DNA of 64,000 nt from Thermospira aquatica (GTDB taxonomy: Bacteria > Spirochaetota > Brevinematia > Brevinematales > Thermospiraceae): contig NZ_CP073355.1 of the NCBI RefSeq assembly GCF_023525255.1, positions 992,001 through 1,056,000 of the forward strand, written 5' to 3'. Of the stretch, positions 1-64,000 are shown one piece after another. Numbering within the stretch: position 1 is the stretch's first letter; each line of letters opens with the position of its first letter. The notes beneath the pieces were generated by a model. The model searched no databases. It was not told the origin of the DNA and saw only the letters and a list, made by a program, of their open reading frames with translations. The translations under genes and the position numbers were made by a program.

Positions 1-112
1 TTTCTTTTGAGGGGCGCTTCGTAAAAAGTTTTTTCATTTATTTTTATATTTCTTTTCAGTTGTTGGTTCTTTTTTCCGTATATAAGGGTAAAAGGTACGG
101 ATGGAGGGGTGT

Positions 113-1332
113 ATGTGGAGGGCGATTCTTTTTCTTTCGTTTTTTCTTTTTTCGATGGTTTTCGCTCAGAATCAAGCTGTTTTGTATTTTTATCGTGCGG
201 ATAGAGTGGCGAATGTGTCAGAAGGGGATTTGATAGTGATGGATCTTACCCTGACCAATGTGATCAAACTCATTAAGAACTATACGGTTCTTACCCGGGA
301 AAACATAAAAGAATATCTCACGGGCTTGGGTTTTACCAATATTCCTTCTGAGGTTTCTCCTGCTCTGGCAAGAGAAAACGCTACTAACTGGGGGATAACC
401 GAGGTGGTGGAATTGACCTATACGCCTGGATCGAAAAGAGGGATATTTGTGATAAATCTCAGCGTGTGGAATGCTTTAGAGAAACGTCTGGTTCGAGAGG
501 AGAAAATACCTGCGACCAGTGGGCGTGAGATTTTTGATGCCCTGGATGAGGTGGGACTTGTTCTGGCAGAAAGCCTCACCGGGAAACGTCTGGGGTTTGG
601 TTCCCTACGGGTGAAAACTACTCTCAAGGATGCTGTTATTGTCGTGGGGAATGTAGAGTATGAGACATCCTCTCTTACGATGGAGAACGCGATTGCCGGT
701 CTCGTTTATCCGGTCATGATCGGGACAAAAACTCCCGAGGGTCTTAAGCTTGTGTATACCAATACTTTTACCATCCGGGAGGCTTATGTCTATGATCTTA
801 CCTACCATTACGAGGAATGGGTAGAGGTGATTGACTTAAAAACCAATACCAATCGTGTGCCCCGATCAGCCTACCGTGCCCCTGCTGTTGGTGGCGGGAT
901 AACATGGGGGCCCTCGTTACGTTTTGGACAGATGAGTCTGGCGTGGGGTGGGATGTTTTTCTCGTGGCGAAACCTCATGGCCGATTTTTACCTCGGCTAT
1001 ACACCCCAGATGTTTCTTGGAGAAGGGGAGATGATTTATCTCCATACGGCTGGTGCGCAGGGGATGGTCCAGTTTCGTCTTTTTCCCCGAGAGGAGAGTC
1101 TCTGGAATATGGGGATGTATCTCTCAGTGACCGAACTCACAGGGGTATGGCCCATGTTTGTTTTTTACAATAAGGGATGGCCGCTTATTTCGCTTGGAGG
1201 GACATCTTCGTTCAGGTGGGGATTTCGCTGGATGCCATCGTGGCTCCAGTCGTTGGAGATGGAGGTCTGTGGGGGGGGGTAGTTCTCCGTGATGAGATCT
1301 ATCCTCTCATAGGGATAACCATTCGTTTGTAG
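113..1332 (+). CDS. Exported protein, probable outer-membrane beta-barrel, frameshifted near its C-terminus
   Basis: Start chosen at ATG 113 because GGAGGGG lies 3-9 bases upstream; an in-frame ATG at 101 overlaps that ribosome site. The first 20 residues (MWRAILFLSFFLFSMVFAQ) form a signal peptide with an AQ cleavage site. Residues about 20-170 look like a periplasmic domain; the rest alternates aromatic and glycine-rich strands typical of a barrel. As sequenced the frame stops at 1280-1282 right after a G9 run. If one G is added in the GGG at 1199-1201, the frame instead continues through the G9 run to a TAG at 1330-1332 and ends in DEIYPLIGITIRL, a plausible terminal barrel strand. That is why the end is set at 1332. 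The family is not recognised. The 3' end overlaps the ribosome site of the next gene, so the two are probably co-transcribed. Confidence 0.6.
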
Positions 1333-1341
1333 GAGGTGGGT

Positions 1342-2461
1342 ATGAGAAAAAAGAAAGGGATTTTTCTGATAGGGTTTCTTTTTATCGTTTTTGGGTTCAT
1401 GGGGTGTTCACTTTTTCTTGGGCCTTTGTCGAGGTTGAGTCTCGAGGGACTCGTTCAGCAACAGTGGCAGTGGACATGGGTGGGAGACACGGGCTATAGT
1501 ATGGAGCCGGACCCTGCTGTTTTTATCCAGGTGTATAGGGTTCTTGACAATGATCAGCCTGGGTTTGTGTTGTCTTTTTTATCCTCTATTGCTGGAAAAT
1601 TATGGCTTCATAGTCTTCCATCGGACGGGGTGCAGGCGATAGGGAGTTTTCCTCATTTTAACCCTTATAACGATATTCATATTGATGTTTCCTCTGATCA
1701 AAAGGAGGTGATTTTGAGGGGTGTGACAAACAGTGATATTCCTAGTTATTTTTTTATTTATCACCAACCTCCAAACGGGAAGCTGGAGTACAGATGCTAT
1801 TTCGGGGGGACCATGGGTTTTTCTTTCCGAAAAAGTGGTGTATGAAGAAAATGAAGTGCTCTTTACTTCGCCTGGAGGTAATGTATTTTGGAATGGAGGG
1901 GGACCTATTGATACCATTTTTGGGGTTTTTTCTGAGGAGAAGGGAAAGTCTCTGGTGGGGGTAGGGACAAATATGGCGGGGGTGCCCGAGCTTTTCTTTC
2001 TCGACGAGAATGGGGGAGATTCCGGTATACCATCTCTTCGCTTGACGATAACTCCTTTCATAAGTTATGGTATAAGGCGGGGGGAGCGGGTGTATGTTTT
2101 TGTGAGTATTTCTGCAGGGATATCGAGGCTTTATAGTTTTATTCAGGGAGAGTGGCGAGGAGGGGCATTATACTTCTGTGTGGATAAATTCCAGGCTCTC
2201 AATGTCGTGGTGTATGAAGATCTTGTGGTAGTGGCGTATGTTACCGAACCTCGGAAGATTGTGGTGAAGATGTATCAGGACACATCTACAGGGCTACGGG
2301 AACTCTCCGCAAAAACGCTTGAGACCCCGGAGGACAAAGGGTACATCGAGGCAATAGATTTTTTCCATGATAAAGCAGGGGAAAAAATCATCCTTGGCGT
2401 TTTTCATGGGCTGGATGGGGAAACCAAAGTAGGGGTCTCGTACTATACTCTCCGGTTATAA
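1342..2461 (+). pseudogene. Lipoprotein of unknown function, split by a frameshift at a G6 run
   Basis: The start is ATG 1342 with AGGAGG at 1331-1336. The N-terminus is a lipoprotein signal peptide with lipobox GFMGC. The first frame runs to 1845 but turns into an unrelated tail after FGG. The second frame, open from 1733, continues GGPWVFLSEKVVYEENEV and ends at 2461. Removing one G from the G6 run at 1804-1809 joins the two frames cleanly, giving one protein of about 370 residues. The downstream half is beta-rich with no recognised domain. It lies 9 bases after the preceding exported gene, so the two probably form one operon, and it converges on the YhaN-like gene with a 6-bp overlap. It could be a consensus error, a phase-variable gene or a true pseudogene. 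Confidence 0.6.
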
Positions 2462-4645
2462 GAGGGAACGAGAGAGTGTGTGGATGGTCACCTCAGGCCA
2501 GGTTTTAAAGAGGTTGACAAGGTTTTCATCCTTGGTGAGGATGATGTACTGCCAGTGGTAGAGATTCTGGAAGTGTTGCAGGATCTTTAAAGCGATTTGA
2601 GTGCGATTTTCATCGAGAGCGGCAAAGGGCTCATCCAAGAGGAAAAGTCCTGGCGTGTTGGGGTCATCCCACATCTTTCTTCCGAGAAAAAGACGCAGGG
2701 CAAGATAAAAAAGATCCTGTGTGCCACGGGAGAGGTATTTGAGAGGGCGCCTGGTAGCGGTAGCATCAGGGATACGGATCGCTTCCTCGGAGAATGCCTG
2801 GATTTCAATCTCCTTAAAAGGCGGGAAAATGTCTCCGAATTCCTTTTTCACCTCCTCGGCAAGGATCGTAAAGACACTTGCCTGTTTGTTTTCGATCTCC
2901 GAGAAGATGGCAAGGATCTTTTCACAGGCTTGTTTTTCCTGAGAGAGGATTTCTTTTCTCTTTTCGAGTCTCTGGGCTTCGGTTTTTTTGGCTGCGTAGG
3001 CTTGCATGGCTGTTTCCATAGCAAGAAGTTCTGTGCGAATTTGAACCCGGTTTTCGGAGAGCTGTTGTTTTTTGGCTTCGAGTTTTTGGATTTCGTCTTC
3101 AAGGGATACAAGTTGGTTTTTGAGAGCAACTTTTTGCTGCTGGGCATTTTTTGCCGAATCAAGGTCGGTTGGAGAGAGGTTTTCTAAACGAGTTTTGAAG
3201 TGGTGGTATTGTTCTTCGAGGGTGTGGCTTTTGTCACGGAGGGGGTGTGTCTCAAGGGCGTGAAGGATCGTGTTCATTTCTGAGTTTTTTTGTTTGAGTT
3301 CATCGAGTCTTTCTCGGGCGACGGCAAGGGAGCTGACATTGTGTTCGAAACAGAAACGCTGGTAGGATGTTTGAAACTCTTCCTCTGTTTTTTTAAGATT
3401 TTCCAGACTTTGTTGTTTTTCCCGAAAAAGGGCAGAAAAGGATTCCTGAAGTTTGGCTATATCCTGGCAGAAGTTTTCCCAATTGGAAGGGCGGGAAAAG
3501 ATGAGATTCTCCCGGAGGGCCTCCTGATAGGCGTTTTCTATCTCTGAGCGAAGGGGGGTGGTGAGAGTATCTTTTTTCACGAGAAAACTTCCAAAGAGTG
3601 TCAAAATGCCCATAAAGAAAAAGACACTTCCGGTAATTATCCCTATATACCAGGGGATACGTGAGAGAAAAAATACTATGGTGGCTGATGCAATAGCCAA
3701 CAGTCCAAACAGACCGGATGTGAGAGAAAGGAAAAAAGCAAGGGTGTTTTTTTTCTTTTGCTCTCTTTCTCGTGTATGGATTTCCTCGTTGATATGGGCT
3801 ATCTGGGAAAGAAGGATTTGAAGGGTGCTTTGTTTACGGGCGAGGATGGCAATGTCCTGTTGAAGGGTGGTTCTCGTTTTTTCTATCTCTTTTGCCTTGT
3901 TTTCGAGGGAGAGGATTTCGTTTTCTTCTAATCCTGCATAATGCCGGGCAATGTCATCACGGATGGATTCATACTTTTCGTAGAGCTTTATCCAGTGCTG
4001 GATGTTACTCGCTTCGAGCTTTTGTTCAAGATGTTCGAGTTCTGTTTGCAGTTTTTTGCGCCGGGAGAGCTTTTCTTCAAGGGTGGAGGTGATCTCTTTA
4101 AGGGTAGCCTCGGTCTTTTGAAGAAGCTCGAGGGAGTTTTTATAGCGCTGTGCCTCATCGGTGAGTTGTTTTATTTCCTGTTGATAGCGCTGAAGCTCTT
4201 GTTCACATTCGGCGATAAGGCGGGGGTAAGCATCTTTTTGGCGGGATTCTACAAGGTTTGTAAATCTTGTCGAGAGGCGGGTGATATCGTATCCTCCCGA
4301 AAAAAGCCGTGAGCGCATGTCAGAGAGCCAGTTTTTTTCCTCTTCAAACTCGATAGAGCTTTCACCGGAACGAATGGCAAAAAAATTGAAAAATTTCCCG
4401 TAGTCAAGAGAAACTCGTGCAGTTGTTTCGATTTCAGGCGGGAGAAATCCCTCATACCGCTTATGGATTGCTTCCCATTCGGAGGATTTTTTGCCTTTTG
4501 TAGGGGCGCATAGGGCAATCGCAATCGCATCAAAGATGGTTGTTTTCCCTGACTCGTTGGGGCCAAAAAAGACGGTGGTTTGTGTCATAGGAAAGCTTGT
4601 GTTGTGAAATCTGCCAAATGCCTCAAGCTTGAGCTTTTTAATCAC
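2456..4645 (-). CDS. Membrane-anchored SbcC/YhaN-like ATPase
   Basis: A 729-residue SMC/Rad50-type ATPase. Walker A is GPNESGKTT at residues 28-36; the ABC signature is in LSRGTQDLFYLALRLFLG and Walker B is GLFLLDEPFAALDE near the C-terminus. Long coiled coils (about 130-300 and 400-590) flank a hydrophobic hairpin of two probable membrane segments (about 300-355, FFLSLTSGLFGLL and IITGSVFFFMGILTLF). A short coil plus a central membrane hairpin is the layout of YhaN-type proteins rather than classical SbcC (over 1000 residues). The start overlaps the stop of the upstream phosphoesterase by 4 bp, so the two are translationally coupled and should form a nuclease-ATPase pair for DNA ends at the membrane. 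The membrane link is inferred from the sequence. Confidence 0.85.
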   Translation of the reverse strand: MIKKLKLEAFGRFHNTSFPMTQTTVFFGPNESGKTTIFDAIAIALCAPTKGKKSSEWEAIHKRYEGFLPPEIETTARVSLDYGKFFNFFAIRSGESSIEFEEEKNWLSDMRSRLFSGGYDITRLSTRFTNLVESRQKDAYPRLIAECEQELQRYQQEIKQLTDEAQRYKNSLELLQKTEATLKEITSTLEEKLSRRKKLQTELEHLEQKLEASNIQHWIKLYEKYESIRDDIARHYAGLEENEILSLENKAKEIEKTRTTLQQDIAILARKQSTLQILLSQIAHINEEIHTREREQKKKNTLAFFLSLTSGLFGLLAIASATIVFFLSRIPWYIGIITGSVFFFMGILTLFGSFLVKKDTLTTPLRSEIENAYQEALRENLIFSRPSNWENFCQDIAKLQESFSALFREKQQSLENLKKTEEEFQTSYQRFCFEHNVSSLAVARERLDELKQKNSEMNTILHALETHPLRDKSHTLEEQYHHFKTRLENLSPTDLDSAKNAQQQKVALKNQLVSLEDEIQKLEAKKQQLSENRVQIRTELLAMETAMQAYAAKKTEAQRLEKRKEILSQEKQACEKILAIFSEIENKQASVFTILAEEVKKEFGDIFPPFKEIEIQAFSEEAIRIPDATATRRPLKYLSRGTQDLFYLALRLFLGRKMWDDPNTPGLFLLDEPFAALDENRTQIALKILQHFQNLYHWQYIILTKDENLVNLFKTWPEVTIHTLSRSLL

Positions 4646-5700
4646 AGTTTGCCCCCTGTTTTGAGAAATTCTCTCACAAAGATCTGTCTTGCAAGAAGCC
4701 AGGAGGTTTTTTCTGTCTCAGGAGCCTTTTCGTAGTGTTTTTCCCATGTAGAGAAGAACGTTTGCCAGAGAGGATGGGTAGCAAGGGCAGAGGCAAGGTG
4801 GAGATCCTGATCGTCAAAGCTAATCTCACAGGCTTTGGGGTAAGAAGCACGGAGGTTTTTTTTAACGGCTTCTTTTTGTTCGTCGTTTTGCACAACGCCG
4901 TGAAGGGTGATGTGAAGCCAGGTGAATTCGTCCACGGCGGGATGGTTTTTTTCATCCAGCGTGTCATAGAAGACAAAAACCTCTGTTTCCTCGTAGGTTC
5001 TTCCCTCTTTGAGGGGGAAAAAATCTATGGTGTCGGTTGTGGAATCGTAGATCCAGTAGCCATGCGGGTCTTTTTCTCCTTTTCTCCATACACGGGCAGA
5101 ACCGAGGGTTTGGTAGGCGTCCCTGGACTTGTGTTGATGGATATGACCGAGAAACACTCGATCACAAGAGAGCATTGAAGCAAACTGGATGGGGATAATG
5201 AGATTGTCGTTTTCTTCTACGTTGAGCCAGCTGGAGAGGGCAACATGACCAACGGCAATGCGTCTATGGGTAGGTGGGGGAAACTTTTCAGCAAGTATCA
5301 CGGGGGAAAATGCGTCGTTTTGTTCTTTTGGATTTTTTGGATAGGGATAGGTGAGGATTTCCAGATCGTCTTCCAGGTACAGATCGGGAACAAGCGAAAT
5401 CTCTATCTTGTCGCCAAAAGAGAGGTCCTCGAGCTGATAGGATTGGGTGGTGGTGAGGGGATTGGTGAGGTCATGGTTTCCCGCTATCCAGAGGACACGG
5501 CTTATGGGGGTCTTTTCGAGAGAAGAGGCAAACCAGGTTCGCAGTTGGTAGGCATCATCAATGCTATCGAAAAGATCTCCTCCGATAACGATGGTGGAAA
5601 TGCCTTTTTTTTCGACATGAGTAAGAAAACTCTCCCAGACAGTTTTTGTCCATGGGAGTTGAAAAGAGAGATGAAGGTCAGAAATCAAAGCAATTTTCAT
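4642..5700 (-). CDS. SbcD/YhaO-like metallophosphoesterase (DNA repair exonuclease)
   Basis: A 352-residue calcineurin-type phosphoesterase. The metal-binding motifs appear in order: SDLHLSF (about residue 7), GGDLFDS (41), GNHDL (74), GHVALSS and GHIHQHK. This is the Mre11/SbcD nuclease core, followed by a capping domain of about 120 residues. It is the first gene of a two-gene operon with the YhaN-like ATPase. The promoter TTGACA-18-TATAAT lies so close upstream that transcription should begin at or within about two bases of the ATG; there is no ribosome binding site, so the message may be leaderless. Function is inferred from the Mre11/SbcD family and from the neighbour. Confidence 0.88.
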   Translation of the reverse strand: MKIALISDLHLSFQLPWTKTVWESFLTHVEKKGISTIVIGGDLFDSIDDAYQLRTWFASSLEKTPISRVLWIAGNHDLTNPLTTTQSYQLEDLSFGDKIEISLVPDLYLEDDLEILTYPYPKNPKEQNDAFSPVILAEKFPPPTHRRIAVGHVALSSWLNVEENDNLIIPIQFASMLSCDRVFLGHIHQHKSRDAYQTLGSARVWRKGEKDPHGYWIYDSTTDTIDFFPLKEGRTYEETEVFVFYDTLDEKNHPAVDEFTWLHITLHGVVQNDEQKEAVKKNLRASYPKACEISFDDQDLHLASALATHPLWQTFFSTWEKHYEKAPETEKTSWLLARQIFVREFLKTGGKL

Positions 5701-5707
5701 AAAGAAT

Positions 5708-5737
5708 ATTATAGGAAGGGGAGAGAATTTTTGTCAA
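5708..5737 (-). promoter_or_regulatory. Promoter of the sbcD-like operon, start-proximal
   Basis: Read on the minus strand: -35 TTGACA at 5737-5732, an 18-base spacer, and -10 TATAAT at 5713-5708. Only seven bases separate the -10 from the A of the ATG at 5700, which puts the expected transcription start on the start codon. Confidence 0.75.
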
Positions 5738-5740
5738 ACA

Positions 5741-5766
5741 TTAAGGAAAAAGATTTTTTTCCGATA
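5741..5766 (+). promoter_or_regulatory. Possible sigma-28-like promoter of flgF
   Basis: TTAAGG at 5741-5746 and CCGATA at 5761-5766 resemble the TAAA and GCCGATAA elements of flagellar sigma-28 promoters. The -35 match is weak. No good sigma-70 promoter is visible in the 94-base gap. Confidence 0.3.
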
Positions 5767-5794
5767 CACTAAACAAGGGAGAAAGGAGGAACGT

Positions 5795-6643
5795 ATGGTT
5801 CGCTCAATATTTACCGGTGCCTCGGGCATGATGGTAACCATGGAAGAAATGAACACGGTGGCCAACAATCTGGCCAATGTCAATACAGACGGCTATAAGC
5901 GAGAAACGAGTGTGACCAAGGCATTTCCTGAGATGCTTATTCGTCGTATCAATGATGATGGGGTGGTGAAGTTCCCCCTGGGGAGTTACGATCTTGCTCC
6001 TGTGGTAGGCAAGCTGGGGACGGGAGTGGAGTTTAATGAAAGCTATATCCGTTTTGAACAGGGGAGTCTCCTCGAGACAGAGAATGATTTTGACCTCGCT
6101 TTGGAAGGAGATGGATTTTTTACGGTGATGACTGAACAGGGAGAGCGATACACTCGCAATGGAAATTTTAATATCTCTGTTGATGGGTATCTTGTGGACA
6201 AACACGGAAACAGGGTAATGGGGGAGAAAGGATTTATTCGCCTTGCGAGAAACAATTTCAAGATCGATCAAGATGGGAATGTCTATGTCAACCTGGATTA
6301 CGCTCCAGAGGATTTTGTTGACAAGGCTGGCAATGAATGGAAGAATATGGCCCTGGTGGATAGACTCAAGATTGTGGATTTTCCTGAGAGGCGGTATCTT
6401 GCCAAAGAAGGCTATACCTGGTACAAAGAAACAGATTTTTCCGGTCCTGCCACCATTATTCCTGAAGGGAAAAGGCCAAAGGTGATTCAGGGAGCGCTTG
6501 AAAAGTCCAACGTGGATCCAGTGGTAGAGATGGTGCGGATGATTGAGATCAATCGTCTCTATGAGGCAAATCAAAAGAGCATCCAGACAGCTGATGAGAC
6601 ACTGGCAAAAGCTGTGGGACAGGTTGGTAGGGGTCTAGCATAA
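5795..6643 (+). CDS. flgF: Flagellar basal-body rod protein FlgF (FlhO-type)
   Basis: A 282-residue flagellar rod/hook-family protein. The N-terminus (SIFTGASGMMVTMEEMNTVANNLANV) is the basal-body rod domain, and the middle has the FlgE/F/G segment ALEGDGFFTV and TRNGNF. The C-terminal domain ends QGALEKSNVDPVVEMVRM followed by the helix that packs the rod. The strong ribosome site AAAGGAGG precedes ATG 5795. FlgF is chosen over FlgG on length and the DLALEGDGFF region; FlgG remains possible. It stands alone, with a terminator 17 bases after the stop, and is divergent from the sbcD-like operon. It implies a flagellum, which in spirochaetes is periplasmic. Confidence 0.85.
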   Translation: MVRSIFTGASGMMVTMEEMNTVANNLANVNTDGYKRETSVTKAFPEMLIRRINDDGVVKFPLGSYDLAPVVGKLGTGVEFNESYIRFEQGSLLETENDFDLALEGDGFFTVMTEQGERYTRNGNFNISVDGYLVDKHGNRVMGEKGFIRLARNNFKIDQDGNVYVNLDYAPEDFVDKAGNEWKNMALVDRLKIVDFPERRYLAKEGYTWYKETDFSGPATIIPEGKRPKVIQGALEKSNVDPVVEMVRMIEINRLYEANQKSIQTADETLAKAVGQVGRGLA

Positions 6644-6659
6644 GCCATCTGGATACATG

Positions 6660-6690
6660 AACGGCTGGGGTAGCCTCGCCGTTTTTTTAT
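6660..6690 (+). terminator. Rho-independent terminator of flgF
   Basis: AACGGC at 6660-6665 pairs with GCCGTT at 6678-6683, with extra G-C pairing inside the loop, followed by a run of seven T. On the minus strand no T-run follows the stem, so it serves flgF. Confidence 0.8.
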
Positions 6691-8237
6691 TTTTCTTTTT
6701 CTCGTGCTATTTCAACGCGGACGGTTTTCCCTTTGTATTTTTTTCTGTCAAGTCCTGCCAGGAAATCGTCCAGCCTTTCACGGGGAACATCAACAAAGGA
6801 AAAACTCTCCCTCATCGTGATGCGGCCAAGTTCCTGACTGCGTATGCCTGTGTTGTCTGAAATCCATGCGAGAAGATTTCGAATATCGATAGATTCTCTG
6901 CCAAGCGTGAGAAAAAGTCTTACGGTTTGGGGGGAATCGAACGATGGGGTTTCTTTTTGTTCTGTTTCTCCCATGAGCATTTTGAGCAGTGCGGCGGCAA
7001 TTTCTGGTGATTCATATTCAGAGAGACCTTCGCTGAGAATATCGAGATACTTTTCGAGTCCACCCTCCTCAATAACCGTGGCAATCTCGTCAAGAACTGC
7101 CCTTGTCTGAATTTTTTCAATATCTTCAAGAGAGGGAAGACGTTTTCTTTCGATCTTTGTCTTGATATAGCGTTCGATATCTTTGAGACGTTTGATCTCC
7201 CGAAGGGTAACGAATGTCACGGCGGTCCCTTCTCTTCCTGCTCGCGCTGTCCTCCCAATGCGATGGACGTAGTATTCTTCATCCTGAGGGAGATCGTAAT
7301 TTACCACAAGATCAATGTTTTCAATATCAAGCCCTCGTGCAGCAACATCGGTGGCCAAAAGAATATCGAAATGTTGAGCGCGGAAACGTTTCATAACAAA
7401 CTCTCGCTGGGTTTGTTTCATATCCCCATGGAGAGCTTCTACCTCATAACCAGCGGCGTGGAGTTTTTCTTTGAGCTCCTCGACACGTATTTTGGTATTG
7501 ACAAAAACCACGGTTTGGTTGGGATTGTAGTAGTCGATTACCCTGGTCAGGGCTTGTGGTTTTTCAGATTCCCGAACCTCGTAGTAGAACTGGGAGATAT
7601 TGGGCACAGTGAGTTCTTTGTGAGGGATGGTAACAAACCTTGGGTTGTCTACAAAGTCTTGAATAAGTGCCTTGATCTGGGGAGAAAGCGTTGCAGAGAA
7701 GAGTGCCTTTTGAGCTGATGGTGGGATGCGGCTAAGGATCTCCCGGACATCATCGATGAATCCCATGTCAAGCATCACATCAGCCTCATCAAGAGTGCAA
7801 AATGATACTTTGTCGAGATGAAGTGTTCCCCTCGCTATATGATCAAGAACGCGTCCCGGTGTTCCAACTACGATATGAATCCCCCGGGAAAGGGAGCGAA
7901 TCTGGCGCTCAATGGATTGTCCCCCATAGATGGGGAGGATTACCATCCATTTTTTGTACTGAGCGATTCTCTGCAGCTCTCCAGAGACCTGGATGGCTAA
8001 CTCTCGGGTGGGGACCAGGACGAGTCCCTGAGTGGTACGTTTATCCTCGATTTTCTCCACCATGGGAATACCAAAAGCTGCCGTTTTCCCTGTACCGGTC
8101 TGAGCCTGACCAAAGACATTGTGACCATCGAGAAGAAGAGGGATGGCTTCCTTCTGAATGGGAGAGGGTTCGATAAAGCCCATGTCATGGATGGCTTTGG
8201 AAACAGCCTCTGAGATGTTGAGTTCATGAAACAACAT
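6687..8237 (-). CDS. DEAD-box ATP-dependent RNA helicase with DbpA-type RNA-binding tail
   Basis: A 516-residue helicase. It shows the Q motif (EPSPIQKEAIP), Walker A AQTGTGKT, PTRELA, GTPGRVLDH, the DEAD box in TLDEADVMLDMGF, SATL, ATDVAARGLD and HRIGRTARAG. After the two RecA domains (about 1-370) comes a linker, then a C-terminal domain of about 75 residues that begins VRLFLTLGRE and matches the DbpA/CsdA RNA-binding fold. Such enzymes remodel rRNA during ribosome assembly or unwind structured mRNA in the cold. AAGGAAGG precedes the ATG. It lies 33 bp downstream of the M1-like lipoprotein gene on the same strand and may be read from the same promoter. Confidence 0.92.
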   Translation of the reverse strand: MLFHELNISEAVSKAIHDMGFIEPSPIQKEAIPLLLDGHNVFGQAQTGTGKTAAFGIPMVEKIEDKRTTQGLVLVPTRELAIQVSGELQRIAQYKKWMVILPIYGGQSIERQIRSLSRGIHIVVGTPGRVLDHIARGTLHLDKVSFCTLDEADVMLDMGFIDDVREILSRIPPSAQKALFSATLSPQIKALIQDFVDNPRFVTIPHKELTVPNISQFYYEVRESEKPQALTRVIDYYNPNQTVVFVNTKIRVEELKEKLHAAGYEVEALHGDMKQTQREFVMKRFRAQHFDILLATDVAARGLDIENIDLVVNYDLPQDEEYYVHRIGRTARAGREGTAVTFVTLREIKRLKDIERYIKTKIERKRLPSLEDIEKIQTRAVLDEIATVIEEGGLEKYLDILSEGLSEYESPEIAAALLKMLMGETEQKETPSFDSPQTVRLFLTLGRESIDIRNLLAWISDNTGIRSQELGRITMRESFSFVDVPRERLDDFLAGLDRKKYKGKTVRVEIAREKEK

Positions 8238-8270
8238 GTATACCTTCCTTAAAAGTATGAGTATTTCTTT

Positions 8271-10166
8271 TTAGGGTATTTGATAGGGAATGGAGGGGTC
8301 ATAGACACCTTCCCATTTCCATTTTTTTGTATCTTGAGTAAAAACAAAAACAGCATACGAACACAGTCTCTCTTTACTTTTTTTGTAAGCATAGAGAAAT
8401 ACCTTGTTTTCTTTTTTTTCATGTTTGTGGTATATGATGTCTAAAGAGGAAAACGCTACAAGGGAGAGAAATCTATCTTCCTGGGGAGAACGAAGCTTTT
8501 TGTCAGAGGGGGTGACTTGAATATCCAGTCCGATATTGGTTTCACCAGCATAATAGAGGGTGAGATTAGACACAATACTTGCCCAAGGTTGGGAGAGTAT
8601 TGTGTCTCCTGGGGTATGATCAAGCCAGAGAAGACTGCCATCCAGCCAGAAGGAAGGAAAATTTCGCATCGAAACAGGATACACCAGGGAATTTTCAATC
8701 TCGAGAGGGATATTGGTTATTGAGCTGTGTTTGTCTTCCAGGAAAAGATCGACAGAAAGGGTGAAAGGGTAGGTATGGGAGATCGAAATACCCGTGTTTG
8801 TAGAAACAAGAGAGATGTTCCACTCCGGTACGGTGTTCCACAAGTTTCCCGAGAGAAAAGAGAGGTTGGTTTCACCATGGTCAAGAAGGGTTTGAAAAAG
8901 AACATTCTCGTCAAGTTTGCTGTAGAGGTAGCGGCCTCGTAAACCCCGAATGAGCTTGAAATATGTCTTTGGAGAGAGCGTGGTGGCGAGCAAGAGATTT
9001 CTATACAGGTAAAGCTGTTGAGGGGTTTGAGCAATGAGTTTTAAATTATTCCAATCATAGAGAGCACGATTGATAGCGAGTTTATAGGTTTCTGGGCTTA
9101 GCCATTCGAGGAGCTTGAGGCTTGTTGTTTCTGTGAGGCTTTCGATAGGAAGGGTCTCTTCTCTTTCCCAGCGCAGGTCATAGCCGAGGTAGGAATGTGA
9201 CATTTCATGAAGGATTGTTTTGACAAGATAAAGCCAGCTTGTCTCAGAGAGTACAATCGTATCGAGAACCGAACGCGAGACGTTGGTAAGAGAAAACGCT
9301 AAAGATTCCTCAAAAAGGAGAATATTACCTAAAAAGAGCCCATCTGTCCAGGGTTCGAGGGGGGTGATATCTTTGGGTAAAAAAACCACACGTACGTCAA
9401 AGGGGTATTCTCCGATATATTTTGAGAGGATGTTTTTGCCTTCTTTGAGCAAATCGAGAAGAAGGGAGAGCCTTTTTTCTTGCAGAGGAGAGAATTTTTG
9501 GGGAAGATAGAGATACATGTCTTTTTCGCCTACTTTTTGAAACTTCCCTATAATGAGATTTCCAGAAAATAACAGATTGGTGGATTGAGAACGCCACAGG
9601 GAGGTAGAAAATTGTTCTGAGGGGGACTCGCTTACAACTCTTCCTCCCATAATAGTTTCATACCCTGCGGGAACCTGGACAGTGAGTTGATACCGAAAAG
9701 CGGGGATCTCATCGAAACTAATAGGGATCCACACCTTGCTGCTTTCAAGAAAAACCCCTTCACTTGAGAGAAAAAATCCCTGACTCTCTTCTTTCCCTTT
9801 GATGTGTGCCTTCATGGAAAACACCCGACGTGTTCCCGGGAGCCATTCGGAGACTCGGACACGATAGACCCTGACGGACATTCCAATGGGGATACCCTGT
9901 TCTACGCGAAGTGAGATATCACCCTCTTTGAGAGATTCGATAACTACGTTTTCGTGGCAATAGAGGTACACCTCTCTGATTGAAGAAGGACGATAATTCA
10001 TCATTTCGTAGGAAAGTGCAAGAGAAAGCTGGGGGATATCTGGTTCATACGTTATCGTTCCCGAAACCTGCAAAATGGTGGCAGTTTTTTTAAGTGCAAA
10101 TTCATCACACCCGGTGAGAAATCCCAGAACTATAAACACGATAAACCAAAAAGTCATGTTTCTCAA
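8271..10166 (-). CDS. Lipoprotein with M1-like zinc metallopeptidase domain
   Basis: 631 residues. The N-terminus MRNMTFWFIVFIVLGFLTGC is a lipoprotein signal with lipobox LTGC. Residues about 30-230 are a beta-rich domain. Near residue 320 the zinc site HEMSH is followed, about 20 residues on, by ESLTETTSL, which supplies the third ligand glutamate; this is the gluzincin pattern of M1 aminopeptidases. The usual GAMEN substrate motif is not seen, so peptidase activity is likely but the specificity is unknown. The C-terminal half is another beta-rich region. The gene starts 6 bp after the ParB-like gene, so the two form an operon. Confidence 0.72.
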   Translation of the reverse strand: MRNMTFWFIVFIVLGFLTGCDEFALKKTATILQVSGTITYEPDIPQLSLALSYEMMNYRPSSIREVYLYCHENVVIESLKEGDISLRVEQGIPIGMSVRVYRVRVSEWLPGTRRVFSMKAHIKGKEESQGFFLSSEGVFLESSKVWIPISFDEIPAFRYQLTVQVPAGYETIMGGRVVSESPSEQFSTSLWRSQSTNLLFSGNLIIGKFQKVGEKDMYLYLPQKFSPLQEKRLSLLLDLLKEGKNILSKYIGEYPFDVRVVFLPKDITPLEPWTDGLFLGNILLFEESLAFSLTNVSRSVLDTIVLSETSWLYLVKTILHEMSHSYLGYDLRWEREETLPIESLTETTSLKLLEWLSPETYKLAINRALYDWNNLKLIAQTPQQLYLYRNLLLATTLSPKTYFKLIRGLRGRYLYSKLDENVLFQTLLDHGETNLSFLSGNLWNTVPEWNISLVSTNTGISISHTYPFTLSVDLFLEDKHSSITNIPLEIENSLVYPVSMRNFPSFWLDGSLLWLDHTPGDTILSQPWASIVSNLTLYYAGETNIGLDIQVTPSDKKLRSPQEDRFLSLVAFSSLDIIYHKHEKKENKVFLYAYKKSKERLCSYAVFVFTQDTKKWKWEGVYDPSIPYQIP

Positions 10167-10172
10167 TATATT

Positions 10173-10583
10173 TTATTTCTCCTTGCCAAAGAGCTTTTTC
10201 CAGAGTTGTTTGAGCCAGTTCCAGAAACGGACAAAGGGATTTTTTTCAAGAAGGATTTGTTTCTTTTCTATGGCGAACATAACTTCTTCGGGAGTGAAAT
10301 CCTTTCTTGTCATGTTTTCTTCTATCTCAATTTCAAGTTCATCAACCTTATCTCGAGGGGTATAAATTACCGCTTCTATCTCCTGCCATCCGAGCATTTT
10401 GGCTACCGTGTAGCGTCGATAACCCGCGAGAAGCTCATTTTTTGGAGTAATAATGATGGGGGAAAGAAGCCCATGTTTCTGGATGCTGTGCTTGAGGGAT
10501 TCAATGTCTCCCAGGTCTTTTCTTATACGTTCTTTGACAATAATATCTGCCATCTTCACTTTCATGTTGGGCAACACCTCCAT
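10173..10583 (-). CDS. ParB/sulfiredoxin-fold protein with an amphipathic aromatic tail
   Basis: 136 residues. Residues about 10-110 are a ParB N-terminal fold: RIRKDLGDIESLKHSIQKHG, then LLSPIIITP and the motif LAGYRRYTVAKMLGW, then an EIEENMTRKDFTPEE helix. The helix-turn-helix and dimer domains of true ParB are missing. The last 20 residues (about 117-136, FVRFWNWLKQLWKKLFGKEK) form a basic, tryptophan-rich amphipathic helix that could lie on a membrane. GGAGA sits 8 bases before ATG 10583; ATG 10565 is an alternative. It heads the operon with the M1-like lipoprotein. Genome segregation by this protein is unlikely; a CTP-binding or nuclease role is possible but not shown. Confidence 0.75.
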   Translation of the reverse strand: MEVLPNMKVKMADIIVKERIRKDLGDIESLKHSIQKHGLLSPIIITPKNELLAGYRRYTVAKMLGWQEIEAVIYTPRDKVDELEIEIEENMTRKDFTPEEVMFAIEKKQILLEKNPFVRFWNWLKQLWKKLFGKEK

Positions 10584-10601
10584 GGAAAATTCTCCGTATT
10601 T

Positions 10602-10630
10602 AGTATAACTATACGTGAGGAAAAAGTCAA
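10602..10630 (-). promoter_or_regulatory. Promoter of the ParB-like/M1 lipoprotein operon
   Basis: On the minus strand, TTGACT at 10630-10625, a 17-base spacer, and TATACT at 10607-10602. The -10 is embedded in the inverted repeat GTATAACTATAC (10603-10614), a possible operator. Confidence 0.75.
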
Positions 10631-10833
10631 TTTAATGAAGAGGTTGGTATTCAAGAGAATGAATATCTTTTGTCCTATATATTTGGATTAGACTGCGGAT
10701 GTGTTTTGCTTGTGATTTTAACGAAATATCCAGGATATTTCATGGGATGGTAACAACATTTTGCCTGAGTGAACAACTTCCAGAGAGGATAAAGAGGGAT
10801 TCTGAAAGATATTTTTGTATACATTACAAAAAA

Positions 10834-12287
10834 CCCGTTGCGTCAAATAAAAAAGTACTCGAAATTCGAATCATTGCCTCATAAAAAAAAAGTACTCAAA
10901 AATTCCATACAGTTTCCTCCAAATTTTTGTTTTTTACATTCTTTTTCTTTTGAAGGCTGAAAAGTTTTCTCTGGCAAGCTGTAATTTTTTGTCTTAGGTG
11001 AAACAAATCGAGAGCCTTATAAAGCCTTGTTAGGCGTTCCTTTTTGTCACCTCACTTAAAGAGCTTTCTAAAAGCCGCTGGTAGGGAGTTTTAATATCAT
11101 CATGCTTCTTTTGCACCTTGCTTCCGATTCTCTTTTTCTCTGTCATTTTCATAACGGTTGAAAAAGTTGGCATAAAGCCTGAGATACGCATAGAGTCGGT
11201 TCAAGTAGTAGACTTCTTCCTCGGTATCGTAGCGGAAGTATCCAACATTCTGGCGGACTATGGAATAGTTTTCTGCTCAACGTAGCAGTTATCATTGGAA
11301 CGGGAGCTTCTCCCCTTGTAAATTTTATCTGGTGCTTCTCACACCAATCGCGTAGGGATGATTAATAAATTCAGCGCGGTATCAGAATCAATTCCCCGTA
11401 AATCAAAAGGAAGTCTTCTGGACTTTTTCTATGGCTTCTCTTACCCATTTTGAAGCTTTGTTTTGATTGCCACAAGCTGTAATCCAACCGCTCAAACATC
11501 CACCATATTTAATGTTTGAGCAAAGTCTCCCTGACTTTTCCTCCCTCATGGGCTACCAGATCAATCTCCATGAACCCAGGGCAATTTCATCCTCTTTGCT
11601 TACGTGCGTATAGCTATTTGTTGCTTTAATAGCGTTCCAGGTTTTGTGCCTTTTCGTCCTTTTATCTCAAAACTTTTTACGCTCATGTGTTTCAAAAGTC
11701 GGTCAATACTTGGAAGCCTTGCTATGGCGCAGAGTTTTTCATAACAATATGTGGAGACCGTGGAGATGTCCGTTTGCTAAGAGATTATCTAAAACTTCAT
11801 TTAAAATTGGCTTTAAACGTTTGCCACATGTAGTTTTCAATTTCCCAGACCTTTTTTAGAAGTTTTAGTTCCTCTTCGCCGAATTTTTTCTTTCTGCCAG
11901 GTCTTTTGCCCTTTTTGGCTATGTCGGCTTTAAGGTAATTTTTCTTGCCTACATAGATGGTTTTTCCGTGCTGCCTCAAGAGCCTGGCGGCATAGTTTCG
12001 ATTTTTTAGGCCTGTTATCCTCACAAAATAATCCAGTATCTCCTTTTTCTCCTTTTTGCTGGCTTTTTGATACTCTGCTTCGACAAGCTCAGCATATCAT
12101 TTCGCCGTTTCCCTGTAAATAGGTCTTTTTTCAGACCTCGTTAACCCAATTCCTGTTGGCGAGCCTGTCGAGCCACGGTTGGCGAGCTTGTCGAGCCATG
12201 AACTGGATTATTTTACACAAATTTAAAGTACTTTTTTATTTTGCAATAGCGTTCCCTTTTCGAGTACTTTTATTATGAAGCAATTCG
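10834..12287 (-). mobile_element. Insertion sequence copy 1 (degenerate)
   Basis: About 1454 bp. The ends are CCCGTTGCGTC on the left and, read inward, CGAATTGCTTC on the right. It is flanked by A runs (10828-10833 and AAAAA 12288-12292) that match the 5-bp target duplication seen elsewhere. The transposase reads on the minus strand but is shattered by many one-base contractions and some garbled stretches between about 11040 and 11760. It shares with copy 2 a 27-bp insertion carrying GAGCTTGTCGA and two units of the 23-bp repeat near its right end, so copies 1 and 2 are sister copies. Confidence 0.85.
10907..12110 (-). pseudogene. Transposase remnant, insertion sequence copy 1
   Basis: Collinear with the full transposase of copy 3 but with many frameshifts; the longest pieces are only about 60-75 residues. 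An in-frame TGA lies in the 27-bp insertion near 12080-12106. It cannot make a functional enzyme as sequenced. Confidence 0.8.
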
Positions 12288-12292
12288 AAAAA
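12288..12292. repeat. AAAAA spacer/target duplication between copies 1 and 2
   Basis: Exactly five A separate the right end of copy 1 (…AATTCG) from the left end of copy 2 (CCCGTTG…). The same five bases follow copy 3 at 15365-15369. Confidence 0.75.
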
Positions 12293-13745
12293 CCCGTTGC
12301 GTCAAATAAAAAAGTACTCGAAATTCGAATCATTGCCTCATAAAAAAAAGTACTCAAAAATTCCATACAGTTTCCTCCAAATTTTTGTTTTTTACATTCT
12401 TTTTCTTTTGAAGGCTGAAAAGTTTTCTCTGGCAAGCTGTAATTTTTTGTCTTAGGTGAAACAAATCGAGAGCCTTATAAAGCCTTGTTAGGCGTTCCTT
12501 TTGTGCCTCACTTACATAAGAGCTTTCTAAAAGCCGCTGGTAGGGAGTTTTAATATCATCATGCTTCTTTTGCACCTTGCTTCCGATTCTCTTTTTCTCT
12601 GTCATTTTCATAACCGGTTGAAAAAAGTTGGCATAAAGCCTGAGATACGCATAGAGTCGGTTCAAGTAGTAGACTTCTTCCTCGGTATCGTAGCGGAAGT
12701 ATCCAACATTCTGGCGGACTATGGAATAGTTTTTCTGCTCAACGTAGCAGTTATCATTGGAACGGGAGCTTCTCCCCCTTGTAAATTTTATCTGGTGCTT
12801 CTCACACCAATCGCGTAGAGGATGATTAATAAATTCAGCACCGGTATCAGAATCAATTCCCCGTAAATCAAAAGGAAGTCTTCTTTGGACTTTTTCTATG
12901 GCTTCTCTTACCCATTTTGAAGCTTTGTTTTTGATTGCCACAAGCTCTGTCCAACCGCTCCAAACATCCACCATATTTAATGTTTGAGCAAAGTCTCCCC
13001 GGCTATTTCCTCCCTCATGGGCTACCAGATCAATCTCCATGAACCCAGGGCAATTTTCATCCCACTCTGCCCACGTGCGTATAGCTATTTGTTGCTTTAA
13101 TAGCGTTCCAGGTTTTGTGCCTTTTCGTCCTTTTATCTCAAGCTTTTTACGCTCATGTTTCAAAAGTCGGTCAATACTTGAAGCACTTATATGGCGCAAG
13201 TTTTCTATAGCCTGTGGAGAACCGTGGAGATGTCCGTTTGCTAAGAGATTATCTAAAACTTCATTTAAAATTGGCTTTAAACGTTTGCCACACATGTAGT
13301 TTTCAATTTCCCAGACCTTTTTTAGAAGTTTTAGTTCCTCTTCGCCGAATTTTTCTTTCTGCCAGGTCTTTTGCCCTTTTGGCTATGTCGGCTTTAAGGT
13401 AATTTTTCTTGCCTACATAGATGGTTTTCCGTGCTGCCTCAAGAGCCTGGCGGCATAGTTTCGATTTTTAGGCCTGTTATCCTCACAAAATAATCCAGTA
13501 TCTCCTTTTCTCCTTTTGCTGGCTTTTGATACTCTGCTTCGACAAGCTCAGCATATCATTTCGCCGTTTCCTGTAAATAGGTCTTTTTTCAGACCTCGTT
13601 AACCCAATTCCTGTTGGCGAGCCTGTCGAGCCACGGTTGGCGAGCTTGTCGAGCCATGAACTGGATTATTTTACACAAATTTAAAGTACTTTTTTATTTT
13701 GCAATAGCGTTCCCTTTTCGAGTACTTTTATTATGAAGCAATTCG
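12293..13745 (-). mobile_element. Insertion sequence copy 2
   Basis: About 1453 bp with the same ends as copy 1. The left two thirds are nearly clean and encode a 313-residue open frame. Between about 13350 and 13815 (crossing into copy 3) many homopolymers are one base short relative to copy 3. It shares the 27-bp insertion (about 13532-13558) and the two 23-bp units with copy 1. It is separated from copy 3 by AAAA (13746-13749), probably a contracted AAAAA. Confidence 0.85.
12354..13560 (-). pseudogene. Transposase, copy 2, N-terminal part frameshifted
   Basis: The open frame 12354-13295 covers the catalytic DDE core and C-terminus: EIDLVAHEGG (first Asp), GIDSDTGAEF (second Asp) and NDNCYVEQKN (Glu). 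The N-terminal helix-turn-helix part upstream of 13295 is collinear with copy 3 but broken by homopolymer contractions and by the TGA in the 27-bp insertion. If those contractions are consensus errors, the enzyme could still be near-complete. Confidence 0.75.
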
Positions 13746-13792
13746 AAAACCCGTTGCGTCAAATAAAAAGTACTCGAAATCGAATCATTGCC

Positions 13793-15253
13793 TCATAAAA
13801 AGTACTCAAAATTCCATACAGTTTCCTCCAAATTTTTGTTTTTTACATTCTTTTTCTTTTGAAGGCTGAAAAGTTTTCTCTGGCAAGCTGTAATTTTTTG
13901 TCTTAGGTGAAACAAATCGAGAGCCTTATAAAGCCTTGTTAGGCGTTCCTTTTGTGCCTCACTTACATAAGAGCTTTCTAAAAGCCGCTGGTAGGGAGTT
14001 TTAATATCATCATGCTTCTTTTGCACCTTGCTTCCGATTCTCTTTTTCTCTGTCATTTTCATAACCGGTTGAAAAAAGTTGGCATAAAGCCTGAGATACG
14101 CATAGAGTTGGTTCAAGAAGTATACTTCTTCGTCGGTATCGTAGCGGAAGTATCCAACATTCTGGCGGACTATGGAATAGTTTTTCTGCTCAACGTAGCA
14201 GTTATCATTGGAACGGGAGCTTCTCCCCCTTGTAAATTTTATCTGGTGCTTCTCACACCAATCACGCAGAGGATGATTAATAAATTCAGCACCGGTATCA
14301 GAATCAATTCCCCGTAAATCAAAAGGAAGTCTTCTTTGGACTTTTTCTATGGCTTCTCTTACCCATTTTGAAGCTTTGTTTTTGATTGCCACAAGTTCTG
14401 TCCAACCGCTCCAAACATCCACCATATTTAATGTTTGAGCAAAATCTCCCCGGCTATTTCCTCCCTCATGGGCTACCAGATCAATCTCCATGAACCCAGG
14501 GCAATTTTCATCCCACTCTGCCCACGTGCGTATAGCTATTTGTTGCTTTAATAGCGTTCCAGGTTTTGTGCCTTTTCGTCCTTTTATCTCAAGCTTTTTA
14601 CGCTCATGTTTCAAAAGTCGGTCAATACTTGAAGCACTTATATGGCGCAAGTTTTCTATAGCCTGTGGAGAACCGTGGAGATGTCCGTTTGCTAAGAGAT
14701 TATCTAAAACTTCATTGAGAATCGGCTTTAAACGTTTGCCACACATGTAGTTTTCAATTTCCCAGACCTTTTTTAGAAGTTTTAGTTCCTCTTCGCCGAA
14801 TTTTTTCTTTCTGCCAGGTCTTTTGCCCTTTTTGGCTATGTCGGCTTTAAGGTAATTTTTCTTGCCTACATAGATGGTTTTTCCGTGCTGCCTCAAGAGC
14901 CTGGCGGCATAGTTTCGGTTTTTTAAACCTGTTATCCTCACAAAATAATCCAGTATCTCCTTTTTCTCCTTTTTGCTGGCTTTTTGATATTGTTTTGCCG
15001 TTTCCCTGTAAATAGGTCTTTTTTCAGACCTCGTTAACCCAATTCCTGTTGGCGAGCCTGTCGAGCCACGGTTGGCGAGCCTGTCGAGCCACGGTTGGCG
15101 AGCCTGTCGAGCCACGGTTGGCGAGCCTGTCGAGCCACGGTTGGCGAGCTTGTCGAGCCACGGTTGGCGAGCTTGTCGAGCCACGGTTGGCGAGCTTGTC
15201 GAGCCACGGTTGGCGAGCTTGTCGAGCCACGGTTGGCGAGCTTGTCGAGCCAC
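13793..15253 (-). CDS. DDE integrase-core transposase (only near-intact copy)
   Basis: The open frame is 486 residues, but the first ~70-90 are translated 23-bp repeats (MARQARQPWLDKLANRG-type) from a GTG inside the array; the conserved protein starts about RPIYRETAKQYQ. Domains: an N-terminal helix-turn-helix region (TGLKNRNYAARLLRQHG), a basic linker (KKGKRPGRKKKF), a second helical region, then an rve/RNase-H-like catalytic core with Asp in EIDLVAHEGG, Asp in GIDSDTGAEF and Glu in NDNCYVEQKN, and a basic C-terminus. It looks like an unclassified (ISNCY or IS481-like) family; the assignment is open. The native ribosome site and start seen in copy 4 are replaced here by the repeats, so how it is translated is unclear. 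The last residues (EYFL) come from a shortened A run. Confidence 0.85.
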   Translation of the reverse strand: MARQARQPWLDKLANRGSTSSPTVARQARQPWLDKLANRGSTGSPTVARQARQPWLDRLANRGSTGSPTGIGLTRSEKRPIYRETAKQYQKASKKEKKEILDYFVRITGLKNRNYAARLLRQHGKTIYVGKKNYLKADIAKKGKRPGRKKKFGEEELKLLKKVWEIENYMCGKRLKPILNEVLDNLLANGHLHGSPQAIENLRHISASSIDRLLKHERKKLEIKGRKGTKPGTLLKQQIAIRTWAEWDENCPGFMEIDLVAHEGGNSRGDFAQTLNMVDVWSGWTELVAIKNKASKWVREAIEKVQRRLPFDLRGIDSDTGAEFINHPLRDWCEKHQIKFTRGRSSRSNDNCYVEQKNYSIVRQNVGYFRYDTDEEVYFLNQLYAYLRLYANFFQPVMKMTEKKRIGSKVQKKHDDIKTPYQRLLESSYVSEAQKERLTRLYKALDLFHLRQKITACQRKLFSLQKKKNVKNKNLEETVWNFEYFL

Positions 15254-15277
15254 GGTTGGCGAGCTTGTCGAGCCATG
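15048..15277. repeat. Ten tandem 23-bp repeats (VNTR) inside insertion sequence copy 3
   Basis: Ten units in exact register, each beginning GTTGGCGAGC and ending GTCGAGCCACG. Units 1-4 (15048-15139) have CCTG and units 5-10 (15140-15277) have CTTG at the same place; the last unit ends CATG. Copies 1 and 2 have just one unit of each type. All six reading frames are open through the array. The unit length is not a multiple of three, so unit number changes which frame joins the transposase. Confidence 0.95.
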
Positions 15278-15364
15278 AACTGGATTATTTTACACAAATT
15301 TAAAGTACTTTTTTATTTTGAAGCAACGTTCCCTTTTCGAGTACTTTTATTATGAAGCAATTCG

Positions 15365-15369
15365 AAAAA
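15365..15369. repeat. AAAAA target duplication at the right edge of the array
   Basis: It matches the A run at 10828-10833 left of copy 1 and the spacers between copies. It is followed at 15370 by TTGACA. Confidence 0.7.
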
Positions 15370-15398
15370 TTGACATATTTTCCTGTATGCTATACAAT
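15370..15398 (+). promoter_or_regulatory. speA operon promoter, directly abutting the insertion array
   Basis: -35 TTGACA at 15370-15375, a 17-base spacer, -10 TACAAT at 15393-15398. The -35 begins at the first base after the target duplication, so everything upstream of the -35 was displaced by 4.5 kb of insertion sequences. Confidence 0.85.
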
Positions 15399-15434
15399 AA
15401 TGACCAATTCATAGAGTATATGAGAGGGGCGGGA

Positions 15435-17357
15435 ATGGTACGTAAAGAACCGTTGGAACGCTGGTCGATTGAAAAATCGGCAGAACTCTACAATATCCGT
15501 AACTGGAGTGCCGGGTATTTTGATATCAATGCCAAGGGAGAGGTGATTTACCAGTACAGGACAAAACAGGGTCTTGTTCAGGTGAGTCTTATGGATATTA
15601 TTCGGGGGATACGTGCGAGAGGCATGAGTTTTCCTGTGCTTTTGCGTATAAGTAATATTCTTGATTCTCAGATCTCCCTTTTACACGAGAGTTTTCGCAA
15701 GGCCATCCATGCTTTTGGGTACAAAGGGAATTATCGGGGAGTTTTTCCTATTAAGGTAAATCAACAGCAACAGGTGCTTGAAGAGATCAGTGAATTTGGG
15801 AGTCGTTATCATCATGGCTTTGAGGCGGGGAGTAAGGCAGAGCTTCTGGCTGCCCTTGCTTTTATTAAGGACCCTGAAGCCTTGATCATCTGCAATGGCT
15901 ATAAGGATAGTGAGTTTATTGATCTTGGGCTTTACGCAACCAAACTGGGGTATCGTTGTATTTTTGTTATAGAGATGCCCAGTGAGGCAGATCTCATTCT
16001 TGAGCGTTCCAGGCTTCTTCAAGTGGAACCATGGATTGGGGTGCGGATCAAGCTTGCCAGCAAGGCCAGTGGTCACTGGACGGAGTCTGGAGGGGATCGG
16101 AGTATCTTTGGCTTGAGTCTTCCTGAGGTGGTAGAACTTGTCGATAAACTCAAGCAGGAGGGAGCCCTCAGCTGGTTGAGACTTTTGCATTACCATGTGG
16201 GATCGCAGATTCCCAACATCCGTGATATTCGTTCGGCGGTGCAGGAGGCTACACGGGTGTATACGGGGCTTGTCACCGAAGGCGCGCCAATGGGGTTTGT
16301 AGACTTTGGTGGAGGGCTTGCGGTGGATTATGATGGGTCTCAGACAAACTATCATTCCAGTCGAAACTATACGGTTGAGGAGTACTGCGCTGACATTATT
16401 GAGACGGTGATGAGTGTGGTGGATGAGCAAAATATCGAGCATCCTACCATTGTAACAGAATCCGGGCGTTTTATCGTTGCGTATTACTCGGTTTTGATTT
16501 TTAATATTCTGGATGTTACAAGATTTACACCAGCTTTGCCTCCTGAGAAGCTTCCAGACGGTGTTAATGAACTTACCCAGAATCTTTTTGAAACCTATCA
16601 AAAACTCAGTGTCAAAAATTTGCAGGAAAGTATTAATGACGCCATTTATTATCGAGATCAGATTCGAGATCTTTTTAAGCATGGGGATATTTCTTTACGG
16701 GAGAGAGCGCTTGCGGAGAATATTTTCTGGAATATTGTTTCTCAGGTGAGTGAAAAATCCCGAGGGATGAAGAAAATTCCCGTGGAGATAGAGGGTATTG
16801 AAGTGGCGCTTTCCGATATCTACTATGGCAATTTTAGTGTGTTTCAGTCATTGCCAGACACGTGGGCGATTGATCAGGTGTTCCCTGTGATGCCGCTGCA
16901 TCGTCTGGATACCATGCCGAGTAGAGAGGCTATCATTTCGGATATCACCTGTGATAGCGACGGGAAACTAGATCATTTTATTGATCCTCATGGGGAGAAA
17001 CTCACCCTTCCTCTTCACGAACTGAGAGGGGAAGAGGAATACTACGTTGGGGTATTTCTGGTAGGGGCGTATCAGGAGACGCTGGGAGATTTGCATAATC
17101 TTTTAGGGGATACCAATGTGGTTACGATCTGTGTTCATGAAGATGGAAGTTATAATTTTGTCTCTGAAATCGAGGGTGACTCGGTGGCGGATGTCCTCTC
17201 CTATGTAGAATACGATATAAAATACATTCGTCGTCGTTTTCGGGAGATGGCTGAACAGGCTGTTTCGGAGAATCGGATTACAGTGCAGGAAAGAGCCTCT
17301 ATCCTCAAGGCCCTCGAGGATGGGCTTGATGGCTATACCTATTACGAAAAAGACTAA
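15435..17357 (+). CDS. speA: Biosynthetic arginine decarboxylase
   Basis: About 640 residues from ATG 15435 (GAGGGG at 15424-15429; ATG 15420 is an alternative). A fold-III PLP enzyme converting arginine to agmatine. PLP lysine region: GVFPIKVNQQQQVLEEI; barrel motifs HHGFEAGSKAELL and LLHYHVGSQI; glycine loop DFGGGLAVDYDGS; C-terminal CDSDGKLDHFID carries the cysteine of the partner site. The N-terminal segment WSIEKSAELYNI is typical of SpeA. It is the first gene of the polyamine operon; the dehydrogenase follows 15 bp later. Agmatine must be converted to putrescine by enzymes outside this window. Confidence 0.93.
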   Translation: MVRKEPLERWSIEKSAELYNIRNWSAGYFDINAKGEVIYQYRTKQGLVQVSLMDIIRGIRARGMSFPVLLRISNILDSQISLLHESFRKAIHAFGYKGNYRGVFPIKVNQQQQVLEEISEFGSRYHHGFEAGSKAELLAALAFIKDPEALIICNGYKDSEFIDLGLYATKLGYRCIFVIEMPSEADLILERSRLLQVEPWIGVRIKLASKASGHWTESGGDRSIFGLSLPEVVELVDKLKQEGALSWLRLLHYHVGSQIPNIRDIRSAVQEATRVYTGLVTEGAPMGFVDFGGGLAVDYDGSQTNYHSSRNYTVEEYCADIIETVMSVVDEQNIEHPTIVTESGRFIVAYYSVLIFNILDVTRFTPALPPEKLPDGVNELTQNLFETYQKLSVKNLQESINDAIYYRDQIRDLFKHGDISLRERALAENIFWNIVSQVSEKSRGMKKIPVEIEGIEVALSDIYYGNFSVFQSLPDTWAIDQVFPVMPLHRLDTMPSREAIISDITCDSDGKLDHFIDPHGEKLTLPLHELRGEEEYYVGVFLVGAYQETLGDLHNLLGDTNVVTICVHEDGSYNFVSEIEGDSVADVLSYVEYDIKYIRRRFREMAEQAVSENRITVQERASILKALEDGLDGYTYYEKD

Positions 17358-17372
17358 AAGGAGGGAGATTCT

Positions 17373-18563
17373 ATGGCAAGAGTTATGATTATTGGGGCTG
17401 GTGGCGTTGGGCAGGTTGTAACCCACAAGTGTGCTCAGGTTCCTGAGGTGTTTTCGGATATCCTGCTGGCCAGTCGTACCAAGGCAAAATGCGATCGTAT
17501 AGCTGAGCGTGTTTATCAGCAGTACGGGCGAAAGATTCAGACAGCTGCGCTTGATGCTGATAAACCTAAAAACACGATCAAACTTATCAAGAAGTTTAAA
17601 CCCGACATGGTGATCAATGTTGCTCTTCCCTACCAGGATCTCCCTATTATGGATGCGTGTCTTGCTACGCGCACGCATTATCTTGATACGGCAAACTATG
17701 AACCAAAGGATGTGGCCAAGTTTGAGTACAAATGGCAGTGGGCGTATCATGAAAAATTTAAAGAAGCGGGCATCATGGCGGTTTTAGGGTGTGGTTTTGA
17801 TCCCGGTATGACGAATATTTACACCGCCTACATGAAGAAACATTATTTCAAAAAGATGAAATATGTGGATATCGTGGATTGTAATGCTGGTGATCATGGC
17901 AAAGCATTTGCTACCAACTTTAATCCAGAGATTAATATTCGTGAAATTACCCAGAAGGGTCGCTATTACGAGAATGGTGAGTGGAAAGAGATTGATCCGA
18001 TGTCAGTGCACAAACCGATAGATTATCCAGGGGTTGGTCCTAAAGAGAGTTATCTTCTTTTCCATGAAGAGTTGGAATCCCTGGTGAAAAATTTCCCCGA
18101 GATAGAGAGAATCCGTTTCTGGATGACCTTTTCGGAGAACTATCTCACCCATCTTCGTGTTCTCCAGAATGTTGGGCTTACCAGTATCAAGCCTGTAGTT
18201 TTCCAGGGCAAGAAGATTGTTCCTCTTGAGTTTTTGAAGGCGCTTCTTCCGGAACCTGCTTCGCTGGGTGAAAACTACCGCGGGAAAACGGTGATAGGGG
18301 TTCAGATTGAGGGAGAGGGGTATTCAGGACAGATGGAGCGCAGGTTTATCTATAACATTTGTGATCACGCAGAGAGCTACAAGGAAACAGGGACACAAGC
18401 CGTTGCCTATACGACAGGTGTTCCTGCCATGCTCGGGGCGATGATGGTTCTCACAGGTGTGTGGAAGGGTGCAGGAGTCTTCAACGTTGAAGAGTTTGAC
18501 CCTGATCCCTTTATGGAAAAGATTGGACAGTATGGACTTCCATGGCAAGAGACCACGTTTTGA
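17373..18563 (+). CDS. Carboxy(nor)spermidine dehydrogenase (synthase), saccharopine dehydrogenase family
   Basis: 396 residues; AGGAGGG precedes ATG 17373. The N-terminal Rossmann motif is MIIGAGGVGQVVTHK. HYLDTANYEPKD and VLGCGFDPGMTNIYTAY are characteristic of carboxynorspermidine synthase and related enzymes. It joins aspartate semialdehyde to putrescine (or diaminopropane) using NADPH, giving carboxyspermidine. Its stop overlaps the decarboxylase start by 22 bp. With an arginine decarboxylase rather than a diaminopropane route in the operon, spermidine rather than norspermidine is the likely end product; this is inference. Confidence 0.92.
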   Translation: MARVMIIGAGGVGQVVTHKCAQVPEVFSDILLASRTKAKCDRIAERVYQQYGRKIQTAALDADKPKNTIKLIKKFKPDMVINVALPYQDLPIMDACLATRTHYLDTANYEPKDVAKFEYKWQWAYHEKFKEAGIMAVLGCGFDPGMTNIYTAYMKKHYFKKMKYVDIVDCNAGDHGKAFATNFNPEINIREITQKGRYYENGEWKEIDPMSVHKPIDYPGVGPKESYLLFHEELESLVKNFPEIERIRFWMTFSENYLTHLRVLQNVGLTSIKPVVFQGKKIVPLEFLKALLPEPASLGENYRGKTVIGVQIEGEGYSGQMERRFIYNICDHAESYKETGTQAVAYTTGVPAMLGAMMVLTGVWKGAGVFNVEEFDPDPFMEKIGQYGLPWQETTF

Positions 18564-19717
18564 AAGTAAGCGATCTCAATATTGATATTCAGCGACTGAG
18601 AACGCCAGTTTTTCTTGTGGATGAGGCGCGTCTTCGGGCGAATGTGGCGATTTTGAAAGAGGTGATTGATCGGACGGGATGTCGTATTATTCTTGCTTTG
18701 AAAGCCTTTTCTACGTATGCGACATTTCATGTGTTACGGGATGTTTTGCATGGTACCTGTGCCAGTTCGGTTGATGAAGCCCGTTTGGGGCGAGAGTATT
18801 TTGGCAAAGAGGTCCATGTCTATGGGGCAGCCTACAGTGATGAGGATTTTCGAGAGCTTCTGAAGTATGCCAACCACATTGATTTCAATTCATTCACACT
18901 CTGGGAGCATTTTCGTTCTGTGGCGCTCCAGGCAAAAAGAAAAAAGGGGATACATTTTGGTATTCGTATCAATCCGGAGCATTCTGAAGCTCCTGTAGCT
19001 CTCTATGATCCAGCAGCGCCTTTATCCCGCTTGGGAGTGGTGCGGGGGGAGTTTCGATCGGATCTCCTGGATGGAATAAGCTACCTTCATTTTCATACGC
19101 TTTGCCAACAAAATGCTGATGCCCTTGTTCGTACTCTCTATGCGGTGGAAGAGAAATTTGGGGAGTTTATCCCTCAGATGGCGTATATTAATTTTGGGGG
19201 TGGGCATCACATCACTCGAGAGGATTATGATAGGGATCTTCTCTGTCAGACGATTATTGACTTTAAGAAAAAGTATGGGGTAGAGGTGTATCTTGAACCA
19301 GGAGAGGCTGTGGCCCTTAATGCGGGGTATCTGGTTGCCACGGTTTTGGATGTGATACATAATGGTATGGATATTGCCGTTCTCGATACCTCTGCGGCTA
19401 CGCACATGCCAGATGTTCTCGAAATGCCGTATCGACCATATATTCTGGAGAGCGGTCTTCCTGGTGAAAAGAGCTATACCTACCGTCTCGGAGGAGTGAG
19501 CTGTCTTGCGGGCGATGTTATCGGCGATTATTCCTTTGATAAACCGTTGCAACGAGGGGATAAGCTTGTTTTTACGGATATGGCTATCTATTCCATGGTG
19601 AAAACCAATACCTTTAACGGCATTCGACTCCCTGATATTGCCATCATGGATAGTGAGAAAGGATGGGTTAAAATTCACAAGCGTTTTGGATATGGGGATT
19701 TTAAGAGACGGTTATAA
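18542..19717 (+). CDS. nspC: Carboxy(nor)spermidine decarboxylase
   Basis: 391 residues, fold-III PLP decarboxylase. The PLP lysine is in LALKAFSTYATF; then GTCASSVDEARLG, INPEHSEAP, FHTLCQQNADALVRT, NFGGGHHITREDYD and LEPGEAVALNAGYLV. The partner-subunit cysteine lies in RLGGVSCLAGDVIGDY. It removes CO2 from carboxyspermidine to give spermidine. It overlaps the dehydrogenase gene by 22 bp, so expression should be coupled. The operon has no S-adenosylmethionine decarboxylase. Confidence 0.93.
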   Translation: MARDHVLKVSDLNIDIQRLRTPVFLVDEARLRANVAILKEVIDRTGCRIILALKAFSTYATFHVLRDVLHGTCASSVDEARLGREYFGKEVHVYGAAYSDEDFRELLKYANHIDFNSFTLWEHFRSVALQAKRKKGIHFGIRINPEHSEAPVALYDPAAPLSRLGVVRGEFRSDLLDGISYLHFHTLCQQNADALVRTLYAVEEKFGEFIPQMAYINFGGGHHITREDYDRDLLCQTIIDFKKKYGVEVYLEPGEAVALNAGYLVATVLDVIHNGMDIAVLDTSAATHMPDVLEMPYRPYILESGLPGEKSYTYRLGGVSCLAGDVIGDYSFDKPLQRGDKLVFTDMAIYSMVKTNTFNGIRLPDIAIMDSEKGWVKIHKRFGYGDFKRRL

Positions 19718-19741
19718 CCTTTTTTGCCAAAAGAAAGAGGC

Positions 19742-19771
19742 TTGCTTTTTTGCTCGCTTATCCGTTACAAT
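19742..19771 (+). promoter_or_regulatory. Probable cdaA operon promoter
   Basis: TTGCTT at 19742-19747, an 18-base spacer, TACAAT at 19766-19771. Confidence 0.5.
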
Positions 19772-19803
19772 AAAACAGTAAAAATAAAAAAATGGAGAGA
19801 GGC

Positions 19804-20541
19804 ATGACCTGGTTTTCATGGGTGAGCTCTGTTGTTGATATTTTGTTAGTTTCGTATGTGCTGTACTTTCTTTATATCCTGTTTCGCGATACGAATTCAA
19901 TGAGTATAGTGAAAGGCTTTTTGATCGTTTTTACCGTTTCCCTTGTGGCGGATTTTCTTCACCTTGAAACGCTTGCCTGGGTTTTACGGTATATTGTGGG
20001 AAACTTTGTGATTCTTGCGGCTATTCTTTTTCAACCGGAACTTCGGCGTGTTCTCTCTCAGGTGGGACAGGGGCGTGGCATGCTTCACAAACAATACTCC
20101 AATGTGGTTGAAGAACTGGCAGAAACGGTTACTGAAATGGCTCAAAAAAATCTTGGGGCTCTTATTCTTATAGAAAGAAATGTCGGACTCCGGCATCTCA
20201 TGGAAGATGCTGTCGCGCTTGATGCAAAACTCTCCAAGGAGATGCTTTTTTCGATTTTTTACAAGGGGAACATTCTCCATGATGGGGCTGTGGTTGTGCA
20301 AGGAGATCGAATCCTGGCTGCACGGGTGATTGTACCTGCTGTAAAGATTGATGCCATGAAGGTGAAGCGTCTCAAGTATGGAACAAGACACCTGGCCGGT
20401 ATAGCTATCACCAGTGAGAGTGATGCTATTGCCCTTATTGTGTCCGAAGAGAAGGGAACGGTTTCTCTTGCTCTTCACGGCAAGCTTATGTTTGATCTGG
20501 ATTACGAAAATTTGAAGAGGAAGCTTTATGATCTTCTTTAA
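19804..20541 (+). CDS. cdaA: Diadenylate cyclase CdaA
   Basis: 245 residues from ATG 19804 (GGAGAG just upstream; an ATG at 19792 overlaps it). Three N-terminal membrane helices (about 5-80) are followed by the DAC/DisA_N catalytic domain, which makes c-di-AMP from two ATP. The DGA motif is present in GNILHDGAVVVQGDRI. The second motif reads GTRHLAG where characterised CdaA proteins usually have RHR: Leu (CTG) replaces Arg. The next gene encodes a YbbR-domain protein, matching the cdaA-ybbR arrangement of many bacteria, and overlaps by 14 bp. Confidence 0.92.
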   Translation: MTWFSWVSSVVDILLVSYVLYFLYILFRDTNSMSIVKGFLIVFTVSLVADFLHLETLAWVLRYIVGNFVILAAILFQPELRRVLSQVGQGRGMLHKQYSNVVEELAETVTEMAQKNLGALILIERNVGLRHLMEDAVALDAKLSKEMLFSIFYKGNILHDGAVVVQGDRILAARVIVPAVKIDAMKVKRLKYGTRHLAGIAITSESDAIALIVSEEKGTVSLALHGKLMFDLDYENLKRKLYDLL

Positions 20542-21214
20542 AAAATCCTTCTGGAAAAATCTTTGGTTAACCATCTCAAAAGATTGGCAGGCCAAGCTTA
20601 TCTGTCTGGGAATTGCCGTGGCTCTCTGGTGGTTTGTGTATACGCAGACAAATATCCAGCGTTCGTTTTATGTGCCCATCCAGTATCTCAATCTTCCCCC
20701 TCAGCTTGTTATCCTTCAGACGAATGATACCACTGCCAGGATATATATTCAGGGGAAAAAGGACAAAGTCACAGAACTTGAAACCCATCAGATTCGGGTG
20801 TATATGGATCTCTCAGAGGCTAATCCTGGTTGGTATACCAATGATCTCCAGCTCAGCTTGAAAGATATAGATCCCTCTCTGGCTATTACGATGGAGAAAA
20901 CAAGGGCAAGTGTTTATGTCGATGCCATTCAGGTTGTTTCTCTTCCCATTGTTCCCAGGATTACCAATAGTTTGCCTGTTGGGGTGGGAAAAGAGATTAT
21001 CGAGTTTCGTCCTGCTTCTGCTATTGTACGTGGCCCGACGTATTTTCTTTCAAATCTTTCTCATATCGAGACGGAGCCTTTTATTTTAGAATCTTTTGAG
21101 GGGGACTATACGACCAATGTTGCCCTTCTTCTCCCAAAAGGAATAGAACTTCTTGATGGGAGCAATAATACCATCACTATTTACGTGCGAAAATCTTCTC
21201 CTGAGGAGCGATGA
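20528..21214 (+). CDS. YbbR-domain membrane protein (CdaR-like)
   Basis: 228 residues. One N-terminal membrane segment (about 18-40, AKLICLGIAVALWWFVYTQ) is followed by two YbbR-like beta domains (IQYLNLPPQLVILQTNDTTARIYIQGKKD and the SLPIVPRITNSLPVG region) outside the membrane. In other bacteria such a protein binds CdaA and adjusts c-di-AMP synthesis. The gene overlaps cdaA by 14 bp and the next gene by 4 bp, so all three should be translated from one message. Confidence 0.85.
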   Translation: MIFFKKSFWKNLWLTISKDWQAKLICLGIAVALWWFVYTQTNIQRSFYVPIQYLNLPPQLVILQTNDTTARIYIQGKKDKVTELETHQIRVYMDLSEANPGWYTNDLQLSLKDIDPSLAITMEKTRASVYVDAIQVVSLPIVPRITNSLPVGVGKEIIEFRPASAIVRGPTYFLSNLSHIETEPFILESFEGDYTTNVALLLPKGIELLDGSNNTITIYVRKSSPEER

Positions 21215-22800
21215 TGAAAAAGTATCTTGTGCTTTTTGGAGAGTTTCTTTTTGTTGGACTGGTTCTCTGGAGCTGGATTTCCAACCAATGGTTTTTTCTT
21301 ATGAGCCGGCAAGTAGATATTGAGAAGCCGTTACCGGCGGGGGACTATGTAGCCATATCTCTTGCTCCAGGGGGCCAAACTCTTACCATTGAAGGGAGTG
21401 GGACAACGAGCATAAGACTTCAAAATAACCAGCCTGCGGCGTTTTCTCTTTCGGAGGATGGGGTTATCAGAGAAAAAGCGTACCTCAGGGTTTTTGAAAA
21501 ACGAGGAATATGGTTCCACAGTCTGATGATAGGGGTAGTGGCTTTTTTGGGTGTTCTTTTAGCGTACTGGATCAAGCAGACTCGAGGGATGCCTTTCATG
21601 TTTCGTTTTCTTGTGTTTGCTTTTGCCTTTGGATGGTCGGGGAGTCTGGCAGTTTTTTTTCTTTTTGTCGCAGTTCTGTCAGGACTTAAGAATGCGGTGA
21701 GTCACTATCGCCAGAGGTGGTATCATTGGTTGGTGGTGGGTTTCTTTCTCTGGGGTGTTTTTTCAGGAATGTTTGCTCGATTTCCTATGGATGCCGTGGG
21801 GTCGACTTTTTTGTTTGCTCTTTATGTTTTTGTTGGCTTTGTGTTTGGACAGGAGAATCCAGAAAAACTTCCATGGAATGCCATTGGGAGAGCCATTGTT
21901 TCTGCTTTTGTCTCGGTGGCACTGATTGGACTTACCCAGCAGTTTTACCTAAAGCAGGATATAGGTGTGTGGATAGGGGGGAGCCCTCTTCTTTTCTGGC
22001 CATATCATCCCTTTGAGTTTTCGTCTCTTTTTGAATGGGCGGCACGAGGGGGATATTGGCTTGGATTAATGGTTCCGGTACTTTTTGCGCTTTTTCTCCA
22101 TGAAAAACAAAAAAAATTGAAACTTCTTTTTGGTTTTGGGATAGTTTTAGGGCTTGTTCTGCTCGTGTTTACCCAGTCTCGTGGGGGATTTGTTGTGGCG
22201 ACCGTTGCTATTCTGACGCAGGTGTTTTTCTTGAAACGATGGTATCTCGTGCTTCCTGTTCTTCTTCTTCCGATTCTTCTTTTGCCCCTTTTAGTTGTCA
22301 CGGTAGCCCCAAATTCTAAATGGGCGGCTGTCGCCAGAAATCCTTTTACATTTCATACCAATGTTCAGCGGATGCATCAAATGAGGGCAGCTAAAGATTT
22401 TTATAGGGAGGCTTCTCCTCTTACCGGTATTGGTCTGATGAATTTTCGTCGATATTATTATGAAAAGCGACATGACTATGATATCTATTCTATGGCGGAT
22501 TATCTTCATCAGGGATATATGGCAATTCTTCTCGAAACAGGGATCGTGGGATTTGTGTTGTTTTATGGATTTTTGTTTTTTGTCTGGGTAAGGCTTTTTA
22601 GGGCCTCTGTTTCAAGGCGTTTTTTCCTTTCCCCTTTTATCTTTGGGGTAATGAATGCTCTTTGGGTGAGTTTTTTCTTTGATGCGATGTTGTTGTATGC
22701 CTTTTATCTCGGAATGTGGGTTTGGATGTGGATTGGTCTTGGAGAAGGCTGGCACTCTGAAAAAGAAAAACTTCCCCAATCTTCATCATTGAAAGAGTAA
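21211..22800 (+). CDS. O-antigen ligase/polymerase-like membrane protein
   Basis: 529 residues with about 11-12 membrane helices. After the first helix is a short extracytoplasmic beta domain (about 30-95, SLAPGGQTLTIEGSG). The remainder matches the WaaL/Wzy O-antigen ligase family, including FTQSRGGFVVATVAI and a large loop rich in Arg and Tyr (VQRMHQMRAAKDFYREASPL and FRRYYYEKRHDYDIY) before the last helices. It probably transfers or polymerises undecaprenol-linked glycans at the cell surface. Third gene of the cdaA operon; a functional link to c-di-AMP is not shown. The strong stem 10 bases after its stop may also end this transcript. Confidence 0.8.
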   Translation: MMKKYLVLFGEFLFVGLVLWSWISNQWFFLMSRQVDIEKPLPAGDYVAISLAPGGQTLTIEGSGTTSIRLQNNQPAAFSLSEDGVIREKAYLRVFEKRGIWFHSLMIGVVAFLGVLLAYWIKQTRGMPFMFRFLVFAFAFGWSGSLAVFFLFVAVLSGLKNAVSHYRQRWYHWLVVGFFLWGVFSGMFARFPMDAVGSTFLFALYVFVGFVFGQENPEKLPWNAIGRAIVSAFVSVALIGLTQQFYLKQDIGVWIGGSPLLFWPYHPFEFSSLFEWAARGGYWLGLMVPVLFALFLHEKQKKLKLLFGFGIVLGLVLLVFTQSRGGFVVATVAILTQVFFLKRWYLVLPVLLLPILLLPLLVVTVAPNSKWAAVARNPFTFHTNVQRMHQMRAAKDFYREASPLTGIGLMNFRRYYYEKRHDYDIYSMADYLHQGYMAILLETGIVGFVLFYGFLFFVWVRLFRASVSRRFFLSPFIFGVMNALWVSFFFDAMLLYAFYLGMWVWMWIGLGEGWHSEKEKLPQSSSLKE

Positions 22801-22809
22801 TTTTTTAAA

Positions 22810-22843
22810 AACAACGGGATGTCCGGAAAGACATCCCGTTGTT
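22810..22843 (-). terminator. Terminator (14-bp stem) between convergent operons
   Basis: AACAACGGGATGTC (22810-22823) pairs perfectly with GACATCCCGTTGTT (22830-22843), with a six-base loop. The T-run follows on the minus strand, so it mainly ends the lipoprotein operon; the stem may also slow transcripts from the plus strand. Confidence 0.88.
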
Positions 22844-22850
22844 CCATTCA

Positions 22851-23285
22851 TTAGAGGCTCTTGAGGAGGTTAGTGGCCTCCTGTTTAGCTTCTGGTGGAG
22901 CCGTAGGGTTTGCAATAACTTCGTTGAGTCTTTCTTTTGCTTTCTTTCTAGCGTCTTCTACGAGGAAGGATACATCGGCATCGGTCATACCGGATTTTTT
23001 GACCTTTTCCTGGTCTGTCTGGAGGAACTTGATAAGCAGCATATAAGCTTTGGCAGTTTGAATCTTGGTTGCCGAGTTGTTTTCACGGCGTTCTCGTTCC
23101 AGAGCCTCACGGAGAACTTTCATCACATTTTCAAAGGATGTGTCTTCTTTTGTTGCTGTCACCGCTGATTTGGTTTCTTCTTTTACTGTTGGTTCTACTG
23201 CTGGTTCGGGTTTGGTTTCTTTTTTACCACAGGCAAAAAAACCTAATAACCCTATGGCAACTATCACATGAATAAACCGTTTCAT
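22851..23285 (-). CDS. Small lipoprotein, alpha-helical, unknown function
   Basis: 144 residues from ATG 23285 (AGGAGGGAATT upstream). Signal MKRFIHVIVAIGLLGFFAC with lipobox FFAC, then a Lys/Glu/Pro linker (KKETKPEPAVEPTVKEE), then helices rich in Lys, Glu and Ala (about 50-144). The helical part resembles TPR or HEAT-type packing without clear repeats. Third gene of an operon with two HEAT-like exported proteins. Confidence 0.72.
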   Translation of the reverse strand: MKRFIHVIVAIGLLGFFACGKKETKPEPAVEPTVKEETKSAVTATKEDTSFENVMKVLREALERERRENNSATKIQTAKAYMLLIKFLQTDQEKVKKSGMTDADVSFLVEDARKKAKERLNEVIANPTAPPEAKQEATNLLKSL

Positions 23286-23298
23286 AATTCCCTCCTTG

Positions 23299-23748
23299 TT
23301 ATTTCCATTCGATGGATTGCATAAGCTTCCATGCCGTCTGTACCGTTGATTCGCGATGCCACTTGTTATGTAGGGCAAACTGGAGAACTACCGGGAAAAT
23401 CTCCTGTGAGCGGGTCTTTCCCAGAATCTTGAGAAGCTCCTCTGCAATCACATCATCATAAAACATCACCTGATCCTCTTCATTGAATCTGGGATTCTGG
23501 TAGTAGTTGATGAGGAGATCCTTTACCAGATTAAAAACAACCGGATCCTGAATGTTTTGCTCAATCAGGGGGAGAATAATCCGTTTCTTTTCGTATTCTC
23601 CTTTGATTTTGAGGATCCTCATGGCTGTCTCCATTTCTGTTTCACTGCCAATCCGAAGATCGGCAATGGTTCGGGCTTTTTCCTTTGTTTGGCTATATCC
23701 ATTCACAAGGAAAAGCATGGATACCAGAATCCAGAGCCAGTGCTTCAT
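23299..23748 (-). CDS. Exported HEAT-like repeat protein, short paralogue
   Basis: 149 residues: signal peptide MKHWLWILVSMLFLVNGYSQ, then alpha-helical repeats. The C-terminus (ESTVQTAWKLMQSIEWK) matches the end of the upstream neighbour (DETVKAAWAAMQNLKW), and the segment FYDDVIAEELLKILGKTRSQEIFP parallels FEDDKVAEAIVISLGEIGDPRAFP. It is a truncated tandem paralogue, probably a periplasmic scaffold. It sits 7 bp after the long paralogue. Confidence 0.72.
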   Translation of the reverse strand: MKHWLWILVSMLFLVNGYSQTKEKARTIADLRIGSETEMETAMRILKIKGEYEKKRIILPLIEQNIQDPVVFNLVKDLLINYYQNPRFNEEDQVMFYDDVIAEELLKILGKTRSQEIFPVVLQFALHNKWHRESTVQTAWKLMQSIEWK

Positions 23749-23755
23749 AGGCTAT

Positions 23756-24490
23756 TTACCATTTTAAGTTTTGCATAGCAGCCCAGGCTGCTTTCACAGT
23801 CTCATCACGATGGGAATCTGGGGACATCACAATCTGAAGGAGTGCAGGAAAGGCTCTCGGATCCCCAATTTCTCCCAAAGAAATAACAATAGCTTCGGCT
23901 ACTTTGTCGTCTTCAAACCTCTGGGTGTCTTCTTCGGAGAATTTTCCTCGATCGAGGCCATATTTTGTCCGTAACAATTGAACTAATCTTGGAACAATAA
24001 GCTCTCTGTCTCCTAAAGCAGGGAGAACACGAGCAGCGGCAATACGGGGTTTGGTGGCGGTGTCACGTTCGATTACGTTGAGCATCGTCTCAATGTATAT
24101 TTTGTTACTGCTCTCGCCTATGCCCTGGATAGCCAGAACTCTTGCATCAGGACTGACAACAAAAAGCTTTTGAGCTGTCTTTTGAGGATTGCGGACTTCC
24201 CACATTACAATACGCTCAAGGTATTCGTACTTTTTGCTGGGGACATTGGTTACCTTGGTCATGAGAAGTACAATCTTAAATTGAGTGTCAAAAGCCCCTT
24301 CCTTCCCTATTGTTTTTTGAAACTCTTGTTCAAGGTAGGGGAGTACCGGATCAGGGAGTTTTAACTCCTTTGGTACCGCTGATATGGGGACATTGGGGCT
24401 TAGTAGACTTCCGAGCATTTCTACCTGGGCAAGTGCCATGGACCACATGGTTAATCCCAAAATTAGGGGAAAGAGAATTTTACCTCTCAT
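23756..24490 (-). CDS. Exported HEAT-repeat protein, long paralogue
   Basis: 244 residues from ATG 24490 (AGGAG six bases upstream; ATG 24496 has no room for a ribosome site). Signal peptide ending SMALAQ. Helical repeats with VSPDARVLAIQGIGE and PRIAAARVLPALGDRELIVPRL are HEAT/PBS-lyase-like. Function unknown; such proteins usually bind partners. First gene of the three-gene operon. Confidence 0.75.
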   Translation of the reverse strand: MRGKILFPLILGLTMWSMALAQVEMLGSLLSPNVPISAVPKELKLPDPVLPYLEQEFQKTIGKEGAFDTQFKIVLLMTKVTNVPSKKYEYLERIVMWEVRNPQKTAQKLFVVSPDARVLAIQGIGESSNKIYIETMLNVIERDTATKPRIAAARVLPALGDRELIVPRLVQLLRTKYGLDRGKFSEEDTQRFEDDKVAEAIVISLGEIGDPRAFPALLQIVMSPDSHRDETVKAAWAAMQNLKW

Positions 24491-24522
24491 ATCCATCTCC
24501 TTTGCGGTTTTTTGATACTTTT

Positions 24523-24550
24523 ATTGTAAACAGAAAAATAAATCCGTCAA
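24523..24550 (-). promoter_or_regulatory. Promoter of the HEAT-protein operon
   Basis: On the minus strand, TTGACG at 24550-24545, a 16-base spacer, TACAAT at 24528-24523. Confidence 0.7.
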
Positions 24551-24648
24551 GTTTTTTGCGTTTTTCATTCATTTATCGGTAATTGAAGGGATATATCTGA
24601 AGGAATTTTGATTTTTTCTCTTTTTGTTTGAAAAGAGGGGAAAAGAAA

Positions 24649-24677
24649 TTGACAAAATTTTCTTTTTCCCTTAAAAT
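24649..24677 (+). promoter_or_regulatory. Promoter of the rplU operon
   Basis: TTGACA at 24649-24654, a 17-base spacer, TAAAAT at 24672-24677. Confidence 0.8.
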
Positions 24678-24711
24678 AGTATACTCATATTCTCAGAAAA
24701 AGGAGAGAACT

Positions 24712-25053
24712 ATGTACGCAATTGTTGAGATTGGTGGCAAACAGTATAAGGCTGAGAAGGGTAGTGTTCTTCGTGTTGATCACCTGTCTGCAAAAGAGAA
24801 TGAAAAGATAAAAGTGAAAGAAGTGCTTTTGCTTCACACGGATGACAAGGATGTTATAGGGCAGCCCTATGTAAAAAATGCTGTTGTTGAGTGCAAGGTT
24901 GTTAAAGCCGAAGAGAAAGGTGAAAAGCTCACTATTTTTAAGTACAAACCCAAGACAAACTACTCTGTTAAACGTGGCTACCGGCATACGTACACGGTTT
25001 TGGAGGTTGTTAATATTTCCGAGGGTAAGAATACTGAAGCCCAAGAGGCATGA
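24712..25053 (+). CDS. rplU: 50S ribosomal protein L21
   Basis: 113 residues from ATG 24712 (AAAGGAGAG upstream). MYAIVEIGGKQYKAEKG is the L21 N-terminus; KYKPKTNYSVKRGYRHTYT is the conserved rRNA-binding C-terminal region. It binds 23S rRNA in the large subunit. First gene of the L21-Prp-L27 operon; it overlaps prp by 4 bp. Confidence 0.97.
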   Translation: MYAIVEIGGKQYKAEKGSVLRVDHLSAKENEKIKVKEVLLLHTDDKDVIGQPYVKNAVVECKVVKAEEKGEKLTIFKYKPKTNYSVKRGYRHTYTVLEVVNISEGKNTEAQEA

Positions 25054-25364
25054 TAGAGATAGTTATAGATGAATACGCTCACCGGATTGTTGCTGAAGGG
25101 CATGCCCTTTTTGATGTCAAAGGAAGGGATATTGTATGTGCGGCGGTTTCGGTTGTCCTTCAGGGGTGGGTGGTAGGCACACAGCTTCTCTGTAAACACG
25201 ATATTCACGTAGAGAAGCAAAAGGATCGATGGGAGGCAGTTTTGAAATCGTTTGATGAACAAAGCCTGCTTCTCTGGAAAAACATGATACTTATGCTGGA
25301 TATCCTCACGAGGCAATATCCAGAGAATATACGATTACATTGGGAGGAAAATCATGGCTCATAA
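25050..25364 (+). CDS. prp: Ribosomal-processing cysteine protease Prp (YsxB family)
   Basis: 104 residues. The family motif is present: [20 protein letters not shown] gives the catalytic His (about residue 18) and Cys (about residue 30). In Firmicutes and relatives Prp cuts an N-terminal extension from L27. The gene sits between rplU and rpmA as usual and overlaps rpmA by 11 bp. The adjacent L27 starts directly at MAHKKGGG, with no extension, so the expected substrate site is absent. Confidence 0.88.
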
Positions 25365-25653
25365 AAAAGGTGGCGGTGTCGCCAAAAATGGCCGCGATAG
25401 CGAGTCCAAGCGCCTTGGTGTAAAGGTATATAGTGGGCAACCCGTTATCCCAGGAAACATTATTGTTCGTCAACGTGGGACGAAGTTTTATCCCGGCAAA
25501 AATGTTGGTATGGGAAGAGACTATACACTCTTCGCTTTGAGTGCCGGGACAGTAGTTTTTACGGAGAGCAAAAATCGAAAGATCGTTCATGTGATGGAAG
25601 TGAAAGAGGAGAAGCCTAAACGAACGAGAGCAGCCAAAGCCAAGGCAGAGTAA
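25354..25653 (+). CDS. rpmA: 50S ribosomal protein L27
   Basis: 99 residues. [28 protein letters not shown] and [19 protein letters not shown] are canonical. The N-terminus reaches the peptidyl-transferase centre and starts without a cleavable leader. GGGAGGA lies 6 bases before the ATG, inside prp. The C-terminal tail ([16 protein letters not shown]) is a basic extension beyond the usual ~85 residues. Confidence 0.97.
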
Positions 25654-25663
25654 GGAGCCTGTT

Positions 25664-25990
25664 ATGACACAAGAGAGGCTTGAATATTTTAAAAAGCGCC
25701 TCGAGGAGATGAGGGATTCTCTTTTAGAGGATATTCGTACTGAGACTGTTGAGGAAATGAATCCTTTTGAGACAGATGGAGACGTTATTGATGAGGCAGA
25801 AGTTTTGAGTACTGCTTCCCTGGTAGAAGGCTTATCTCGCACACAAAAACGTATGCTTGAAGAGATTTTAAAGGCTTTGCAAAGAATTGAAAATGGTGTT
25901 TATGGCAAGTGTATCGTTTGTGGAGAGGAGATAGACGAGGAAAGGCTTGATGCCATTCCCTACGCTGAGAAATGCCGAAAACACATGTAA
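25664..25990 (+). CDS. TraR/DksA-type zinc-finger protein
   Basis: 108 residues: a helical coiled coil (about 1-80), then a zinc finger. The ligands are CIVC (two Cys), then after the usual spacing C-x2-H (EKCRKH) instead of C-x2-C, so the finger would be Cys3-His. DksA-like proteins bind RNA polymerase in its secondary channel. Eleven bp after rpmA, so part of the ribosomal operon; a strong terminator follows. Confidence 0.85.
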   Translation: MTQERLEYFKKRLEEMRDSLLEDIRTETVEEMNPFETDGDVIDEAEVLSTASLVEGLSRTQKRMLEEILKALQRIENGVYGKCIVCGEEIDEERLDAIPYAEKCRKHM

Positions 25991-25996
25991 AGATAG

Positions 25997-26019
25997 GCCA
26001 CCTGTGAGGTGGCTTTTTT
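25997..26019 (+). terminator. Terminator of the rplU-prp-rpmA-dksA-like operon
   Basis: GCCACC (25997-26002), loop TGTGA, GGTGGC (26008-26013), then TTTTTT. Confidence 0.88.
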
Positions 26020-26033
26020 ATTTTTTTTGAAAA

Positions 26034-26062
26034 TTGCAATTTCCTGAAGTTTTTCTTATAAT
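26034..26062 (+). promoter_or_regulatory. Promoter of asd
   Basis: TTGCAA at 26034-26039, a 17-base spacer, TATAAT at 26057-26062. Confidence 0.75.
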
Positions 26063-26091
26063 GAATACTCATCATGGTAAGGAGTAGGCTA

Positions 26092-27177
26092 ATGAAGGAA
26101 AAACTGCGTGTAGGTGTTATCGGTGCCACCGGGATGGTAGGGCAGCGCTTTATTTCTCTTCTGGAGAATCATCCCTGGTTTGAGGTAGTTTTGGTGGCGG
26201 CAAGTAGTCATTCGGCGGGAAAAACGTATGAGGAGGCTGTTCAGGGCCGGTGGGCTATGAAAAGTCCCATTCCCGCGAAGGTGAAAAATCTCACAGTTTA
26301 CGACGCTCATAAGATAGATGCTATTGCTGGTGAGGTAGATTTTGTTTTTTGTGCGGTGGATATGCCCAAAGAGGACATCATCATTTTGGAAGAGGCTTAT
26401 GCCCGTCGGGAAGTTCCTGTGGTTTCGAATAACTCGGCGAACCGGATGACTCCCGATGTACCGATGATTATGCCCGAGATTAACTGGCAGCATGCAGAGA
26501 TTATCCCTATCCAGAAAAAGCGTCTCGGGACAAAACATGGTTTTATCGTGGTGAAGCCCAATTGTTCCCTTCAGAGCTATGTGCCCGCCCTTCATCCGCT
26601 GATGGAGTTTGGTCTTTCGGAGGTTGTCGTGTGTACCTATCAGGCTATCTCCGGAGCAGGGAAAACCTTTGAAACGTGGCCAGAAATGGTGGATAATGTT
26701 ATTCCTTTTATTAAAGGTGAGGAAGAAAAAAGTGAAAAGGAACCCCTCAAAATCTGGGGACATCTTGCTCATGATCATATTGAAAGTGCACAAAAGCCTA
26801 TCATCTCCGCGCAGTGTTTGCGTGTTGCTGCAAGTGATGGGCATATGGCGGCCGTATCGATCCGTTTTGAGAAAAAACCTTCTGTAGAGGAGATTCTCCA
26901 TCGATGGAAGACATGGGTGCCGCGTCCCCAGGAGCTTCATCTTCCTTCGGCTCCTCAGCCATTTCTTACCTACTTTGAAGAAGAAAACCGTCCTCAGACA
27001 AAACTGGATAGAGATATCGGGAATGGCATGGGTATTGCTGTCGGGAGGCTCCGGGCAGATCATCTCATGGACTACAAGTTTGTTTGTCTTTCCCACAATA
27101 CAATTCGAGGAGCCGCTGGCGGTGCTATTCTGACGGCAGAGCTTCTCTGTGCCGATGGCTATATCTATCACAAGTAA
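26092..27177 (+). CDS. asd: Aspartate-semialdehyde dehydrogenase (archaeal/fungal type)
   Basis: 361 residues from ATG 26092 (AAGGAG upstream; ATG 26074 lies ahead of that site). The NADP motif is GVIGATGMVGQRF; the active-site Cys is in VVKPNCSLQSYVPAL; then TYQAISGAGKTF and GHMAAVSIRFEKKP. The long insert and lengths match the archaeal/yeast-like subfamily rather than enteric Asd. It reduces aspartyl phosphate to aspartate semialdehyde for lysine, diaminopimelate, threonine and methionine, and this aldehyde is also the co-substrate of the carboxyspermidine dehydrogenase encoded at 17.4 kb. hisS follows 36 bp later. Confidence 0.93.
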   Translation: MKEKLRVGVIGATGMVGQRFISLLENHPWFEVVLVAASSHSAGKTYEEAVQGRWAMKSPIPAKVKNLTVYDAHKIDAIAGEVDFVFCAVDMPKEDIIILEEAYARREVPVVSNNSANRMTPDVPMIMPEINWQHAEIIPIQKKRLGTKHGFIVVKPNCSLQSYVPALHPLMEFGLSEVVVCTYQAISGAGKTFETWPEMVDNVIPFIKGEEEKSEKEPLKIWGHLAHDHIESAQKPIISAQCLRVAASDGHMAAVSIRFEKKPSVEEILHRWKTWVPRPQELHLPSAPQPFLTYFEEENRPQTKLDRDIGNGMGIAVGRLRADHLMDYKFVCLSHNTIRGAAGGAILTAELLCADGYIYHK

Positions 27178-27213
27178 GAGAAGAAACACGATATCCCACA
27201 AGTAGAGGAAAGC

Positions 27214-28485
27214 ATGTATCAGAAACTGAAAGGGACATACGACATTTTGCCTGGTGAGAGTGATTTTTTTAGGTGGTTAAAAAAAGAGGTTGAGGAAGTT
27301 GCCCATCTTTATGGCTACAAGGAGGTGCAGTTTCCTATCATTGAGCATGCGAGTCTCTTTCAACGGGGTGTAGGGGAAAGCTCGGATATTGTGGTAAAAA
27401 AGGAAATGTATACCTTTGAAGACAGAGGACACAGACTCGTGGCTCTCAGGCCAGAAGGAACGGCTGGTGCTGTTCGACTTTATGTGGAAAACAACCTTCA
27501 TATGAGTGGGCATACCCAGCGCATGTACTATGTTGGACCCATGTTTCGTGCTGAAAACCCGCAAGCAGGTCGTTATCGGCAGTTTACCCAGTTTGGTTTT
27601 GAGCTTATTGGTGACCCAACCCCGGAGGCTGATGTGGAGCTTATAGCTATTAATAATGCTATTGTCAAGCGGTTGGGGATCACGGAGGTGACACTTTTTA
27701 TTAACTCTATTGGGTGTCGTGAATGTCGTCCTCTCTATCAACAGAAGCTTACGGCATATTTTCAGAGTAGACGAAATGAACTCTGTGAGGACTGTCAGAC
27801 GAGGCTGGATGTGAATCCGCTTCGTATTCTCGATTGTAAAGAGGCATCCTGCCAGGCGATTGTGAGACAGGCTCCCATTCAACATGAACACCTCTGTGAG
27901 ATATGTCAGGATCATTTTGAAAAGGTAAAAAGCTCCCTTTACGATCTTGGGATAGCTTTTGAGATAGATCCTTATCTTGTGAGGGGACTTGATTATTATA
28001 ATCGTACGGTTTTTGAATTTAAAAGTCAGGCTCTGGGGGCTCAGAGCACGTTTTCTGCCGGGGGGAGATACGATTATCTTGTTAAAGATCTCGGCGGGAT
28101 GGACACCCCTGCTTCCGGTTTTGCAATGGGGATGGAGAGGCTTGCCATGGTTGTTGAGGCATCACTTGGCAAAAATCGTACAGATTTTTACCATCCACCA
28201 TTTGTCTATGTGGCTGGAATAGGGGAGAATATCCAGCATGCGGTCTGGAAGGGCCTCCAGCTTTTGAGACAAGACGGTATTTCGGCAACGACGGAGTTTC
28301 GTTATACTCAGCTTAAGAAACACTTAAAATCAGCAGATAAACTTCGCTGTGCCTACGCTCTTCTTTTGGGAGAGGACGAGGTGAAAACCGGGCGCTGGAC
28401 GCTACGAAATCTTCAGACGGGCGAACAGCTTCAGGAAACACCTGAAAACATCGTGGCTTTTTTACGAGCCAGGATGAATGCTTAA
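27214..28485 (+). CDS. hisS: Histidyl-tRNA synthetase
   Basis: 423 residues, class II synthetase. KLKGTYDILPGES at the N-terminus; motif 2 region GPMFRAENPQAGRYRQFTQFG; the His-specific LVRGLDYYNRTVFEF; and motif 3 GFAMGMERLAMVVE. The C-terminal anticodon domain is about 325-423. GAGGAAAGC precedes the ATG. The 3' end overlaps the convergent maf gene by 4 bp. Confidence 0.97.
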   Translation: MYQKLKGTYDILPGESDFFRWLKKEVEEVAHLYGYKEVQFPIIEHASLFQRGVGESSDIVVKKEMYTFEDRGHRLVALRPEGTAGAVRLYVENNLHMSGHTQRMYYVGPMFRAENPQAGRYRQFTQFGFELIGDPTPEADVELIAINNAIVKRLGITEVTLFINSIGCRECRPLYQQKLTAYFQSRRNELCEDCQTRLDVNPLRILDCKEASCQAIVRQAPIQHEHLCEICQDHFEKVKSSLYDLGIAFEIDPYLVRGLDYYNRTVFEFKSQALGAQSTFSAGGRYDYLVKDLGGMDTPASGFAMGMERLAMVVEASLGKNRTDFYHPPFVYVAGIGENIQHAVWKGLQLLRQDGISATTEFRYTQLKKHLKSADKLRCAYALLLGEDEVKTGRWTLRNLQTGEQLQETPENIVAFLRARMNA

Positions 28486-29087
28486 AGGTGATAACGGTAC
28501 GGTGGTGGAAGTAAGAGGTGTTCAAGTCCTTCCCTTTTGAGAAATTCGATAACCCTTGCCATAGGAGCCCCTACAATAACATCAAAACTTCCCTCTTCAA
28601 TATGGATGAACTGGTCGTCATTCTGGATAGCATAGCCACCGGCAAACTTGGTTACAGGATGGGTTTGAACATACGTTGATATAAACTCCTCTGAAAGCTC
28701 AGCGAACGAAAGAACAGTTTCTTCTTTCCCACTTTCAAAGATGTTTTTCTTTTGGTGGATAAAGGCATAGCCTGAGATAACCGATTGGCGTTTTCCGGAG
28801 AGAAAGCGGAGGAAGTTCTTTGCCTCTTCTTGGTTTTTAGGTTTTCCGACGAGCTTTCCTTCACAGAGTACCAGCGTATCAAAGGCAAGTACATAATCAT
28901 CAGGGTATCTTTTCGCCACTTCATGAGCTTTTGCCTCGGCGAGGATTTGGGGCAAAAGTCTTGGATCCTCGTGAGAGAATTGCTCCTCGTTGACATGGGG
29001 GATTTCAATGATAAACTCTCTAAGCGTCTGTTCAAAAAGGAGTCGTCTGCCTATGGAGGCACTCGCGAGGAGAATACGATTACTCAT
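28482..29087 (-). CDS. maf: Maf-like nucleotide pyrophosphatase
   Basis: 201 residues. [16 protein letters not shown] is the Maf N-terminal motif (S-x-R); [20 protein letters not shown] carries the catalytic Asp; [28 protein letters not shown] is the conserved C-terminal block. Maf proteins hydrolyse dTTP, UTP or modified NTPs; the subtype is not decided here. Last gene of the def-to-maf operon; its start overlaps lepA by 8 bp. Confidence 0.9.
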
Positions 29088-30885
29088 TATCCCCTCGTTT
29101 TAACACTTCAATAAACGCCTCCTGGGGAATGTCTACGTTGCCAATGGTACGCATGCGTTTCTTCCCTTCTTTTTGTTTTTCGAGGAGTTTGCGTTTACGG
29201 GTGATATCTCCCCCGTAACACTTGGCAAGCACGTCTTTTCGGAGGGCCTTGATGGTTTCTCTTGCGATAATTTTACTCCCGATGGCAGCCTGGAGAGGGA
29301 TTACAAAGAGGTGTTGTGGAATAAGATCCTTGAGGCGAGTGACGACCGAACGCCCTCGTTCGTAAGCGGTATCTTTGTGGACCATCTGAGCCAGAGCATC
29401 CACCACCTTGCCATTGACAAGAATATCGAGCTTAATAATCTCACTGGGACGAAATTCGAGAAACTCATAATCAAATGAGGCATATCCCCGCGAGAAGGAT
29501 TTGAGCTTGTCGTAAAAATCGTAAATGATCTCCGCGAGGGGGAGTTCTGCGATGATCTCGACCCGGTCAGTATCAATGTAGATCATATTGCGCTGGATGC
29601 CCCGTCTATCCTGAATAAGCTGAAGAATTGCTCCAAGGTATTCGTTGGGGAGAATAATATGAGAGAGCACAAAAGGCTCCTCGATCTGACGGATCTTACT
29701 CTGATCGGGGAGTTCTGTGGCGGATTCTATCATCATGATGGAACCATCGGAGAGGGTAATGCGGTATTCTACTGAGGGAATGGTTGTAATAATTGCCAGA
29801 TCAAACTCTTTGTCAAGTCTTTCCTGAACGATTTGGAGGTGAAGCAGTCCCAGAAAGCCGCATTTAAATCCCATGCCAAGGGCTGCAGAATTCCATTTCT
29901 CAAAGGTAAGGGCAGCGTCGTTGAGCTTGAGTTTCATGAGAGCTTCGTGAAGATCCTCAAAGTCTTCACCTTCCGCAGGGAAAAGGCCGGCAAATACATA
30001 GGGTTTGACTTCTTTATAGCCGGGGAGCGGTTCTGCACATGGTTTATTTGTCCATGTTATGGTGTCTCCCACACCAAAATCTGAGATGGATTTGATGGCT
30101 GCAGTGATGTATCCAACTTTCCCAGCCCGGAGTTCAGATTGAGGGACGAGCTTTATCTGGGTGTAGCCTACCTCTTCTACCTGGTAGTTTTTCTGGGAAA
30201 GCATGAAGGTGATCGCATCTCCTTTTTTGATGCTCCCGTCAAATACCCGGACTTTGGCTACAACACCGAGATAACTATCATAGTAAGAGTCAAAAACCAG
30301 GGCCCGAAGGGGGGAGTGAATATCGCCTTTTGGGGCAGGAATACGCTGGACAATGGCTTCAAGAACGGTATCAATACCAAGCCCTGTTTTGGCACTTATA
30401 AGAAGTGCCTCTGCAGGATCCAGTCCCAGGTCTTTTTCTATCTGTTCTTTGACCATATCTATATGGGCACTTGGGAGATCAATTTTGTTGATAACGGGAA
30501 TAATGACAAGATTCTCTTCTAAAGCGAGGTAAAAGTTTGAGAGGGTTTGAGCTTGAATCCCCTGGGTGGCATCAATCACAAGAAGTACCCCTTCACATGC
30601 CTTGAGGCTTCGGGAAACCTCGTAGTTGAAGTCTACATGACCAGGGGTATCAATAAAGTTTAATTGATAGGTATTGCCATCCTGAGCCTTGTAGAAGCCT
30701 GTCACAGTATGAGCCTTGACCGTGATGCCATGTTCTTTTTCCACTTCCATGGAATCGAGAACCTGTTCACTACTTTTGTCTTTTAAGAGCCCAATTGCTT
30801 CGAGAAGTCGATCAGAGAGGGTTGATTTTCCATGGTCAATGTGGGCAATGATCGAAAAATTGCGGATATATTTTTGGTGACTCAT
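29080..30885 (-). CDS. lepA: Elongation factor 4 (LepA)
   Basis: 601 residues, translational GTPase. G1 HIDHGKST, G3 DTPGHVDF, G4 NKID; domains II-V follow, with [18 protein letters not shown] and the LepA-specific C-terminal domain ([23 protein letters not shown]). It acts on stalled or mistranslocated ribosomes. Overlaps rpe by 4 bp upstream and maf by 8 bp downstream. Confidence 0.97.
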
Positions 30886-31538
30886 GCTGTTTGCTCCTCG
30901 TGGATCTGTTTTGCCCAGTTCTTTGGGTCACTATCGGCAAAAAAGGCACTACCAATCACAAGAAAATTGGCTCCGGCCTTCAATACCTTTTGGTAGGTCT
31001 CACGGTTGACTCCTCCATCGACCTGGAGAAGGATCTCTCTATCGGCAATGATTTTTCGAATTTCGGAAATCTTTGAAAGCATCTCTGGCATAAACTTCTG
31101 TCCAGAAAATCCTGGTTCGACTGTCATCACAAGAATGAGATCAATATCATCGAGGTAGGGTTCTACCGCGACAGCTGGTGTGGCTGGCTTGAGGGAGAGT
31201 CCGGCCTTTTTTCCTCTCTGACGGATCGTTTTAAGAAGGTTGTGCCCTTCTTTTCCAAGCGATTCGAGATGAAGGGTAATGATTTCTACCGGCAGAGAGA
31301 GATAGTCCTCAATACCACGATGGAGATCGATCATGAGATGAACATCTGCGGGGAGAGAAGTTCGCGCACAGAGATCCGCTATCATCTTTGGTCCAAAGGA
31401 GATATTGGGGACAAAATGGTTATCCATAACATCGTAATGGATACCATCTACTCCGGCTTCTTCACATAAACGTACAGCCTCTCCTAATGCCCAGAAATCT
31501 GCCGCAAAGATTGAAGGGGATACACGATTAGGGGACAT
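30882..31538 (-). CDS. rpe: Ribulose-phosphate 3-epimerase
   Basis: 218 residues, TIM barrel. [56 protein letters not shown] and [10 protein letters not shown] carry the metal and catalytic residues. It interconverts ribulose-5-P and xylulose-5-P in the pentose phosphate pathway. Overlaps the PASTA gene by 11 bp and lepA by 4 bp. Confidence 0.96.
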
Positions 31539-32583
31539 AGGTTTCTTCCCTCACAAGAGCATTGTTGAGGAACACCTGGACCGTTGCCGTTCCAAGGGCT
31601 TTGAATGGGATAACCAGGAGTTGTCCTCTGGGAACGGTGCTGCTAAAAAGCTGTAGTGACCGCCCACTTTCATCCACCATGACTACAAGGACGGCAATAT
31701 CGTTTGCATCTGTTTCTCCCATACTCTGGACGGTATGGGTCAAAAGATAGTAGCGATAGTTTTGAGCCGAAGGTGTTCTGGCATAAATCCCTACCCCCAG
31801 AGCAAGATCAGTATTTTTTGGGACAACGGTATTTGCCTCAAGAGATTGTTCCATGACGATGCCTTCTTTGGTTTCATCATCTGTCAGGAAGGGGAGAAGT
31901 CGTACAGCGAGGCCGGCATTTATAGCGTCTTTGGTAGCGGTATCGATACTTTTTCCAACGAGTGAGGGTACGCGGGCCTCAGTGGATTTTACATCGGAGT
32001 TAACGATGAGTTTGAGCTTTTCGCTTCGATCAACGACGAGGTTTTCTTTTTTGTTCTGGCTGATAATAATATTGAGGGCATATTCATCAGATTGTATGAC
32101 GGTTATTTCATATGGGATATTCATTTGCCGCAGAAGGTTTTCGGCTTCCTCTCGCGTCTTGCCGACAAGATAGGGAACGGTATAGGTGTCTTTTCCCATG
32201 CTGACAAGAATCTTTATGGTACGCCCCTGCCGAACGGTGATACCAGCTTTAGGAAACTGTTCTATAACAATGTAGCGGGGAATACTTGGTTCAAATTTAG
32301 TTTCGATATCGATAGCAAGTCCTCGTTCTTGAAGGAGACGTACTGCCTCAAAAAGTTCCAGGGATTTTACGAGAGGGACTTTGGTTTTAGGTGCTGCAAT
32401 ACGGTGGATGCTCAAAGTGAGAAAAATTACCAGTGCTGCAATAAAGGCGCTGATGAGAGAAAAGAATACCATCTTTCGAAAGATGCGGCGGTAGATGTCC
32501 ACATTTTGTCCGGAAAAATAGCGAACCCATTTGTCTTCGATTGTTTCAAACCAGATACGTAATTTGTGTTTCCATTGAGCCAT
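31528..32583 (-). CDS. PASTA-domain membrane protein without a kinase domain
   Basis: 351 residues. A cytoplasmic N-terminus of about 37 residues, one membrane helix (about 38-60, VFFSLISAFIAALVIFLTL), then three PASTA domains (about 70-140, 142-205 and 210-280) with VPYLVGKTREEAENLLRQMN and VPSLVGKSIDTATKDAINAG. A beta-rich tail of about 70 residues follows. PASTA domains bind peptidoglycan fragments; here no Ser/Thr kinase or transpeptidase is attached. It sits between fmt and rpe in a growth-related operon, which suggests a cell-wall structural or sensing role; that is inference. Confidence 0.85.
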   Translation of the reverse strand: MAQWKHKLRIWFETIEDKWVRYFSGQNVDIYRRIFRKMVFFSLISAFIAALVIFLTLSIHRIAAPKTKVPLVKSLELFEAVRLLQERGLAIDIETKFEPSIPRYIVIEQFPKAGITVRQGRTIKILVSMGKDTYTVPYLVGKTREEAENLLRQMNIPYEITVIQSDEYALNIIISQNKKENLVVDRSEKLKLIVNSDVKSTEARVPSLVGKSIDTATKDAINAGLAVRLLPFLTDDETKEGIVMEQSLEANTVVPKNTDLALGVGIYARTPSAQNYRYYLLTHTVQSMGETDANDIAVLVVMVDESGRSLQLFSSTVPRGQLLVIPFKALGTATVQVFLNNALVREETYVP

Positions 32584-32596
32584 AATCTACTCCTTG

Positions 32597-33532
32597 TCAA
32601 AAGGCTTTTCCGGCCTGTGGCCGATATCCATTTATAAAACCAAGAAAGGCCATTTCTTTTTTCCCTGCTGGTTTGAGGGAAAGAAGGTTTATTGCACCCT
32701 GTTTACAAGCCACAATAAAACCCTCTTTATTTGCTTGCAGAACAATTCCTGGTTCTCCCTCCTGATTATAAGGTTCAATCGAGGTCAGGTGAACCGGGAA
32801 AGGGGTTTTAGTTTGATGATACGTGGTGAAAATACCTGGCCAGGGTTGATAGGCACGAAAACGGCGGAAGATCTCTTCTGCTGTTTGTGTGAAAAATGAG
32901 ATTTTTCCATCTTCTCGTTTGATGATTTTCGTATAGGTGGCATGAGCTTCATTCTGAGGGATGCGTTTAGCCTTCCCTTCGGAAATCTGGGTTATCGCTT
33001 CGGTGAGAAGAATTGCTCCATCGAGAGCAAGTTTTTGAGAGAGTGTAGGATAGGTCTCATTGGGGAGAATGGGGACCTGAGATTGGAGAATAATATCCCC
33101 ACAGTCTAAAGCTTCGCTTACGTATTGGATGGTATTGCCAGTGAAAGTATCCCCATGAAGGATAGCAGCCTGGATAGGGGATGCCCCTCGATAGCGGGGA
33201 AGTAGCGAGGCATGGAGATTGATAGCTCCCAATGGAGGCATCTGAAGGATTTCTTTTGGTAAAATTCTTCCGTACGATACTACTACAAAGAGATCTGCGT
33301 GAAAATTTGCAAGTTCTTCCAGAAAAGTCTGATCCCGCAGGCGAACGGGTTGGAGACAGGGTATCTTTTTTTCCTCTGCCCAGATTTTGAGAGGGGTTTT
33401 GTGAATCTCGTGCATCCCTCTCCCATAGGGTTTGTCAGGGTTGGTGACAACAGCCACGATCCATCCTTTCTCAAAGAGGGCTTTGAGAGCTGGCATGGAA
33501 AAATCTGAGCTTCCCCAGAAGACTATTTTCAT
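32597..33532 (-). CDS. fmt: Methionyl-tRNA formyltransferase
   Basis: 311 residues. KIVFWGSSDFSMPALKAL starts the catalytic domain; VVSYGRILPKEILQMPPLGAINLHASLLPRYRGASPIQAAIL holds the folate and catalytic Asn/His residues. The C-terminal OB domain follows from about 210. It formylates initiator Met-tRNA. Overlaps def by 4 bp, the standard def-fmt pair. Confidence 0.96.
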   Translation of the reverse strand: MKIVFWGSSDFSMPALKALFEKGWIVAVVTNPDKPYGRGMHEIHKTPLKIWAEEKKIPCLQPVRLRDQTFLEELANFHADLFVVVSYGRILPKEILQMPPLGAINLHASLLPRYRGASPIQAAILHGDTFTGNTIQYVSEALDCGDIILQSQVPILPNETYPTLSQKLALDGAILLTEAITQISEGKAKRIPQNEAHATYTKIIKREDGKISFFTQTAEEIFRRFRAYQPWPGIFTTYHQTKTPFPVHLTSIEPYNQEGEPGIVLQANKEGFIVACKQGAINLLSLKPAGKKEMAFLGFINGYRPQAGKAF

Positions 33533-34062
33533 AATGCCACATTCCCCAGTTTCTTGCGGTTTTCTTCAATGAGTTTTTCGATTTTCTCGGCATTTTTTTG
33601 GCGATCCTCTTCCGAGAGGTAATCGATGAAAAGTTTCCCGTTGAGATGGTCGATTTCATGCTGGAGAACACGGGCAAGAATCTCATCAGCCTCAATGATA
33701 AATGTTTTTCCCAGGAGGTTTTTGGATTTGACACGGATTTTGGACGGTCGATAGACGGTTCCCCATACTTCTGGGACAGACAGACAGCCCTCTTCGTACG
33801 GAACACTGTCCTTTGACATATAGATGATCTCCGGATTGATCAGAGTCATTTTTGTGGTTTGTCCGGATTTGGATAGATCAATGATAACAACGCGTTCAGA
33901 AATTCCTATCTGGGGAGCGGCAAGCCCGATTCCTTCTTCTTCAGCGAGTGCTGCCATCATATCAGTGACAATCTCATGGATGCGTGCGTCTATCTTCTTT
34001 ATAGGGGCAGCCACCTGACGGAGAATAGGATTGCCATAGGTAATAACCTCTCGTTTTGCCAT
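33529..34062 (-). CDS. def: Peptide deformylase
   Basis: 177 residues. Motif 1 GIGLAAPQIG, motif 2 EEGCLSVPEVWG (Cys ligand), motif 3 VLQHEIDHLNGKLFIDYL (HExxH). It removes the formyl group from new proteins. First gene of def-fmt-PASTA-rpe-lepA-maf. Confidence 0.97.
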   Translation of the reverse strand: MAKREVITYGNPILRQVAAPIKKIDARIHEIVTDMMAALAEEEGIGLAAPQIGISERVVIIDLSKSGQTTKMTLINPEIIYMSKDSVPYEEGCLSVPEVWGTVYRPSKIRVKSKNLLGKTFIIEADEILARVLQHEIDHLNGKLFIDYLSEEDRQKNAEKIEKLIEENRKKLGNVAL

Positions 34063-34491
34063 AAAAACCTCTCTATTCTATTGTAAAGCAAAAACGGAAA
34101 ATTGGCAATTTATGGTCAAGGTTTTTGCTTCTTCTAAAGGAGATATTTGTCTTAGGCAAAACGAGAGACCACTTGTTTTCTGGAAACGGAGAAAAAGTTT
34201 TCTCAAATGTTTTGCCCGACCTGTTATCCAGTTTGAAACACGAGAAAACACAGAAAAAAACTTTTAAAATAAAAAAATCTCTTGAAAACCAAAAGGAAAG
34301 ATACACCCTGGATTCAAAAATACATCAAGGGGTGCGTTTCTGGATACTTCTCTGGATAAACTTGAGAAGAGGCTTTTGCTGTTGATGGTGGCGATATCTT
34401 TTGAGGGGTTAAATGGGGGTATTTTCCTATCGAAAAAATTGTCGAAAAACACTTAATTTTTTCTTTGTAAAAAACGATATTGTTTAGGGAC
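34063..34491. other. Intergenic region (about 430 bp) with the def operon promoter
   Basis: AT-rich. Apart from the def promoter at its left edge, no RNA gene, repeat or convincing open frame is seen. The promoter for the downstream M14-ankyrin gene was not identified. Confidence 0.6.
34080..34108 (-). promoter_or_regulatory. Promoter of the def-fmt operon
   Basis: On the minus strand, TTGCCA at 34108-34103, a 17-base spacer, TACAAT at 34085-34080, 18 bases before the def ATG. Confidence 0.7.
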
Positions 34492-35796
34492 ATGAGAAAA
34501 CTTTGGATCTCTCTTTTGCTTTTTAGTATGATTCAGGGGATTGTCTTTGGGGAGGTAGTTGGCCGTAGTGTGCGTGGCCGAGAGATAAAGGCGTTTTCCT
34601 ATGGCAAGGGTTCAGAAACCATTCTTTTTGTGGGTGGAATCCATGGAGATGAACCCCAGGGTGTTGAGATTTTGAATCGCTTTCGTAAAGTTGTGGCCAA
34701 TAATCCATCCCTTGTCAGGGGTTTAAAGGTGGTTATTGTTCCCAATGCGAATCCGGATGGGTTCCGACGGCGAACCCGACAGAATGCTCATGGAGTAGAC
34801 ATTAATAGAAATTTTCCTACGCGTAGTTATGTGACCAATTACCAGAAAAAGGCTTATTATCCGGGGACAAGGGCAGGTAGTGAACCGGAAACAAAGGTAT
34901 TGATGAAACTCATTCAACGTTTCAAGCCTTCTTTGGTGGTGACCATTCATGCTCAGCTCCACTGTATGATGGTCGAAGGAAATGTCTGGGATCTTGCGAA
35001 ACGAATGCAGTACTACAACCATTATCCTGTGGTGAGTGAACTTGGTTATGAGACACCGGGATCGTTTGGGCAATACTGCGTCGAACGAGGTATACCAATG
35101 ATTACTCTTGAAGTGCCCCGGCTTCCCCATGACGCACTCTGGGAGCAGAATCGCCGTGCTCTTCTTGAGGTTTTGCGGTATTCTCCTGGGCGATCGGAAA
35201 AGGAAAGACTTGCCCTGGAGAGTAAGAAAAAACCCACCTTGTTAGAAGCTCTTAAACGACAGGATTTCTACCTTCTTCGGGATCGGTATACCAATACGAA
35301 TGATTGGCTCAAAAGTGATAGCGAAGGCAATACCGCTCTTCACCTGAGTATTACGCGGGGGGATACTTTCCTTGCCCTTTCCCTTATTGAGCAAAATATC
35401 CATCTCACCACTCCCAACAAGAGGGGATGGACACCTCTCTTTGAGGCGAGTTACGCGGGGCAGGTAGAGGTTGTTCGAGCCTTGTTACGCAAACAAGTTT
35501 CTCCAGATGAAAAAGACCCTCAGGGATGGACCCCTCTTATTCTTGCTGCCCAGCGTGGACATCGTGAAGTGGTGCGTATTCTTCTTGATGCAGGAGCCAG
35601 TGTAAATGCTCAGGATAGGTATGGGTATAGTGCCCTCATGGAGGCCGTAAGGTGCCAACATGGAGGAATTGTGAATGATTTACTGGCAAAGGGCGCTGAT
35701 CCAAAACAGACAAACCGCTATGGATTAACAGCAAGTCGCCAGGCGATTCTGGCACGTTCTACGAACGCAGTGATCCTCCTGGGTGGAGGACAGTAG
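34492..35796 (+). CDS. Exported M14 zinc carboxypeptidase fused to ankyrin repeats
   Basis: About 434 residues from ATG 34492 (AGGG just upstream; a TTG at 34480 is possible). Signal peptide ending IVFGEV. Residues about 20-240 are an M14 metallopeptidase of the murein-peptide amidase type: GGIHGDEPQG (His and Glu zinc ligands), NANPDGFRRRTRQNAHGVDINRNFP, VVTIHAQLH (third ligand) and ITLEVPR (general base Glu). Residues about 280-430 are four to five ankyrin repeats (GNTALHLSITRGD, GWTPLFEASYAGQVEVVRALL, GWTPLILAAQRGHREVVRILL, GYSALMEAVR, YGLTASRQAI). It likely trims peptidoglycan peptides in the periplasm, with ankyrin repeats binding a partner. The stop directly abuts the stop of the convergent GT2 gene. 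Confidence 0.85.
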   Translation: MRKLWISLLLFSMIQGIVFGEVVGRSVRGREIKAFSYGKGSETILFVGGIHGDEPQGVEILNRFRKVVANNPSLVRGLKVVIVPNANPDGFRRRTRQNAHGVDINRNFPTRSYVTNYQKKAYYPGTRAGSEPETKVLMKLIQRFKPSLVVTIHAQLHCMMVEGNVWDLAKRMQYYNHYPVVSELGYETPGSFGQYCVERGIPMITLEVPRLPHDALWEQNRRALLEVLRYSPGRSEKERLALESKKKPTLLEALKRQDFYLLRDRYTNTNDWLKSDSEGNTALHLSITRGDTFLALSLIEQNIHLTTPNKRGWTPLFEASYAGQVEVVRALLRKQVSPDEKDPQGWTPLILAAQRGHREVVRILLDAGASVNAQDRYGYSALMEAVRCQHGGIVNDLLAKGADPKQTNRYGLTASRQAILARSTNAVILLGGGQ

Positions 35797-36927
35797 CTAT
35801 TTGACCAGCCGTTCTTTCCAGAGAATACCTTTTCCAAGACCTGTTTTCACAAGAGAATACAATGCTGCCAGCAAGAGATTGAAAAAGACGAAAGGATACC
35901 CCACGATGGAAAGCCACGATTGTCGTCTGTCCAGAAGAAATATTCCCCACGCGGTGAGAAACACTCCTATACATAGCCAGGCTTTTGAGAGTTCAGATGC
36001 TGGATAAAATCCATATCGAATACCAAAAAAGGCGGGAAGCAGAATGGCGCTTATGATTCCTATCAACAATCCGAGAAAAAGGAGGAAATTCTTACCGATA
36101 GCAGCATAGATTACTCTGGCAATTCCATAAAATCCATGTTCAAAGCTTTCGTACATCCTGCAGCGGATGAAGTTTTTGGCGTCCAGAAAAAGGGTATGAA
36201 AACCGTGTCTTTTGACAGTATAGGCGAGAGCAAGATCCTCTACGACGTGGTTTTTTACCAGCTCAAAACCGTTGATTTTTTCAAGAACCCCTCTTTTCAT
36301 GAAAAGGATCTGGCCAATAGCAAACGAGAAAAAAGGCCATCGTGTCCACAGGACAAGTGGTAGAGGAAGGTATAACACCGTAGCCATGTAGACGGCGGGA
36401 AGGATAAGTTTTTCTCCGATGGAATGCGTTTCGTGGAGGGCAAACCCTGAGAGAAAATCTACACCCCAGTGTTGCATGGCACCGAGAAGAAACGAAAGCG
36501 TTTGGGGGTGATGAACCGTATCCGCATCGGTAAAAAAGAGGATCTCTCCCGTAGCGGCTTCAAAGAGTTGTTGGCTGGCGTAAGGCTTGCCTTTCCAATC
36601 TGGGGGAAGAGGTTTGCCGTTTATAAAACGAAAGTTTGGTTTTCCAGAAAACTCCTTGAGAATAGCTTCTGTATCATCTGTAGAGTTGTCATTTAAGACA
36701 ATCACCTCATAGTTGGGATAATCCTGCGATAACAGCGATTCAAGACAGGGGCGAATACGATGGGCTTCGTTTCTTGCCGGTATGAGCACGGAAATTTTTG
36801 GAAACGATGACGGTTTTCGTGGTTTTGTAGTGAGGCGAAGAAAAATCACATTGACAAGACTGATTGCAAGAAAAAAGAGATTGACCAGGAGTGTTCCATC
36901 AAAAGAGAAAGGATCCCATTTTATCAT
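35797..36927 (-). CDS. Family-2 glycosyltransferase with membrane helices
   Basis: 376 residues. One N-terminal membrane helix, then a GT-A domain (about 40-260): ISVLIPARNEAHRIRPCLES, VIVLNDNSTDDTE, the DxD-like FFTDADTVHH and a C-terminal acceptor region VVEDLALAYTVKRHG. Three to four membrane helices end the protein. The segment LPPDWKGKPYASQQL resembles lipid- or carotenoid-glycosylating GT2 enzymes such as CruC, but the acceptor cannot be told from sequence. A single gene, convergent with the M14-ankyrin gene. Confidence 0.82.
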   Translation of the reverse strand: MIKWDPFSFDGTLLVNLFFLAISLVNVIFLRLTTKPRKPSSFPKISVLIPARNEAHRIRPCLESLLSQDYPNYEVIVLNDNSTDDTEAILKEFSGKPNFRFINGKPLPPDWKGKPYASQQLFEAATGEILFFTDADTVHHPQTLSFLLGAMQHWGVDFLSGFALHETHSIGEKLILPAVYMATVLYLPLPLVLWTRWPFFSFAIGQILFMKRGVLEKINGFELVKNHVVEDLALAYTVKRHGFHTLFLDAKNFIRCRMYESFEHGFYGIARVIYAAIGKNFLLFLGLLIGIISAILLPAFFGIRYGFYPASELSKAWLCIGVFLTAWGIFLLDRRQSWLSIVGYPFVFFNLLLAALYSLVKTGLGKGILWKERLVK

Positions 36928-37207
36928 ATCTTTCTCTCCCGGGAATTTTTTGTGCTTTTTGTTTTTTTGTGAGTGGACACAGGTTTTAAGCCCACAAAAT
37001 AGTATAAAGCAGAGAATAAATTTTTGCTTTTTTTAAAAAAAAGGATAAGAAAGAATTTTGAAAAATTTTTAAAAAATGTTTTTCCCTGCAAAAAGGGCGA
37101 CTTCTGGTGTGTTTATGAGCGGAGAAAGGGAGTTTCTCTCCTGCTTTTTCCAGGGTAGAGGGATACTCTCATAGGAAAGAAATTTGACGTTTTTTTGTTT
37201 CTTTGTA
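36928..37207. other. Intergenic region between the GT2 gene and the csoR operon
   Basis: About 280 bp, very AT-rich, with poly-A/T stretches around 37020-37080. No gene or RNA is recognised. It should hold the GT2 promoter, which could not be fixed, and the -35 of the csoR promoter. Confidence 0.5.
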
Positions 37208-37213
37208 TATACT
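37184..37213 (+). promoter_or_regulatory. Promoter of the csoR-copZ-copA operon
   Basis: TTGACG at 37184-37189, an 18-base spacer, TATACT at 37208-37213. Confidence 0.7.
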
Positions 37214-37231
37214 ATAGATGGGTATGGTATA
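37208..37231. promoter_or_regulatory. Candidate CsoR operator
   Basis: TATACTATA (37208-37216), spacer GATGGG, TATGGTATA (37223-37231): an inverted repeat with 8 of 9 matched positions that covers the -10 and lies just before the ribosome site of csoR. GGGTATGGTATA resembles half of known CsoR sites. Binding there would repress the operon until copper is bound. Confidence 0.5.
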
Positions 37232-37244
37232 GGAGGATTGATGT

Positions 37245-37535
37245 ATGGCGAGTTGTCATCAGGGGCCGCATCATTCAGAAGAGGTGAAGCGTGTGCTTCT
37301 TACGAGGTTGAAACGGATAGAGGGGCAGATCCGGGGGATATCCCGGATGATAGAAGAAGACCAGTATTGTGATGATATTCTCAACCAGATTACGGCGGTA
37401 CGGTCGGCTCTCGCAGGGGTCCAGGAAAAGCTTCTTATAGCCCATCTGCGATCCTGTGTTTCTGAACAGATAAGACAGGGACATGGTGAAGCTATTGATG
37501 AGGTTGCCCAAACTCTTCGTCGAATGCTCAAGTAG
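37245..37535 (+). CDS. csoR: Copper-sensing repressor CsoR
   Basis: 96 residues, all-helical CsoR/RcnR family. LLTRLKRIEGQIRGISRMIEED is the family signature. The Cu(I) ligands are all present: Cys in DQYCDDIL, and His and Cys in LIAHLRSCV, which separates it from FrmR and RcnR. The start is ATG 37245 with GGAGG 8 bases upstream; an ATG at 37241 is out of frame. It precedes copZ and copA and should repress all three in low copper. Confidence 0.9.
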   Translation: MASCHQGPHHSEEVKRVLLTRLKRIEGQIRGISRMIEEDQYCDDILNQITAVRSALAGVQEKLLIAHLRSCVSEQIRQGHGEAIDEVAQTLRRMLK

Positions 37536-37552
37536 GAAAAAAGGAGGAACGT

Positions 37553-37768
37553 ATGAAATCGTATGTGCTCAGAGTTAGCGGGATGAGTTGTCAGGGGTGT
37601 GTGAATACGGTAAAACGGACACTTCTTTCTCTCGAGGGAGTCAAAGAGGTTTCGGTGGATCTCGGGTCAGGAAGGGTAGACGTATTGTCGGAAGAAAGTG
37701 TGTCTGCTGAGAGGCTTGTTGAGACTGTCAATACAAAAACCCCTTATAAAGCAACACTCGAAGGATAA
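37553..37768 (+). CDS. copZ: Copper chaperone CopZ
   Basis: 71 residues, one heavy-metal-associated domain with the Cu(I) site MSCQGC. AAAGGAGG precedes the ATG. It would deliver Cu(I) to CopA and CsoR. Three bp separate it from copA. Confidence 0.92.
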   Translation: MKSYVLRVSGMSCQGCVNTVKRTLLSLEGVKEVSVDLGSGRVDVLSEESVSAERLVETVNTKTPYKATLEG

Positions 37769-37771
37769 ACC

Positions 37772-39975
37772 ATGGAAAAAAAGCAAATTTTTCATGTTTC
37801 TGGCATGAGTTGTACGTCGTGTGCGCTAGCTGTGGAGAAAGTAATTGCCTCTATTGAGGGTGTAAAAGAGGTTCGTGTGGATTTTGCTACGAGGAGAGCT
37901 CTTGTTGTTGGGGAGAATATTCCTTTTGAACGCGTGAAAAAAGTAGTTCAGGAGATTGGGTATGGTATTCGTGAGGATGAGTATAGCCAGGAAAATCTCA
38001 AACGGAGAATTCGTCAACTTCTCATAAGCTGGGTGGGTGTGGGGATTCTTCTGGTAACAATGCTGTGGCATGATAATATTTGGGCTTTTGTCGTTTCGCT
38101 TGTGGTGGGTTTTGTTACGGTGATTTTGAGTGGATGGGATGTTTTTCGGGCGGTGGGGAGTGCTTTTCGAAAGCGTGTGTTTACCATGGATGTGCTTATT
38201 GGGGTAGGGGTAGGAGCTTCGGTAATCACAGGTGTTTTTCACCTCCTTGATCATCGTTTTCCGGATTTTGTGATGGTCGGGGTGATGATTCTTGCGATTC
38301 ATCTCACAGGAACCTACCTTAAGGAGAAAACCACAAGGAGAAAACCACAGGGAAGGCAAGTGAGGCTATTGGGAGGCTTCTTGCCCTCGGGGCAAAAGAG
38401 GCGCATAGAGTCAGGGGAGACAGTGTCGAGGATGTTGATGTACGGCAGTTAATGGTGGACGATGTGGTGCTTGTGAAACCAGGAGAAAAGATACCTTCGG
38501 ATGGTATCATTGTTGAGGGGGAGAGTGCTGTTGATGAGTCGCTGGTAACAGGAGAGTCGCTTCCGGTAGAGAAACACGTGGGAGATAGTGTGATTGGTGG
38601 GACAGTGAATCGGGATGGGGTGCTTTTGGTGCGTATTACCAGGGTGGGGGAGACAACTTTTCTTGCGCAGGTGGTGAAGCTTGTTGAAGAGGCTCAGGCA
38701 AGTCGTGTGCCTATTCAGAAGCTTGCAGATAAGGTTACGGCGGTTTTTGTGCCGTTGGTTCTTCTTCTTTCTCTGGTGGCTTTTGGGGTCTGGTTTTTGT
38801 TTCCCCAGGTGATGAGAGGGTTTATCGAGGGTATTGTGGTCTGGCTTCCCTGGCATTTTCCCCATGGGAGACTGGAAATGGCCATGTTTGCTTCACTCGC
38901 TACCCTGGTTATTGCCTGTCCCTGTGCTCTGGGTCTGGCGACGCCAACGGCTCTGATGGTGGGGATGGGGCAGGCAGCCCTTGAAGGGATCCTGTTTCGC
39001 AGGGGAGAGACTCTGGAAAGATTAAAAGAGGGGAACATTTTTGTTTTTGACAAAACGGGAACCCTTACCAAAGGCAGTCCACGGGTGGTTGCCTTTCGGG
39101 GGGAGAGTTTGCTTGCTGATGTGGCACTCACTCTGGAATCTGTCTCTCATCATCCTCTGGCAAAGGCGATCTCGGCGTTTTTCTCCTCTCGGGGGGCTCG
39201 TACGCTTTTGGCAGAGAAGATTGTCTCTGTAAGTGGGCGAGGTATGAAGGGTGTGATTGAAGGGCAGGAGGCTTTTGGAGGGAGTTTGGCGTTTTTAGAG
39301 GCCTTTGGAGTCAATATTCCTCCTCAGTTAGAGCTTGAGACGTTTCTTGAGCAGGGCACAATGGTGGTGGGATTTGCTCTTGGGAAAAGATTTTTGGGAT
39401 ACGTGGTCCTTGCCGATGAGGTACGGGAGGACGCCTCTCTTCTCATCCGGCGTCTTTCTGCTGAGGGGATCCGAACGGTGCTTCTCTCAGGGGATCTGCT
39501 TTCTGTGGTGAATTCGCTTGCAAAAGAGGTTGGCGTGGATGAGGCGTATGGACGACTTTTGCCTGAGGAAAAGCTTGCTATGATCCGCCGTTTTCAAAAG
39601 GAGGGGAAGAAAGTGGTGATGGTAGGGGATGGGATCAACGATGCGCCTGCTTTAAGACAGGCTGATGTGGGGATAGCCCGTGGGACGGGAACGGATATCG
39701 CTCTCGAGGCAGGGGATGTTGTTCTCACAGGGCATTCGTTACTTCTCATTCTTCGGGCACGAGAGATTTCCCTGGCTACCTTCAGGACGATTCGAAGAAA
39801 CCTTTTCTGGGCGTTTGGGTATAATTTGCTTGCTCTTCCTCTTGCCCTGATGGGGGTGATGCATCCCGTCGTGGCAGAGGTCGCGATGGCACTGAGTTCT
39901 CTTTCGGTGGTGGGGAGTTCGCTGTGGTTGCGGTATAGACTTTTGAAGAGAAAAGAGAAGTCGCTCTTTTTCTGA
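37772..39975 (+). pseudogene. copA: Copper-exporting P-type ATPase CopA, frameshifted by a 14-bp tandem duplication
   Basis: Frame 1 (37772-38452) encodes an HMA domain with MSCTSC and the first four membrane helices to GTYLKEKT. Frame 2 gives the rest: the actuator domain with TGES, the CPC metal site in [29 protein letters not shown] and [10 protein letters not shown], ending at 39975. Between them AAGGAGAAAACCAC occurs twice in perfect tandem (38321-38334 and 38335-38348); deleting one copy restores a continuous reading [20 protein letters not shown]. The whole would be a normal Cu+-ATPase of about 730 residues. The first fragment ends in TAA that overlaps an in-frame ATG (TAATG at 38450), so a two-part product through reinitiation cannot be ruled out. 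A terminator follows. Confidence 0.88.
38321..38348. repeat. Perfect 14-bp tandem duplication inside copA
   Basis: AAGGAGAAAACCAC twice in a row. It adds 14 bases (frame +2) to copA. Confidence 0.97.
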
Positions 39976-39997
39976 TTTTTGAGAAGGACTTTTCTTT

Positions 39998-40020
39998 GCT
40001 CCCATAAGCAGGGAGCGTTT
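39998..40020 (+). terminator. Terminator of the copper operon
   Basis: GCTCCC (39998-40003), a seven-base loop, GGGAGC (40011-40016), then GTTTT. Confidence 0.7.
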
Positions 40021-40036
40021 TGAAAATAACAACCCC

Positions 40037-40639
40037 TTAGGCTTGGAGAGAGGTGAGAAAGGTGGTGAGGATCTTTTCGTAGATGGCAAGAAGCTTCTCG
40101 TCGTTATAGCCGGCGCGTCTGGAGAGAGGGCTGGGAGAGGGAAGAAGCACAAGTTCTACAGCGGAAGGACGACCATGTTTCTTAAGAAGACGAGAGAGTT
40201 CTCTCAAAACCCTTTCGCTTGTGGCAAAGAGGACACACCCTTCTCGTGTGAGAAGGGATGAGAGGTGGGGATTTTCTCGCAAGGGATGGATGGCTGTATC
40301 GGAGGCTTTCCCCTCCGTTTCTACTTCGAGGTAAAGATCGGTGATGCCCAACCCAAGAAGACGAAGCAGGTCTTTTCGGGCACTTACAGCCTGTGGGTTA
40401 TCCCACCCCTCGGGTAAGGTTGGAGTAGAAAGAAGTCCTTTTTTCCATGCAAGTGAGGCAAGAGTGGGCCAGAATCGGTTTCCTCCACCCCCATAGAAGT
40501 AATTTACATCTTTTTCTCGGTTGAGTCTTTCAAACTTTTCTTTGACAAGCACCGAGGGAAAGCTTCCCACTATCCAGAAGAGTCGTTCTTTTCCTTCTTT
40601 CCACGCTTCTTCGAGGTAGCGATGAACGATAATAGCCAT
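40037..40639 (-). CDS. Uracil-DNA glycosylase superfamily protein
   Basis: 200 residues. WIVGSFPSVLVKE (motif 1 position), VNYFYGGGGNRFWPTLASLAW and the C-terminal LLPSPSPLSRRAG resemble the Mug/hypoxanthine-DNA-glycosylase side of the UDG fold, where GS(F/M)P and a YYxxxxNRFW block are typical. It would excise deaminated or mismatched bases. The exact family is uncertain. Third gene after the GGDEF-EAL and PilZ genes, 6 bp after the PilZ stop. Confidence 0.6.
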   Translation of the reverse strand: MAIIVHRYLEEAWKEGKERLFWIVGSFPSVLVKEKFERLNREKDVNYFYGGGGNRFWPTLASLAWKKGLLSTPTLPEGWDNPQAVSARKDLLRLLGLGITDLYLEVETEGKASDTAIHPLRENPHLSSLLTREGCVLFATSERVLRELSRLLKKHGRPSAVELVLLPSPSPLSRRAGYNDEKLLAIYEKILTTFLTSLQA

Positions 40640-40644
40640 AGGAC

Positions 40645-41661
40645 TTATTGTGGTTTTTTCTCTGTAATACCAGGGACAGGGTGCATGGTAGCAAGCTTAA
40701 TTTCAAGTGCCTTTTCTTTAAGAAAGTGCATGAGTTTTTCTCGTACTTCGTAGGGAAGATAGAGAAAGGCAAGACTATACACCCAATCATTTTCTGTCCG
40801 GAGAATCTCACGGCTTATGACACACTCAAGCTGAACATTGCCGTTTTCAAGAGGAATGGTGAGATAGTACACCGTTTTTTTATCCAGTTTTGGGCCACGT
40901 ATACGGCAACCTTCCCAGCTCAAATCCATTAAAAGCACCTGCACGGGATCTTTTTGACGAATATCTCTCAGCAAAGAGACTACCCCAATAGGAAGGCGTT
41001 CGTATCGTCTTTCTGCTGAAAGGTAGATTTTTTTGAGAGGCGCGATGACAAACATGTCATCGCTTCGTAGTTGAACCACCCGGGTTTTCCCACGAAAATG
41101 GAAACGGTCGACAGTGTAGGCAACGATAATTTCATCGCCTTTTTCTATGACAAACTGAAGATTGGGCGCGTATTGGAGTACAATACCCTCTGGAGTGCGT
41201 TCTCTAACCTCGGTTTCAAACAAAAAGAGTTTTTCATTTTTAAAAATCTCACATTCGGCGTGGTAACCTACGAGAAGAGGATAGGTATTCTGGATTTCTT
41301 GCTGGTTTTTTCTATTGAGCTGGAGACGTTTCATGGAGTGGAGAAAAAACTCACTGTAACGTTCCAGAATATAAGCTGGTACAGCCTGGGCGGTTTTTTC
41401 TATTTTTTTGAAGTCGGTAATAATATCCTGGATGGCCTCGTATTGAGCTGGCTCTATTTTTGGTTTGACAACAAGGGGTGAGTGGATTTTTTTAGCAATA
41501 GGGATTTCGATCACGGTTTTTCTGTGGCTTTTGAGAAGACTTCGAAGCCAGACAAAAAAAAGGCCACTTATAAGAAATCCCAGGAAAAAACTTATCAAAG
41601 AACCAACCCGGTTTACTTCGCGAAAGCTCTGGGAAATCATTTCTATGATATTACCTTCCAT
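40645..41661 (-). CDS. PilZ-domain membrane protein (c-di-GMP receptor candidate)
   Basis: 338 residues. One N-terminal membrane helix (about 18-42, VGSLISFFLGFLISGLFFVW), a helical middle (70-130), a YcgR-N-like beta domain (about 135-215), then a PilZ domain (about 218-320). The c-di-GMP motifs are RRYERLPIG (RxxxR) and MDLSWEGCRIRG (DxSxxG). The arrangement resembles YcgR-type motility proteins. It lies 3 bp downstream of the EAL-encoding frame, so the c-di-GMP enzyme and effector share an operon. Confidence 0.85.
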   Translation of the reverse strand: MEGNIIEMISQSFREVNRVGSLISFFLGFLISGLFFVWLRSLLKSHRKTVIEIPIAKKIHSPLVVKPKIEPAQYEAIQDIITDFKKIEKTAQAVPAYILERYSEFFLHSMKRLQLNRKNQQEIQNTYPLLVGYHAECEIFKNEKLFLFETEVRERTPEGIVLQYAPNLQFVIEKGDEIIVAYTVDRFHFRGKTRVVQLRSDDMFVIAPLKKIYLSAERRYERLPIGVVSLLRDIRQKDPVQVLLMDLSWEGCRIRGPKLDKKTVYYLTIPLENGNVQLECVISREILRTENDWVYSLAFLYLPYEVREKLMHFLKEKALEIKLATMHPVPGITEKKPQ

Positions 41662-41664
41662 CGG

Positions 41665-42410
41665 CTACTCCTTGCCAAAGATTTTATCATACGGCACGGG
41701 AGGACTAAAAAAGAAACCTTGTGAGTAGTCTATCTTTAGTTCTTTTACCTTATACCAGATGATTTCATTGTGGACATACTCGGCGACGGTCTTGGCACCA
41801 AGTTCTCGGGCAAACTGACATATTGCCTTCACGACAGCGTAGGCTGTTTCATCTTTGTCCAGGTTTTTGATAAGCGAACCGTCAATTTTGATGAAGTGGG
41901 GGCGTAAAGCAAAGATATGGGCAAAGTTGGAGTAGCCTGATCCAAAATCATCAATGGCAAGTTGACACCCCAGAGCAAGAAAGGGTTTAAGATTTTCCTT
42001 AATCTCTTCATAATTCTGGATACTTTCGGATTCGGTGATTTCCAGAACAATTCTCTCGGGATGTTCAAAATTGGAGAGGGAATTTAAAAGAAAATGTTTG
42101 AGTTTTTTGTCTAAAAGATCTTCTGGGGTAAAGTTTATGGAAACCTGATAGGGAAGATTTCGGAAGTGATCAAGGGCATGTTGAACAACACTCCGAGAGA
42201 TGAATGAATAGATCTTGGCCTGTTTGGCGAGGGTTAAAAAAGAGAGAGGAGGGATCATTTCCCCTGAGGGAAGTTGGATTCTTACAAGAGCCTCATACTT
42301 CTCAAAGTTTCCTGTATGGTTGTTGATGATGGGTTGATAGAAGTTTACAAGGTAGGAGTTCTGGATTGCATCCCTGAGTTTTCCAAGGGTGATGAGGTTT
42401 TCTTTATTTT
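41665..42410 (-). CDS. EAL phosphodiesterase part of a split GGDEF-EAL protein
   Basis: The longest ATG-started frame begins at 42258, but the EAL domain continues upstream in frame to about 42410 (FYQPIINNHTGNFEKYEALV carries the EAL signature). Further motifs: INFTPEDL, VLEITESES, AIDDFGSGYSNF, HFIKIDGSLI and AEYVHN; the catalytic Glu, Asp and Lys positions look intact. It would hydrolyse c-di-GMP. It is cut off from the N-terminal half by a 2-base slip in the (GA)5G tract at 42412-42422. Confidence 0.8.
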
Positions 42411-43802
42411 GGAGAGAGAGAGTGTCTGGATATCCTCTGCTATAAAAAAAGTGGTTTTCATGCCCTTTGCTTTTTTGAGCAGGCCCGCCATGGCAGTGAG
42501 AACGGCATTGCCCTCTATACCTGGGGCGAGCAGATTGGCTCCCAGAATACCGGCGATAAAGGTGAGATAGATCTGTTGTCCCTCGATCTCGTAAGAGATA
42601 CTGGAAAGATTTTCAAGAAAGTAAGTGGCAATGATTTCAAGTTCTCGTCTCTCCATTGGCTGATCAATAACCAAAAGGAAACGATCCGCCCAGAGTTTGT
42701 AGAGGGATGTCTTGGGATAAATGGAGAGGTTGGCGAGGCGTTTGGCTGTTTGCTCGAGGACGCGATCCCCTACAGCGCTCCCGAAATACATGTTCCACTC
42801 GCTAAAGTTTTCGATATCGAAGAGAAAGAGGTTTGGAGATTCAAAAGAAAAAAAGTCTTCGAGGAATTGGTTGCCGTTGGGGAGACCTGTGAGTTTGTCA
42901 TGGTAGTAGCTGTACCTGAGTTGCTGGAAGAGTTTATCATTGGCGTAGTAACTTGCCTCAAGGGTTTCGGCGAGATTGTTGAAGGCTACAATGGTTTGCT
43001 GAAGTTCCTGAGAGGTGTTTTTGGAAAGGGGGATACGGTAATGGTAGTCTTCCTGTTCAAAGTGTTGGACACCTTCAAGAAATGCTTCCCACGTGCGGAA
43101 AAAAGATCCAATTTGTGAACGAAAAAGAAACCAGAAGAGAACCAGCGATACCAAAAGTCCCGTTCCTCCGATGTAGAATAAATGTTTGAGAAGGTTAGAG
43201 AATAATTTCTGACGCAACCCACTTACCAGTATCAATCCTGGTGTAATAACCCTCGCCTGCCAGAGAAAGTCTTTTTGCAATACTGGTGGCACATCTCCCT
43301 CTGAGAGGAGTTTTTCTTGATGGGTGGTAAGAAACTTGAGAATATCGTCTTGTCTTTTTTGGGGGTTGTGTAGTGGGAGGATTTGCCCTCGCGGAAAAGA
43401 AACAAGAAGAACAATCCAGTTGGTGTACTGTTTGATGTGGGTGAGTGTAAAAGGGAAAAACAACGATACAACATTGGACTGACGGAGCCAGATGTAGGGT
43501 TGTTTTTCTACCCAGAAAAAACCTCCAGAAGAAGTGGAATGAAAAAACGAAAGGATAAGGGATTTTTCTATGCCGATATTCTCGCTGCTTATGAGATTTC
43601 CTTTTTCGTCATAGCGCGCAAGTGGTTTGTCAAGGCATTTCTGGAGATCTTCAAGGATGATAGACGATGTTTGAGAAGCATATTTTTTCATTTCCTCGTG
43701 GGTAACATAGACAAAAAATGCATTTAAGGTTACGAGAACCAGAAAAAGACTGATCGTAATAATCAGCGCGGTAGTGAGAAATATCTCATTTTTTAGCTTC
43801 AT
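42345..43802 (-). CDS. Membrane sensor with degenerate GGDEF domain, N-terminal part of a split GGDEF-EAL protein
   Basis: The start is ATG 43802 with GGGGAG upstream (a GTG at 43817 is an alternative). One membrane helix (about 5-30), an extracytoplasmic sensing domain (about 35-190), a second helix (about 205-230, GGTGLLVSLVLFWFLF), a HAMP-like linker, then a GGDEF-fold domain (LPNGNQFLEDF … FDIENFSEW … LWADRFLLV). The GGDEF signature itself reads LWADRF, so cyclase activity is unlikely and the domain is probably regulatory. After DIQTLSLS the frame slips at the GA tract and ends in an unrelated tail at 42345. Repaired, the protein would run to 41665 with an EAL domain. It lies downstream of the amylase gene but behind that gene's terminator. 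Confidence 0.8.
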   Translation of the reverse strand: MKLKNEIFLTTALIITISLFLVLVTLNAFFVYVTHEEMKKYASQTSSIILEDLQKCLDKPLARYDEKGNLISSENIGIEKSLILSFFHSTSSGGFFWVEKQPYIWLRQSNVVSLFFPFTLTHIKQYTNWIVLLVSFPRGQILPLHNPQKRQDDILKFLTTHQEKLLSEGDVPPVLQKDFLWQARVITPGLILVSGLRQKLFSNLLKHLFYIGGTGLLVSLVLFWFLFRSQIGSFFRTWEAFLEGVQHFEQEDYHYRIPLSKNTSQELQQTIVAFNNLAETLEASYYANDKLFQQLRYSYYHDKLTGLPNGNQFLEDFFSFESPNLFLFDIENFSEWNMYFGSAVGDRVLEQTAKRLANLSIYPKTSLYKLWADRFLLVIDQPMERRELEIIATYFLENLSSISYEIEGQQIYLTFIAGILGANLLAPGIEGNAVLTAMAGLLKKAKGMKTTFFIAEDIQTLSLSKIKKTSSPLENSGMQSRTPTL

Positions 43803-43872
43803 CCTTACTCCCCTCACGTAATTATCGGCATCAATCCATTGAAAAGATAAGACTTTCTTTTTCTTTTCACGA

Positions 43873-43900
43873 AAAACGGGGAGGTACCCCTCCCCGTTTT
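43873..43900 (-). terminator. Terminator of the amylase gene
   Basis: AAAACGGGGAGG (43873-43884) pairs with CCTCCCCGTTTT (43889-43900) around a TACC loop; on the minus strand a T-run follows. Confidence 0.85.
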
Positions 43901-43910
43901 GGCTCTTTGG

Positions 43911-45794
43911 TTATTGTTTTGTCTGAATCTCATAGATTGCAGCAGAAACAGGACCTATTTGTATGGGAACACCAGCCTTTAGCTGAAATCGGTTCGTAGT
44001 TTTAGCCGCATCAAAGGTGATGTCAGGAAGATTACCCAATAAATCTCGGGCCAGATAGGTTCCTGAGGGAGGGAGTTTTGCTGCCTGCCAGAGACTCTCG
44101 GGCAGCTTGAGGAAGAACTGTCGAGCCTCACGTTCAAAGTTTGCCACGACAAGCACTATTTTGCCATCCGTGTAGCGGGCAAAGGCAAGGATTCCATCGC
44201 TGAATCCCTCACTTTGAGGGATGATTTTCTCGTTTTTCTGGACGGCTTCGTTGGCAAAGCTGAGGTCATACATTCTCCCTTCAGCGAGAGCCGGATGAGA
44301 TTTGACGAGCAAAAGAAGTTTTTGGTAAAAAGCGCGGAGTTTTTTCTGATCTTCTGAGAGGAGTCCTCCGTCAAACTTTCCACCATTGACCCATTTCTGG
44401 TGTTCGGGGACGCCCCAGAAATCAAAAATGGTGGTTCGGCCATCGTCCCCTCCAAATCCTTCTTTGCCAGCGGCAGGTTCTCCTACTTCCTGTCCAAAGT
44501 AGATCATAACAGGACCAGCATAGACACTTGCCACAACGGTCATGCCGGGGACACCCATCCATGGATCGGCGGCAAAGCCCTTGGAGGCAATACGCTCCTC
44601 ATCATGATTTTCGAGGAAGGCAAGCATGTGATCGGAGAAGTCTTTGACCTTGAGCCATGCGTAGTAGAAACCTTTTCGATCGTATTTTGGTTTTTTCTTC
44701 ATGAAGGGTTTCACAGAATCGTAGAGTCCTACCTTGTCATAGAGATAGTCAAACTTCCCCTGCGTGAGATATTTTTTGTAGGCCGAGGGGTTGTAGATCT
44801 CTGCTATGAAAATGACGTGAGGATACTTTTCCTTGACCTGTGGGATAGCCCATCCCCAGAATTCCACGGGAACCATTTCTGCCATGTCACAGCGGAAACC
44901 ATCGACGCCAAAAGAAGCCCAATAGAGCAGGATGTCCCGCATCTTGCCCCATGTGTTGGGAGTGGGGGTAAAGTAGGTTTTTCGTCCGCCTTTGATGTCT
45001 ACACCATAGTTGAGTTTTACCGTTTCAAACCAGTCGCCCAACGAGGGTGATGCGGAAAAAACATCGTTTCCCGTGACCTTGGCGGGGATCTCCTTAAATT
45101 TTCCATCTTCGCCGGCAATCTTGACATTGCTACCGGCAGGGTCGTATCCCTTTGGGACCTGGAATTCTGTTCCCGGGAGATAATAGAAATTATTGTTGGG
45201 ATCAAAGGTGACATTGGTCTTATCGGTTTCCCCGAGGTCTTTTACCCATTTGGGTTTAGCAAGGGATTTGTATCCTCTGGCCACATGGTTGGGGACAAAG
45301 TCGATGATTACTTTGAGGCCGTTTCGGTGGGTTCGCTCAACCAGGGCGCGGAATTCATCCAACCGTTTGGGGACGTTGTGAGCAAGCAGGGGAGAAACAT
45401 CGTAGTAATCTCGAATGGCGTAGGGAGATCCGGCTCGACCTTTCACAACATCAGGATCATCCATGGGGATGCCATATCTGGTAAAATCCTCCATCGTGGC
45501 ATGGGCGATGACACCGGTGTACCAGATGTAGTCAACACCAAAATCCTTCAGTGCTTTGAGAGCGGTGTCAGTGATGTCATTGAAACGGGAAACCCCGTTT
45601 TCTTCCATACTGCCATAGAAGATACGGTTGGTGTTGGTGTTGGCAAAGAGGCGGGTCATCATCTGATAGATGATGATCTTACGCCTTTCTGGCTTGTAGC
45701 CCATTTCATTTCTATCCGGAGGGAGATCCGCCTGGGTAAGAGACGGGCCACACCCCACGAGAATCAAGACCACCAATAAGAAAAATCGCTTCAT
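43911..45794 (-). CDS. GH13 alpha-amylase family lipoprotein
   Basis: 627 residues. Lipoprotein signal MKRFFLLVVLILVGC. The GH13 barrel shows region I DFVPNHV, region II GFRCDMAEM (nucleophile Asp), region III FIAEIY (acid/base Glu) and region IV FLENHDEER (transition-state Asp). A C-terminal beta domain (about 530-627) follows. It should act on alpha-glucans at the cell surface or in the periplasm. AGAGGAGG precedes the ATG. It stands alone between a promoter and a terminator. Confidence 0.9.
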   Translation of the reverse strand: MKRFFLLVVLILVGCGPSLTQADLPPDRNEMGYKPERRKIIIYQMMTRLFANTNTNRIFYGSMEENGVSRFNDITDTALKALKDFGVDYIWYTGVIAHATMEDFTRYGIPMDDPDVVKGRAGSPYAIRDYYDVSPLLAHNVPKRLDEFRALVERTHRNGLKVIIDFVPNHVARGYKSLAKPKWVKDLGETDKTNVTFDPNNNFYYLPGTEFQVPKGYDPAGSNVKIAGEDGKFKEIPAKVTGNDVFSASPSLGDWFETVKLNYGVDIKGGRKTYFTPTPNTWGKMRDILLYWASFGVDGFRCDMAEMVPVEFWGWAIPQVKEKYPHVIFIAEIYNPSAYKKYLTQGKFDYLYDKVGLYDSVKPFMKKKPKYDRKGFYYAWLKVKDFSDHMLAFLENHDEERIASKGFAADPWMGVPGMTVVASVYAGPVMIYFGQEVGEPAAGKEGFGGDDGRTTIFDFWGVPEHQKWVNGGKFDGGLLSEDQKKLRAFYQKLLLLVKSHPALAEGRMYDLSFANEAVQKNEKIIPQSEGFSDGILAFARYTDGKIVLVVANFEREARQFFLKLPESLWQAAKLPPSGTYLARDLLGNLPDITFDAAKTTNRFQLKAGVPIQIGPVSAAIYEIQTKQ

Positions 45795-45826
45795 TGTTAT
45801 CCTCCTCTGAAAAGACTTTTATATTA

Positions 45827-45854
45827 AGTATAGCATAAAAAAGAAAAAAAGCAA
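45827..45854 (-). promoter_or_regulatory. Promoter of the amylase gene
   Basis: On the minus strand, TTGCTT at 45854-45849, a 16-base spacer, TATACT at 45832-45827. Confidence 0.55.
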
Positions 45855-46055
45855 CCTTTTTTTATGAGAAAATGGGAAAAGTATTGAGAAATTTGAAGAA
45901 GGTGTTCGTGAGAGCGACGGTAGTTTTGTCGCCATGAACTTGGCTTTTTATGATTTTGGAAACAAGAGGCGGATGAGTGATGGCTTTCTATTTTATTTTT
46001 TTTATTTTTCGTCGATATATTGATATATTAAATAGGTATTGAAACGGAGGTCGCT

Positions 46056-46544
46056 ATGAAGTTTGGTGAGGTTCTTCTCCATCTCAAAATGGTGACGGAA
46101 AAGCAGCTCCAGATGGCCCTCGAGGAACAGGAATACAATATTCAGACGAGTAACTACACCGAGCCTATAGGGCATATTCTTCTACGCAATGGGGTCATCA
46201 CCCCCGAACAACATGAAGAAGCACTTCTTTTTTATTTTCAACAACTGGCAGAGGATAGCTCTCAGCCACCCTACGTGAGAGAAACGGCAAAGGTGGCCTG
46301 TTGGGCACTGGAAAACAAAAATTCTCAGCATTCTCTCTCCGAAGAAACAAAACTTGCTATTCTTAAGCAGATCAAAGAGTATGAAGAGAGAATTGCGTAT
46401 CTTGAAAAGTCTCTTGCTGCGCTCAATGACATGGAGCCCTCACCAGTAGTGCAGGAGTCTCTTGCACGAGAAAATACCGAACTGAAAAATCTTATTCAAA
46501 AGATTCAAAATCTGAGACATGATCTGGAGGTTTTTAGTAGATGA
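46056..46544 (+). CDS. Small protein with MshEN-like repeats and a coiled coil
   Basis: 162 residues; CGGAGG upstream. Two copies of a motif like the MshEN/GspE-N helical pair: KFGEVLLHLKMVTEKQLQMA (residues 2-21), then IGHILLRNGVITPEQHEEAL (about 39-58). In type IV pilus and secretion ATPases this motif can bind c-di-GMP. A coiled coil occupies about 105-160. No ATPase domain follows, so it would be a stand-alone receptor or assembly factor; function is not known. It overlaps the next gene by 4 bp. Confidence 0.7.
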   Translation: MKFGEVLLHLKMVTEKQLQMALEEQEYNIQTSNYTEPIGHILLRNGVITPEQHEEALLFYFQQLAEDSSQPPYVRETAKVACWALENKNSQHSLSEETKLAILKQIKEYEERIAYLEKSLAALNDMEPSPVVQESLARENTELKNLIQKIQNLRHDLEVFSR

Positions 46545-47113
46545 GACGATTCAAAGCGCTGGGAATTGCCGTGCTTTGCCTTCTGCTTATTGGTCAAAAA
46601 CGGTATTTCAGCTATATGGGGCTTACCCTTGGACAAACCCAGCAGGAGGCGGAAGATATTATAGCCAAGAGTGAGGATTTTAAGATTGATGAAGCCCGTT
46701 TTTTTGGGAAGATTAATGAACAGACACCTTTTATTTTGAAGGCTACCTATAAACCGTTTATCAATAATCTTTACATGCAGTTCTATTCGAATGTGTGTTT
46801 TCATATTACGATAGAGTACAATTCAAACTATTTTGATTACTTATCGCTTGTTGAAAAGCTTGAGGATACGTATGGGAAGCCGTCCATTCGAACGGCGAAC
46901 TTTGCTGCGTGGTATGGGGTATTAACCAACGGAACTCGTGGGGAAAACGGGGAAATTGATGTTCGTCTCCAGCTCGAAGCTCCCTCCACTGTCAAAGTCT
47001 ATGATTATGTTCTTATGAAAAAGATGAATACAGAACTCAGTAATATCATCTTCCTTATTACCAATCAGACGATTATAGAGACGGAAAAAAGGCGCCTCAT
47101 GAACGAGTTGTAG
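46541..47113 (+). CDS. Exported or anchored protein of unknown function
   Basis: 190 residues. The N-terminus MRRFKALGIAVLCLLLIGQ is a signal or anchor. Then MGLTLGQTQQEAEDIIAKSEDFKI, a mixed alpha/beta domain with aromatic strands (FHITIEYNSNYFDYLSLVEKLEDTYGKPS), and a basic C-terminus. The LGQTxxEAxxxI stretch resembles short substrate-binding motifs in small lipoproteins, but no family is recognised. It is translationally coupled to the MshEN-like gene. Confidence 0.68.
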   Translation: MRRFKALGIAVLCLLLIGQKRYFSYMGLTLGQTQQEAEDIIAKSEDFKIDEARFFGKINEQTPFILKATYKPFINNLYMQFYSNVCFHITIEYNSNYFDYLSLVEKLEDTYGKPSIRTANFAAWYGVLTNGTRGENGEIDVRLQLEAPSTVKVYDYVLMKKMNTELSNIIFLITNQTIIETEKRRLMNEL

Positions 47114-47160
47114 TGGAAAGCAACCGTTTTGGGCGTGAGGTTTGAGGAAAAATCTCTGAT

Positions 47161-47192
47161 AGGCCCCTCAAAAGTTGAGGGGCATCCTTTCT
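47161..47192 (+). terminator. Terminator of the MshEN-like/unknown gene pair
   Basis: GCCCCTCAA (47161-47169), loop AAG, TTGAGGGGC (47173-47181), a perfect 9-bp stem followed by a pyrimidine-rich tail (ATCCTTTCTTTT). Confidence 0.7.
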
Positions 47193-47252
47193 TTTCCCGT
47201 ATTACGATGCAGTGCCTTTCGAGAAACTGTAAAATAGGGAAGAGCATCCCTG

Positions 47253-47286
47253 AAAGTGTATGGTTAAACGTTTAACAATACACTTT
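47253..47286. repeat. 34-bp near-perfect palindrome centred on AAACGTTT
   Basis: The left arm ends GGTTAAAC and the right arm begins GTTTAAC; only one of 17 paired positions is mismatched. Outer arms GCATCCCTG (47244-47252) and CAGGATGC (47293-47300) extend the symmetry with small bulges. The centre resembles LacI-family operators. No matching regulator or target gene is nearby. Confidence 0.85.
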
Positions 47287-47437
47287 TTAAGACAGGATGC
47301 CATTCTGGCAGGGTTGGTTTTCCGTCGTATTGTTATGTTTTTCTCTCCCGGGGCATGAGGTCCAGCGCTACGTTTGAAATAAGAATTTTCTTTTGTTTTG
47401 GCTCCCTCATTTCAAGCAGATGTATCTTCTCCTCTCG

Positions 47438-47442
47438 TTTAC
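47438..47442. repeat. Left TTTAC target duplication of insertion sequence copy 4
   Basis: TTTAC directly before the element's CCCGTTG end; the same five bases follow the right end at 48840-48844. Confidence 0.95.
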
Positions 47443-47445
47443 CCC

Positions 47446-47509
47446 GTTGCGTCAAATAAAAAAGTACTCGAAATTCGAATCATTGCCTCACAAAAAAAAG
47501 TACTCAAAA
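47446..47509. repeat. Paired terminal repeats, left end of copy 4
   Basis: Unit L1 starts TTGCGTC (47447) and contains AAAAGTACTCGAAA; unit L2 starts ATTGCCTCA (47482) and contains AAAAGTACTCAAAA. They are direct repeats of each other and inverted to those at the right end. Confidence 0.85.
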
Positions 47510-48732
47510 ATTCCATACAGTTTCCTCCAAATTTTTGTTTTTTACATTCTTTTTCTTTTGAAGGCTGAAAAGTTTTCTCTGGCAAGCTGTAATTTTTTGT
47601 CTTAGGTGAAACAAATCGAGAGCCTTATAAAGCCTTGTTAGGCGTTCCTTTTGTGCCTCACTTACATAAGAGCTTTCTAAAAGCCGCTGGTAGGGAGTTT
47701 TAATATCATCATGCTTCTTTTGCACCTTGCTTCCGATTCTCTTTTCTCTGTCATTTTCATAACGGTTGAAAAGTTGGCATAAAGCCTGAGATACGCATAG
47801 AGTCGGTTCAAGTAGTAGACTTCTTCCTCGGTATCGTAGCGGAAGTATCCAACATTCTGGCGGACTATGGAATAGTTTTTCTGCTCAACGTAGCAGTTAT
47901 CATTGGAACGGGAGCTTCTTCCCCTTGTAAATTTTATCTGATGCTTCTCACACCAATCACGCAGAGGATGATTAATAAATTCAGCACCGTATCAGAATCA
48001 ATTCCCCGTAAATCAAAAGGAAGTCTTCTTTGGACTTTTTCTATGGCTTCTCTTACCCATTTTGAAGCTTTGTTTTGATTGCCACAAGCTCTGTCCAACC
48101 GCTCCAAACATCCACCATATTTAATGTTTGAGCAAAATCTCCCAGCTATTTCCTCCCTCATGGGCAACCAGATCAATCTCCATAAAACCAGGCAATTTTC
48201 ATCCCACTCTGCCCACGTGCGTATAGCTATTTGTTGCTTTAACAACGTTCCAGGTTTTGTGCCTTTTCGTCCTTTTTATCTCAAGCTTTTACGCTCATGT
48301 TTCAAAAGTCGGTCAATACTTGAAGCACTTATATGGCGCAAGTTTTCTATAGCCTGTGGAGAACCGTGGAGATGTCCGTTTTAAGAGATTATCTAAAACT
48401 TCATTGAGAATCGGCTTTAAACGTTTGCCACACATGTAGTTTTCAATTTCCCAGACCTTTTTTAGAAGTTTTAGTTCCTCTTCGCCGAATTTTTTCTTTC
48501 TGCCAGGTCTTTTGCCCTTCTTGGCTATGTCGGCTTTAAGGTAATTTTTCTTGCCTACATAGATGGTTTTTCCGTGCTGCCTCAAGAGCCTGGCGGCATA
48601 GTTTCGGTTTTTTAAACCTGTTATCCTCACAAAGTAATCCAGTATCTCCATTTTTTCCTTTTTGCTGGCTTTTTGATATTGTTTTGCCGTTTCCCTGTAA
48701 ATAGGTCTCCTTTCAAACATCGCTAACTCCAC
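47504..48732 (-). pseudogene. Transposase of copy 4, frameshifted, with the native start
   Basis: A GTG start at 48732 has GGAGG (48739-48743) six bases upstream, which none of the other copies keeps. The frame encodes MELAMFERRPIYRETAKQYQ and stays open to about 48313, then breaks; two further pieces (47934-48245 and 47504-47725) cover the catalytic core and the C-terminus. The breaks are one-base changes in short runs. Just upstream of the ribosome site CCAGTTC (48742-48748) and GAACTGG (48752-48758) form a hairpin. Confidence 0.82.
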
Positions 48733-48777
48733 CTTTTACCTCCAGTTCTTTGAACTGGATTATTTTACACAAATTTA

Positions 48778-48836
48778 AAGTACTTTTTTATTTTGAAGCA
48801 ACGTTCCCTTTTCGAGTACTTTTATTATGAAGCAAT
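48778..48836. repeat. Paired terminal repeats, right end of copy 4
   Basis: Unit R2 (48778-48801) and unit R1 (48810-48836), read on the minus strand, both begin TTGCTTC and contain AAAAGTACT. TTGCTT of R2 with TTAAAT 17 bases downstream could be the transposase promoter. Confidence 0.8.
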
Positions 48837-48839
48837 TCG

Positions 48840-48844
48840 TTTAC
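48840..48844. repeat. Right TTTAC target duplication of copy 4
   Basis: TTTAC, identical to 47438-47442. The next base, 48845, starts the -35 box of the tex promoter. Confidence 0.95.
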
Positions 48845-48873
48845 TTTACAAAAACACTTCTTTTGCCTAAAAT
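48845..48873 (+). promoter_or_regulatory. tex promoter, directly abutting the insertion sequence
   Basis: TTTACA at 48845-48850, a 17-base spacer, TAAAAT at 48868-48873. The -35 begins at the first base after the target duplication. Confidence 0.7.
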
Positions 48874-48904
48874 AAACAGAGAAAAATCTCATATGAGGTA
48901 GGAT

Positions 48905-51178
48905 ATGGAGTTTACAAAAGAATGGATTGATTCTCTTACCGTGGATGCGAATGCGATTGTTCGTCGTATCTCAGAACTTCTTGATATTCCTGTCCATCAG
49001 GTACAGGCAACGGTCTCTCTTCTCAAAGAGGGAAACACTATCCCTTTTATTTCCCGTTATCGAAAGGAGGTCACGGGCTCTCTCAATGAGGTGCAGGTGA
49101 GAGATATCTCTCATCAGCTGAGCTATCTCGAAAACCTCGAGGAGCGGAAGCTTGAGGTGGTGCGAAACATCTTTTCACAGGGAAAACTCACGGAAGATCT
49201 TTTTGTCAACATTCACAAATGTCAGACACTCACTGAGCTCGAGGATCTCTACGCTCCTTACAAGAAGAAAAAGAAAACCCGTGCCATGATTGCCATGGAG
49301 AAGGGGCTTGTACCTCTTGCGGACTATATGGAGCAAAATGCCGATGTCGAAAAAGAGGCCGAAAAGTATCTTAATCCTGAGCTTGGTGTCAATACAGTGG
49401 AAGAGGCTCTTCAGGGAGCGATGGATATCATTGCGGAAAGGGTATCCCAGGATATGGATAGAAGGGCTGTTGTTCGGGAGTATGTCCAGAAGACAGGCAA
49501 GTTTGAGGTCAAGGGGTTGAAAGAGGCGGATGTCAGTGTCTACAAAATGTACTACGACTATACCAGGTCTCTTTCTGACCTTAAGCCGCATCATGTTCTG
49601 GCCATCAATCGTGGAGAAAGAGAAGGTGAACTCGAGGCATCGATTGTTTTTGATGTGGATACGGGCCTTGAGAAGCTTTATGCTACCTACACGATTGCCA
49701 ATACCTATCACAGGGCAGCTATTGAAGATGGGTACAAACGTCTTTTGGTGCCATCGGTACTTCGTGAGATTCGAACCCAGCTCACGCAGCAGTCTGAGAA
49801 CCACGGGATCGCCGTGTTTTCCGAAAACCTCAAACATTTGCTTATGCAGCCGCCTATTAAACGGACAAGATTGCTGGCTATTGATACCGGTATTCGGACA
49901 GGGAGTAAGTGTGTTGCTCTCGATGAGAACGGGAAGTATCTTGGCCATTTTGTTATTTATCAGCATCAGGCGGAGAGAGCCGAAGCCCAGCTTGTGGATG
50001 CCATTCGACAGTACAATGTACAACTCATTGCCATAGGAAATGGAACAGGTTCCCATGAGGTGCAGTTTTTGGTTTCTGAGATGATCAGTGAATACAATCT
50101 TCCTATCCAGTTTACGGTTGTTGATGAGGATGGGGCTTCGGTTTACTCTGCTTCGGATATTGCGATAGAGGAGTTTCCCGATCTCGATCTCACGGTGAGG
50201 GGGGCTATTTCCATCGGGCGCCGTCTGCAGGATCCCCTGGCAGAGCTTGTGAAAATCGAACCCAAGGCTCTGGGTGTTGGACTCTACCAGCACGATGTCG
50301 ATCAGAAAGAGCTTGCGAATAAACTGGATGAAACGGTGGAGTCTGTGGTGAATCAGGTAGGGGTAAATATTAACACCGCGTCAGCCGCTCTTCTCCGGTA
50401 TGTTTCTGGGGTGAGTTCTATTCTTGCAAGAAATATTATCGAGTATCGTAATGCGAAAGGAGCTTTCAAAAGTCGAGAGGAGCTGAAACGTGTCCCTGGC
50501 TTTGGCCCCAAGACGTTTGAACAGGCAGCAGGGTTTCTCAAGGTCCCTGAGTCTGATGAATACCTGGATAATACCTGGGTTCATCCAGAGAACTATCCTC
50601 TTGCCAGAGAAATCCTGGCATATATGAAATCAGGCAAGGAACTCTCAAGGGATGTTCTTGCTGAACTCAAGAAAAAATACAATGTAGGTGACACGACTAT
50701 CCAGGATATCATCCAGGAGCTTCGAAAACCCAACCGTGACCCTCGTGAAGATTATCCGCAGCCTATCTTGCAGAAGGGTGTGGTTCAGTTTGAGGATCTC
50801 AAGGTTGGGATGAAGGTGAAGGGCAAGATAAAAAATGTGGTGGATTTTGGGGCGTTTGTGGATATTGGAATTAAAGAGACGGCGCTGGTTCATCTCTCTC
50901 AACTCAGTGATCAATTTGTTCATCATCCCTCCGAGATAGTGAAAGTGGGGGATGTGCGAGAGTTTACCATTGTAGAGATTGATCCCCTGCGAAAACGTAT
51001 AGGGCTTTCTCTGAAAAGTGATCCTTTTGGGACTCAAAAGGTAAGGCAGAGAGAAGAAAAGCCTCGTGAGGGGAGAGTCCTTGAGGAAAGGAAAGGATCT
51101 TCTTCTCGAGAGAAAAAGCCTGCGCCACTTCATCCTACGCTGGGAGATTTTTTCAAAAATGTCAAGTTTGACAAGTAA
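48905..51178 (+). CDS. tex: Tex-type RNA-binding transcription accessory protein
   Basis: 757 residues. TIPFISRYRKEVTGSLNEVQ (Tex N-terminal), LEDLYAPYKKKKKTRA, the YqgF/RNase-H-like domain (LLAIDTGIRTGSKCVALD), helix-hairpin-helix motifs (GVNINTASAALLRYVSGVS and RVPGFGPKTFEQAAGFL) and an S1 domain (VKGKIKNVVDFGAFVDIGI). The basic tail is disordered. It binds RNA and is linked to transcription and ribosome-associated RNA fate. GAGGTAGG precedes the ATG. Its promoter is next to insertion copy 4. Confidence 0.95.
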   Translation: MEFTKEWIDSLTVDANAIVRRISELLDIPVHQVQATVSLLKEGNTIPFISRYRKEVTGSLNEVQVRDISHQLSYLENLEERKLEVVRNIFSQGKLTEDLFVNIHKCQTLTELEDLYAPYKKKKKTRAMIAMEKGLVPLADYMEQNADVEKEAEKYLNPELGVNTVEEALQGAMDIIAERVSQDMDRRAVVREYVQKTGKFEVKGLKEADVSVYKMYYDYTRSLSDLKPHHVLAINRGEREGELEASIVFDVDTGLEKLYATYTIANTYHRAAIEDGYKRLLVPSVLREIRTQLTQQSENHGIAVFSENLKHLLMQPPIKRTRLLAIDTGIRTGSKCVALDENGKYLGHFVIYQHQAERAEAQLVDAIRQYNVQLIAIGNGTGSHEVQFLVSEMISEYNLPIQFTVVDEDGASVYSASDIAIEEFPDLDLTVRGAISIGRRLQDPLAELVKIEPKALGVGLYQHDVDQKELANKLDETVESVVNQVGVNINTASAALLRYVSGVSSILARNIIEYRNAKGAFKSREELKRVPGFGPKTFEQAAGFLKVPESDEYLDNTWVHPENYPLAREILAYMKSGKELSRDVLAELKKKYNVGDTTIQDIIQELRKPNRDPREDYPQPILQKGVVQFEDLKVGMKVKGKIKNVVDFGAFVDIGIKETALVHLSQLSDQFVHHPSEIVKVGDVREFTIVEIDPLRKRIGLSLKSDPFGTQKVRQREEKPREGRVLEERKGSSSREKKPAPLHPTLGDFFKNVKFDK

Positions 51179-51187
51179 GGAGTGGTC

Positions 51188-51994
51188 ATGATAGAAATTG
51201 CAAAAGCGATCCTTTTGGGCGTTGTAGAGGGAGTGACGGAGTTTCTTCCTATCAGTAGTACAGGGCACCTGATTCTCGTCGATCAGGTGGTAAAGCTTGC
51301 CGGGTCTCGTGAGTTTGTTTCTTCGTTTGAGGTGGTGATTCAACTGGGAGCTATTCTTGCGGTTGTGGTTTTGTATTTTGGGGAGCTTTGGCCCTTTGGG
51401 AGAGAGGGTATTCGCAAAAATGTGTTGAGTCTATGGGGGCTTGTGTTGCTTGGTACGTTGCCGGCATTTGCTCTGGGGTTTTTGCTTGATGATTGGATCG
51501 ATGCACATTTTTTTACTCCCCTGGTGGTGAGTATTACCCTCGTTGGGTATGGGGTGATACTTCTTGTTGTGGAGAGATGGGGGAAAGAGCGTTTTTCCCA
51601 CGGGAAAACGCTTGAAAATCTCAATTGGCGGGAGGCTTTGGGAGTGGGAGTTTTCCAGTGTCTGGCACTTGTGCCGGGAACGTCACGGTCTCTTGCGACC
51701 ATTCTGGGTGGGCTTCTGCTTGGGCTTTCCCGTGAGAGTGCGGCGAGGTTTTCGTTTTTTCTTGCTATTCCGGTGATGGTGGGGGCTTCGGGACTCAAGC
51801 TCGTGAAGCATGCCGGTGGTTTTGGGACTCAGGAGATGGTGGTTCTTGGGGTGGGATTTTTGGTATCGTTTGTGGTAGCCTGGCTTGCTATACGGTTTTT
51901 GATGGCATATATTCAGAAACATGATTTTAAGCTTTTTGGATACTATAGGATTTTATTGGGGATGATAGTGTTGATAGTGTTGGGGATGCAGTAA
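51188..51994 (+). CDS. uppP: Undecaprenyl-diphosphate phosphatase
   Basis: 269 residues from ATG 51188 (AAGGAG upstream), about eight membrane helices. GVVEGVTEFLPISSTGHLIL and LVPGTSRSLATILGG are the two conserved active-site blocks of the BacA/UppP family. It recycles the undecaprenyl carrier for peptidoglycan and surface glycans, which fits the O-antigen ligase-like gene elsewhere in the window. Confidence 0.96.
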   Translation: MIEIAKAILLGVVEGVTEFLPISSTGHLILVDQVVKLAGSREFVSSFEVVIQLGAILAVVVLYFGELWPFGREGIRKNVLSLWGLVLLGTLPAFALGFLLDDWIDAHFFTPLVVSITLVGYGVILLVVERWGKERFSHGKTLENLNWREALGVGVFQCLALVPGTSRSLATILGGLLLGLSRESAARFSFFLAIPVMVGASGLKLVKHAGGFGTQEMVVLGVGFLVSFVVAWLAIRFLMAYIQKHDFKLFGYYRILLGMIVLIVLGMQ

Positions 51995-51996
51995 AC

Positions 51997-54573
51997 GTGA
52001 GGGTTGTCATAGGGTATCTCTGCCTGGGAATAAGTGCGTTTTTACTTCTTGCTGTCTTGAGTTTTCATCCGGGGGATACTATTCTTTTGGTCTCGCAGCC
52101 CAATCAGTTGGTGGAAAATATCGCTGGAAAGGCTGGTGCATGGGCTTCTTCGTATCTTGTGATTATCTATGGCTATCCATCGGCGATTCTTCTTTCTTTT
52201 GGGTTGCTTGTGGTGGGGCTCCATGTTCTTGCCAAGAGTAAACTGGGGCAGATATGGCTCAAGGTGCTTCTCTTTTTTATTGCTGCTCTGTCTCTTTCGA
52301 CCTTTTGTGCTTTTGTTGTGCCGCAACCTGACTATCGATGGGGAGGACTTGTTGGGATTGCTATTGCCCAGACAATGAGTGAGGTCGCACCTCCCTTTGT
52401 TGGAGCGGGGATATTTCTGGTGAGTTTTCTTTGGTCGCTTATAGCTTCCCTTCGTTTTCTTCAGAGGCTTTTTGCCCTGATAGGAGGGGGGATTATCGAG
52501 ATACTCTTTTCTGCTCCCAAAAAACAGGCTGAGCTTGAGAAGGCGATTTCCCCGAAGAAAGGGGAGAATCTCTTTCCTGACGAGGCTGAAGAGGGTCCTG
52601 GTGAGGTTTTACCGGAGTTTTTCCCAAGAGAGGAGGCTGAATCGACAAGGGAAGAACCGGCCTTTTTGCGTCGTTCGGTTACAGAGAGTGAAGAAGGGAT
52701 GCATGCCTCTGATGCCAATATCGAGGTTCCTTTCTGGCTTGTTGATAGTAATGCTTCTTTCTCCTTGAAAAAGGAGCTTGCACGTGCCTGTGGTATCGAG
52801 GAGGAAGAGTCTTTTGTTTCTTCCGGGGAAGAAAGCGAAGATCGGGACAAACACGAGGATTCTATCCTTTCTGGTGAGGAGAAGTCTTTTTCACATCCAG
52901 GATATGAAGAATTTTTTGGAGAAGAATCTTTCGAAACAGGGGGAGAACCCGCAGAGATAAAGAGTGAGGAAACGATTGAACCAGAGGAGAAACTCGAACC
53001 ATCCGAAAATCATAAAGATACTGCCGATCTTTTTACTGACGAAAAATCTTCACTGGAGGAACCACTTAAAGCATCTCACAAGGAGTATCTCTCGCTGCGG
53101 GATGATCAGCCGGTCAGAAGGACTTCCACATACATGATGCCTTCAACATCTCTTCTGGAGATAGATCTACGGGAACGGTTTGGTCCTGAGGATGAAAAAG
53201 AGGTCAAGTCGGTTGCGAATCTTATTGAGATGACATTTAAGAGTTTTAAGATAGATGTCCAGGTGGTTGGTTATAGCCGCGGACCGGCGATCACACGGTA
53301 TGAGGTTCAGATTCCCTCAGGACTTAAACTCCGCTCGATTACCAGTCTTGTCGAGGATCTCGGGCTTAATCTCGGGTTTTCAGATATACGGATTGTGGCG
53401 CCGATCGGAGAAAAGGGATTGGTGGGCATTGAAGTACCTAATCGCAAGAGACGTCATGTTTTGCTTCGAGAAGTAGTGGAAAGTAGTGAGTTTGAGAAAA
53501 GCGAAGCGATTCTTCCTCTCATTCTTGGCAAGGATATCACGGGCAATATCCTTGTAGAAGATCTTGTCGAAATGCCCCATCTCCTGATTGCTGGAACGAC
53601 GGGCAGTGGAAAAAGTGTCTATGTCAACGCTTTTCTTGCGAGTCTCCTCTTTAAAAAAAGCTATGATGAATTGAAGTTTCTTCTCATTGATCCAAAGATG
53701 GTGGAACTCGAGTTGTATAACGGGCTACCGCATCTTCTGGCTCCGGTTATTACTCAACCTGAGGTGGCGATCGTTGTCCTCGAGTGGGTTGTGAAGGAGA
53801 TGGAAAGGCGATACAAACTCTTCAGTGAACTTGGAGTGCGCAATCTCAAGGAATACCATGAAGTTTGTCCTCCTGAAAAAGGATTTGAGAGATTGTATTA
53901 TCTTGTTGTGGTGATTGATGAGTTTGCTGATCTGATGCTTCGTATCCCCAAGGAGACGGAGCGGGTGATCTCACGGCTTGCGGCTATGGCTCGAGCGGTG
54001 GGGATCCATCTCGTCGTAGCGACACAGCGCCCGAGTGTGGATGTGGTCACAGGGATTATCAAGGCAAACTTTCCTTCTCGTGTGGCTTTTCGGGTGAGTT
54101 CCCAGACGGATTCGAGGACGATTCTTGATAGGGGGGGCGCGGAGAAGCTTCTCGGAAAAGGGGATATGCTTTTCATGTGTCCGAAGAATACGGACCTTGT
54201 GAGACTTCAGGCTCCCTATGTTTCTGGAAAGGAAATAGAAACCCTCGTGTATGAAATCAAACGCCAGAAGAAGGTAGAGTATCTTCTTGATGTTGAAAAA
54301 CTCATGGAGGAAGTGGAAAATCCTTCTCTAAGTAGTGGTGAAAGGGGCCCACGAGATCCCCTCTTTGAAGAGGCATTGCGACTTGCGGCAGAAACGGGAG
54401 AGGTTTCGGCGTCTTTTCTCCAGCGGAAGCTGCGGATAGGATACAATCGGGCATCTCGTATTGTGGATATGATGGATTCGATGCGTATCCTTGGTCCGAG
54501 TACCGGGACGAGTAAGCCAAGGACAGTGCTGATATCGCCTGACGAGGTGAGTGAATACCTGGAGATGGAATAA
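51997..54573 (+). CDS. ftsK: DNA translocase FtsK/SpoIIIE
   Basis: 858 residues from GTG 51997, 2 bases after the uppP stop. Four N-terminal membrane helices (about 1-170), a long acidic linker (about 175-375), then the motor: alpha domain VVGYSRGPAITRYEVQIPSG, Walker A AGTTGSGKSVYVNA, Walker B VVVIDEFADLMLR, HLVVATQRPSVDVVTG, and a C-terminal winged-helix gamma domain (FLQRKLRIGYNRASRIVDMM) that reads DNA polarity signals. It moves chromosome ends through the division septum. Confidence 0.96.
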   Translation: MRVVIGYLCLGISAFLLLAVLSFHPGDTILLVSQPNQLVENIAGKAGAWASSYLVIIYGYPSAILLSFGLLVVGLHVLAKSKLGQIWLKVLLFFIAALSLSTFCAFVVPQPDYRWGGLVGIAIAQTMSEVAPPFVGAGIFLVSFLWSLIASLRFLQRLFALIGGGIIEILFSAPKKQAELEKAISPKKGENLFPDEAEEGPGEVLPEFFPREEAESTREEPAFLRRSVTESEEGMHASDANIEVPFWLVDSNASFSLKKELARACGIEEEESFVSSGEESEDRDKHEDSILSGEEKSFSHPGYEEFFGEESFETGGEPAEIKSEETIEPEEKLEPSENHKDTADLFTDEKSSLEEPLKASHKEYLSLRDDQPVRRTSTYMMPSTSLLEIDLRERFGPEDEKEVKSVANLIEMTFKSFKIDVQVVGYSRGPAITRYEVQIPSGLKLRSITSLVEDLGLNLGFSDIRIVAPIGEKGLVGIEVPNRKRRHVLLREVVESSEFEKSEAILPLILGKDITGNILVEDLVEMPHLLIAGTTGSGKSVYVNAFLASLLFKKSYDELKFLLIDPKMVELELYNGLPHLLAPVITQPEVAIVVLEWVVKEMERRYKLFSELGVRNLKEYHEVCPPEKGFERLYYLVVVIDEFADLMLRIPKETERVISRLAAMARAVGIHLVVATQRPSVDVVTGIIKANFPSRVAFRVSSQTDSRTILDRGGAEKLLGKGDMLFMCPKNTDLVRLQAPYVSGKEIETLVYEIKRQKKVEYLLDVEKLMEEVENPSLSSGERGPRDPLFEEALRLAAETGEVSASFLQRKLRIGYNRASRIVDMMDSMRILGPSTGTSKPRTVLISPDEVSEYLEME

Positions 54574-54600
54574 AAAAATATAAAAACAAAGGGAGGGACT

Positions 54601-55185
54601 ATGGTACCTCTACCTTTGACTCTTGTAGATGAAGCAGCACAACTTATCGCCCGGGCGTTTTTTCATGATCCGTTGTATCGGTTTTTCTTTCCCTGCGAGC
54701 GCAAGAGGATAAGAAAAATTCAAGCGTTGTATCGTTTTATTCTTCGTGAGCATATTCGTCATGTGTGGATGAGTTCTGAGATTTTGGAAGGAGTGGTTAT
54801 CTGGGAAGAACCCTATGACCATGGGCTTGACATAGGGTTGTGGGCAGTGAAAGAGGGGTTTTGTTTCTTTAAAACCCTTGGAGTTGTGGGATTGGTACGG
54901 GTGGTAGCTTTTGCAGTGGTGAGTTTTTTCTGGAGAAGGAAGTTTTTGAGGGAAGAAGATTTTTGCCTCACGGTGATCGCGGTGGATCCTTCCTGCCAGG
55001 GAAAGGGCATAGGCAAAAAAATGCTTTTCTGTCTTTTGACCGAAGCTGACAAAAACGAAGCATCTGTCTATCTTGAAACCCAGAATCCCTCAAATGTTGG
55101 TTTGTATGAACGTTTTGGATTTGTTGTTGTGGGCAAGAGGTTTTGGAAAGGGGGAGAACATGTGATGATGAGACGAAGAGGTTAG
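54601..55185 (+). CDS. GNAT-family acetyltransferase
   Basis: 194 residues. AARAFFHDPLYRF-type N-terminus, then the acetyl-CoA loop AVDPSCQGKGIGKKML and ETQNPSNVGLYERFGF. The substrate cannot be told. A hydrophobic stretch in the middle (VRVVAFAVVSFFW) is unusual and may contact membrane or lipid. GGGAGGG precedes the ATG; it lies 27 bp after ftsK. Confidence 0.82.
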   Translation: MVPLPLTLVDEAAQLIARAFFHDPLYRFFFPCERKRIRKIQALYRFILREHIRHVWMSSEILEGVVIWEEPYDHGLDIGLWAVKEGFCFFKTLGVVGLVRVVAFAVVSFFWRRKFLREEDFCLTVIAVDPSCQGKGIGKKMLFCLLTEADKNEASVYLETQNPSNVGLYERFGFVVVGKRFWKGGEHVMMRRRG

Positions 55186-55293
55186 GGGTGTTTTTTGTAT
55201 GAGAAGACATTTCTCAATAAAAGCAATCTTTTTTGTTGAAAGTTTCTCAAAATAGCTTTACAATACTTCATCCTAAAAGAAGAGGTAAAGTCT

Positions 55294-55791
55294 ATGATCC
55301 AGGAAAACAAGTATGTGGAAATGTCCTACACGCTGAAGGATACCAATGGTGTTGTGATAGATTCTTCTCCTAATTACGCCTATATTCATGGTCAGGGGCT
55401 TATTATCCCTGGACTCGAGAAGAAACTCGAGGGAAAGAACGAAGGAGACGAAATTACGGTGACTATTCCTGCTGCGGAGGCTTACGGTCAGTATAATCCT
55501 GAGTTGCGTTTTGAAGTAGAAAAGTCACAGATCGATGGGGCGGATCGCTTTGAAGAGGGGATGTTTGTTTACGGGCAGGATGGGGAACATTACCATATCT
55601 TTCGTGTGGTAGCCATCAGTCCAAATACCATCACTCTTGACGGGAATCATCCTCTTGCTGGTATGGATCTTGTCTACGAGATCAAAGTACTGCAGGTTCG
55701 TGATGCCACAAAAGAAGATTTTGATACCCTGATGGGAGATGAGGGGTGTGATGATTGTAGCTGTGATGATGACAGTTGTGATTGCCATTAA
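55294..55791 (+). CDS. SlyD-like FKBP peptidyl-prolyl isomerase
   Basis: 165 residues. YVEMSYTLKDTNGVVIDSS, IIPGLEKKLEGKNEGDEITV and PAAEAYGQYNP form the FKBP domain with the chaperone (IF) insert at about 75-125. The tail after residue 145 (GCDDCSCDDDSCDCH) is Cys/Asp/His-rich and should bind metal ions such as nickel or zinc, shorter than in enteric SlyD. Cytoplasmic folding helper. Confidence 0.88.
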   Translation: MIQENKYVEMSYTLKDTNGVVIDSSPNYAYIHGQGLIIPGLEKKLEGKNEGDEITVTIPAAEAYGQYNPELRFEVEKSQIDGADRFEEGMFVYGQDGEHYHIFRVVAISPNTITLDGNHPLAGMDLVYEIKVLQVRDATKEDFDTLMGDEGCDDCSCDDDSCDCH

Positions 55792-55810
55792 GACTTTCTT
55801 GAGGTAAGAG

Positions 55811-56443
55811 ATGCCCTGGGTTACCGGAATTCTCACGTGGTACATGAACCATATCAATTATGGTTCTGTGTTTCTCTTGATGCTTATAGAGAGTTCGTTT
55901 ATTCCCTTTCCGTCTGAGGTTGTGGTTCCACCGGCTGCTTATCTCGTGGCCCAGGGGAAGCTTAACGGTATGGCTGTTATGGCGGTAAGTACCCTTGGTG
56001 CACTTGGTGGTGCGCTGATAAATTATATTCTGGCGGTGATAATAGGTCGCCCTGTGCTTTATGCGTTGGCAGATACTCGGTGGCTCCATTTTCTTCTGAT
56101 TACCCGGGAAAACGTTGAGAAAGCCGAGAAGTTTTTTGTGAAGTACGGGAATCTTTCTACCTTTATCGGGAGATTTGTCCCTGCTATCCGTCAACTGATC
56201 TCTGTGCCTGCAGGGCTTTCCAGGATGCCTCTTCTACCTTTTCTCTTTTATACAACCCTTGGGGCAGGTTTGTGGAATCTGATCCTTTTTATCCTGGGGT
56301 ATTGGTTTTACCAACAAAAGGCGTTTTTTGAGCGCTACTATCATCTTATTACGTATGCTATTGTGATTCTTGTGGGACTTTTCGTAGTCTGGATGGTCTA
56401 CAACGGTTTGAAACCGACGAAAAAGCAAGGAGAAAAACCATGA
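55811..56443 (+). CDS. DedA-family membrane protein
   Basis: 210 residues, several membrane helices. ESSFIPFPSEVVVPPAAYL and FIGRFVPAIRQLISVPAGLSRM are the DedA signatures (Glu, Pro and two Arg). The family includes lipid-carrier flippases acting on undecaprenyl phosphate or phospholipids. Twenty bases after slyD; overlaps purQ by 4 bp. Confidence 0.92.
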   Translation: MPWVTGILTWYMNHINYGSVFLLMLIESSFIPFPSEVVVPPAAYLVAQGKLNGMAVMAVSTLGALGGALINYILAVIIGRPVLYALADTRWLHFLLITRENVEKAEKFFVKYGNLSTFIGRFVPAIRQLISVPAGLSRMPLLPFLFYTTLGAGLWNLILFILGYWFYQQKAFFERYYHLITYAIVILVGLFVVWMVYNGLKPTKKQGEKP

Positions 56444-57144
56444 AGCAGGTGAACTTTGGAGTGGTGGTTTTTCCAGGAACTAACTGTGATCGTGATACCT
56501 TCTGGGTGCTGAGCGAGGTATGCAAGAGTAAGGTGCGTTATGTCTGGCATACAGAAACCAGTATTGATGATCTTGATGTGGTAATTCTGGCCGGAGGTTT
56601 TTCCTATGGAGACTATCTCCGAAGCGGTGCGATTGCACACTATTCGCCGGTGATGCAGGAGGTGAAACGTCACGCGGAGAAGGGCAAGCTGGTGCTCGGT
56701 ATTTGTAACGGTTTTCAGATTCTGGCAGAGACCCATCTTGTGAAAGGAGCATTTCTCCACAATAAGACGCAACATTTCCTCTGTCAAAAACAGCATCTCA
56801 AAGTAGCTACAACGAATTCTCCCTTTACAGGTCTTTATAGATCCGGAGAGGTGATTCAGATACCTATTGCTCATGGAGAGGGAAACTACTTTCTTCCCCA
56901 AAAGGATCTTGAAGAGGCACTTGAGCATGATCTAGTAGTTTTCCGCTATTGTGATGAAAACGGCGTGGTCTCTCAAGACACCAACCCCAATGGTTCCACC
57001 GATAGTATTGCCGGTATCTTGAATCGCCAGCGCAATGTTCTGGGCATGATGCCCCATCCTGAGCGTAGTAGTGAATTTGAAATGGGTTCCATTGATGGGA
57101 AAAGGATTTTTGAGGGGATTATTCAGTGGATACAGAGCGCTTAG
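56440..57144 (+). CDS. purQ: Phosphoribosylformylglycinamidine synthase subunit PurQ
   Basis: 234 residues, class-I glutamine amidotransferase. VVVFPGTNCDRDTF; AGGFSYGDYLRSGAIA; nucleophile Cys in LGICNGFQIL; His and Glu in MMPHPERSSE. It supplies ammonia to PurL in purine synthesis; purL and purS are not in the window. The 3' end overlaps hisC by 19 bp. Confidence 0.96.
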   Translation: MKQVNFGVVVFPGTNCDRDTFWVLSEVCKSKVRYVWHTETSIDDLDVVILAGGFSYGDYLRSGAIAHYSPVMQEVKRHAEKGKLVLGICNGFQILAETHLVKGAFLHNKTQHFLCQKQHLKVATTNSPFTGLYRSGEVIQIPIAHGEGNYFLPQKDLEEALEHDLVVFRYCDENGVVSQDTNPNGSTDSIAGILNRQRNVLGMMPHPERSSEFEMGSIDGKRIFEGIIQWIQSA

Positions 57145-58250
57145 TTTCTCTGATACGCCCTGAGGTCAAATCGCTTGCTGGGTATGTGGCTGGAAAGGCT
57201 CCCTCGGGTAGCTATAAACGACGGATAAAACTTGCATCCAACGAAAATCTCGTTATCAATAATTCTGATGTTCAACGACATATTAAAAGGATACTTTCAT
57301 CCCCTTCTCTTGAGTATTATCCTGATAGCCATCAAACTCGACTTCGCGAGGCTGTGATAAGTTTTCTTGAGAGAGAGGGATTTTCCATCTCTCCAGAACA
57401 GATTGTCTTTGGAGATGGTTCCGGTGAATCACTTCAGATGGTGATGATGGCGTTTGTAAATCCAGGGGATACGGTAGTGATACCTGAGCAGAGTTTTAGT
57501 CTCTATCGGACGCGGGCGATTCTGGCGGGGGCACGGGTTGTCGAGGTGAGACGAAAAAACCTCTGGGTGGATCTGGATGCTCTAAAAGAAACAGCGATTC
57601 AAACCAGAGCCAAACTCGTGGTTTTTTCTAATCCAGACAATCCTACCTCAACCACCCATGGAGGCGATGATCTTGAGAGGTTTCTCAGGGGAATCCCCCC
57701 TGATGTGTTGGTTCTGCTGGACGAGGCGTATATTCATTTTGCAAACTGGAGAGAGAGTGGACTTCATTTTGTGACTCGCTATCCCAATCTGATTATCATG
57801 CATACCCTTTCCAAGGCTTTTGGACTTGCGGCGCTTCGGGTAGGATTTACGGTGTCGCATCCGATCTTGGCGGAGCAGATGGAAAAGATTCGTCTTCCTT
57901 TTAATCTGGGACTTCTGGCTCAGGAAGGTGCGTGGTATAGACTCACCCACCCAAATCGTATATGGGAAAGTGTTGAGATTATTTGTAGAGAAAGGAAAGC
58001 CTTGATAGATTTTCTTGAAAAAGAGGGACGACATCCCCTTCCTGCGGGTGGAAACTTCGTGTTCTGTGATTTTGGGCCAGAGTATAAGAGAATTGTGGAG
58101 TATCTTGAGAATCATGGGATTACGGTAAGGTCGCTTGGGTCTTTCGGATATGATCCACGTTTTGTAAGAATTACTGTAGGGGGCCCCAGGGATATGACGT
58201 ATTTTAAAAAGATTTTTCTTCTGGCTGTTCGAGAGGCAGGATTACCGTAA
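57126..58250 (+). CDS. hisC: Histidinol-phosphate aminotransferase
   Basis: 374 residues, fold-I PLP enzyme, from GTG 57126 with GAGGGG upstream. KLASNENLVINNSDV, YYPDSHQTRLREAV, FGDGSGESLQMVMMA, FSNPDNPTSTTHG, LLDEAYIHFA and the PLP lysine in HTLSKAFGLAALRVG. It is the aminotransferase of histidine synthesis and may also act on aromatic amino acids. It runs 47 bp into the convergent histidine kinase gene. Confidence 0.88.
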   Translation: MDTERLVSLIRPEVKSLAGYVAGKAPSGSYKRRIKLASNENLVINNSDVQRHIKRILSSPSLEYYPDSHQTRLREAVISFLEREGFSISPEQIVFGDGSGESLQMVMMAFVNPGDTVVIPEQSFSLYRTRAILAGARVVEVRRKNLWVDLDALKETAIQTRAKLVVFSNPDNPTSTTHGGDDLERFLRGIPPDVLVLLDEAYIHFANWRESGLHFVTRYPNLIIMHTLSKAFGLAALRVGFTVSHPILAEQMEKIRLPFNLGLLAQEGAWYRLTHPNRIWESVEIICRERKALIDFLEKEGRHPLPAGGNFVFCDFGPEYKRIVEYLENHGITVRSLGSFGYDPRFVRITVGGPRDMTYFKKIFLLAVREAGLP

Positions 58251-59469
58251 AAACGCTTCCTTTGTTTTTTTCACTTTTCACAGAAATCTCTCCATGATGG
58301 CGCAAGACGAGGGTTTTGACAAGAGCAAGGCCCAGCCCTGTTCCTCCTGTTTGGCGCGAACGGGCTTTGTCAGCTACGTAGAATCTCTGGAAAAGATGGG
58401 GAATGTCTTTTTCGCTGATGCCTATGCCCGTGTCTTCACATGTGATGGTTACTTTGTCTCTGGTGGAGGAAAGGGTGAGTTTTACATCGCCTCTGTCTGT
58501 ATAACGGAGGGCATTGTCCAGGAGGTTGACAAGGATTTCTTCGATGGCAAGGGGGTCGGCATTGATGATGAAGGGTTTTTCCGGTATATTTACCGTAAAA
58601 CGCAAGCCCTTTTGAGTGAAACGGGGGGTGTATATTTCAGAAAGCCTTGAAACAATCTCTCGTATGTCAACATCTTCTACCTGGAGGGGAGCAGATTCTC
58701 CACGCTGGAGGGAGAGAAGGTCCTGTGAGAGCTGGATAAGCCGGAAGAGATGGTGGCGTATCACGGAAAAGCTTTTTTCTTGTTGGGGGGTAATGGTTGG
58801 TTCCAGGATTTCCAGGTAGCCCTGAAGGGCGGTAAGGGGGGTTTTGAGTTCGTGGGCTGCCTGAGCGATGAAGTTTTTTTCTCGCTGTTCCCGGAGGATT
58901 TCCTCTGTCCTATCAACAAAAAGGAGGAGAAAACGTTTTTCTAAAAGGGGGGCAAGAAAAATGCTGTAGTAACGCTCTTTGAGAGCGAAAGGAGAGCTTG
59001 TTCCCTGTCCTCTTTTTAAAAGATCTTCAAGGATGATGGTAAAATGGTGGGAGGGGATCTCCCAGCAGAATTTTTTCACCTGGAAGGTGTTTTGAAATCC
59101 CTGATTGGCAAAGAGGATTTCTCCATGATCGTTGATAATCGTGGTGGGAAAAGGAATTCCCTCGAGGACTTCATGCCAGCGGTCAAGTTCTTTTTGAAAG
59201 AGTTCTATTGTTTCTCTTTTTTCCTTGAGACGGATATTCCAGCTGTCTGTGAGATCTGTGATTTCCCGGACAAAAAGAGGAGAGGCAGGGCCTTGCCAGG
59301 CGTGCTGGATATCTTTTTTGAGAAGAAAAAATAGTCCTCCCATAACCAGAGAAAAAACACAAAATAAAACCACTCCTATCCACCACGAGACATGCCCTGG
59401 GAAAAGCACGAAAATAAGAGTAACAAGTTCAAAAAGCCAGCCGAGAAAAAACCATCCAAAAAGACTCAT
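58204..59469 (-). CDS. Membrane sensor histidine kinase (PhoR/VicK-like)
   Basis: 421 residues. Two N-terminal membrane helices (about 3-25 and 29-50), a short linker, a PAS domain (about 90-195, VLEGIPFPTTIINDHGEIL), the HisKA box AQAAHELKTPLTALQGYLE (phospho-His) and the ATPase boxes NLLDNALRYT, DTGIGISEKDIPHLFQRFY and GTGLGLALVKTLV. There is almost no periplasmic loop, so it probably senses the membrane or a cytoplasmic signal. No response regulator is adjacent; the kinase is an orphan here. Overlaps the SDR gene by 4 bp. Confidence 0.92.
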   Translation of the reverse strand: MSLFGWFFLGWLFELVTLIFVLFPGHVSWWIGVVLFCVFSLVMGGLFFLLKKDIQHAWQGPASPLFVREITDLTDSWNIRLKEKRETIELFQKELDRWHEVLEGIPFPTTIINDHGEILFANQGFQNTFQVKKFCWEIPSHHFTIILEDLLKRGQGTSSPFALKERYYSIFLAPLLEKRFLLLFVDRTEEILREQREKNFIAQAAHELKTPLTALQGYLEILEPTITPQQEKSFSVIRHHLFRLIQLSQDLLSLQRGESAPLQVEDVDIREIVSRLSEIYTPRFTQKGLRFTVNIPEKPFIINADPLAIEEILVNLLDNALRYTDRGDVKLTLSSTRDKVTITCEDTGIGISEKDIPHLFQRFYVADKARSRQTGGTGLGLALVKTLVLRHHGEISVKSEKNKGSVFTVILPLEQPEEKSF

Positions 59470-60323
59470 GAGGTTTTTTCAGCAAAACGTTTTAAGAAAA
59501 TTTTTGCAATAAGAGAACGAAGAGAAACGGGTACCAGTCCTAAGAAAAGGGCTAACCACGTATCACCTGTACTGGCATAGATGATAGTTTTGCGTTTGAG
59601 AATGCGGGGAAGAGCATAGTTTGCTACTTTATCAGGATCTTTTCCCAGAGAGCGAGACACTTGAAGATACGAGGAATTTTCGATAGCAGCATTTGTATCG
59701 AATCCTGTACGCATATAACCAGGCACAAGGCAGCATACGCTTATGCCTTTGTGCTTCCATTCCCTTGCTAGAGCTCGACTGAAGTGAAGGACATAACTTT
59801 TTGTGGCACTGTATACAGAAAAATACGGGGTAGGGATAAGTCCCACAAGAGAACTCACGTTGACAATGATACCATGGTTTTCCATCATCTTAGGTCCAAA
59901 TCGATGGCAGAGGAGGGTGAGAGATTCCATGTTGAGGTAGAGGAGATGGTGGAGATCACGTTCGGGCTGGTCTTCAAAACACCCAAAGAGTCCTCGTCCT
60001 GCGTTGTTGATGAGAATATCCGGCCATATCTGCTGACGTTTACACCACTGCCAGAGGGTATCTACACCTTCGGGGGTGGAGAGATCGGCCATAATCGTGT
60101 GAACACTTACCTGATACTGGTTGGTGATTTCCTGAGAGACGGCTTCAAGGATCTCTTGTCTTCGCGCGGCGAGAATGAGAGAAAAACCCTCTCGTGCACA
60201 GGCAAAAGCGAGAGACTTTCCTAGTCCCTGACTACTCCCCGTAATAAGCACCCACCGGGGCTTCCATCGTTTCGGGATAGAAGATGCTCTGGTAGACACG
60301 GAGAACCTCCTCTGCTTTTTCAT
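59466..60323 (-). CDS. Short-chain dehydrogenase/reductase
   Basis: 285 residues in the full frame. Cofactor motif VLITGSSQGLGKSLA, NNAGRGLFG, active site Ser in VNVSSLVG and YSATKSYVLHFSRALA (Tyr and Lys). The C-terminal hydrophobic stretch LFLGLVPVSLRSLIAKIFLK suggests membrane association as in some lipid-acting SDRs. The substrate is unknown. The ATG at 60323 lies 92 bp inside the upstream TPR gene, so the real start may be a later GTG (60299 or 60251); GGGGGGA before ATG 60323 keeps that start plausible. Confidence 0.82.
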   Translation of the reverse strand: MKKQRRFSVSTRASSIPKRWKPRWVLITGSSQGLGKSLAFACAREGFSLILAARRQEILEAVSQEITNQYQVSVHTIMADLSTPEGVDTLWQWCKRQQIWPDILINNAGRGLFGCFEDQPERDLHHLLYLNMESLTLLCHRFGPKMMENHGIIVNVSSLVGLIPTPYFSVYSATKSYVLHFSRALAREWKHKGISVCCLVPGYMRTGFDTNAAIENSSYLQVSRSLGKDPDKVANYALPRILKRKTIIYASTGDTWLALFLGLVPVSLRSLIAKIFLKRFAEKTS

Positions 60324-60726
60324 ATTCCCCCCGGTTCATATGATGAATGGCAAGCCTGCTTGCTATAGCCATTCCTTCAAAGATGTTGTATTTTTCCGGT
60401 TCTTTTAAAAGATTTTCATACGAATGTTGGGCTTCTTCATAGTTTCCCGCACTCTCAACGATCTCCTCAAAGGTTCGACGTTTTGGTATGTCAGGATACT
60501 GCTCAGAGAGAAGTTCTAGGTAGATACGGTATTGTTCGTCAGCCTTTTCAAACTCACCGAGCTGGATATAGATATACACGAGCATTTCGTGTACTTTGAG
60601 GTTGGTGTAGTTGGTTTCTTCGAGGGCGAGAAACTTTTTAAGGGCTTGTTTGTATTTTTTCTTGTGGAAGAGTTCTACAGCCTCATAGGTTATATCACGG
60701 TATTCTTCAAAGGTTTTGATAGGCAT
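60232..60726 (-). CDS. TPR-repeat protein
   Basis: 164 residues, no signal peptide. TPR-like helices: YEAVELFHKKKYKQALKKFL, VYIYIQLGEFEKADEQYRIY, AGNYEEAQHSYENLL and HHMNRGEYEKAEEVLRVY. Likely a cytoplasmic protein-binding scaffold. GGGAGG precedes the ATG. It is the first gene of the TPR-SDR-kinase run. Confidence 0.8.
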   Translation of the reverse strand: MPIKTFEEYRDITYEAVELFHKKKYKQALKKFLALEETNYTNLKVHEMLVYIYIQLGEFEKADEQYRIYLELLSEQYPDIPKRRTFEEIVESAGNYEEAQHSYENLLKEPEKYNIFEGMAIASRLAIHHMNRGEYEKAEEVLRVYQSIFYPETMEAPVGAYYGE

Positions 60727-60771
60727 ATTTCCTCCCTTTTTTTATTTTCGGTTAAAAAAGAAAATAATTAA

Positions 60772-60800
60772 GGGAGAAAGGCCAAAAAAGCCTTTCTCCC
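60772..60800 (-). terminator. Terminator of the DUF996-like gene
   Basis: GGGAGAAAGGC (60772-60782) pairs perfectly with GCCTTTCTCCC (60790-60800); on the minus strand a T/A-rich tail follows. Confidence 0.75.
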
Positions 60801-60823
60801 TGGTAAAAACCTGGTGGAGAGGG

Positions 60824-61408
60824 TTACACCCCCTTTTCAGATACGGAGAAGAATCCAATAGTGTAGAGAAGCCATCCTACCCATATCAGGATCATCCCGA
60901 CGAGGATGATGGAGAGCCAGCCTCCCCAGAAGAAAAGAGAACCTGCTGTACGGAAAAGATTGTTATGAAGATAGTTTTCAAGAGAAAGGGAAACTTTTTG
61001 CATCCTGATGCCATACACGATAGCAAAAGTCCAGGCGATAAGAGCGGTAATTATCCCCCCCAGAAACATGAGCCCACCACCGGCAGAGAAAAAAGCAAAA
61101 GGTGAAGAAAATCTGCCGGGAAAACCGCGCATGGGTATACCTTCTCCTCGTATTATGGCTCCTGAGAAAGTAGTGGCAAAAGTTCCTATAATAACAAAAC
61201 TCAGGATCGTCAGCCCAATGACAGGAATGAGAAATGCCCATAAAGTATCAGAGAAAAGGTTGTGATCTTGTACAGAACGGGAAAACTGTTGGATACCTAT
61301 AAGAAAAAGTACCATGCCTACAATACCGACCCAAAATAAATGAGGAACAACACCCAGGATAATCAAAAGACTCCCTACAGAGAGAAGGGTTTTGGTGTTT
61401 TTATCCAT
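60824..61408 (-). CDS. DUF996-like multi-pass membrane protein
   Basis: About 194 residues from ATG 61408 (AGGAGG five bases upstream; an in-frame GTG at 61414 overlaps it). Four to five membrane helices; GSLLIILGVVPHLFWVGIVGMVLFLIGIQ at the start and a long Gly-rich central stretch (RGFPGRFSSPFAFFSAGGG). DUF996 members have no known function. Own promoter and terminator. Confidence 0.75.
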   Translation of the reverse strand: MDKNTKTLLSVGSLLIILGVVPHLFWVGIVGMVLFLIGIQQFSRSVQDHNLFSDTLWAFLIPVIGLTILSFVIIGTFATTFSGAIIRGEGIPMRGFPGRFSSPFAFFSAGGGLMFLGGIITALIAWTFAIVYGIRMQKVSLSLENYLHNNLFRTAGSLFFWGGWLSIILVGMILIWVGWLLYTIGFFSVSEKGV

Positions 61409-61442
61409 ACGCACCTCCTTAATAAAGGTTTTTTCTTCCGTT

Positions 61443-61470
61443 ATTGTAAGCCTATTTTTTGTTTTGTCAA
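61443..61470 (-). promoter_or_regulatory. Promoter of the DUF996-like gene
   Basis: On the minus strand, TTGACA at 61470-61465, a 16-base spacer, TACAAT at 61448-61443. Confidence 0.75.
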
Positions 61471-61685
61471 TTTATGGGGGTGTTTTTGTCGTCTTTTTTA
61501 GTGGCAATGTGATTTATAGAGAATGGGGGAAAGGTTTTCTCATAAGGGGAATCTTTTTTGTCGAAGTAATAAGAAAATAAAAAAACAAGCGGTTTTGAGG
61601 TGCTATTTTTCTTTGTTTCTTTGAGGTTTTTTGGGCAAAGAGACTTTGTGGTGTGAGAGGGTCTCTCTTGGGAGAGAGAGAATGT

Positions 61686-61714
61686 TTGACAGAATATTTT
61701 TTTTATTGTAATAT
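61686..61714 (+). promoter_or_regulatory. Promoter of the 680-residue protein gene
   Basis: TTGACA at 61686-61691, a 17-base spacer, TAATAT at 61709-61714. Confidence 0.7.
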
Positions 61715-61742
61715 TATAAAGTAAGAAAAAAAGGTGGTCGGA

Positions 61743-63785
61743 ATGCGGTTTCCAGAATGGATTCATGCGGATGAGGCGAGGCAGATTGAGCTTGCGCATA
61801 GTATTGGCATATCCAATAAGGATGAGGTTGATCTGTTTGTAGGGATCTGTCGCTATGCTGAAAAATACAATACTTCCCAGATTTTGCTAAAACCTTTCTA
61901 TAAAGATCTGTTCTCTTACGCCGTCCAGATCAATAACCGCAATCTCCAGAATGAGCAGCAGATGCTTGCAGTTCTCCAAAATGTTTATCAGGTGTTGTAT
62001 AAAAATCTTTATCTTTCGCCTATTCAAGAGAATGGTAAGGTGATAGGGTTTATTCTCCAGGATCCCCGTGACCCGGCCAACAAGATTATTCCTATTATTG
62101 TCAACCTTCGTAATGCCTTATATCTGCCGGCTGTGTCTAATCCAAAACCCTTTCCAACGATGGAAAATATTCCTCCTGAGGTGCGTGCTTCGGAGTTTGT
62201 GCGTGAGGTGGATATTCAGACTCTTTCGGTTACTTTTCTTCAAGAGATTAAAGATCAGCAGGATCTTATTGTTATTGTGAAGTTTCCTAACGAAACCGAT
62301 ATGGTAGTGCCAGCCCAGGATTTTATATCACTTCCCAAGATTGCCTGGGAGAGGCTTGACAGAATCTTCCAAACCCAACCTAACCTTTTTGCCCTCTTTG
62401 TAAACAAAATGCGCCAGCTTCATAAGGCGACGATGCCATCTATTGAAAATGTTGAACAGTTTTTTGGCTGGCTTCAAAAAGATGTAACCCTTATCCAGGC
62501 ATTTTGCCATCAGTTACTCACAAGTGTGGATCCACAAAAGGAGAAACTGCTTTTCCAGATAGGGTGGATATTGCAGGCATTTACCTTTCTGGATAAGCAA
62601 GCTGTACAAAAGGAAGATTACCGCAATCAGGCAATGAAAGCTATTATTCAGATCTTCGAGAGGTATGCGGTGCCCTTTTCTCATAGGCAGGTGTTGGGAT
62701 TTTGGGAGAAAAGCTCGGTGCTTCGGGCTTTAAAAGAGAACGATTATCTTGATCTGGTCAAATCTTTTTTTGATGCGTATACGGTCCCTGAGAAGGAGGG
62801 GTTACCTCCGGCTATTTTTGTTTTTCGTTTAAATGGTGAAGTTCGTTATATTCATCGTAATCATTTTCTGAAGATTTTTCTTGATCTTCTGGATAGTGTT
62901 GCTCTCGATATCAAGCAAAACCTTGAACGTCAGGCTGAGGATAGAGCGTCGGATTTTTTACGCATGCCGTTTATGAAAACCAAGGATCTTTTTGTTATCT
63001 ATCTCCAGGAGCTGGTAGAAGAAAAAAATGACATGCTGGCAGATCTTCTTAATAATACCCCACTTCTTTTTCAGTTTCTTTACTATCATTGTCAGAAAAC
63101 TCCCGCTATTAAATCAGAGGCGTTGCGTTTCTTTGAGGACATGGATAATGTTACTTCCCCTGTACGTCGTCCGCTGGATGAGATTCTTCGGATTTCTTAC
63201 GCTGATCTGGTCAAGCTGGCAGAGACTAACCTTCCTTTCAATTTTGTGGAGTTTTTCTTAAATTTTTTGGTGAAGCCTTTTCAGTGGTTTTTTGGGCTTT
63301 TTGGCAAGAAGATGGATGAGGCGCTTACAAGGGCTCTTGCTGAGAGAAAAGAGGTTTCAGAGTGGCTTGCGGCAAGTAAGGCTAAAAAAGGGAAAAAAGA
63401 AGAAACGTATATTTCTCTCTCTGAGGTGCAGCAGGCGACCCAGAAAACAAAAGTGGATGACACCTCTTTAGAGGCGTTGATACGATCTATAACGGGTCAA
63501 GAACCTCTGGAGAAGATTTTGGAAAATCTTGGCGACAAGTGGAACAAAACCTTGAGCCCTGAAGCTAAAAAAGACAATTATGATCTTGTTCATAGTAAGG
63601 TTTTAAATCGTCTGAAGTTTCTCAAGCATATCGATGCTAGTGTGGTCCAAAATGAGGTGAATAATATTATGCATGCCGAGAAATTCGTGGAGAAGATCCA
63701 CAATAAAGATGCTTTTCGGGCGTATATTACCCTCTGGATGGCCTCTGCTGCAATGCAACTCCATCAGCAGAAACAAAAAAAGTAA
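61743..63785 (+). CDS. Large cytoplasmic protein of unknown function
   Basis: 680 residues from ATG 61743 (AGGTGG upstream; an in-frame GTG at 61734 is less likely). No signal peptide. Mostly helical, with a beta-containing segment at about 100-190 (GKVIGFILQDPRDPANKIIPIIV and DLIVIVKFPNETDMVVPA). Near residue 510 is a short hydrophobic stretch (NFLVKPFQWFFGLFGKK) that could touch a membrane, followed by a basic linker and a helical C-terminus. It is not recognised; the size and style suggest a lineage-restricted conserved protein. It has its own promoter. Confidence 0.75.
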   Translation: MRFPEWIHADEARQIELAHSIGISNKDEVDLFVGICRYAEKYNTSQILLKPFYKDLFSYAVQINNRNLQNEQQMLAVLQNVYQVLYKNLYLSPIQENGKVIGFILQDPRDPANKIIPIIVNLRNALYLPAVSNPKPFPTMENIPPEVRASEFVREVDIQTLSVTFLQEIKDQQDLIVIVKFPNETDMVVPAQDFISLPKIAWERLDRIFQTQPNLFALFVNKMRQLHKATMPSIENVEQFFGWLQKDVTLIQAFCHQLLTSVDPQKEKLLFQIGWILQAFTFLDKQAVQKEDYRNQAMKAIIQIFERYAVPFSHRQVLGFWEKSSVLRALKENDYLDLVKSFFDAYTVPEKEGLPPAIFVFRLNGEVRYIHRNHFLKIFLDLLDSVALDIKQNLERQAEDRASDFLRMPFMKTKDLFVIYLQELVEEKNDMLADLLNNTPLLFQFLYYHCQKTPAIKSEALRFFEDMDNVTSPVRRPLDEILRISYADLVKLAETNLPFNFVEFFLNFLVKPFQWFFGLFGKKMDEALTRALAERKEVSEWLAASKAKKGKKEETYISLSEVQQATQKTKVDDTSLEALIRSITGQEPLEKILENLGDKWNKTLSPEAKKDNYDLVHSKVLNRLKFLKHIDASVVQNEVNNIMHAEKFVEKIHNKDAFRAYITLWMASAAMQLHQQKQKK

Positions 63786-63788
63786 ATG

Positions 63789-64000
63789 TTATTTGACGCT
63801 GTATCGTGGTGTTTTGTGGATGTCGCTTGGTAAAAGGACAATTTCCTGTGAAAATTCGGATTTTTGTCCCCATTTGTCTACGGCTCGTACCGAAACAAAA
63901 TATGCTCTGTCGTTGGCAAGACCGGTAAGTGTGTAGGTGATGGGCTGGAGTTTTCCCTGTTGTTTGTACGGGAGAAAAATGGGCGAAGGACCAGCCTGGC
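63789..64000 (-). CDS. C-terminal end of a fibronectin-III-like protein (partial)
   Basis: Runs off the right edge. On the minus strand the frame reads … LQPITYTLTGLANDRAYFVS, VRAVDKWGQKSEFS and ends TPRYSVK at 63791-63789. YTLTGLANDRAYFVSVRAVD is the F-G strand pattern of a fibronectin type III domain, common in exported proteins. The rest is outside the window. It converges with the 680-residue protein gene, 3 bp apart. Confidence 0.7.
   Translation of the reverse strand, partial: QAGPSPIFLPYKQQGKLQPITYTLTGLANDRAYFVSVRAVDKWGQKSEFSQEIVLLPSDIHKTPRYSVK

Follow-up and report, generated by a model that had tools for sequence, protein, structure and literature searches.

An exact 14-bp tandem duplication puts copA out of frame

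In the assembly, the copA gene of a csoR-copZ-copA operon carries an exact 14-bp tandem duplication, and we consider it likely that a recent, spontaneous slippage event created this duplication, put the gene out of frame and left a null allele. The lesion looks like an ordinary, possibly reversible, pseudogenising mutation rather than a built-in switch. The three genes stand in one run within the window (the whole 64,000-nt stretch analysed), where the following features were recognised.

37184..37213, + strand: candidate sigma-70-like promoter ahead of csoR, TTGACG-18-TATACT (consensus match only, 10/12)
37245..37535, + strand: csoR, copper-sensing repressor with the Cys/His/Cys ligand pattern (YCDD...AHLRSC; PF02583, E=1.3e-29)
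37553..37768, + strand: copZ, copper chaperone with an HMA domain and MSCQGC (PF00403, E=4e-15)
37772..38452, + strand: 5′ part of copA (ORF, 226 aa), comprising the HMA domain, the first four TM helices (predicted from the family) and 38 out-of-frame residues
38316..38353, + strand: imperfect repeat ACCTTAAGGA ... ACCACAGGGA, read from the sequence, with a putative seeding role
38321..38334, + strand: first copy of AAGGAGAAAACCAC, read directly from the sequence
38335..38348, + strand: second copy of AAGGAGAAAACCAC, read directly; its additional 14 bp are the frameshift
38349..38451, + strand: true-frame stretch of copA, 34 residues, translated in neither ORF (codon score; conservation in relatives)
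38450..38454, + strand: TAATG, in which the TAA closing the shifted frame overlaps an in-frame ATG (sequence, ORF list)
38452..39975, + strand: 3′ part of copA (ORF, 507 aa), comprising most of the actuator domain (TGES) and M3-M6 with CPC, DKTGT, HP and GDGINDA (TIGR01511; motifs)

The two copies are adjacent and identical (zero mismatches), the sequence reading ...ACCTT AAGGAGAAAACCAC AAGGAGAAAACCAC AGGGAAGG..., and the period-14 identity extends one base beyond the two units, to 29 nt. The 14-mer has no other occurrence in the 2,515,453-bp genome, and perfect tandem repeats with a period of 10-60 were absent from all of 60 Markov-simulated 64-kb windows. The repeat is a real duplication, and chance is ruled out. 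Dropping one unit, which gives ACCTTAAGGAGAAAACCACAGGGA, lengthens the stop-free frame from 681 to 2190 nt, spanning the whole Cu+-ATPase. Both the exact duplication and the restoration of CopA by loss of one copy, as proposed in the initial annotation, are therefore borne out.

As assembled, the shifted frame terminates at the TAA at 38450-38452 and the 3′ ORF starts at the overlapping ATG at 38452, so that a P1B-1 Cu+-ATPase (CopA) is divided between frames of 226 and 507 aa instead of occupying a single uninterrupted one. Its motif set is complete: the HMA domain of the 5′ part carries MSCTSC, and TGES, the intramembrane CPC, DKTGT, HP and GDGINDA are all intact across the two frames. The 3′ part scored 456 bits against TIGR01511 (copper-translocating P-type ATPase; cut-off 397) and contains no lesion beyond the duplication. 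Downstream of the duplication, the codon score was -0.18 per codon in the shifted tail versus +0.20 in the true frame, and both same-genus genomes have an open, full-length CopA. Based on the TIGR01511 score, the intact motifs, the codon scores and the open CopAs of the same genus, the gene at 37772-39975 encodes, as judged from sequence, a Cu+-ATPase and carries just one lesion. It shares its gene order, its domains and every catalytic motif with CopA-type (P1B-1) csoR-copZ-copA operons, but differs from them in the break of its frame, which falls past M2 and ahead of the actuator domain.

The upstream genes csoR and copZ, also described as intact in the initial annotation, are indeed both complete. 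The csoR product is 59% identical to a second CsoR of the genome. Sigma-70-like sites such as the one ahead of csoR are no more numerous in the region than in shuffled sequences.

Origin and effect of the lesion

We infer that the lesion arose by slippage, is recent and reversible, and abolished function. In the one-copy form, ACCACAGGGA follows ACCTTAAGGA at an offset of 14 bp and shares 7 of 10 bases with it (ACCnnAnGGA), and an ACC repeat was detected by the repeat finder adjoining this pair. Mispairing of the two sequences during replication would add exactly 14 bp and shift the frame of copA within the operon. Translation of this allele would yield a stub of 226 residues, the last 38 of them junk, and whatever was made by a restart would be devoid of M1-M2 and of the first part of the actuator domain. 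Like any short tandem duplication, the lesion could vanish again by slippage.

The copA genes of relatives are intact and do not contain the duplication. No CopA closer than 54% identity was found in 296 genomes of the phylum, and a scan of the genome collection with the N-terminal part of copA produced no match. It is thus the intact remainder of the gene alone, with the closest CopA being ~54% identical, that points to a recent event. In a phylogenetic tree, the CopAs of both copA genes in this genome (see below) fell among spirochaete CopAs; CopA1 sits on a long branch, and the tree leaves the branching order of this clade unsettled.

An assembly or sequencing artefact, with the real chromosome carrying one copy, would account for a lesion that breaks an otherwise perfect gene. 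However, an exact 14-bp duplication outside a homopolymer is unusual as a sequencing error, as the initial annotation had also held, and the genome is a single contig with 99.81% completeness. The window, twenty 20-kb stretches spaced evenly along the genome and a further stretch of 18 kb (482 kb in total, ~19% of the genome) were surveyed for duplications and frame breaks. The break in copA was the clearest mid-gene frame break in this sample, and none of four other candidates was a clear mid-gene frameshift when read by eye. As few other frame breaks were present, the assembly does not appear to be full of frameshifts, and we regard an artefact as unlikely.

Restart and frame correction

The initial annotation further proposed that ribosomes terminating at the TAA could restart at the overlapping ATG and thereby make a split pump. 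The TAATG overlap is present, but a working pump made of two fragments is not supported. The 34 residues found in neither fragment link M2 to the actuator domain and are well conserved in relatives, leaving the second product incomplete, and no Shine-Dalgarno sequence was seen ahead of the ATG at 38452. When frameshifts were simulated in long genes of the genome, 18% of them brought the first stop into overlap with an in-frame ATG, and 6% did so in the form TAATG or TGATG. At these chance rates, the geometry at 38450-38454 needs no special explanation, and it is highly improbable that the two fragments form a working ATPase.

Full-length CopA could alternatively be obtained by ribosomal frameshifting or transcriptional slippage, for which the 43-codon overlap of the two frames would leave room. 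In E. coli, a chaperone is produced from copA through a -1 slippery site close to the metal-binding domains. The present gene is similar in having two overlapping frames in copA, whereas here the second frame comes from a duplication; no slippery site was seen, the E. coli site is located elsewhere in the gene, and the correction would have to be +1 (or -2) instead of -1. Inspection by eye revealed neither a prfB-like site nor a run of more than four A at the site. Although frameshifting in copA has been described for bacteria (PMC9548414), the chance that it corrects the frame here is very slight.

Static mutation or switch

The initial annotation interpreted the duplication as one that can revert at high rate and so act as an on/off switch for copper export. 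In such a switch, a two-copy (off) and a one-copy (on) allele would coexist and slippage would toggle between them. Phase variation by tandem duplication would entail an exact extra unit that reopens the frame when lost, and such a unit was found. It would also entail a repeat conserved at this site in relatives, or several such loci in the genome; neither was found, the loci being sought in the 482-kb sample. The otherwise intact gene and the imperfect flanking repeats are also in keeping with a switch. There is precedent in the pneumococcus, where Waite et al. (2001, 2003) reportedly observed gene-inactivating, reverting tandem duplications in capsule genes (type 3 locus, cap8E, tts). The likeness lies in a short exact duplication within a gene that inactivates it and whose unit loss would restore it; as the pneumococcal duplications are said to revert, reversion of the copA lesion is plausible by analogy. 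In contrast to the high-frequency phase variation reported there, the present case, a copper ATPase of a spirochaete, is represented by a single static sequence.

Other points speak against a dedicated switch. A single allele is seen in the one assembly, two 14-bp copies are the minimum that a single accident gives, and the repeat is absent from the copA of relatives. Among the tandem duplications (period of at least 10) in the 482 kb surveyed, that in copA was the sole one that, once removed, gave a much longer open frame, and no other long gene was found to be broken by an out-of-frame duplication. Apart from one 23-bp family, this sample contained few other perfect tandem repeats with a period of at least 10. 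The second Cu-ATPase of the genome would, in addition, have to be irrelevant or switched off too. Coexisting alleles that toggle copper export are accordingly improbable, and this part of the initial annotation did not find support.

The second copper ATPase

The initial annotation had pointed out that a second intact copA would make the broken one a dead remnant. A second Cu-ATPase gene with an open frame of 790 aa is located ~143 kb from the first (L035:7943-10315), in the following region.

L035:4792-10315 (G000:C1 about 1170791-1176314): AT-rich, probably acquired copper island

The island encodes an HMA-DsbD-cupredoxin-like protein, the second csoR, a second copZ, a SHOCT protein and the second copA. 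Its G+C is 0.31-0.40, versus 0.45 in the window. A search for a multicopper oxidase gave no hit. About 2 kb downstream of the second copA, at L035:12197-13333, a Mutator-family transposase is split into open frames of 196 and 151 aa and is probably a broken IS256-like element. The low G+C, the gene company and the nearby transposase pieces suggest that the island, with the second copA, was probably acquired horizontally.

The second gene is open but perhaps not intact in function. Its product reads DVMFQG in the actuator domain, with 14 residues missing in-frame between DVM and FQG. Among 113 other CopA-type sequences, this stretch was absent only from two contig-end fragments, and the solved CopA of A. 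fulgidus (3j09) has the 14 residues. To our knowledge, the actuator motif affected is universal in P-type ATPases; since the missing residues lie in it, the second CopA is probably impaired too.

Both copper ATPases in the assembly thus look damaged. That both Cu-ATPase genes of one finished genome are hit in the actuator domain suggests weak or relaxed selection for copper export in the strain or in its culture, perhaps owing to a sulfide-rich habitat or to laboratory medium. A more elaborate scenario, in which the copA duplication reversibly controls copper export while the acquired second ATPase is disabled, giving mixed populations of copper-sensitive and copper-tolerant cells, seems quite improbable to us. 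Read as a slippage mutation, copA illustrates neatly that one event may silence a metal-resistance gene and leave its repair one step away.

Tandem arrays and a transposase pair elsewhere in the window

A 23-bp unit (TGGCTCGACAAGCTCGCCAACCG and near copies) forms tandem arrays at positions 12155-12198, 13613-13656 and 15048-15275 of the window. Genome-wide, 159 copies of TGGCTCGACAAGCTCGCCAACCG were detected with at most 2 mismatches, distributed over many short arrays. In the window, the arrays flank two near-identical, tandem transposase-like genes ~1.46 kb apart (12354-15253), and the longer transposase-like reading frame begins inside an array. Pairs of arrays with equal spacing recur elsewhere in the genome (e.g., G000:C1 406528/407976), so the 23-bp arrays may be tied to the transposase-like element.
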